This document shows positions 1 through 20,572 of a DNA stretch of 20,572 nt, one piece after another. Location of the stretch: the IMG/VR virus record IMGVR_UViG_3300048837_000726, positions 1-20,572 of that record, one strand, 5' to 3'. Within the stretch, counting starts at the first letter, position 1. Each line of letters begins with the position of its first letter. The DNA is from a virus. The position numbers and the translations under genes are program-made. Under the pieces are notes generated by a model that had not been told where the DNA came from, did not search any database, and worked only from the letters and a program-made list of their open reading frames with translations.

Positions 1-135
1 AACTCCGCGCAGCTCGCCGCATCGGGCAACTCCGCGAAGCTCGCCGCATCGGGCTACTCCGCGCAGCTCGCCGCATCGGGCAACTACGCGAAGCTCGCCG
101 CATCGGGCAACTCCGCGCAGCTCGCCGCATCGGGC
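1..135 (+). repeat. 27-bp in-frame tandem repeat, five visible copies
   Basis: Five consecutive 27-base units cover these bases, and the array probably continues past the left edge. The 15-base end of each unit (ctcgccgcatcgggc) is identical in all five copies; variation is limited to codons 1, 2 and 4. The array lies wholly within a reading frame, so it is a coding repeat and not a CRISPR array. Confidence 0.9.
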
Positions 136-327
136 GAGGATTCCGTCATCGCGTCCTCGTCTTACGCTGCAACCGCAAAGGGCGCGGATGGTACGTGGAT
201 TGCCCTCGCCGAATTCGATGGCAATGCGAAGTGCATCGGCTTCGCTGTCGGCTGTGTCGGCAAGGACGGCATCAAGGCTGACACCTGGTACTGCGCGAAG
301 GGCGGGAAGCTGGAGGAAGTGAAGTGA
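1..327 (+). CDS. Nonapeptide-repeat phage protein (DUF7666-like), C-terminal part
   Basis: The gene enters from the left edge in frame 1 and stops at 325-327. The first 45 visible residues are five copies of a nine-residue unit of the form [N/Y][S/Y]A[Q/K]LAASG. A 63-residue tail follows, containing WIALAEFD, FAVGCVGKDG and KADTWYCAKGGK. That layout, LAASG repeats followed by a domain ending in a DTWYC-type motif, is what I know from phage proteins of the DUF7666 type, which have no established function. The start codon lies outside the window. The next gene starts inside its stop codon (GTGA). The regular short repeat suggests a solenoid-like fold, but this is inference. Confidence 0.75.
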   Translation, partial: NSAQLAASGNSAKLAASGYSAQLAASGNYAKLAASGNSAQLAASGEDSVIASSSYAATAKGADGTWIALAEFDGNAKCIGFAVGCVGKDGIKADTWYCAKGGKLEEVK

Positions 328-521
328 CCAACACAGGCAACGACTGGATGCGCACGACCGCCACTGACGAGCTCGGCGCAATCGACGCAGAGCCGCACAT
401 CACCGGTGCCGTGCTGATGTCGGGCGAGCACTGCCTCGAGATCCGCAGCGGCCGATACACCGTCGATGGTGTGGTGACGTGCCTGACGTTGCAGTCCGCG
501 CTCGGGCTGATGCAGTCATGA
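324..521 (+). CDS. Small hypothetical phage protein, 65 aa
   Basis: I do not recognise this protein. It starts with GTG inside the previous stop codon and ends with an ATGA overlap into the next gene, so it is likely translated by coupling. It is acidic in its N-terminal half and has no membrane segment or recognisable motif. The uninterrupted frame and the matching overlaps at both ends support it as a real gene. Confidence 0.6.
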   Translation: MTNTGNDWMRTTATDELGAIDAEPHITGAVLMSGEHCLEIRSGRYTVDGVVTCLTLQSALGLMQS

Positions 522-784
522 AGTACCTGCTGATCGTGATCGTGCTCGGTGCCAACGGCGAGCGCGTCGAACAGACGCCGATCGAGGGACTGACGCTGGA
601 GCAGTGCCAGCAGCAGGCGCGGATGATCACGGGCGATCGACACGGCGAGATCGTGTTCACGGGGCCGCACGTCGTGGCGGTTTGCAAGCAGGCCCCGACG
701 TACCAGGGACAGCCGCTGATTGCGTGCCGTGATGAGCGCGGGACGGTCGTGGCGTGGGTTGAGCGCGAACTGGAGGTTGCATGA
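518..784 (+). CDS. Small hypothetical phage protein, 88 aa, possible N-terminal signal or anchor
   Basis: The ATG at 518 overlaps the previous stop as ATGA, so I prefer it over the in-frame ATG at 479. The protein begins MKYLLIVIVLGANG, a short hydrophobic N-terminus that may be a signal peptide or anchor. The rest is soluble and contains two cysteines (EQCQQQ and VVAVCKQ) plus a third near the end (LIACRDE). The pattern of a short hydrophobic start followed by LEQCQQQA resembles small exported phage proteins, but I cannot name a family. Confidence 0.6.
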   Translation: MKYLLIVIVLGANGERVEQTPIEGLTLEQCQQQARMITGDRHGEIVFTGPHVVAVCKQAPTYQGQPLIACRDERGTVVAWVERELEVA

Positions 785-987
785 GCACGCACATCATCAA
801 CGGCGTGAAGATCCACACCAGCCACGACCAGCCGCCTATCCCGGTGCGCGACATGGACTGGAGCGCGACCACGGACGACTACGACTGTGACAGCGATCAG
901 GACTGGTTCTTCAGCCTGTCGCCGATCGGTCGCGGAGCAACAGAGCAGGCCGCGATTGCGGATCTGCTGGACCAGTTGGAGGAATGA
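781..987 (+). CDS. Small acidic hypothetical protein, 68 aa
   Basis: This gene starts with an ATGA overlap on the previous stop. The product is very acidic in the middle (TTDDYDCDSDQDWFF) and ends in a short helix-like stretch (AAIADLLDQLEE). I recognise no family. A separate gene begins two bases after its TGA, fitting the tightly packed operon. Confidence 0.55.
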   Translation: MSTHIINGVKIHTSHDQPPIPVRDMDWSATTDDYDCDSDQDWFFSLSPIGRGATEQAAIADLLDQLEE

Positions 988-988
988 C

Positions 989-1351
989 ATGAACGCCGTC
1001 GTACAACGCAAACCGATCTGGCAGGAGATCGTCGAGGAGTGCCGCCACGAGCGCCACCACGGCCGCGAGGTGGATCACGTCTCGCACGTCGATGACGAGG
1101 ACGCCTGCCGGTACATCCAGGAATGTCAGGCGGACGGCGCTGACAGCTTGGTCCAGACGATGGCCGAAGCGATGACCGACATCGACGGCCGCGACCTTCG
1201 AGATCTGGAGCAGATCATCGTGCGCGTGATGAATCGCGGCGACAGCGTACCGATGACGGACGCGGTGCGGCTGATCGAGCTGCTGCAGGACGCCTTCACG
1301 AATCGCGTTCGGCACAGCTTGGCCAAGCGGATCGAGCGCGAGGGGCTGTGA
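989..1351 (+). CDS. Hypothetical phage protein, 120 aa
   Basis: I chose the ATG at 989 because it follows the previous stop at 987 directly and a GGAGGAATGA stretch upstream supplies a ribosome binding site; the frame is open further upstream, to 887, but that part lies under another gene. The protein is helical and charged, with a cluster rich in His, Glu and Arg (ECRHERHHGREVDHVSH, about residues 18-34) and a helical second half. There are no membrane segments. No family is recognised. Confidence 0.6.
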   Translation: MNAVVQRKPIWQEIVEECRHERHHGREVDHVSHVDDEDACRYIQECQADGADSLVQTMAEAMTDIDGRDLRDLEQIIVRVMNRGDSVPMTDAVRLIELLQDAFTNRVRHSLAKRIEREGL

Positions 1352-1497
1352 TGTTCCACGCAATGGCAGGAGCAATCACGGGCGGAATCATCGCCTTCGC
1401 CGTCGCAGTGGCGATTGGATGGTCTCCATGGCCGGCGTTGATTGTATGCGCGATCCACATAGTGATTCTGGCTGTGATCTTCCGCGAGAGCCGCTGA
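1351..1497 (+). CDS. Small two-helix membrane protein, 48 aa
   Basis: The frame runs from an ATG sharing its A with the previous TGA (TGATG) to TGA at 1495-1497. The translation is almost wholly hydrophobic: a glycine/alanine-rich helix (about residues 5-24, AMAGAITGGIIAFAVAVAIG), then WSPWPAL, then a second helix (about 31-44, IVCAIHIVILAVIF) and a charged end (RESR). This predicts a small inner-membrane hairpin protein. The function is unknown. It fits exactly between its neighbours, which supports it despite its size. Confidence 0.6.
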   Translation: MFHAMAGAITGGIIAFAVAVAIGWSPWPALIVCAIHIVILAVIFRESR

Positions 1498-1509
1498 GGA
1501 GAAAAGACG

Positions 1510-1698
1510 GTGGCCGAAATCCTCACATTCCCCGGACGCGACACAGGCGACAAGCGCATCAGCGCTGACCTGCGCCTGCAGTGTCTGCTCCAGGCGCAGA
1601 TGAACGAGGAGCGCGCCGAGCTGTGTCCGAAGGAGCTTGGCGCGCTGCGGAAGTTTTTCGAGATCAATGCACAGATTTTGCGTGAGGTGGCGAAATGA
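1510..1698 (+). CDS. Small hypothetical protein, 62 aa
   Basis: It starts with GTG at 1510, preceded by an AGGAGAAAAG ribosome binding site at 1497-1506. The protein opens AEILTFPGRDTGD, a short loop-like segment seen at the start of many small phage and bacterial proteins, and then becomes helical, with cysteines in QCLLQ and ELCPKE. I cannot assign a function. It ends in an ATGATG overlap with the next gene. Confidence 0.6.
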   Translation: MAEILTFPGRDTGDKRISADLRLQCLLQAQMNEERAELCPKELGALRKFFEINAQILREVAK

Positions 1699-1922
1699 TG
1701 AACCTGATCCGCAAGCTGCTGGGCCGCATCGAGCCGGTCGCGTACTGCGCTGACAACGTGCTGCGCCTGAATGCCACGACGCAGACAGTGCCGGCGAACT
1801 GGAAGTTATACGACTCGCCGACACACGCACGCATCAATCAGCAGCAGTGGCGCGAGCGGTCAGAGAAGCGCAGGGCGAACATCGCCAAGCGAAAGATTGA
1901 GGCCGCGAGGCGCGGTCTGTGA
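1695..1922 (+). CDS. Small basic hypothetical protein, 75 aa
   Basis: It starts at ATG 1695 (or the adjacent ATG at 1698) inside the previous stop. The N-terminus carries an LIRKLLGR helix and the C-terminus is a long basic helix (RSEKRRANIAKRKIEAARRGL). A protein at 5118 has the same layout, with WLRRLLGR at the start and RIERAKRGKR at the end, so they may be related or share a binding mode. The basic tail could bind nucleic acid, but this is inference. Confidence 0.6.
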   Translation: MMNLIRKLLGRIEPVAYCADNVLRLNATTQTVPANWKLYDSPTHARINQQQWRERSEKRRANIAKRKIEAARRGL

Positions 1923-1942
1923 CAACAATCAGAGGTGAAATC

Positions 1943-2671
1943 GTGAACGCAATAGTGCACCCCACCGAGCAAGAGCCTGTGTCGCAGTCGTCCGCCATGG
2001 TCCAAGTGATCGAGCGCGCCGCGTCGAATCCGAACATCGACGTGGAGAAGATGGAGCGACTGCTGGCTATGCAGGAACGGATCATGGCGCAGAACGCTAA
2101 GGTCGCGTTCAACGAAGCCATGCGCGCCGCGCAGGCCGAGATGCCGAAGATTCGGCGCAACAAGGAGAACACACAGACCAGTTCCATGTACGCGGATCTC
2201 GAGCAGATCACGGACAAGGCAGTGCCGGTCTACACCAGGCATGGCTTCTCCCTGTCATACGGTACGGCCGACTGCCCTACCCCCGGACATGCACGAATCA
2301 CGTGCGTCTGCGCCCACGTTCAGGGATTCGAGCGCACCTACCAGGCGGACGTGCCGTTGGACTTGACCGGCCTCAAGGGCAACCAGAACAAGACTGCGAC
2401 GCACGGCTTCGGCTCCACCATGAGCTACGGCCGGCGCTATCTGGTCTGCCTCATCTTCAACATCGCACTGACCAATGAGGACCAGGACGGGAACCAGCCC
2501 AGTGACTGCATCACCGAGGAGCAGGTTGCAAACCTGACCGCACTTATGACGGAGGTGAAGGCCAGCAAGGAACTGTTCCTGAAATTCCTCCGCGTCGAAA
2601 GCTTGGACAAGCTGCCGGCCAAGAAGTACTCCGCGGCGGTGAAGGCGCTTGAAGCGAAGAGGAATCAGTAA
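1943..2671 (+). CDS. erf: ERF-family single-strand annealing protein
   Basis: ERF proteins bind single-stranded DNA and anneal complementary strands during phage recombination. The hallmark segment FGSTMSYGRRYLVCLIFNIA is present at about residues 160-180, followed by an acidic DQDGN stretch. The length, about 242 residues, is normal. The C-terminus (TEEQVANL to KLPAKKYSAAVKALEAK) is a separate small helical segment. I prefer GTG 1943, preceded by AGAGGTGA, to GTG 1919, which overlaps the previous stop but has no visible binding site; the two differ by eight residues. The next gene is a YqaJ-type exonuclease, its expected partner for 5'-end resection. Confidence 0.88.
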   Translation: MNAIVHPTEQEPVSQSSAMVQVIERAASNPNIDVEKMERLLAMQERIMAQNAKVAFNEAMRAAQAEMPKIRRNKENTQTSSMYADLEQITDKAVPVYTRHGFSLSYGTADCPTPGHARITCVCAHVQGFERTYQADVPLDLTGLKGNQNKTATHGFGSTMSYGRRYLVCLIFNIALTNEDQDGNQPSDCITEEQVANLTALMTEVKASKELFLKFLRVESLDKLPAKKYSAAVKALEAKRNQ

Positions 2672-3291
2672 TGAGTTGCCAGATTTTCGACTGTGAACAG
2701 GGATCGCCAGAGTGGTTCGCCGCTCGCATGGGCATCCCAACGGCCTCCGAGTTCGACACCGTGCAAGCCAAGGGCAAAGGCGGCGGCGAATCCAAAACGC
2801 GGCGCACGTACATGCTGAAGCTGGCCGGAGAGATCCTGACAGGCGAGCCAATGTACAGCTACAGCAACGACCACATGGAGCGCGGGAAGGAGATGGAGGA
2901 CGAGGCGCGAAACGCCTATGCCTTCATGACTGATCTGGAACCGCAGCGTATCGGGTTTCTGCGTCGTGGAGATGCAGGGGCAAGCCCGGACAGTATCGTC
3001 GGCAGCAATGGCCTACTCGAGATCAAGACCAAGCTCGCCCATCTGCAACTGGATGTGATACTCGGCGGTGAACTGCCGTCAGAGCACAAGGCCCAGGTGC
3101 AAGGACAGCTCTGGGTGTCAGGCCGCGAGTGGTGCGACTTCGTTTCGTACTGGCCCGGTCTGCCGCTATTCGTCAAGCGCGTGCATCGCGATGAGGAATA
3201 CATCAAGACGCTGGCCAGCGCGGTAGACCAGTTCAACAGCGAGCTGGCCGATTTGGTTGCCAAGGTGAAGCAGTACAAGAGGGCGGCATGA
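2671..3291 (+). CDS. YqaJ / lambda-exonuclease-like viral recombinase nuclease
   Basis: This is a PD-(D/E)XK exonuclease of the lambda Exo/YqaJ type, which resects double-stranded DNA ends to make the 3' strand for the annealing protein. Visible motifs are GSPEWFAARMGIPTAS (residues 11-26), the MERGKEMEDEA helix (69-79), ASPDSIVG with Asp107, LEIKT with Glu117 and Lys119, and QVQGQLWVS (142-150). All expected catalytic residues are present and the length, 206 residues, is typical. The start codon shares its A with the TAA of erf, so the two are likely coupled in translation. Confidence 0.92.
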   Translation: MSCQIFDCEQGSPEWFAARMGIPTASEFDTVQAKGKGGGESKTRRTYMLKLAGEILTGEPMYSYSNDHMERGKEMEDEARNAYAFMTDLEPQRIGFLRRGDAGASPDSIVGSNGLLEIKTKLAHLQLDVILGGELPSEHKAQVQGQLWVSGREWCDFVSYWPGLPLFVKRVHRDEEYIKTLASAVDQFNSELADLVAKVKQYKRAA

Positions 3292-3521
3292 GTAAGAAGT
3301 TCGACGTTGTGTATGCGGTTCCGGCCCAGAAGGAAGGAGACAAGCCGCGCTGGCTAAATGTCGGCGCCGTGTTCGAGACGCAGAAGGGTTTGCGTCTGAA
3401 GCTGGACAGCATTCCTGTGGGCTTCAATGGCTGGCTCGCCCTGTTCGATCCAAAGCCGAAAGAACAGAAACCGGCGCAGCGTCCGGCGGATAACGGGTTC
3501 GACGACGAAATCGGGTTCTAA
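3288..3521 (+). CDS. Small protein with SSB-like acidic C-terminal tip, 77 aa
   Basis: The ATG overlaps the stop of the exonuclease gene. About 55 residues with beta-strand character (VVYAVPAQ, WLNVGAVFET, LRLKLDSIP, GWLALFDPK) are followed by a Pro/Gln/Lys-rich linker and the end NGFDDEIGF. That end closely resembles the SSB tip (FDDDIPF in E. coli SSB), which recruits repair and replication partners. Together with its place after erf and exo, this suggests a small single-strand DNA-binding or SSB-mimicking protein. The fold is not proven; the tip is directly visible. Confidence 0.6.
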   Translation: MSKKFDVVYAVPAQKEGDKPRWLNVGAVFETQKGLRLKLDSIPVGFNGWLALFDPKPKEQKPAQRPADNGFDDEIGF

Positions 3522-3526
3522 AGCTG

Positions 3527-3946
3527 ATGGACATCTACCTCACCAAGACCCTGAACGGCTTCCAGCCCGCCGACGAACAGGCGAAGCAGGCCGTGAAGCG
3601 CTGGAAGCTCGGCGAGACGCTGAAGTGCAGCGTGAAGAAGCCCCGTGATTACACCAATCACAAGCGCTACTTCGCCCTGCTGAATCTCACGTATGAGAAC
3701 CAGGAGCGGTACACAAATTTCCACATGTTCAGGAAGGCCGTGGAACTAGCCGCTGGTCACGTGGACGAGATCATCACCCTGGACGGCGAGGTGCATTACG
3801 AAGTGCGCAGCATCGACTACTCAACACTGGATGAGTTCCAGTTTGACGAGCTGTTCGGGAGGGTGATGCGGGTGTGCGTCGACAACTTCCTGCAGGGAGT
3901 TGAGGCCGAGCAGTTGCGATACGAGGTTGAGAGGTTCGCGGCGTGA
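3527..3946 (+). CDS. DUF1367-family phage protein
   Basis: A 139-residue protein matching my recollection of the DUF1367 family, which is common among replication and recombination genes of lambdoid-type phages and has no firm biochemical role. Typical features are the N-terminal MDIYLTKTLNGFQPADEQ, the Lys-rich HKRYFALLNLTYENQ segment and the C-terminal FDELFGRVMRVCVDNFLQG. There is no strong ribosome binding site before ATG 3527, five bases after the previous stop, so coupling is likely. Confidence 0.8.
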   Translation: MDIYLTKTLNGFQPADEQAKQAVKRWKLGETLKCSVKKPRDYTNHKRYFALLNLTYENQERYTNFHMFRKAVELAAGHVDEIITLDGEVHYEVRSIDYSTLDEFQFDELFGRVMRVCVDNFLQGVEAEQLRYEVERFAA

Positions 3947-4269
3947 ACCGCGAACGCCGTTTCCGCCTGCTTCGTGAGATGGGCTGCATCTGTTGCCAGA
4001 TAGAACTTCTCGGCTACTCGGCGCCCGACATGCATCACTTGGTCGATAAGGGTTACAGGAGGCTTTCCGGTGGAGACCAGGCAACCATCCCGCTATGCCC
4101 GTGGCATCACCGCGGCATCGCCCCCGACGGCTTCTCGCAGTCCACGGCCGTTCTCGCTTATGGCCCGTCGCTCGCATTACACAAGCGTCGATTTGTGGCG
4201 CATTACGGCACAGAGCGGGAGCTACTTGCGCGTGTTGACGAGCGTCTTGCAAAGCTGGAGGCCGCATGA
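3943..4269 (+). CDS. Ref-like RecA-dependent nuclease
   Basis: The 108-residue protein looks like the C-terminal nuclease core of phage P1 Ref, which cuts DNA within RecA filaments at displacement loops. It has a Cys cluster (CICCQ, Cys15/17/18), HHL at His31-32, RRLSGGDQATIPLCPWHHRG with Cys52 and His55-56, and a helical C-terminus. The paired His-His and Cys residues make the zinc and metal site of this HNH-like fold. It starts with GTG in a GTGA overlap. Its place between two recombination modules fits a recombination accessory role. A plain HNH endonuclease is the alternative. Confidence 0.8.
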   Translation: MNRERRFRLLREMGCICCQIELLGYSAPDMHHLVDKGYRRLSGGDQATIPLCPWHHRGIAPDGFSQSTAVLAYGPSLALHKRRFVAHYGTERELLARVDERLAKLEAA

Positions 4270-4697
4270 GCAACGGTAACGACTCTCGCACGCCCGATCC
4301 GAGAGCCGCCTTTCCGGATGTGTTCACGCATGGCGATGGATGCGGAGCGGGAGGTGCAGCCGTGAGCGCCGCCACTCCTCTGCTGCCGATCATGCCACCG
4401 GTCAGTCTGTTCAATCCGAACGACGACGACCTGCTGATGTGGACGCGCTACCTGCGCGGCATCGCCGAGAGCTGCGAGCTGAATGCGCAGCCGAGTGAGC
4501 CCGCGAATCCCTGGGAGACGATCGGCCGACTGAGAGGCGCGCTCGAAACGCTCGACACCATGGTCCGCAACCGCCAGGCGCGCATCGACGAGCTGCGCGG
4601 CCGGATGCGTCGCGAGTACGCGGACGAGCCGCGGCGCCGCAGTTGGGCCGACCAGGCGGCGGACGATGCGGGCAAGCCAGTGCGGGGTGAGTTGTGA
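4266..4697 (+). CDS. Hypothetical phage protein, 143 aa (or 111 aa from an internal start)
   Basis: Two starts are plausible. ATG 4266 overlaps the previous stop (ATGA). GTG 4362 is in frame and has a strong GGGAGGTG binding site at 4349-4356; the segment before it (about 32 residues) looks low in structure. The body contains NPNDDDLLMWTRYLRGIAE and a helical, possibly coiled-coil segment (about residues 90-125, RGALETLDTMVRNRQARIDE). I do not recognise a family. Confidence 0.55.
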   Translation: MSNGNDSRTPDPRAAFPDVFTHGDGCGAGGAAVSAATPLLPIMPPVSLFNPNDDDLLMWTRYLRGIAESCELNAQPSEPANPWETIGRLRGALETLDTMVRNRQARIDELRGRMRREYADEPRRRSWADQAADDAGKPVRGEL

Positions 4698-5011
4698 GCA
4701 AGCACACCCCGGCCCCGTGGGAATACGTGCCGACGTTTCGCGGCCACTACGTGAACGCCGGCAACTACTGCGTCGCTCACTGTGGCGACCAGGGCGCGGT
4801 CGATGGCGCTGCGAATGCGCGCCTGATTGCGGCTGCACCGGATCTGCTCGCAGAGCTGAAGAATCAGGCCACGCGCTGCAAGTGCGGTGGTACCGGCCTG
4901 CGCACGATCATCGACTACGACCACTTCGGCTCAGATGCCGACGACCAGCCGTGCACCGATGAGGAGTGCATCGGACTGCGCGCCCTCATCGCTCGTGCGG
5001 AGGGTGCGTGA
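4694..5011 (+). CDS. Phage protein of the HTPxPW / NARLIAAAPDLL type
   Basis: The N-terminus MSKHTPAPWEY and the segment AANARLIAAAPDLLAELKN are signatures of a widespread phage family without a known function. A Cys-rich part follows (CKCGGTG, then DQPCTDEECIGL), where four or five cysteines could bind one zinc ion. The start is GTG at 4694 in a GTGA overlap with the previous gene. Confidence 0.7.
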   Translation: MSKHTPAPWEYVPTFRGHYVNAGNYCVAHCGDQGAVDGAANARLIAAAPDLLAELKNQATRCKCGGTGLRTIIDYDHFGSDADDQPCTDEECIGLRALIARAEGA

Positions 5012-5121
5012 TGCGCATCCACTCCGACGCCCTTTATCTCGCGCTGATCCTCGGTGGATCTGCCCTCGGCGGCGCCGTGCTCGGTGCGGCGCTCGCGTTT
5101 TACCTGGGTGGATCGCTGTGA
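5011..5121 (+). CDS. Tiny single-helix membrane protein, 36 aa
   Basis: ATG shares its A with the previous stop (GTGATG) and the frame ends in the GTGA that starts the next gene. The product is a single hydrophobic helix with glycine- and alanine-spaced faces (LGGSALGGAVLGAALAFYLG), resembling a glycine zipper, which favours tight helix packing or oligomers in membranes. The role is unknown. The exact fit between neighbours is the main support. Confidence 0.55.
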   Translation: MRIHSDALYLALILGGSALGGAVLGAALAFYLGGSL

Positions 5122-5357
5122 GCTGGCTGCGCCGCCTTCTCGGACGCCGCGACGCCTCGACGCTGCAGGTTCCTGCGCGCATCGAGACCGCGCCGCCGGA
5201 AGCGGGCCGCGCGCTTGAGGCCGCATGGCAGCGCCGGCGCACCGAACTGGGCTCGTGGCAGCCCAGCAATGGCTGGCTCGTCGATCAGCCGAAGCCGCGC
5301 AAGCACGCCAACGTCGCGGAGCTGCGGATCGAACGCGCGAAGCGAGGCAAGCGATGA
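5118..5357 (+). CDS. Small basic hypothetical protein, 79 aa
   Basis: It starts with GTG at 5118 inside the previous stop. An N-terminal helix WLRRLLGRRD leads into a middle with several Trp residues (AAWQRRRTELGSW, SNGWLVDQPK) and a basic helical end (VAELRIERAKRGKR). The layout matches the protein at 1695. No family is recognised; a nucleic-acid-binding role is possible from the charge only. Confidence 0.55.
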   Translation: MSWLRRLLGRRDASTLQVPARIETAPPEAGRALEAAWQRRRTELGSWQPSNGWLVDQPKPRKHANVAELRIERAKRGKR

Positions 5358-5578
5358 GCATCACGAAAATTGAGCCTCGATCGGCGCGCACAGAACTGCA
5401 GACCGAAGCGGATCGCATCGACTGCGATCTCTACAGGATCATCAGCGCGGTCGAGCGTCTCGCTGATCGCATCCCGATCGCCGGCGCGCAGCTTCGCGCC
5501 GTGGCGTACACGCTGCACAACGCACGGCCTGGCCTGCGTCGATTCATGCACGCAGATGACCGGAGGCTCACGGAATGA
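5354..5578 (+). CDS. Small helical hypothetical protein, 74 aa
   Basis: ATG 5354 overlaps the previous stop by ATGA. The product is predicted almost all helical, with a middle segment LYRIISAVERLADRIPIAG and a basic stretch near the end (ARPGLRRFMHADDRR). No membrane segment or recognisable domain. It ends in an ATGA overlap, continuing the coupled chain of small genes. Confidence 0.55.
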   Translation: MSITKIEPRSARTELQTEADRIDCDLYRIISAVERLADRIPIAGAQLRAVAYTLHNARPGLRRFMHADDRRLTE

Positions 5579-5769
5579 GCACCGCCGACCGCAAGCCCGT
5601 CACGCTGTTGCCGGTCTCGGCCTTCCTGCTCGAACTGCATTCCGAGCGAATGATCGACGTGATGCACGCGCTGAAAGACGCGGGATTCACCGTTACGGCC
5701 GTGCGTGGCCGCGACAACCGATACCAGATCACAGATCGCGTCGACGACGCGAAGGAGCAAGAACAGTGA
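5575..5769 (+). CDS. Small hypothetical protein, 64 aa
   Basis: ATG 5575 overlaps the previous stop. The protein contains a helix-strand pattern (LHSERMIDVMHALKDAGFTVTAVRGRDNRYQI) resembling a small alpha/beta domain and ends with a charged tail (DDAKEQEQ). I recognise no family. It sits directly before, and overlaps, the RecT-like gene. Confidence 0.55.
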   Translation: MSTADRKPVTLLPVSAFLLELHSERMIDVMHALKDAGFTVTAVRGRDNRYQITDRVDDAKEQEQ

Positions 5770-6530
5770 GCATAGACCTCGTCCCGTACACCGAGATGGA
5801 GCGCATGGCGAGCGCCATCGTGAAGAGCAACCTCTTCGGCATGAAGACTGCCGACCAGGCGTTGGCGCTGATGTGCATTGCCCAGGCGGAAGGCCGTCAC
5901 CCCGGCAGCGTGGCCGTCGAGTACCACATCATCCAGGGTCGCCCGGCGCTGAAGGCCGACACGATGCTGGCCCGCTTCCAGTCTGCCGGCGGCAAGGTCC
6001 AGTGGACCGAGTACACCGACAAGCGCGTTGCCGCGATCTTCTCGCATCCGAACGGCGGCTCCGTCGAAATCGACTGGACCTTCGAGCGCGCGAAAGCCGC
6101 CGGCCTGACCGGCAAAGACAACTGGCGCAACTACCCGCGGCAGATGCTGCGGGCCCGCGTCATCAGCGAAGGCGTGCGCACGGTCTATCCGGGCGTCTCG
6201 ATCGGCATCTACACGCCAGAAGAAGTCCAGGACCTCGAGCCGCAGCCCGCATTGCGAGCAGCGGCCCAAACGCCGGCAGTCGCGCCGGAAGCCAGCGACG
6301 GCGGCTCGACCATCGATCACGACACCGGCGAGATCGTAGAGCGTCGCCACGAAGCGCCGCGCTCGAACGGCGGCGGCAAGGTAGCTACCGAGAAGCAGAT
6401 CAAGCTGATCCGAGTGAAGCTCGACAACGCCGGCATCTCCGCCGAGGAAGCCTGCGAGACACTCGGAATCGACTCACTGACGCAGTTGCCGTTCGAGCGC
6501 GTCAACGAAGTGCTGGCATGGATCAGCTAG
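5766..6530 (+). CDS. RecT-like phage recombination protein
   Basis: A 254-residue protein that matches the phage RecT-like family I know from segments such as KTADQALALMCIAQAEGRHP, IIQGRPALKADTMLARFQ, TGKDNWRNYPRQMLRARVIS and IGIYTPEEVQDLE. RecT-type proteins anneal single strands and promote strand invasion. After a Pro/Ala-rich linker (about residues 160-200) the C-terminus (ATEKQIKLIRVKL to LPFERVNEVLAWI) forms a small helical module like that at the end of the ERF protein upstream. It starts with GTG in a GTGA overlap. A PD-(D/E)XK nuclease follows at once. Confidence 0.78.
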   Translation: MSIDLVPYTEMERMASAIVKSNLFGMKTADQALALMCIAQAEGRHPGSVAVEYHIIQGRPALKADTMLARFQSAGGKVQWTEYTDKRVAAIFSHPNGGSVEIDWTFERAKAAGLTGKDNWRNYPRQMLRARVISEGVRTVYPGVSIGIYTPEEVQDLEPQPALRAAAQTPAVAPEASDGGSTIDHDTGEIVERRHEAPRSNGGGKVATEKQIKLIRVKLDNAGISAEEACETLGIDSLTQLPFERVNEVLAWIS

Positions 6531-6531
6531 C

Positions 6532-7122
6532 ATGCGGCCGAAGCTTGAATTCGACGCCGCGGCGCATGTGTACACGCTCAATGGAGAGCGCGTGCCCAGC
6601 GTCACCGAGATCCTCTCGCCGCTGGAAGATCTCAGCAGCATTCCGGCAAATGTGCTGGAGCGCGCGCGAATCCGTGGCCAGCACGTGCACCAGGCGATGG
6701 CCTTGCTGGTGCGCGACGAACTCGACTGGCATTCGCTGGATGCTGACCTTGTGCCCTACATCATCGGGGGGCGGCGATTCCTGGAAGAGTCCGGCATCAC
6801 GGTCATCGCCAGTGAAATGCCTGTCGCATGCCCGAAGCTGCGGGTCGCCGGCACGCTCGATCTTTTCGGTCACTGGCGCGACAGCGATGCGCTCCTCGAT
6901 TTCAAGGCCACGGCCTCGATGCCGGCCTCGGTCGGCCCGCAGACCGCGGGCTACGAAACGCTGTATCGCTCGCAGTTCGGCGGCCGCCAGCGCAAGCGAT
7001 TCTGCGTGCAGTTGAAGCCCAATGACTACCGCATCTACCCACTCACCGACAGCGCCGACTATTCGATCTTCACGTCGGCGCTGAACATCTTCCACTGGAG
7101 AAACAAGCATGCTGCAGCATGA
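6532..7122 (+). CDS. PD-(D/E)XK nuclease, second exonuclease candidate
   Basis: This 196-residue protein carries the RecB-like PD-(D/E)XK nuclease signature: RGQHVHQAM (His51, His53), Glu95 in VIASEMPV, GTLDL with Asp110, LLDFKAT with Asp123 and Lys125, and QTAGYE (Gln137, Tyr141). It is unlike the YqaJ enzyme at 2671 in sequence and probably forms a pair with the RecT-like protein just upstream, whose TAG is one base before this ATG. The N-terminal SVTEILSPL segment is also typical for this group. Confidence 0.85.
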   Translation: MRPKLEFDAAAHVYTLNGERVPSVTEILSPLEDLSSIPANVLERARIRGQHVHQAMALLVRDELDWHSLDADLVPYIIGGRRFLEESGITVIASEMPVACPKLRVAGTLDLFGHWRDSDALLDFKATASMPASVGPQTAGYETLYRSQFGGRQRKRFCVQLKPNDYRIYPLTDSADYSIFTSALNIFHWRNKHAAA

Positions 7123-7801
7123 CGTCGCATCGCATCCCGAGGTGAAGGAGATCTCCGCCCAGGCGGACCAGCTCGTCACCACCTTCAGCAGCTTCAGAAT
7201 CGTGACGGCGGAGGACTATTCGCTCTCCGGCTCGCAACTGAAGCAGGTGAAGGACGCGCAGAAGAAGCTCGACACCCTGCGCAAGTCCATCACTCGCCCG
7301 ATCGACGCCGCAAAGGCTGCCGTGATGGATCTGTTCCGTGCGCCCGAGTCGAAGCTCAACCAGGCCGAGACCAGCATCAAGCGCGCGATGGTCGCGTTTC
7401 AGCAGGAGCAGCAGCGATTGCGCGCCGAAGAACAGCGCAAGGCCGACGAGGCAGCGCGCAAGGAGCGTGAGAAGTTGGAGGCGCAGGCGGCAAAGGCCAC
7501 TGCGTCCGGCAAGGTCGAGAAGGCCGAGCAGCTTGAGCAGCGTGCGGCGACCGTCGTCGCCCCGGTCATTCAACGCGAGGCGCCGAAGGTCGCCGGCATC
7601 AACACCCGCGAAGTGTGGAAGGCTGAATGCACCGACTTGAAGGCACTGGTCAAGGCAATTGCCGAAGGCCGCGCGCCGCTGTCGCTCGTGATAGCGAACG
7701 ACAAGGTGATCGGTGCGCAGGCTCGCAGCCTCAAGGGCGACTTCGTCTGCGATGGCATTCGCGTGTGGTCGGAGCAGTCGATCGCGGCCGGTGCGGCATG
7801 A
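7109..7801 (+). CDS. Coiled-coil phage protein, 230 aa
   Basis: ATG 7109 has a GGAG site at 7097-7100 and overlaps the nuclease gene by 14 bases. The first 90 residues are helical (QLKQVKDAQKKLDTLRKSI), residues about 90-140 form a strongly charged coiled coil (FQQEQQRLRAEEQRKADEAA and onward), and the last 60 residues are a folded domain (VWKAECTDLKALVKAIAEG, VIANDKVIGAQARSL, CDGIRVWSEQS). I know similar proteins next to RecT-like and nuclease genes in other proteobacterial phages, but not a proven function. Confidence 0.7.
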   Translation: MLQHDVASHPEVKEISAQADQLVTTFSSFRIVTAEDYSLSGSQLKQVKDAQKKLDTLRKSITRPIDAAKAAVMDLFRAPESKLNQAETSIKRAMVAFQQEQQRLRAEEQRKADEAARKEREKLEAQAAKATASGKVEKAEQLEQRAATVVAPVIQREAPKVAGINTREVWKAECTDLKALVKAIAEGRAPLSLVIANDKVIGAQARSLKGDFVCDGIRVWSEQSIAAGAA

Positions 7802-8124
7802 GCACCGAGAAGTTCGACGCATGGGGCATCGTCGAGTTGATGGGCCATCAGCGTGTTGCCGGCCGCATCAGCGAACGCGCGATCGGCGGCGGCAATCTGC
7901 TGCAGGTCGACATTCCGCAGGCTGACGATTCCTTCCGCACCGTCTTCTATGGCAGCAGTGCGATCTACGCGCTGCACGTGACCGATGAAGCCGCCGCGCG
8001 CGCGGTGGCCAAGGTCGGCGGCAGCAAGCCCACGTATGCGTTGGAACTGGAGCGTGTGCCGCGACTGTCCGCGCCGAACGAAACCACACATACCGACCAA
8101 GATGATGAGGAGTTCCCACTGTGA
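7798..8124 (+). CDS. Phage hypothetical protein with acidic tail, 108 aa
   Basis: ATG 7798 overlaps the previous stop (ATGA). The segments AWGIVELMGHQRVAGRISE, GGGNLLQVDIP and FYGSSAIYALHVTDEAAARAVA belong to a phage family I recognise by appearance, without a known function; its beta-rich core could be a small barrel. The end is acidic and hydrophobic (DQDDEEFPL), somewhat like an SSB tip though less exact than the protein at 3288. It lies in the second recombination module. Confidence 0.65.
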   Translation: MSTEKFDAWGIVELMGHQRVAGRISERAIGGGNLLQVDIPQADDSFRTVFYGSSAIYALHVTDEAAARAVAKVGGSKPTYALELERVPRLSAPNETTHTDQDDEEFPL

Positions 8125-8807
8125 GCGCCGCACCACTGCTCTGCATCCCACTGCGCGACCTGCAACTGGTGATGCCGTACAAAGCTGACGTGGAAACTAC
8201 GCGTCCGTCGATGGCGGGCATCCGCATCGAACCGGCCAACCCCGGCGCGCTGCTCATCGCCACCAACGGTCACATCATAGGCGTGATGCACAGTCGCGAT
8301 GCCGTCGTCGATCGGGCACGCACGCTGGCTATCGATCCCGTGTTTGAGTCCTGGCTCAATCACGAAGATATCTATGGCCCGAATGACAGCAACGTCCCCA
8401 TCCATGGCGACGTGGTAGTCGCCTCCGAAAATCACCGCATCGTCGTCAACAACGCTGGCGCTGAACTATTCGTTTCGCCCGGCAAACCGTTCATCGAGTC
8501 TGCCTATCCGCTCTGGCGCAATGTCGTGCCAGCCATCGACCAGCTGGAAGCCGGGATCGCGAGCGCTATCGCGGCTCGTTATCTGACGCTGCGTTCACCC
8601 ATCCTACAAAGCGCGAACATGCAAGGCATGCAGTGGTGGCACCGCCGGGACACGCCGGAAAAGCGCGTTCATGTCGCTCGCTACATCACAGAGCCCGACC
8701 TGGTTGTCGTCGTGATGCCGGTTCGTGTGGATGATCCCATACCGGATTGGCCGGAATGGATGGCGCGAACGAACGCCACTGAGTCACCCGCGAACCCCCC
8801 TTCTTGA
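8121..8807 (+). CDS. Protein with DNA sliding-clamp-like motifs, 228 aa
   Basis: It starts with GTG in a GTGA overlap. Two segments resemble bacterial beta clamp (DnaN): ALLIATNGHIIGVMHS, like the ATDGHRLAV strand, and ESAYPLWRNVVP followed by LEAGIASAIAARYL, like the YPDYRRVLP segment and following helix of E. coli DnaN. The protein is about 60% of DnaN length, so it would have fewer clamp domains per chain. The C-terminal part (EPDLVVVVMPVRVDD) also looks strand-rich. A clamp-like processivity or decoy role is inference. Otherwise the function is unknown. Confidence 0.5.
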   Translation: MSAAPLLCIPLRDLQLVMPYKADVETTRPSMAGIRIEPANPGALLIATNGHIIGVMHSRDAVVDRARTLAIDPVFESWLNHEDIYGPNDSNVPIHGDVVVASENHRIVVNNAGAELFVSPGKPFIESAYPLWRNVVPAIDQLEAGIASAIAARYLTLRSPILQSANMQGMQWWHRRDTPEKRVHVARYITEPDLVVVVMPVRVDDPIPDWPEWMARTNATESPANPPS

Positions 8808-8818
8808 GGTTCACTGCC

Positions 8819-9253
8819 ATGGATCACACCAATCGACACACCAAGATCGCAGCCGACGGCTCTGTGCTGCCGGTTCACGCCACCGTGTGGGACGCCGTGC
8901 TGGACAACCACACTGGATTCATGTGGCCCGTGAAGGCAATCCGAATCCCGAACGGCCACGAGAAGACCATTCGTGCTGCCTTGGCAGAAACCCAGGGTTG
9001 TGCCGGCTTCCACGACTGGGCCGCGCCCTCGGTGGAGCAGTTGTTCACGCTGCCCGATCGCACGCGCGTCAACCCGGCGATCGACACGAACTACTTCCCG
9101 AACTGCCCTCCTGACTGGTTCTGGTCGATTACGCCCGACAGCGTGTCGCCCTTGGATCTCGCGTGGAACGTCAACTTCTACTACGGCATTTCGAACCGGA
9201 ACAACCGCAACAACAACGGTTGGTTCCGCGCCGTGCGCGTCGGTCAGCTCTAG
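8819..9253 (+). CDS. DGR target protein, DUF1566 (Lcl C-terminal, C-type-lectin-like) domain
   Basis: ATG 8819 is preceded by GAGGT at 8806-8810; an upstream in-frame TTG at 8804 has no such support. The 144 residues make one DUF1566-like domain: DNHTGFMWP near the start, CAGFHDWAAPSVEQLFTL (61-78), NPAIDTNYFP, WFWSITP, and a C-terminal strand set ending GWFRAVRVG. The last 35 residues are encoded by a variable repeat (9140-9244) matched by a template repeat downstream. Residues changed against the template are Val109, Tyr121, Tyr122 and Ile124. DGR targets usually use such lectin-like folds to bind varied ligands. The ligand here is unknown, and there is no signal peptide. Confidence 0.82.
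   Translation: MDHTNRHTKIAADGSVLPVHATVWDAVLDNHTGFMWPVKAIRIPNGHEKTIRAALAETQGCAGFHDWAAPSVEQLFTLPDRTRVNPAIDTNYFPNCPPDWFWSITPDSVSPLDLAWNVNFYYGISNRNNRNNNGWFRAVRVGQL
9140..9244 (+). repeat. DGR variable repeat (VR)
   Basis: These 105 bases match 9753-9857 with four differences, at 9144, 9179, 9182 and 9189. In every case the template has A and this copy has T. The repeat ends nine bases before the target gene's stop codon. Its 3' end is GC-rich (ccgcgccgtgcgcgtcggt), as expected for the site where mutagenic homing starts. Beyond it the two copies diverge (cagctc here, gagtgt in the template). Confidence 0.9.
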
Positions 9254-9271
9254 GCCCATTGGTCTTCTGAC

Positions 9272-9700
9272 ATGCACGAAGCACCTACCATCGTGAAAGC
9301 AAGCGAGCGCGTGCTTGTGGAGATCGAGGGAGCCGTCCGCGGATTTTCTCGGTATCACAAGTACGCTGTCGGCGCTGAATTACGCTCGGAAGCACGGCGC
9401 GTTGCGCGGCTCGCCAATCGTGCGTGGCGGGATCATCACCGGCGGGCGGAATGGCTCAGTCGGCTATCGTTTGCGATCGATGATTTGAAACTCTCTCTGC
9501 AGATCGCAAAGCGTGTCGAGGCCTTCACTGGCTTCAAGCAGTTCCAGGCCCTGGCGCGCATCGTTTACAACCTCGGCCAGCAGTGTGGAGGCTGGCAGAG
9601 ACGTCATTCCTGTAAGGGCCAGAACTCGCAGACCAATACGTCCGCGGGGCGTGCCCAGACACTGAGTGCCCGCGACGCCTCGCAAGAGGCTATTTCATGA
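9272..9700 (+). CDS. avd: DGR accessory variability protein (Avd-like)
   Basis: Avd is a small four-helix protein that binds the reverse transcriptase and the template RNA and is needed for mutagenic homing. This 142-residue protein has the usual Avd pattern: a YHKYAVGAELR start to helix 2, a basic RRVARLANRAW helix, then RLSFAIDDLKLSLQIAKR, FTGFKQFQALARIVYNLGQQ and the final GGWQ. After GGWQ there is an unusual tail of about 40 residues rich in Ser, Gln and Ala. The gene lies between the target gene and the template repeat, in the order avd has in the Bordetella phage BPP-1 DGR. Confidence 0.85.
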   Translation: MHEAPTIVKASERVLVEIEGAVRGFSRYHKYAVGAELRSEARRVARLANRAWRDHHRRAEWLSRLSFAIDDLKLSLQIAKRVEAFTGFKQFQALARIVYNLGQQCGGWQRRHSCKGQNSQTNTSAGRAQTLSARDASQEAIS

Positions 9701-9855
9701 CGAAGCGGTCCTACCCCTCTGGATGGTCCGCCGGGTCCAAAGTTCGCGGGTTAGCGAGTCGCCCTTGGATCTCGCGTGGAACGTCAACTTCAACAACGGC
9801 AATTCGAACCGGAACAACCGCAACAACAACGGTTGGTTCCGCGCCGTGCGCGTCG
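9701..9855 (+). ncRNA. DGR template RNA region between avd and RT
   Basis: This gap carries no convincing gene: readings across it are shifted-frame versions of the repeat. In known DGRs the template RNA covers the end of avd, the TR and the start of the RT gene, and is bound by RT and Avd. I infer the same here; the exact ends cannot be seen in the sequence. Confidence 0.5.
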
Positions 9856-9857
9856 GT
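9753..9857 (+). repeat. DGR template repeat (TR)
   Basis: This 105-base copy of the variable repeat lies between avd and the reverse transcriptase gene. It contains 25 adenines, mostly in AAC or AAT (Asn) codons in the target frame, spelling a N-rich stretch (NFNNGNSNRNNRNNN). AA-rich codons at positions meant to vary are typical for DGR templates, because the enzyme misreads template adenines. It would be transcribed as part of the template RNA and is not itself a gene. Confidence 0.9.
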
Positions 9858-10236
9858 GAGTGTCACCAAGGATGTCGTTACTCTGCAGGCTCTCTACGCT
9901 GCCTGGCGCGAGGCCCGCCGCAAGAAGAAGCCCAGCAACGACCAGGTGGGCTTCGAAACCTTCTGGATCGATAACCTGCAGCAGCTGCTGGAACGCGTGA
10001 TCGCGGGCACATGGCAGCCGGATCCACCGACGTGTTTCGTGGCCAAGCAGCCGAAAGCCAGAGAGATTCACGCGCCGACGTTCTCTGATCGCGTTATCCA
10101 TCACTGGCTGGTGCCGCAGCTCGAATGGATCTACGAGCCGACGTTTATTTTCGACTCCTTCTCGAATCGCCGCGGCAAAGGCACGCATGCTGCGATCGAC
10201 CGGTTGCAGGCTTTCGTGCGCCAGGTGCACAGTGGC
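9856..10236 (+). pseudogene. DGR reverse transcriptase, truncated before the catalytic motifs
   Basis: From GTG 9856, at the last bases of the TR, the frame encodes the N-terminal part of a DGR-type reverse transcriptase: LQALYAAWREARRKKKPSND, NLQQLLERVIAGTW, PKAREIHAPTFSDRVIHHWL, EPTFIFDSFSNRRGKGTHAA and IDRLQAFVRQV. This covers the finger region up to motif 2. The expected continuation with the first catalytic Asp and the YxDD box is absent: at about 10230-10240 the sequence changes to unrelated DNA, although the frame stays open to 10632. With no catalytic Asp the product cannot be an active polymerase. A deletion is the simplest explanation. Confidence 0.85.
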
Positions 10237-10255
10237 CAAAGTAAAGGAGAAAACC

Positions 10256-10632
10256 ATGCTGACCGACTGCCCGAAGTGCTGGATGTCCCTCTGCGAATGC
10301 GGATGGGAGTACAGGAATTGGCCGCTCATAGAGCGGAAGACGCTCGCGAGGCGCAAGGCACCGCCGTCATCAAGGCGCAGAGGGAGAAGATTGCGGAGTT
10401 GGAGCAGCAGATCGCCGGCGCGAACGCGACCATTGCGCATTTCATGGGGCCAGATGGCGAGCGGCACGCCGAGCGGTTCACGCGGCAGGTGGAGCGCATT
10501 GCCGAGTTGGAGCAAGCACTCGACCCGCGCCGGTGGACGCAGGAACAACATGCGGCTTGGCATCGAAACATCCCGGATGTGCAGGCAGCATTCGCGGCAC
10601 TCAGATCACTAATGGTGAGCGTGCCGAAATGA
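10256..10632 (+). pseudogene. Cys-rich / coiled-coil phage gene, apparently frameshifted
   Basis: ATG 10256 has a strong binding site (AAAGGAGAAAACC) and opens MLTDCPKCWMSLCECGWEYRNW, a Cys-rich segment that looks like a real zinc-site start. After about 35 residues this frame turns into Arg/Ser-rich non-protein-like sequence. The -1 frame, shared with the truncated reverse transcriptase, gives a convincing coiled coil (VIKAQREKIAELEQQIAG, then ERFTRQVERIAELEQAL) ending at 10632. One net -1 shift near 10350-10370 would join both into one protein of about 125 residues. I see no slippery heptamer. Decay or a sequencing error are both possible. Confidence 0.55.
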
Positions 10633-10811
10633 GTGGCCTTGCACGAATCGCAAAGATGTACGGCGGCATGACGATCAACGGAAAGCGCTACGTCTGGGAC
10701 TACGTTGCGGACAAGGCTGTGCCGGAATCTGAGATGCCGGTCGGATCGAAGCGCTGGATTGAAAGCGAGCGCGCCAAGTGGCCGAGAGCCACTGCGGGGC
10801 AAGCCAGCTGA
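10629..10811 (+). CDS. Small hypothetical protein, 60 aa
   Basis: ATG 10629 overlaps the previous stop (ATGA). The protein starts with a helix and a GGMTINGKRYVWDYV strand pair and ends in a Trp- and Lys-containing helix (KRWIESERAKWPRATAG). No family recognised. It belongs to the group of small genes upstream of the integrase. Confidence 0.55.
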   Translation: MSGLARIAKMYGGMTINGKRYVWDYVADKAVPESEMPVGSKRWIESERAKWPRATAGQAS

Positions 10812-10823
10812 CCAGGTGAAACC

Positions 10824-11006
10824 ATGAATCCAAATAATTTCGAACCGGTCCTGTATCCGCCAACCTTCGCCGAACTAAACCTCAGCGGCGACATGCATAT
10901 CAGGCCCGAGGATATCGCCGACTATTCCTTCCCAGAAGGCAAGCGAGAACGCTACACCGAGGCCGGCTGGGAGAAGGCAAAGCAACTCGGGCTCAGCGCT
11001 GAGTGA
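10824..11006 (+). CDS. Small acidic hypothetical protein, 60 aa
   Basis: ATG 10824 follows an AGGTGAAACC binding site. The product (starting MNPNNFEPVLYPPTFAELN) contains HIRPEDIADYSFPEGKRERY and a final helix (AGWEKAKQLGLS). It is acidic and soluble, with no recognised domain. It lies 12 bases after the previous stop and 11 before the next start, so it is probably co-transcribed with the excisionase and integrase genes. Confidence 0.6.
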   Translation: MNPNNFEPVLYPPTFAELNLSGDMHIRPEDIADYSFPEGKRERYTEAGWEKAKQLGLSAE

Positions 11007-11017
11007 CTGACTGAACT

Positions 11018-11278
11018 ATGGTTGTCCTTCCCGTCAATTGGGTCACCGGTCCACGGTTCTACGAACTTACCGGCTACACTGAGGATGCGTGCGATAAGAA
11101 GCGCTCGCAGGGCGTCTGGCTGGAGGGTGGTGTCTGGAAGAAGGCACCGGACGGACGCATCCTGTACAGCATCGAGGGGTATCACGCATGGGTCGAGGGA
11201 AAGGCGTTCGCGCCACAAGCAGATCGAGCATCGGCATCACGTTCCAGTATCGCGGCGCGCGCTGCCGGGAGAAGCTAA
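11018..11278 (+). CDS. xis: Putative excisionase (Xis-like)
   Basis: The 86-residue protein has the pattern of small phage excisionases of the winged-helix type: NWVTGPRFYELTGYTEDACD is a helix-turn-helix-like start, KKRSQGVWLEGGVWKKAPDG a wing, and ILYSIEGYHAWVEG the last helix. Xis proteins bend attachment-site DNA and direct the integrase toward excision. It overlaps the integrase gene by 91 bases, a common xis-int arrangement. The last 25 residues (APQADRASASRS and on) lie in the overlap and are probably unstructured. Confidence 0.72.
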   Translation: MVVLPVNWVTGPRFYELTGYTEDACDKKRSQGVWLEGGVWKKAPDGRILYSIEGYHAWVEGKAFAPQADRASASRSSIAARAAGRS

Positions 11279-12363
11279 AGCTTCGTCCGACCGATGCGAA
11301 TCGGAAATGGGCGGAACGACTGAAAGCCACGATCGAGCACGAGATCGCGACCGGTACATTCGACTACGCGAAGCACTTCCCGAACTCTCCGCGCGCGCGC
11401 ACGTTCGCACGTACCCCTGGCGCAGCAATCACTGTGGGAGAGCAGCTAGGGGTATGGCTTGACGGCAAGAGTGGTGAGGTTGAACCAGAAACCTGGGATG
11501 AGTACGAGAAGGACGTCCGTAAGCACCTGAAGCCGCAGTTCGGTGAGACGCGCCTATCGGACCTCACGCGGCAGGACGTCAAGACCTGGGCGGCCGGCAC
11601 GAAACTCAGCCGCAAGCGACTGAACAACATCCTCATCCCGCTGCGATCAATGCTGAACGAGGCCGTCGATCAGGACCCGCCGCTCATCCCTCGCAATCCA
11701 TTGCATGGCTTCGAGTTGAAGCGCCTGCGAACTCTGCAAACCAAGGACACCGTAGATCCATTCTCTCAAGAGGAAATCGCCGCCATCCGCGAACACAGCG
11801 ATCCGCAGTTCGCTGACTTCGTGGAGTTCTGGTGCTGGACCGGACCGCGCCTTGGCGAAATCATTGCGCTGCTGTGGGCGGATATCGACTTCCTCCGCGG
11901 CTCCATGCGCGTCGCGCGAGCCGTCCGCGAAGGACGCCTCAAGGCACCGAAAACCGAAGCGGGTGAACGGGACGTGAAATTGCTCGCCCCTGCCCTCGCA
12001 GCGCTGGAGCGGCAAAAGGCGCGAACCTATCTGGCTGGCCAGCACATCTGGCACAACCCCAGAACAGGAGAACCGTGGACGGGGGACGGTCCGATCCGGA
12101 AGACCGCGTGGGTGTACTCACTGAAGAAAGCCGGCGTGCGATATCGTGGACCGAAACAGCTTCGGCACACGTTCGCGAGCTGGATGCTTTCTGCCGGCGA
12201 GAATCCGCTGTGGGTCGCAAAGCAGATGGGCCATGAGGACTGGTCGATGATCGTGAAGGTCTACGGACGATGGATTCCGGAGGTGGACCCGCTCGCCGGG
12301 AGCCGTGCCGTCACGCTGATTTATGGCACGACTGCGGCACGATCAGAAGAAAAGGCCAAGTAG
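11188..12363 (+). CDS. int: Tyrosine-family site-specific integrase
   Basis: A 391-residue lambda-type integrase. Residues 10-65 form an arm-site-binding domain of the DUF3596 type (FQYRGARCREKLKL, then FDYAKHFPNS). Residues about 80-165 form the core-binding domain (VGEQLGVWLDG, WDEYEKDVRKHLKP). The catalytic domain follows with Arg221 (TGPRLGEI), Lys255 (APKTEAGERDV), Arg326 (KQLRHTFAS), His349 (KQMGHED) and nucleophile Tyr359 (KVYGRW). The usual first His of the HxxR box is Lys323, a change also seen in related enzymes. The gene ends 15 bases before the putative attachment core, whose neighbouring repeats could be its arm sites. Confidence 0.95.
   Translation: MGRGKGVRATSRSSIGITFQYRGARCREKLKLRPTDANRKWAERLKATIEHEIATGTFDYAKHFPNSPRARTFARTPGAAITVGEQLGVWLDGKSGEVEPETWDEYEKDVRKHLKPQFGETRLSDLTRQDVKTWAAGTKLSRKRLNNILIPLRSMLNEAVDQDPPLIPRNPLHGFELKRLRTLQTKDTVDPFSQEEIAAIREHSDPQFADFVEFWCWTGPRLGEIIALLWADIDFLRGSMRVARAVREGRLKAPKTEAGERDVKLLAPALAALERQKARTYLAGQHIWHNPRTGEPWTGDGPIRKTAWVYSLKKAGVRYRGPKQLRHTFASWMLSAGENPLWVAKQMGHEDWSMIVKVYGRWIPEVDPLAGSRAVTLIYGTTAARSEEKAK
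12322..12331 (+). promoter_or_regulatory. Candidate integrase arm-type site, left side
   Basis: TATGGCACGA occurs here, inside the end of int, and again at 12474-12483 on the other side of the attachment core. A related GGCACGAT lies at 12336-12343. Direct repeats on both sides of the core are how lambda-type integrase arm sites are arranged. Function is inferred from position only. Confidence 0.35.
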
Positions 12364-12378
12364 ATCAATGCAGGGCGA

Positions 12379-12404
12379 GGGTTCGATTCCCGCCGCCTCC
12401 ACCA
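12379..12404 (+). other. Putative attP core: 3' end of a tmRNA/tRNA gene
   Basis: This reads as a T-loop (ggttcgattcc), the 3' acceptor strand cgcctcc, discriminator A and CCA. There is no upstream acceptor strand or anticodon arm, so it is only a 3'-end fragment. E. coli tmRNA ends in a T-stem cccgc plus cagctcc and ACCA; this fragment has cccgc plus cgcctcc and ACCA, so ssrA is a likely target, though a tRNA cannot be excluded. Phage genes lie on both sides, which fits attP in a non-integrated genome. Confidence 0.75.
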
Positions 12405-12458
12405 TTAACCTATTGATTTGAAAGGAATATCGAATCCGCTAACCCGCCTGAAACTGCC

Positions 12459-12495
12459 CCAAACCGTGCCTGCTATGGCACGATTTGGGCACGGT
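12459..12495. repeat. Inverted-repeat cluster next to attP
   Basis: Bases 12459-12470 (ccaaaccgtgcc) pair with 12477-12488 (ggcacgatttgg) over 11 of 12 positions, with a six-base loop. On the minus strand the odd pair is a G-T wobble. The left arm also pairs perfectly over eight bases with ggcacggt at 12488-12495. No T-run follows on either strand, so it is not a clear intrinsic terminator. It contains the second TATGGCACGA copy (12474-12483) and may be integrase or excisionase arm DNA, or a weak terminator for the convergent operons. Confidence 0.5.
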
Positions 12496-12511
12496 CATTC
12501 CACCTTGTAGA

Positions 12512-12718
12512 TTACCGCCCCTCCGCTCTCGCCCTTGCTATCGCATCGATCAGCGCCATACGCGCCGCGTCGTTCTCCACGATGATCCGCGCAAGCTCCT
12601 CTGACGTGACATCTCGACCCTCAGCCTGCGCCTGTCGAATCACGCTGGAGACACGTGCAGCTTGCTCGATGAGTTGGAGCAACAGGCCAATGCCGGCGGC
12701 AGCAGATGCAGCGCTCAT
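12512..12718 (-). CDS. Small helical phage protein of the lysis region, 68 aa
   Basis: The protein is almost entirely helical (GLLLQLIEQAARVSSVIRQA, then a charged VTSEELARII and ARMALIDAIARARAEG). I have seen similar small proteins beside phage lysis genes, without a known role. Its ATG overlaps the stop of the upstream lipoprotein gene (ATGA), so it is the last gene of the leftward operon before attP. Confidence 0.6.
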   Translation of the reverse strand: MSAASAAAGIGLLLQLIEQAARVSSVIRQAQAEGRDVTSEELARIIVENDAARMALIDAIARARAEGR

Positions 12719-13059
12719 GATTTCGCCCTCAGATAGGTCTGGAGTTCGCCGAGCAAGGCAACTGCGAGCTGCAGCCGGCCCTCCGCGGTGGAAGTGTCGC
12801 CAGCGGTCAATGCCAGCTTGGCCGCATCGAGCGCCTGCCGCGCCTGGTCGGCCACTTTGAGTACGCGCGTTGCGTCCTCACTGGAGATTTCGCCAGCTTC
12901 CAATGAATGAGTGGCCGATGTCAGGACTGCGGTATGCGTTCCGTAGGCATATGCCAGTCGATCGCTGAAACTCGACGCGGGCGCGAGTCCAAGCTGCGCG
13001 CATGCGGTCAGCGCGAGAAGAACTGCAGCAACGAATGCCGCTTTAGCCTGTCTGATCAT
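12715..13059 (-). CDS. Phage lipoprotein, 114 aa
   Basis: The N-terminus has a basic start (MIRQAK), a hydrophobic segment (AAFVAAVLLAL) and a lipobox LTAC with Cys20, predicting a lipoprotein. The mature part is helical with repeated Ala and Leu (DATRVLKVADQARQALDAAK). GGAGG lies seven bases before the ATG on the minus strand. It sits after the holin candidate. It lacks the proline-rich short form of Rz1 outer spanins, so I do not call it a spanin; a role in the envelope during lysis is possible. Confidence 0.65.
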   Translation of the reverse strand: MIRQAKAAFVAAVLLALTACAQLGLAPASSFSDRLAYAYGTHTAVLTSATHSLEAGEISSEDATRVLKVADQARQALDAAKLALTAGDTSTAEGRLQLAVALLGELQTYLRAKS

Positions 13060-13249
13060 TTGAATCCTCCACGGCCTTGTTAGGCACGAAGTACTGAACG
13101 ATGAACGTCAGCGCAGCCGTGAGGCCAATAGCGGCATCGGCTGAAAGTTTGACCGTCGTGAATGTCTCGATTGCCCACGCAAGTACCGAGACAACGCCGC
13201 CGACTGCAACGCCGGCCGCGACCTTCCTATCAACTGTGTTTGCGCTCAC
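13043..13249 (-). CDS. Putative holin, 68 aa
   Basis: Two hydrophobic segments (VAAGVAVGGVVSVLAWAI at about residues 10-27 and AAIGLTAALTFIVQYFV at about 39-55) and a charged, Asn-containing tail (PNKAVEDSNDQTG) give a typical small two-helix holin. It directly follows the endolysin gene. The start is set by AGGAGA at 13257-13262 on the minus strand: it lies seven bases before GTG 13249 but only one before GTG 13255. Holins make the membrane holes that release endolysin. Another small membrane protein is the alternative. Confidence 0.65.
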   Translation of the reverse strand: MSANTVDRKVAAGVAVGGVVSVLAWAIETFTTVKLSADAAIGLTAALTFIVQYFVPNKAVEDSNDQTG

Positions 13250-13698
13250 TGCCACTCTCCTGTCAGAAACTGCTTGCGGAGGGTTTCACCCCTTCCCTTG
13301 ACCTGTTCGTACCAAAGTGAATTTTTCAGTTCTTCAGCCGCATGCATCCAGCGACCCTCACTGGCGAACTGAATGAACTTCTTGAAGCCCTTGAATCGTG
13401 TCAGGCCGAGATTGAAGATGAGCTCGACGATGACCGCCTGGCGAATTGGGTCCAGTCGCCCAAACCATTGGAATGTCTGTGCAGCGCCGATGCAGTCGCT
13501 GATGTCGTTATCTAGCAGGTACTCGATCTCGTCCTCGGACAGGCCCTTGTCCTCTAGGTTTCTGCCCACCCCGACCGTGAGCTTGCCGCGCACCTGACTA
13601 CCGACAGCCACGGGCTTGCCGGTCGCATCGTCGTAGACGAATGGCCGGAATCCTTCGTGCTTCGCCAGCTGCTGTCGAAGCCTTGCTCGGTCAATCAT
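13246..13698 (-). CDS. Endolysin, T4-lysozyme-type muramidase (GH24-like)
   Basis: A 150-residue cytoplasmic lysozyme that cuts the sugar backbone of peptidoglycan. The N-terminal KHEGFRPFVYDD contains the catalytic Glu15 and Asp24, spaced nine residues apart as in T4 lysozyme (Glu11, Asp20). LTVGVGRNLEDKGLSEDEI is the next motif, with Arg where many relatives have His. The C-terminal FNLGLTRFKGFKKFI and the final ETLRKQFLTGEW also fit. ATG 13698 overlaps the previous stop (ATGA); the open frame further upstream is not protein-like. No signal peptide, so a holin is needed for release. Confidence 0.92.
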   Translation of the reverse strand: MIDRARLRQQLAKHEGFRPFVYDDATGKPVAVGSQVRGKLTVGVGRNLEDKGLSEDEIEYLLDNDISDCIGAAQTFQWFGRLDPIRQAVIVELIFNLGLTRFKGFKKFIQFASEGRWMHAAEELKNSLWYEQVKGRGETLRKQFLTGEWQ

Positions 13699-13895
13699 TT
13701 GAGCGGGAGCGAGTCTTTGCCTATCAGCCACAACGCGAGACCGATGACGACAATTCCGGCGAGCCATGCCGCCTTGCGCAGCACGCTCTTTCCGACATCG
13801 GCGTACACAGGCTCAAGCGCACGCTTCGCAGCGCGCTCGGCAATGTGGTCAATCTCAGCGTCCGTGAGTCCGCCGAAGGGCTGGCGTTCGTTCAT
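13695..13895 (-). CDS. Small membrane protein of the lysis cassette, 66 aa
   Basis: The start is ATG 13895, ten bases after the tailspike stop; the longer open frame begins with Arg/Ser-rich sequence and is rejected. Residues 1-38 are soluble and helical (GGLTDAEIDHIAERAAKRAL), followed by one transmembrane helix (KAAWLAGIVVIGLALWLIG) and a short LPLK end. This resembles small phage membrane proteins near holins. It could be a second holin or antiholin, but this is inference. Confidence 0.6.
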   Translation of the reverse strand: MNERQPFGGLTDAEIDHIAERAAKRALEPVYADVGKSVLRKAAWLAGIVVIGLALWLIGKDSLPLK

Positions 13896-13905
13896 AGTTG
13901 TGGCG

Positions 13906-15942
13906 TCATGCCGCGATCGACTCGATCTCGATGCGGGAATTCCAACTAACCGTAGTGGAGCCAACGCCCTGCACCTGGGCAACGGCGAAGGTGCTCGATA
14001 CCGCCATCGCGGCGCCGCCCCACGCGGCGTTGGACTCGATGTCAGTACCGATGGTGCTCGTCGCGCCCTGCTGCGCCGCGTTGCCGCCGGCGTCGCGATA
14101 GAACAGCCCTTGGCGTGAGTACACCGCGCGATCTGACCCGTCCGCCTTCGATCCGATCGAGCGCTGCGTTACGACATAGGCGCATTCGTCAGGCATCGCC
14201 ATCGCGAGCGCGTTGCCAACACTGCCATCCGTGGTTTGTCGATACACGCTGACGGCAACGCGGCCCCGCTTGAAACCGGCATTCATGAGGAACTCGCCCA
14301 CCGCGTTACCGGCGAAGTTGTTGCCCTCGACGTTCACGTTCGACAGAACCGCTCCAGTCTCGAAGATGAGGCCATAGCTCTGCGTCTTGACTGCCTTGTC
14401 GTCGGATGCGTTGACGCCAGTGATCGTGAGGTGCGCGCACGTACCCAGGATGTGCACGCCGCCGGCATAGCTCACCGCGGCAACGTTGTTCCCGGAATAG
14501 CGACCGCCAGTGATCGACACATGGTTGCAATTGTTGATGCGGACGCCGTCGAAGCGGCAATTGCGACCGATGTTGCCGTCGATCACCACGTTGTCCTCGT
14601 TCTGCACGCTGATCGCGGAGCCGCCGCCGGTTGCATTCCCGCAGTCGTAGATCTGATTGCCGACGTAGATCAGTCGACCGACGTTGGTGCCGCTCGAGTT
14701 GGTGTGATGAATGCCATCACCCAGCGTCGTCGACGTCACCCCGCAGTTGCGGACTGTGTTGAAGGCGAAGATCGCATTGCGCGGAGGATTGTTGAGTCCG
14801 TCCGTCGCGGAATAGATGCCCGGGCCTTCACAGTTGTAGAAATCGCAGCCGATGATCTTGGCGTTGAATCCGCCGTTCAGCTGCAGGCCTGGCGCCGTGC
14901 CGTTGCCGCCGATGTCCCACGCCTTACAGCCGTCGAAGGAGACCTCGACGGATTCGGAGGTCCAGTTGTAGCCGGCCTTGGTCGTGTTGCGCACCTTGCA
15001 GTTAGTGACGGTGATGCGATTGCCTGTCCCACCAGGCGTACCCGCGGAGAAGGACATTCCGTTGACGCCAGACGCACCAGCGACCCGCGTGCCATTCTCA
15101 ACCCAGATATTGTCGAGAACACCGCCGACGACGTTGTTGCAGGCGAGCAGGCCGGCGTCGAGCTGACCGCCGCTGTTGCCATCGATGCGGAAGTCGCGCA
15201 GTACGATGCCGTTGAGCGCCCCGAAGGTCCCGTGCTGAATCAGCAGGATGATGTACGTGCCTGCGCTCTCACCCTTGATGCAGCTCGCATAGCCGCTGCC
15301 GATGATGCCCGTGCCCGAGGTGTTCAGCTCAGCGCGCTGGCTGAAGTAGTACGTCTTGGGCCCCAACTCGACGAGGCCGCCGACAATGTTGGCGACGTTT
15401 CGCGCCTTCACGAAGGCCGGATAGTCATCGGTCACGCCATCGCCAACCGCACCGTATCGATCGATCGAGATGCGCGGATAGGCGAGGTATTGATAGTGCG
15501 TCGGAACGACGCCGGCCGAATCTTCAGCGTCGGTCTGCGGATAGAGCAGTTGCGCGATGATCGACTGCGTGAGCCCGCCGATGATCGCCTCGAATTCGAT
15601 GTTCGAAGTTCCGATGACGATCGGATCGGCAGTCGTGACGCGGTAGTAGATGCCATCGTTGGCCGTATTGTTTGAGACAACCAGCGTCCCATTCACCACG
15701 TCCAGGGCGCCGTCAAAGTCTTTCGCCCTCGACCACTGCCCGGTGCTGACGACGTAGATGCCGTTTTCCGATGGAACTGACTGACCGTATGCCAGCACCC
15801 GGTCACCATCGGCACACGCAATGCCGGCAATCGTCTGCTCCCCTGAAAGGGTCAGGTTCGTGCTTGCGGCAACCTTGACCGGTGCCTTAACGGCAACCGA
15901 GGTGGTCAGCCCCTGCAGCCTGTTCGTGGCGGTGGACGGCAT
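13906..15942 (-). CDS. Tailspike / tail fibre protein with right-handed beta-helix
   Basis: The 678-residue protein begins with a virion-attachment-like domain known from phage tail fibres (VKVAASTNLTLSG, then RVLAYGQSVPSENGIYVV). From about residue 155, ISIDRYGAVGDGVTDDYPAF starts a pectate-lyase-like beta-helix that runs to about 560 with many short strand repeats (GNRITVTNCKV, VVIDGNIGRNC, VSITGGRYSGN). The last 120 residues probably trimerise the spike. Such proteins bind and often cut surface sugars of the host. GGAG lies eight bases before the ATG. I cannot identify the catalytic residues. The lysis genes follow downstream. Confidence 0.88.
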   Translation of the reverse strand: MPSTATNRLQGLTTSVAVKAPVKVAASTNLTLSGEQTIAGIACADGDRVLAYGQSVPSENGIYVVSTGQWSRAKDFDGALDVVNGTLVVSNNTANDGIYYRVTTADPIVIGTSNIEFEAIIGGLTQSIIAQLLYPQTDAEDSAGVVPTHYQYLAYPRISIDRYGAVGDGVTDDYPAFVKARNVANIVGGLVELGPKTYYFSQRAELNTSGTGIIGSGYASCIKGESAGTYIILLIQHGTFGALNGIVLRDFRIDGNSGGQLDAGLLACNNVVGGVLDNIWVENGTRVAGASGVNGMSFSAGTPGGTGNRITVTNCKVRNTTKAGYNWTSESVEVSFDGCKAWDIGGNGTAPGLQLNGGFNAKIIGCDFYNCEGPGIYSATDGLNNPPRNAIFAFNTVRNCGVTSTTLGDGIHHTNSSGTNVGRLIYVGNQIYDCGNATGGGSAISVQNEDNVVIDGNIGRNCRFDGVRINNCNHVSITGGRYSGNNVAAVSYAGGVHILGTCAHLTITGVNASDDKAVKTQSYGLIFETGAVLSNVNVEGNNFAGNAVGEFLMNAGFKRGRVAVSVYRQTTDGSVGNALAMAMPDECAYVVTQRSIGSKADGSDRAVYSRQGLFYRDAGGNAAQQGATSTIGTDIESNAAWGGAAMAVSSTFAVAQVQGVGSTTVSWNSRIEIESIAA

Positions 15943-15957
15943 TCACTTCGCTCCAAT

Positions 15958-15986
15958 TTGGCAATAGGCCGTCGCTCCCGTAGAGT
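15958..15986 (+). promoter_or_regulatory. Sigma-70-like promoter of the moron-like pair
   Basis: TTGGCA (15958-15963) and TAGAGT (15981-15986) are separated by exactly 17 bases. They match the TTGACA and TATAAT consensus at five and four of six bases. The start codon at 16012 lies 25 bases downstream, with a GGAGGT site in between. It faces opposite to the surrounding late genes. Confidence 0.6.
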
Positions 15987-16011
15987 CCGAACGGACACAG
16001 GAGGTCTGGCA

Positions 16012-16419
16012 ATGAAACTCGCTTTGTGCGTTGCGCTATTGGTGTCCGGCTATGCGCAGGCCGGTGAACTGCTACCAATGTCGGGCAAGCAGTCGACTCA
16101 CATGCAAGAGGCGATCGACAAGTACCTTCGGCCTGCCGTTCTCGAAGTTGATGGCATCACCGTTGAGCCGATCCTCGAAGAGATCATGATCGCCGGCAGA
16201 GGCAAGCGATTCTTCCTCGGACCAGCCGCAGGCGATTCGACCGTTCGCCTGAGAATCACGATCACGTCCGGGGCCGAGACAGTTGAGCAGACATTCTACG
16301 AATCCGGCGGATCGTGGAAGGGCATCTTCCGCCCCGGACAGGATTACAAGCTGGTGAACAGCGCTGCGATCAAGGCGGCGTCGTTCGTTCGCGATTACTC
16401 GCGCTTGACGAACAAGTAG
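16012..16419 (+). CDS. Exported protein, moron-like, 135 aa
   Basis: ATG 16012 has a GGAGGT binding site and directly begins a signal peptide (MKLALCVALLVSGYAQAG, cut probably after AQA). The mature protein of about 118 residues is mostly strand-like in its middle (VDGITVEPILEEIMI, TVRLRITITSGAETVEQTF, YESGGSWKG). It should reach the periplasm. I do not recognise a family. It lies on the opposite strand to the tailspike and ejection-protein genes, with its own promoter, as expected for a moron expressed in lysogens. Host-envelope change or exclusion of other phages is a guess. Confidence 0.7.
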   Translation: MKLALCVALLVSGYAQAGELLPMSGKQSTHMQEAIDKYLRPAVLEVDGITVEPILEEIMIAGRGKRFFLGPAAGDSTVRLRITITSGAETVEQTFYESGGSWKGIFRPGQDYKLVNSAAIKAASFVRDYSRLTNK

Positions 16420-16424
16420 AAATC

Positions 16425-16637
16425 ATGGGCCTGAAAGACGCATACAAACTGCTATCAATCACAGCGCTGACCGGTTGGCTGCCGATCGGCATCGGATTAC
16501 TCGTGGCAAAATTCGCGCTGGAACACGGCGCCAGAGATTGGCCAGATCTGTTGTTCCACACGGTATTCATTGGGCTGTGGCTCGCGCTGACAGGCGTTGG
16601 CGTATGGGTAGCCGCCAAGCTAGACATGTTCAGTTGA
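16425..16637 (+). CDS. Two-helix inner-membrane protein, moron-like, 70 aa
   Basis: It starts five bases after the stop of the exported-protein gene. Two membrane helices are clear: LTGWLPIGIGLLVAKFAL (about residues 14-31) and VFIGLWLALTGVGVWVAAKL (about 47-66), joined by EHGARDWPDLLFHT. The protein would sit in the inner membrane. No family recognised. With its partner it forms a two-gene unit ending in converging transcription with the 840-residue gene (8 bases of overlap). Confidence 0.65.
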   Translation: MGLKDAYKLLSITALTGWLPIGIGLLVAKFALEHGARDWPDLLFHTVFIGLWLALTGVGVWVAAKLDMFS

Positions 16638-19152
16638 CCGTTTCGGACGGTCGAAGCCACCATTGCTGACCACGCTCCTGCTCCGCCCTTCGCTCCATGC
16701 GGCGCAAGTAACCCGGATTCATTGATTCCTGCAGTTCGTACAGGAAAAAGTAGTCCGCAGCCATCCTTGTATAAAACAGGTTGTTGCCAGGTACGTTGTT
16801 GATGCCGAAGCGAAGCGCCTCAGCAGCAACATCATCCCCGGCCACCGCGCGATCGTATAGGCGCTTCACTTCCGCCGCCTTGCCTACCGCCGGACCGCCC
16901 AATGTTTCCAGGAAGCCGCCGCCCATCCGACTGGCCTCGCCGAACAGGAAGTCGCCGTAGATTCCGAGGCCGCCACCCTGCACCATCGCTGCCGCCCAAG
17001 TTTTCGGGTTGTTGACCGGCCGCGGTGTTTTGCCTTTGACCATATCCTTGAGCGACATCGCCATGTAGCCGAACCCGAGACTACCGAGCAGCATCAGGCC
17101 AAGTCCGCGTGTGGTCGAAAGCCCAGCATTTGGCCCATAGCCATGAAGCTCTCGCAGGAATGCTCGCTGCATCACGGCGATACCGAATGACTTGAACTGC
17201 CAGAACAGGCGCATCACTTCGCCGATGACTGTGCCGGCCTGCGTGCCACGACGCATAAAAGCTAGCGTGCGTGCGTCCGGCTGGATCACCGCTGAATCCA
17301 AGTCATCCGCGTAGAACTGCTGCAACTTGTCTGCGGTGGACTCGCGGGTTTCTTCCAGGATCTTGCGGACATTGCGATCGGCAGTTTCCGGCTTACCTGA
17401 TTTAACGCCTTGTTCCTTCGCAGCCCGGATGCGATCGGTGGCCAGCGGCGAGAATGCATCCAGGTCCATTTCGCGCACCGCCTGCGGCGTCATGAACTTT
17501 CTACCATCAGCCTCTACAACGCCTTGAGAGATTACTGCCCATTCTTGCTCGCCGATGCGGAAGCGTTGCAGCGCCATGCGATTTCGATCAGAAAGCTCTC
17601 CCCATGACTTGCCTGCAATTGATCCCCAGTAGTGGGCCATCGATTCCACCGTGGCACGACGCATTGAATCAGTCCAGCCGGCCAGCAGGTTCATCTTGAA
17701 GAACAGATTGACACCGCGGTGAAGCACGCCGGGGATCTGGTCATCAGGAGAGAATCGCGTGGCCATATTGGATAGCGCGATCTCGTTGAAGTAACCGGAT
17801 GCCGCAAGCACCGCCTTTTTCTCGCCGCTATCCATTCCGGCGGTCAGTCGCTTGATCGGCGCGATGAGTCCGTCAACCAGTCCGCCAAGGTATGACTGAC
17901 CCTGATACCGCAGCAGGCTGGCGCGGATCGGCACATCTGTCGTGGCCGAAAGCACTGCTCCACCCAGCGTCGTCATCGTGAACCACTGCCGCGCACCTTG
18001 ACCAATTGCTGCCATGCGCGAGCTAACGGCCCGGCGCGTGACCCCGCTCACCTCGAGGTATGCATTCTTGATGCGGTCCTGGTATCGGTCGAACTTCTGC
18101 AGTGCCGGCACATCGTCACGCATGCCAGAGCGTACGGCGTTGATGATCTCGCGCAGGTTGCTCTCCGGGTTGGTTCCAAGCACCTGCATCAGCCCTGTTG
18201 CATCTGCGGACTGACGCATGCCTTCAATGAAGGTTTCCCGAAGGTTGCCGGTGCCGTACTTCTGGTTGTACTCAAACGCTGCATCCGCCGTCGTGAAGTG
18301 AATCACGCGCTCCTGCGAGAGCTTCTTGGCGAGATTTCCCGGTCCCTTGAATGCGGCGTCCTTCGCGCCAGTCGTGGTTTCTCGAATGCCAGTGGTGATG
18401 TTCTTGAAAGTCTCCGTGAGCCATCCGTCCAGGTCTTTCGGTGTGCCTTCCGGAAACATACGCTCCAGATCCAGCACGGGAAGCACGTCAGCTTTCCATG
18501 CTGTTTCGCCGGCCTTGTAGATGCGATCTGCGGAATGCGTCTGACGCACCCCGTAGTCATCGACCTTGCCGATCCACGCGCCAGCACGGTTGGCGTCCAG
18601 TCGCGACACGTTCTGCCACTTGTCCAGAATCTTTGCGATCTCGACCGCCTGCGACGGGTACTGACGAAGCGCGGCGTCATCTCCGATGCTGCGCATCGCG
18701 CCGAATACCTCGCGGTCCAGATCGCCCTTGCGCAGCACATCGAACAGTCCCGCAGCTTCCAGTTCGCCCGTCACGCCGCCCAGGTATCGACGCAGTAAGG
18801 CGGACTGCGCAGCGTTGACCGAAGATCGCGAACCAAAGCGCGCCTTGGCCGATCCGTACAGCACAGCGAGCACGCCCTCGCCCATATCCTCTGCCCATGT
18901 CGTGCGCAGGTAGTCGATGGTTTCAAGGCGAATGCGGCGATTGATCGCGGCACTGCGCTTCTCGATTGCAGCGGCAGCCTGAAGCGTTTCCGCTACCTCC
19001 ATGCCGGCCTGAGCAGATGCGGTTGCCGGATCAGCGCCCTGCTGGATCAGTCGCGCCTGACGCGCGCGCATCTGCTCCAGTATGTCGTCCAGCTCCTTGT
19101 CCGTGATGTCAGCGACATTCTTGCGGACGAGATCAATGCATGCTTCTGTCAT
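16630..19152 (-). CDS. Large internal virion / ejection-type protein, 840 aa
   Basis: This long protein resembles internal virion or polyvalent proteins of podovirus-like phages, which are injected with the DNA. The N-terminal 100 residues are helical (ELDDILEQMRARQARLIQQG). The middle holds a hydrophobic stretch (WFTMTTLGGAVLSATTDVP, about 390-410) and many helices. The C-terminal third has a second hydrophobic stretch (GLGLMLLGSLGFGYMAMSL) and a Gly-rich segment (VQGGGLGIYGDFLFGEASRM), perhaps an LPD38-like domain. Hydrophobic stretches in an otherwise soluble protein fit membrane passage. It is encoded between the zeta-like gene and the tailspike. Confidence 0.6.
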   Translation of the reverse strand: MTEACIDLVRKNVADITDKELDDILEQMRARQARLIQQGADPATASAQAGMEVAETLQAAAAIEKRSAAINRRIRLETIDYLRTTWAEDMGEGVLAVLYGSAKARFGSRSSVNAAQSALLRRYLGGVTGELEAAGLFDVLRKGDLDREVFGAMRSIGDDAALRQYPSQAVEIAKILDKWQNVSRLDANRAGAWIGKVDDYGVRQTHSADRIYKAGETAWKADVLPVLDLERMFPEGTPKDLDGWLTETFKNITTGIRETTTGAKDAAFKGPGNLAKKLSQERVIHFTTADAAFEYNQKYGTGNLRETFIEGMRQSADATGLMQVLGTNPESNLREIINAVRSGMRDDVPALQKFDRYQDRIKNAYLEVSGVTRRAVSSRMAAIGQGARQWFTMTTLGGAVLSATTDVPIRASLLRYQGQSYLGGLVDGLIAPIKRLTAGMDSGEKKAVLAASGYFNEIALSNMATRFSPDDQIPGVLHRGVNLFFKMNLLAGWTDSMRRATVESMAHYWGSIAGKSWGELSDRNRMALQRFRIGEQEWAVISQGVVEADGRKFMTPQAVREMDLDAFSPLATDRIRAAKEQGVKSGKPETADRNVRKILEETRESTADKLQQFYADDLDSAVIQPDARTLAFMRRGTQAGTVIGEVMRLFWQFKSFGIAVMQRAFLRELHGYGPNAGLSTTRGLGLMLLGSLGFGYMAMSLKDMVKGKTPRPVNNPKTWAAAMVQGGGLGIYGDFLFGEASRMGGGFLETLGGPAVGKAAEVKRLYDRAVAGDDVAAEALRFGINNVPGNNLFYTRMAADYFFLYELQESMNPGYLRRMERRAEQERGQQWWLRPSETVN
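16636..16652. terminator. Short hairpin at the convergent gene ends
   Basis: GACCGT (16636-16641) and ACGGTC (16647-16652) pair perfectly around a five-base loop (ttcgg). The site is just where the moron pair and the leftward ejection-protein gene end. There is no T-run on either side, so termination is uncertain. Confidence 0.35.
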
Positions 19153-19158
19153 GACATG

Positions 19159-19164
19159 TATAAA
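19159..19164 (+). promoter_or_regulatory. Possible -10 element for the lone HTH gene
   Basis: TATAAA matches the -10 consensus at five of six bases and lies 66 bases before the start codon of the HTH gene. No good -35 is seen 16-18 bases upstream. This is weak evidence; a second pairing (TTGTGA at 19172 with CACCAT) is even weaker. Confidence 0.25.
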
Positions 19165-19229
19165 CGATCAGTTGTGACGCCTTGCCGCATGTGGCACCAT
19201 GCCTCCGCGCTTACTGAGGAAACAACACC

Positions 19230-19511
19230 ATGAGCTACGCAAGTGACATCCCGCTTTCCCTCGCCATCGCCGCACACAGCGGCACCAGTTTCGTGCCGGA
19301 TCGCCGTGGCGCTGCCGTTGTCGCCGGTTACGGCGCCGAACTTCAGGAGGCCATCGATCGCGCCGGCTACAGTCAGGCCGGTGCAGCTCGTGAGATGGGC
19401 ATCGATCGCCGAACACTAATGCGCTACCTGTCCGGAGAGTACCCAGTCCCGCGGCTTGTTGAACTTGCCGTGAAGGCATTACCCGCCCCTCACCAGGCAA
19501 ACCGTCGCTAG
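19230..19511 (+). CDS. Small HTH-domain protein, 93 aa
   Basis: ATG 19230 follows a TGAGGAAA binding site. The C-terminal half is a helix-turn-helix of the Cro/XRE style: AELQEAIDRAGYSQAGAARE, then MGIDRRTLMRYLSGEYPVPR and a closing helix LVELAVKAL. The N-terminal 35 residues (IPLSLAIAAHSGTSFVPDRR) are not part of this fold; similar segments occur in some large phage virion proteins. It is alone on the + strand, and its end overlaps the end of the zeta-like gene by 33 bases. It could regulate the late block or be a moron; its targets are unknown. Confidence 0.65.
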   Translation: MSYASDIPLSLAIAAHSGTSFVPDRRGAAVVAGYGAELQEAIDRAGYSQAGAAREMGIDRRTLMRYLSGEYPVPRLVELAVKALPAPHQANRR

Positions 19512-20572
19512 GTTCGCGACCTTCGCCCATCGATCCGCATTTGCAGCGGCTTCGTTGATCTCGCGAATAGAGGCATCCTCAGCCTCTACGCCGAGCCGAT
19601 CCGCTAGCGCCTCGAGATCGGACTGCGCAAGGCTCATCTCTTCCTGAGCGGCCTTCAGGTTGTCCGCAGTCGGTGTTCCGGTGTCGATCTCGCGCGCAAG
19701 TGTTTTCTGCGCGGCATCGAGCGCACCACGAACGTCTGCGGCATCGGCTTGGGGGTTGATCGGGGTGTCAAGCGCCCCATTGACGACCGCCTGCTTGAGT
19801 GCGGTCTCTCGCTGAATCGGGGTGGCAGCGATTAGCTGCTCTTCTGGTCCGAGTCCTCTTCCATCACCGCCTTGTTCAGGGCCTCGACCCACGCTCTGCC
19901 GAGCCGATCGGCCTCCGCGTTGCGGAGCGCCGTTTCCTTTTGTGCCTCGGTAGATGGCGTCTGTAATGGCGCCTGACTTGTAGGCTGCTTCAAGGGCTGC
20001 ATCTAACTCTCCTACCACCGCATTGTAATCTAACCGGGGTAGCGCTTCCACACTGGACAAACGGGCATTCCCCTTGCCGTGACTGTTATCAATGACTTGG
20101 ATGCGAACCCGAGAATCATCTGCGTACTTTTGACTTAATTCACGTACCGTATCCAATGATCCGACGTGCGTCTTGGCGTGTTCTTCCAGCGGAACCGTGC
20201 GCCCCATTCGCTTCGCGCGAGGTAACGCGCCGTTCACCAGCGCATCCACTGGGTGGCGATACGTGTAAACGATGTCGACATTGCGACCTGATGCCAGTGC
20301 TTGCTCAATCTTTTTCACCGAGCTTTGCAGCCCGTTCAGGTTGGTGTCGTAGATAATCCGTGCATCACGGATATCAGCATTGGACTTCGCGAGCATGTCG
20401 AGGCCCGTGGTCTTTCCGGCACCTGTTCCGCCGCCAGAGAAGATCACGCGCTCGTTCGGTTGTGCTGGTTCAGCAAGGCGCCGCTCGTAAATCTGCTCCA
20501 CCAGGTACGAAGCGGGCTCATGAACTGCAGCAGATCGAGTTCTGTCAGCGCGGTAGTCCGCGGACAGTTCGC
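19479..20572 (-). CDS. Zeta-toxin-like P-loop protein, C-terminal part of a larger gene
   Basis: The frame is open to the right edge, so the gene starts outside the window; GTG 20499-20501 is not needed as a start. A Walker A motif is clear (SGGGTGAGKTTGLDML), followed by IIYDTNLNGLQSSVKKI and VDIVYTYRHPVDALVNGAL, as in zeta-toxin/phosphotransferase-like kinases. Next come a Gly/Arg-rich linker (APQRGGRSARQS) and a helical C-terminal region (GALDAAQKTLAREI, EMSLAQSDLEALADRLGV). Such domains occur inside large polyvalent phage proteins delivered into the host. No antitoxin gene is seen beside it. The substrate is unknown. Confidence 0.65.
   Translation of the reverse strand, partial: ELSADYRADRTRSAAVHEPASYLVEQIYERRLAEPAQPNERVIFSGGGTGAGKTTGLDMLAKSNADIRDARIIYDTNLNGLQSSVKKIEQALASGRNVDIVYTYRHPVDALVNGALPRAKRMGRTVPLEEHAKTHVGSLDTVRELSQKYADDSRVRIQVIDNSHGKGNARLSSVEALPRLDYNAVVGELDAALEAAYKSGAITDAIYRGTKGNGAPQRGGRSARQSVGRGPEQGGDGRGLGPEEQLIAATPIQRETALKQAVVNGALDTPINPQADAADVRGALDAAQKTLAREIDTGTPTADNLKAAQEEMSLAQSDLEALADRLGVEAEDASIREINEAAANADRWAKVANLATVCLVRGG

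Follow-up and report, generated by a model that had tools for sequence, protein, structure and literature searches.

In Bordetella phage BPP-1, the reverse transcriptase (RT) of the diversity-generating retroelement (DGR) is complete, and its target has been proven to belong to the tail. Viral DGR targets are mostly predicted tail proteins (PMC8144416), and in the ACA phages the target is the antireceptor; a prophage related to ACA1 carries a frameshifted RT, which is a published parallel for RT loss in a phage DGR (PMC10612066). Two short ORFs of Burkholderia cenocepacia phage Magia were named as DGR targets by the authors who described it (PMC7883833), and the DGR of Stenotrophomonas sp. SKA14 has two template repeats (TRs), six variable repeats (VRs) and five DUF1566 targets (PMC6642488). 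For prokaryotes at large, it has been hypothesized that DGR targets play an immune-type role (PMC10053308). Here we analysed a window of 20,572 bases, which is a whole IMG/VR record (IMGVR_UViG_3300048837_000726), and compared its DGR with those of related phages. The cassette is probably a defective member of a widespread clade of DGRs found in the lysogeny region of temperate phages.

The DGR cassette and its genomic neighborhood

As seen in Table 1, the target gene, avd, TR and RT frame follow each other closely, in this order, on the + strand. The BPP-1-like order proposed in the first-pass annotation is thus borne out, and so are its descriptions of the target as a free-standing DUF1566 protein of 144 residues and of its surroundings as a recombination and integration region, with the tailspike and ejection genes on the other strand. 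The DGR shares its strand with the early genes and the integrase, opposite to lysozyme, tailspike and the phrog_684 virion protein. This is the layout of a lysogeny-region (Magia-like) DGR, on the integrase side and opposite the late genes, and not that of a BPP-1-type tail-tropism DGR, given that the target is on the + strand and the tailspike and virion genes are on the - strand.

Table 1. Features of the DGR cassette and of neighboring genes in the window
Feature	Position	Strand	Evidence
Erf-like annealing protein, early gene	1919-2671	+	
Exonuclease-family match, early gene	7109-7801	+	
RusA-like match, early gene	8121-8807	+	
DGR target gene, 144 aa Lcl_C/DUF1566, C-type-lectin fold	8819-9253	+	PF07603, E 5.8e-20
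VR, ends in IMH-type GTCAG at 3' end of target gene	9140-9247	+	repeat search, TR mismatches
avd (accessory variability determinant)	9272-9700	+	phrog_3206 ('Avd protein of DGR'), E 2.6e-15
TR, ends in IMH*-type GTGAG, at RT frame start	9753-9860	+	repeat search
DGR RT, N-terminal 127-residue fragment, YVDD palm missing	9856-10236	+	phrog_1423, E 1.2e-34
Post-break stretch, AAAGGAG + ATG, coiled-coil-like tail in RT frame	10237-10632	+	sequence
Excisionase-like gene	11018-11278	+	DUF1233 putative excisionase, E 0.013 (weak, below cut-off)
Tyrosine integrase, downstream of DGR	11188-12363	+	PF00589, E 8.5e-13; PF12167, E 1.4e-23
Lysozyme	13246-13767	-	
Beta-helix tailspike	13906-15942	-	
Ejection-type virion protein, 840 aa, phrog_684	16630-19152	-	

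The anticipated Avd was recovered by its PHROG profile, and the Pfam bAvd model scored 27.3 bits, below the 40-bit cut-off; the protein shares 52% identity with the Avd of an intact cassette in the related contig L001. The excisionase-like gene has a 53% identical match that lies directly before the integrase of another relative (L065). Upstream of the window DGR no repressor was identified; the record is cut at its left end. That cut end (1-135) consists of five tandem 27-nt units encoding a 9-residue repeat of the NSAQLAASG type. On the late strand, the gene at 19479-20501, which adjoins that of the 840-aa virion protein, encodes a Zeta_toxin domain (PF06414, E 3.8e-10). PADLOC has no model for the target or Avd and gave generic matches for the RT, and an Rfam search of the window returned no match. 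Searches of viral_contigs by the target, the RusA-like flanking gene (8121), the ejection protein and the RT junction recovered no near relative of the window phage, and the best relatives of its integrase in bacterial genomes are only 31-47% identical.

Truncation of the RT gene

The reverse transcriptase recognized in the first-pass annotation is present as its N-terminal part, the catalytic part being absent, and position 10236, which had been taken as the end of the gene, is the point where RT similarity stops. The match to phrog_1423 covers positions 105-226 of 1040, and an RT clade profile of 388 positions that we built from 77 relatives is matched over positions 1-124 (E 1.2e-66). The window retains 127 residues of an enzyme that has about 390 when intact, and these are 68-69% identical to the intact RT of L001. 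No catalytic YxDD palm was found and RVT_1 had no match in the window, so a complete RT was rejected on the N-terminal-only profile match and the lack of RVT_1. A frameshifted or split RT within the record was also rejected, since a six-frame search of the whole 20.6-kb record at maximum sensitivity (--max) for the missing part, including YVDD, gave nothing above noise and no C-terminal piece in any frame. The window does have the adenine signature, the IMH/IMH* pair and the Avd of a functional DGR; because the catalytic RT part is missing, we file the cassette as a defective DGR.

Past the break come a ribosome-binding-site-like AAAGGAG and, at 10256, an ATG; read in the RT frame, the sequence encodes a coiled-coil-like tail that ends with a stop at 10632. 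The stretch 10237-10632 shows no RT similarity and no family match. We note that within 10256-10632 the natural-looking start (MLTDCPKCWMSLCECGWEYRNW) and the coiled-coil-like continuation lie in different frames, which indicates that either the gene or its assembly carries a frameshift.

Among 80 close relatives from viral contigs, 77 have a full-length RT with Y/FVDD. Two of the other three RTs are cut by contig ends, and in the third, that of L011, an in-frame deletion has removed the catalytic region. This second RT without a catalytic region (L011:7001-7942) is accompanied by two VRs that have diverged as usual, at about 10-12 of 25 adenines. The relatives were picked from a viral collection by RT similarity and are hence phage-borne by selection (the location statistics given below were not selected for), and their records are not phylogenetically independent. 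A search of genome_contigs with two specific RT patterns found no confirmed relative, and the cultured phages of INPHARED include no member of the close clade (best RT identity about 41%, no target match). In the RT tree, the window groups with L007, L005, L029, L027, L040 and L006 with weak tip support (0.22). Its terminal branch is longer than the median (0.31 versus 0.056). Since near-identical records abound and determine that median, we draw no conclusion about decay from the branch length.

Given that no near relative of the window phage was found, the state before the loss is reconstructed from phages whose RTs are 58-73% identical. By analogy with BPP-1, in these intact relatives the TR RNA would be copied by the RT together with Avd, with misreading of adenines, and the cDNA would replace the 3'-terminal VR in each of one to four small genes for Lcl_C proteins with a C-type-lectin fold. 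In the window the catalytic two thirds of the RT are gone, most simply by deletion; mutagenic homing would then be impossible unless an RT acted in trans, and the target would be frozen or drifting. The first-pass annotation had this copy varying its target, whereas with the catalytic part gone it varies nothing by itself now.

Template and variable repeats

The VR and TR are 95% identical over 108 nt. In the 105-nt core there are four mismatches, all of which fall on TR adenines and are A to T changes (hypergeometric P 0.0026). The fifth mismatch (9245 C in the VR, 9858 G in the TR) is the GTCAG/GTGAG difference between the IMH and IMH* ends, which recurs in 148 of 153 TR/VR pairs (window included). 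A chance repeat is ruled out by the length and identity of the match, the adenine-only core mismatches and the conserved IMH pair. The adenine bias expected of related repeats was confirmed, as 92% of mismatches in the whole family set (2199/2384) are at template adenines. The substitutions at adenines are uneven in the 153 pairs (L001, L004-L083), with 1216 A to G, 666 A to T and 287 A to C.

The window VR is the least changed of all 153 pairs, with 4 of 25 adenines altered (the median is 61%), and its last 12 adenines ahead of the IMH are all unchanged. Loss of the RT alone is insufficient to account for such a TR-like VR, because a VR frozen by RT loss is expected to be as mutated as the others. 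A last homing event with few mutations, recombination with the TR, or an assembler that preferred the TR would explain it.

The last of these belongs to a broader alternative in which the DGR is intact and active, and the assembler fused the beginning of the RT to sequence from farther downstream and put TR-like bases into the VR. The RT truncation is known from this single assembled record, its junction at 10,236 was found in no other viral contig that we searched, and the run of unchanged adenines in the least diverged VR is what an assembler preferring the TR in a hypervariable site could produce. We nevertheless regard an artefact as improbable: the break is followed by a plausible ribosome-binding site and start codon and then by excisionase-like and integrase-like genes on the same strand, the excisionase-integrase order also occurs downstream of the intact DGR of L065, the GTCAG/GTGAG difference is retained at the 3' end of the VR, and L011 provides an independent RT loss. 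It seems to us very unlikely that another DGR, located in the host or in a co-resident prophage, supplies an RT that still diversifies the cassette in trans, even though avd and the target gene have kept conserved open frames next to an intact IMH, considering that the VR is nearly TR-like and not diversified, that 77 of the 80 relatives keep their own RT in cis, and that no host genome is linked to the record. A DGR that has lost its own RT is the reading we retain.

Target proteins

The Lcl_C match (PF07603) spans residues 26-140 of the window target, with the VR in the C-terminal part of the protein, as in an Lcl_C-type DGR target. The AlphaFold2 model (mean pLDDT 92.6) has a C-type lectin fold, and the closest solved structure is the C-terminal domain of Legionella Lcl (8q4e; Z 12.4, rmsd 4.0 over 116 residues, 15% identity); the comparison informs on the fold and not on the ligand, and ranks past the first few are mostly generic C-type lectins. 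About 20-25 residues lie outside the lectin domain, and there is no N-terminal attachment domain. The first-pass annotation had looked to phages with the same target: a search by the window target gave no near relative of the phage in viral_contigs and no match among the INPHARED phages, Magia included.

The median length of 134 targets from the window and its relatives is 153 aa. The relatives usually have two targets in tandem before avd, sometimes with extra ones several kb upstream. There are two types of targets, one (that of the window) with about 20-25 residues before the lectin domain and another with a longer N-terminal extension. It is often the second tandem target that has the N-terminal, probably helical extension (e.g. 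LSNELRGVIEARLRSASPRQVLAIASALCA), which the single target of the window lacks; examples are L001:1352-1897, L006:5858-6397 and L040:5850-6380, among others, and the helical look is seen in some members.

In a simple hydropathy scan with guessed start codons, only 1 of the 134 targets proved hydrophobic enough near its start for a signal peptide. The description of the target as apparently cytoplasmic is consistent with this, but virion proteins, Mtd included, have no signal peptides either, so their absence is no proof.

Genomic location of the DGRs in related phages

We surveyed 50 whole records of close relatives. A terminase was recognized in 32 of them (phrog_2 in 8, GpA_ATPase in 24), and in all 32 the DGR occupies the other strand, 10.5 kb or more from it; these strand counts leave out the other 18 records. 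Integrase-bearing records number 34, with the tyrosine integrase 2-12.2 kb downstream of the RT in 31 (22 of them on the same strand) and near the far end of the record in the remaining three. In 31 records an HTH_3 repressor-like gene precedes the DGR by 2-11 kb on the same strand, and in 15 of these it has an oppositely oriented partner. The cultured phages Magia, Cruim01 and phPA-G, whose RTs are only about 40% identical to those of the clade, have similarly placed DGRs (between repressor and integrase in Magia, upstream of the integrase in Cruim01, and downstream of a CI-like repressor in phPA-G). From the relatives' records and these three phages, these temperate phages generally share this little-studied position, which is hence not special to the window. 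A DGR outside the tail genes, as first annotated, is therefore real but not unusual for the clade, and Magia is alike in this.

The target could still be a virion tail-tip adhesin made from the early operon, i.e. the product of an ordinary tropism-switching DGR in an unusual place, and we consider this quite possible, if short of an even chance. Mtd of BPP-1 is a separate protein without a signal peptide, too. The predominance of predicted tail proteins among viral DGR targets (PMC8144416) and the antireceptor of the ACA phages (PMC10612066) point the same way. The opposite and distant terminase in 32 of 32 records argues against a tail adhesin, as do the few residues that the window target has outside its lectin domain, the presence of several targets per genome, and the beta-helix tailspike that the window phage encodes on its late strand.

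We slightly favor, at little better than even, a soluble ligand-binding protein inside the lysogen or the early-infected cell over a tail tip, because the target has a conserved co-location with the repressor and integrase, lies opposite the late genes, and has neither an N-terminal attachment domain nor a signal peptide. The layout leads us to infer use of the product during lysogeny or the early phase, and not as a part of the tail. A role beyond tail-tip switching, which the first-pass annotation had raised, gains from a placement conserved in so many relatives, and a putative intracellular role fits the layout better. The wider proposition, that in a widespread class of DGRs of temperate phages the proteins being diversified are soluble, intracellular and of lectin fold, made from the repressor-integrase region, and not tail adhesins, is a tentative one that we think rather unlikely as it stands. 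If true, such proteins might, for instance, serve in recognition, by which the lysogen counters competing phages or the decision for lysogeny is adjusted, and the window would be a member whose RT was lost, perhaps with one binding variant fixed as a result.

The clade spans at least two terminase types, and its targets are kept in the lysogeny region opposite the late genes. The window itself mainly shows the decay of a cassette, with the RT lost and Avd and target still open. Whether phage DGRs ever diversify non-virion proteins is directly testable in cultured phages such as Magia.

Comparison with known systems

The window DGR resembles that of BPP-1 (mtd-avd-TR-brt) in its gene order, in the adenine-specific differences between TR and VR and in having a target of C-type-lectin fold with a C-terminal VR, and differs from it in its truncated RT and in its target, a small Lcl_C protein encoded apart from the tail genes. 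With the C-terminal domain of Legionella pneumophila Lcl (8q4e) the target shares the fold and PF07603 at 15% identity, but 8q4e forms part of a bacterial adhesin, whereas the phage target stands on its own. The multiple DUF1566 targets per DGR in the relatives of the window resemble the complete, multi-target DGR of SKA14. As for Magia (MT701587; PMC7883833), it is likewise a temperate phage with short lectin-fold targets (genes 47 and 57), its targets, Avd and RT are found between the immunity repressor and the integrase, near RecT and a nuclease, and its late genes are on the other strand. Unlike that of the window, the Magia RT, about 35% identical to the window fragment, is complete.

Follow-up and report, generated by a model that had tools for sequence, protein, structure and literature searches.

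The stretch of DNA analysed here (the window) is the whole of the IMG/VR virus record IMGVR_UViG_3300048837_000726, 20,572 bases in length. It carries a cassette with an Lcl_C target gene containing a VR, followed by Avd, a TR and an RT-like reading frame, with an integrase gene downstream. The arrangement Lcl_C target, Avd, TR and RT is common to the relatives of this element. The features are as follows.

8819..9253, + strand: target gene, 144 aa, Lcl_C / C-type-lectin-like domain (PF07603, 5.8e-20)
9140..9244, + strand: VR, four A-to-T differences from TR, last 12 TR adenines intact
9245..9264, + strand: element directly 3′ of VR, family consensus approximately CAGTAATNGGCCTTTTGGC, a weak mini-hairpin and, judging from the sequence, a likely target-recognition site
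9272..9700, + strand: avd, Avd accessory protein (phrog_3206 "Avd protein of DGR", 2.6e-15)
9697..10632, + strand: RT remnant reading frame, its ATG overlapping the avd stop; spans TR, with RT homology to ~10238 and unrelated in-frame sequence thereafter
9753..9857, + strand: TR, nested in the RT reading frame
10238..10240, + strand: deletion junction, RT core gone, with AAAGGAG and the ATG (10256) of the following gene shortly downstream
11018..11278, + strand: probable excisionase gene (weak; DUF1233 putative excisionase, E 0.013, under the cut-off)
11188..12363, + strand: tyrosine integrase (PF00589, 8.5e-13; Arm-DNA-bind_2, 1.4e-23)

The tyrosine integrase marks the phage as temperate, and sequence resembling the probable excisionase gene occurs upstream of related integrases. 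The accessory protein of a functional DGR is present, as assigned by phrog_3206; the corresponding Pfam match is weak (bAvd, PF22296, 27.3 bits versus a cut-off of 40). No RT and no Avd match was found in the four integrase relatives (L139–L142). No close relatives turned up when the target protein was searched against viral contigs and phages, the virion protein against viral contigs and the entire window against phages, nor in searches with the downstream reading frames.

The C-terminus of the target protein is formed by the VR. The predicted structure of the protein has a mean pLDDT of 83, falling below 50 at residues 108–114. With a second-look aligner, the best match to this model was the C-terminal domain of Legionella Lcl (8q4e_A; Z 9.8, rmsd 3.5, 113 aligned), and C-type lectins matched with Z scores of 4.3–6.4; Foldseek alone gave no match with E < 0.001. 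A PDB profile search with the target alignment yielded 8q4e at E 0.034 and 6ama at E 0.65. By the Lcl_C assignment and the Z scores, the VR lies in the C-terminal C-type-lectin-like domain of the target, as is typical of DGRs.

We compared VR and TR base by base. As the initial annotation had stated, exactly four of the 105 positions differ (9144, 9179, 9182 and 9189; TR counterparts 9757, 9792, 9795 and 9802), each with A in TR and T in VR, affecting residues 109, 121, 122 and 124 when counted from ATG 8819. Differences at TR adenines, here 4/4, are the hallmark of a DGR pair. Adenines make up 25/105 TR bases, as had also been noted, and four differences placed at random would all hit adenines with a probability of 0.0026 (hypergeometric). 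The 19 other aligned TRs without exception carry A at the counterparts of 9792, 9795 and 9802, so at three of the four sites it is the VR that changed and the TR adenine is ancestral. Site 9757 is not polarised, with C in 14/19 TRs of relatives. The uniform change to T, which the initial annotation had stressed, holds for all four sites but is uninformative, because adenines in these codons often become T in relatives; the share of T among changes there is 0.36 at position 1 of AAC and 4/4 at position 2 of AAT. For a reconstituted BPP-1 DGR, PMC12875486 describes an AAC context that favours tyrosine. Since the 105 bases contain no non-adenine difference, both the last copying and the RT deletion were probably recent, and the DiGReF authors used the same argument for RT-broken DGRs in their account of such elements (PMC3521204).

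Just outside the 105-base frame, the next mismatch (VR 9245 C, TR 9858 G) is not at an adenine. The boundary is fixed in the family, with CAG following 41/41 VRs and GAG following 20/20 TRs. A mismatch at this 3′ repeat end is as expected of a DGR IMH/IMH* boundary. Directly 3′ of VR, a CAGTAATNGGCCTTTTGGC-like element was recovered by a loose pattern in 40/41 cases; it is possibly a mini-hairpin serving target recognition.

In 20/20 family loci, the ATG or GTG start of the RT reading frame overlaps the avd stop, and the frame continues across the complete TR to reach the RT core. A start overlapping the avd stop in the RT frame was found in 57/61 loci with an RT match. The TR is in the target frame in 16/20 loci and in another frame in 4/20, the window included. 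In two records (G001 and G018) this start is the sole one ahead of the RT core, which suggests that the TR is translated within the RT protein. At one locus (L122:3486–5282), Avd and a complete RT are encoded, together with a TR-like stretch, in a single open reading frame.

The RT reading frame of the window (9697–10632) covers only positions 86–226 of the 1040 in the PHROG reverse transcriptase profile and matched no RT family in Pfam. The closest RT found is the complete enzyme of IMGVR_UViG_3300044515_000034 (L002), 69% identical in one comparison and 68% over residues 61–183. DNA homology to the L002 gene stops at 10238, protein homology near residue 183, and the SQ motif (residue 265) and YVDD (residue 297) of L002 lie beyond this break. 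The RT gene of the window is thus cut after ~180 codons, and the remnant ends before both the catalytic YxDD and the SQ motif of a functional DGR RT, lacking the catalytic palm. An RVT_1 search of the whole window record gave no match, versus matches in 3/14 control genomes; among 15 relative records, RVT_1 matched 9/9 with a mapped intact RT and 0/6 with a mapped truncated one. Without the catalytic part of RT, the cassette of the window cannot work on its own. The exact junction pattern had 0 matches in other viral contigs, and the junction and the VR mosaic are known from one metagenomic contig. A disrupted RT together with a VR/TR pair changed only at adenines corresponds to the RT-inactivated DGR remnants of the Figure 4 legend in PMC3521204.

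To place this truncation in its family, we considered 62 loci from an Avd-profile scan plus the window, 63 in total. An RT with YxDD is present in 54/63. Six have an RT match without YxDD (L085, L086, L131, L132, L138 and the window), two lack RT in the fetched locus (L083 and L089, both near contig ends), and in one RT is cut by the contig end. By their contig names, L138 lies within record G016 and L089 within record G005. In G005, a record of 38.9 kb, the RT match ends at residue 133 and is followed by a reading frame that resembles a DNA methyltransferase by translation. In G016 (L138:3489–3902), the N-terminus of Avd is joined to the C-terminus of RT. The RT N-terminus with the TR-encoded peptide is fused in frame to a D12 adenine DNA methyltransferase (PF02086, 7.3e-9) in L085:909–2384 and L086:3920–5395, whose records are 99.9% identical (3 differences in 4403 bases, none in a VR). 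In L131/L132:3914–4798, RT is reduced to a C-terminal part without the RT core, and no TR was found. The RTs of G011 and G014 were cut by the locus end and the frame of G015 was end-anchored; these cases were settled by further mapping. This makes five distinct RT losses (window, G005, G016, L085/L086 and L131/L132), and the deletions in the window and in L085/L086 lie at nearly the same RT codon. It is quite unlikely, in our view, that loss of the catalytic domain with retention of Avd, TR, VR and the RT N-terminus recurs because it is useful, in that it locks a good VR while the retained part has its own function or awaits an RT in trans.

Homing in the family was assessed from related phages. 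Two sister phages with intact RTs (L097 and L098) show 63 differences in 7411 positions, 32 of them inside two VRs and none in the TR. Every one of the 32 VR differences falls on a TR adenine, and this substitution list is independent of any filter on adenine mismatches. Non-adenine differences at the same rate in related genomes, which the initial annotation had named as the observation that would speak against it, were thus not seen. Judging from these substitutions, the phage DGR family is active in homing, although VR diversification as such was seen only in L097/L098. Three other near-identical pairs are too close to be informative (L116/L117 with 1 difference, L102/L103 with 0, and the RT-truncated L085/L086 with the 3 given above), and L131/L132, with 116 differences in 6899 aligned positions, have no TR to score.

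We compiled two sets of VR/TR pairs, which overlap in records. Among 40 pairs from 19 related records, the VRs depart from their TRs at 587/1001 TR adenines (G at 334, T at 188, C at 65). This set omits pairs of at most 91 bases, the duplicate G007 (same record as G007b) and a tandem pair of the window (2–81/56–135). Among 94 distinct pairs from 51 of the 62 Avd-sampled loci, 1328/2267 are changed (723 to G, 435 to T, 170 to C), after omission of pairs with a TR below 75 bases, pairs without any TR/VR difference and repeats not located at the avd stop. Non-adenine changes number 7/3426 and 17/7942, respectively, both biased downward by the pair finder, which needs at least 75% of mismatches at A.

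Against this background, the VR of the window stands apart. Only 4/25 of its TR adenines are changed, whereas the minimum among the 94 relative pairs is 8/23. The last 12 TR adenines are all unchanged, an outcome with a probability of ~6e-6 given the per-position rates and assuming independent sites; the longest unchanged 3′ run in relatives is 4. The 5′ half is mildly low, with four changes versus 7.6 expected (P 0.025, sites again assumed independent). Homing by itself does not account for this outlying pattern of four changes, all in the first half. The template-like 3′ half suggests either that TR was later copied without mutation into this part of VR or that the assembly produced a mosaic.

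We consider the window most probably a DGR remnant in a temperate phage, which homed, then had its RT core deleted and has kept a frozen VR. Past mutagenic homing in the lineage, as first proposed, is well supported by the adenine-only differences, the fixed IMH-like boundary, Avd, the Lcl_C target and the VRs of relatives. Mutated cDNA made from TR RNA would once have taken the place of the VR, as in relatives; the RT core would later have been lost by deletion, with the VR frozen since. A VR mutated in its 5′ half and identical to the template in its 3′ half is best explained by a further round of copying from TR, this time without mutation and into the 3′ half, before or after the RT loss. 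TR–VR recombination was rare in a reconstituted BPP-1 DGR in E. coli (PMC12875486), which argues against a passive-recombination version of this step. As an alternative for the same pattern, the true VR may be diverse and the RT perhaps intact, the assembler having placed the high-coverage TR path in the 3′ half of VR, misjoined RT to the next gene, or both. The contig is metagenomic, the constant 3′ end common to VR and TR could bridge such paths, and among 95 VRs that of the window alone is so template-like. Nothing similar was seen, however, in the 94 other, mostly metagenomic, VR/TR pairs, and RT truncations occur elsewhere too, the L085/L086 fusion in two records and a separate truncation in G005 inside 38.9 kb. 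We regard an assembly mosaic as unlikely.

The intact Avd, TR, VR and 3′ element and the repeats without decay would also be compatible with an element that is still homing with an RT supplied in trans by a co-resident prophage or a host DGR. This is highly improbable, as the fraction of differing adenines is the lowest of 95 pairs and the rest of the record has no RT, though the record is a fragment. That all four changes are to T might instead reflect an RT of this lineage with a strong A-to-T preference and a low error rate, which we judge very unlikely. The codon contexts in relatives make the all-T pattern unremarkable and such an enzyme bias unneeded, and a low error rate by itself would not limit changes to the 5′ half of VR. 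An ordinary recent duplication with four A-to-T point mutations could account for 105 bases with just four differences. It conflicts with the small chance that all four lie at A, and Avd, the Lcl_C target, the RT remnant and the CAG/GAG boundary fit a family with hundreds of adenine-specific changes; the family comparison contradicts it, and we consider it extremely improbable.

The initial annotation had read the four differences as the fingerprint of mutagenic homing by an element that worked at some time in this lineage. That the locus is a DGR which homed once stands; a present working state is not supported, given the loss of the RT catalytic part and the low, 5′-only change that homing alone leaves unexplained. 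We suggest recasting this fingerprint as one of recent inactivation, the two being told apart by the RT core and by the density of adenine changes relative to relatives. PMC3521204 describes both DGRs whose RT is inactivated while VR/TR are intact and TRs that overlap the RT reading frame (group 3). The window resembles the inactivated elements treated there, with a broken RT and VR/TR changes only at A, read as recent inactivation, and A-to-G is the commonest change in the family as in the DGRs of that report. It differs from the inactivated cases described there (nonsense mutation, transposon insertion, frameshift) in having a large deletion. With four changes, the pair falls below the DiGReF threshold of seven substitutions, and 84% of its adenines are unchanged versus 13–79% in that report (PMC3521204).

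Like the BPP-1 DGR, the window has the gene order of one target, Avd, TR and RT, with Avd, adenine-specific mutagenesis and an IMH-like 3′ boundary. Unlike BPP-1, the TR of this family lies inside the RT reading frame, the group 3 arrangement of the DiGReF classification (PMC3521204), and the Lcl_C target proteins are short and often encoded as tandem pairs. The 3′ element of the family is of a short GGCC-TTTT-GGC type, compared with the 8-bp stem and GRNA loop given for BPP-1 in PMC3240598. The L002 DGR shares the cassette order and has an integrase-like reading frame downstream (by translation); unlike the window, it has a complete RT reading frame of 510 aa and two targets with 17 and 16 of 29 adenines changed. 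With its recurrent RT deletions and sister phages whose differences lie mostly at VR adenines, this family is suited to asking how often phages turn off targeted hypermutation.

Apart from the cassette, short protein repeats of the NSAQLAASG type are encoded at 1–135 of the window. Although an adenine-masked scan picks them out as resembling a VR/TR pair, their appearance is that of ordinary tandem repeats.

Follow-up and report, generated by a model that had tools for sequence, protein, structure and literature searches.

The window, i.e., the whole 20.6-kb stretch of virus DNA that was analyzed, contains a phage DGR cassette in which the target gene with its variable repeat (VR), Avd, the template repeat (TR) and the reverse transcriptase (RT) follow each other in this order. 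The features of the cassette and of the sequence directly after it are:

8804–9253, plus strand: target gene encoding an Lcl_C domain protein of 149 aa (Pfam Lcl_C, E 6.4e-20)
9140–9244, plus strand: VR, from comparison with TR
9272–9700, plus strand: avd accessory gene (phrog_3206 'Avd protein of DGR', E 2.6e-15)
9753–9857, plus strand: TR with 25 adenines, from TR/VR comparison
9856–10239, plus strand: 5' (N-terminal) part only of a DGR RT gene with GTG start (phrog_1423, profile of relatives, 8ub7_A)
10239–10255, plus strand: junction, with the end of RT homology and the AAAGGAG ribosome-binding site (10243–10249) of the next gene
10256–10632, plus strand: small gene encoding CxxC/CxC motifs and a coiled coil (codon-phase GC, weak matches)

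In a working DGR, RT and Avd copy TR RNA with adenine errors, and the resulting cDNA then replaces VR. The VR of the window is found at the 3' end of the target gene and reaches to just short of the stop codon, while the GTG start of the RT at 9856 sits at the end of TR. The 3' homing boundary differs between the repeats, with GGTCAG in VR and GGTGAG in TR, and the same C/G difference is present in the related loci L017, L018 and L019. The avd product also has matches upstream of the RT in the loci L015–L029, and reaches E 5.6e-6 with Pfam bAvd, which is under the cut-off of that family. TR, VR and Avd are intact in the record. That the target gene and TR look intact had been noted from the sequence alone, and this is supported as far as sequence can tell.

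Loci related to the cassette

The relatives used for comparison were 14 loci from one scan (genome_contigs) and the best 80 of 227 from an alignment-based scan (viral_contigs), 94 in total. This sample was not selected for an intact catalytic domain, as the search patterns lie in the N-terminal part. A catalytic-domain match was found downstream in 91 of the 94 loci (14 plus the best 80 of 227). L044 and L059 stop at the contig end, 113 and 16 bases past the N-terminal part, respectively. L001, from a Planctomycetota MAG, has no catalytic-domain match despite almost 8 kb of room; its RT frame (locus about 7959–8495) passes the first Asp motif and then soon stops, and no TR was detected in L001. 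Judged by eye, the broken RT of L001 lies downstream of an Lcl_C-like target end.

All 15 of the closest viral relatives (L015–L029, among the best 80 of 227) have a full RT with [YF]VDD, at 52–69% identity. These intact IMG/VR phage cassettes share the order target, avd, TR and RT with the window, TR is placed directly ahead of the RT as in the window, and in most of them the targets resemble that of the window, whose target gene is 48% identical to those of L016 and L021. The two differ in that each relative has a full RT along with two or three detected VRs, whereas the window has an RT stub and one VR. The target of the window is similar to the avd-distal one in several relatives, and on this basis the loss of a second target by VR-VR recombination was considered. 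This idea was dropped, as the avd-adjacent target of L020 matches equally full-length and the other VR of L020 belongs to a target downstream of the RT.

The end of the RT and the downstream gene

The phage reverse transcriptase family phrog_1423 matches residues 5–125 only of the protein (E 1.3e-34), and an N-terminal profile built from the 15 relatives matches 9877–10242 (E 1e-60). In a phmmer search, the stub matches the solved 328-residue RT chain 8ub7_A (PDB), presumably the DGR RT of Bordetella phage BPP-1, at chain residues 11–129 and thus short of Asp-Phe-Phe, and the match of the full relative L015 also takes in Asp-Phe-Phe and the YxDD region of this chain. The catalytic Asp motif and [YF]xDD are absent from the stub, as the protein ends before the first motif. 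Neither the catalytic-domain profile of the 15 relatives nor Pfam RVT_1 has a match anywhere in the 20.6-kb window, and relocation of the catalytic half to another part of the window was rejected for this reason. The RT is truncated in the record, and the sequence-only reading was correct in placing this truncation ahead of the active site.

The same reading had found the RT frame convincing to about 10230 and proposed an alignment with full-length relatives to place the end of the deletion. In this alignment, the window and the relatives agree up to ...VRQVHSGQ and then part. The last RT-like base is 10238/10239, just ahead of the first catalytic Asp motif, and the 21-mer at 10218–10238 is found exactly in L097, a 47.7-kb virus contig with an intact RT.

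After the RT homology the window reads AGTAAAGGAGAAAACCATG, followed by the ribosome-binding site and ATG 10256 in frame 2, from where the downstream gene opens with MLTDCPKCWMSLCECGWEYRNW. An open frame does span 9697–10632, as stated when the RT was described as running into another gene, but the gene itself is not a continuation of the RT frame, since it has its own ribosome-binding site and its own start in frame 2. Judged from GC by codon phase, the coding frame seems to be the RT frame up to about 10240, frame 2 between about 10240 and 10330, and the RT frame (frame 1) again after that. The downstream gene thus appears to shift frame near 10310–10330, with its start in frame 2 and the coil in frame 1, and this apparent frameshift is the reason why the coil falls in the RT frame. 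The frameshift may be a real mutation, a base error or frameshifting, which calls for caution on the local sequence quality. When judged by eye for a programmed frameshift, the gene has no obvious slippery site.

The first residues of the downstream gene weakly resemble small proteins of the jumbo phages PhiXhv-16 and PhiPA3 (E 0.07 each). A search of phages with the coil piece gave no match at E 0.1, and neither the start of the downstream gene nor the TR 21-mer gave a match when used as query. With the cassette as nucleotide query, phages likewise gave no match, and scans with single proteins (the RT fusion, the 839-aa virion protein and the excisionase) gave no close phage relative. As the downstream side of the ancestral junction was not recovered, deletion and module recombination are inseparable as origins of the join. 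Tetranucleotide similarity across the join is 0.89, compared to a range of 0.82–0.94 along the contig.

TR/VR differences and the age of the truncation

All four differences between TR and VR are at TR adenines, and none of the 80 non-adenine positions differ. In the VR of the window, 4 of 25 adenines are changed, all of them from A to T. In the 32 VRs of the 15 relatives (L015–L029), 436 of 761 adenines are changed (range 36–82%), together with four other differences across 2522 non-adenine positions. The window VR thereby has the lowest adenine substitution of the 33 VRs examined. At the pooled rate, the binomial probability of four or fewer changes in 25 is 2.7e-5, a value to be read with caution, as the spread among VRs exceeds the binomial one and selection acts on them; near its 3' end, one VR of L017 has just 1 of 10 adenines changed. 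The changed adenines in the relatives favor G (255 of 436), and the four in the window are all T.

Such a TR-like VR could stem from a passage of TR sequence to VR without mutation, or from a final round of homing that made few errors. The TR has retained its 25 adenines and has therefore not been overwritten by VR. We consider it doubtful, though conceivable, that VR was overwritten by unmutated TR through ordinary DNA recombination after the RT was lost, which would have reset the target toward the template state. Such overwriting would account for a VR that is closer to its TR than any other of the 33, next to a TR whose adenine-rich codons are preserved. In a more daring version of this idea, the phage depends on a helper RT in trans. 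A 2026 study describes TR-VR recombination as rare in E. coli (PMC12875486).

The age of the truncation was approached by fitting RT-stub identity to Avd identity over the 105 pairs among the 15 relatives. The 15 pairs that include the window have a mean residual of -0.016, compared to -0.031 to 0.040 for the means of the relatives themselves. Of 32 columns that are invariant in the relatives, the stub deviates at two, both with conservative changes (L to V and V to I), and in a leave-one-out comparison on the same columns the relatives deviate at 0 to 4. The loss of the RT looks recent, as the stub shows no excess divergence over working DGRs and the TR/VR differences are at adenines only. 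An RT gene that had been dead for long would have drifted. The same TR/VR argument is applied to the inactivated RTs in the DiGReF paper (PMC3521204).

Possible causes, known cases and genomic context

Taken as a whole, the locus is likely a standard phage DGR whose RT was recently deprived of its catalytic two thirds by deletion or module recombination. A deletion, or an illegitimate recombination with the integration module, would have removed this part and left the RT, cut just ahead of the first catalytic motif, joined to the 5' leader of an unrelated small gene. An N-terminal stub without any catalytic motif would not be expected to polymerize, so that copying of TR into VR would be lost and the target protein would keep its last VR, fixed. 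From the sequence, we infer a genuine DNA join, a loss of activity and the absence of a rescuing second RT, i.e., the cassette is probably switched off.

It is unlikely, although less so than the other alternatives, that the phage has a full RT and that about 0.9 kb was skipped or mis-joined in the contig at 10239–10256. The virus record may be a fragment, the RT is intact in all 15 closest relatives (among the best 80 of 227), the stub is undecayed, and the apparent frameshift about 70 bases downstream might likewise point to poor local sequence. Against an assembly artefact, the join leads straight to a ribosome-binding site and start codon with natural spacing, and there is no composition break at the join.

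It is improbable that the cassette remains active through a full-length DGR RT provided in trans by a host element or by the unseen half of the phage. This would be in line with the intact TR, VR, Avd and TR/VR 3' boundary difference, as well as with differences at adenines only, and the record covers only part of the phage genome. However, the 20.6-kb record holds no second RT, and 4 of 25 changed adenines, against 36–82% in the 32 relative VRs, is the opposite of ongoing mutagenesis. The suggestion that the system is either frozen or rescued in trans thus holds as far as the sequence reaches, with nothing in the 20.6-kb record that speaks positively for rescue. That the N-terminal stub, by itself or as a fusion with the coil, has been retained for a function, e.g., TR RNA or Avd binding, is very improbable: the open frame from 9697 to 10632 and the good conservation of the stub would suit it, but recency accounts for the conservation, the stretch that links stub to coil is not read in the frame of the downstream gene itself, and the form has no second copy among the 94 loci (including the best 80 of 227), with L001 broken elsewhere.

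Loss of the catalytic part of the RT, which remains our preferred explanation, has precedents. DGRs with an inactivated RT and intact TR/VR were published in 2012, and the DiGReF cases include a nonsense mutation in Ruminococcus gnavus, an insertion in Acaryochloris marina and a frameshift in Bacteroides sp. 9_1_42FAA (PMC3521204). As described there, these resemble the window in having a truncated RT, intact TR/VR, adenine-only differences and an inactivation inferred to be recent. Unlike in these cases, the 3' part of the RT in the window is gone, with the start of another gene in its place. Isolates of Treponema denticola are reported to keep target genes without RT or TR (PMC4891356), and are similar to the window as DGR remnants with VR-bearing targets and no full RT. 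As reported, both RT and TR are gone in T. denticola, whereas the window has kept TR, Avd and the RT stub (PMC4891356). A DGR with a broken RT and intact TR/VR is therefore already known, and the window is another such case; to call it an unusual snapshot of DGR decay was too strong, given the clean TR/VR described with inactivated RTs in 2012 (PMC3521204). The exact form, an RT joined to the leader of another gene, was not found in a non-exhaustive literature search. The locus would represent a clean natural case of a phage that has lost its diversification engine and retained target, template and accessory gene, and it lets one ask how VR behaves after retrohoming stops.

Downstream of the cassette, an integrase (11188–12363) is followed by a 3' tmRNA-like end (12300–12404), which has an Rfam tmRNA match of 25.7 bits (E 6e-9), under the gathering score. 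This junction is probably attP at ssrA. As phage genes are found on both sides of it, the phage DNA appears to be excised or circularized. Among the minus-strand genes past the tmRNA end, one encodes a 678-aa protein that is spike-like only in its position and appearance, and another an 840-aa protein related (37%) to a virion protein of Pseudomonas phage Tr60_Ab31. Positions 1–163, at the contig start, contain 27-base tandem repeats encoding NSAQLAASG-like units, and an open-ended protein at 19479–20570 has a P-loop-like GGGTGAGKTTGLD segment and is zeta-toxin-like by eye only.
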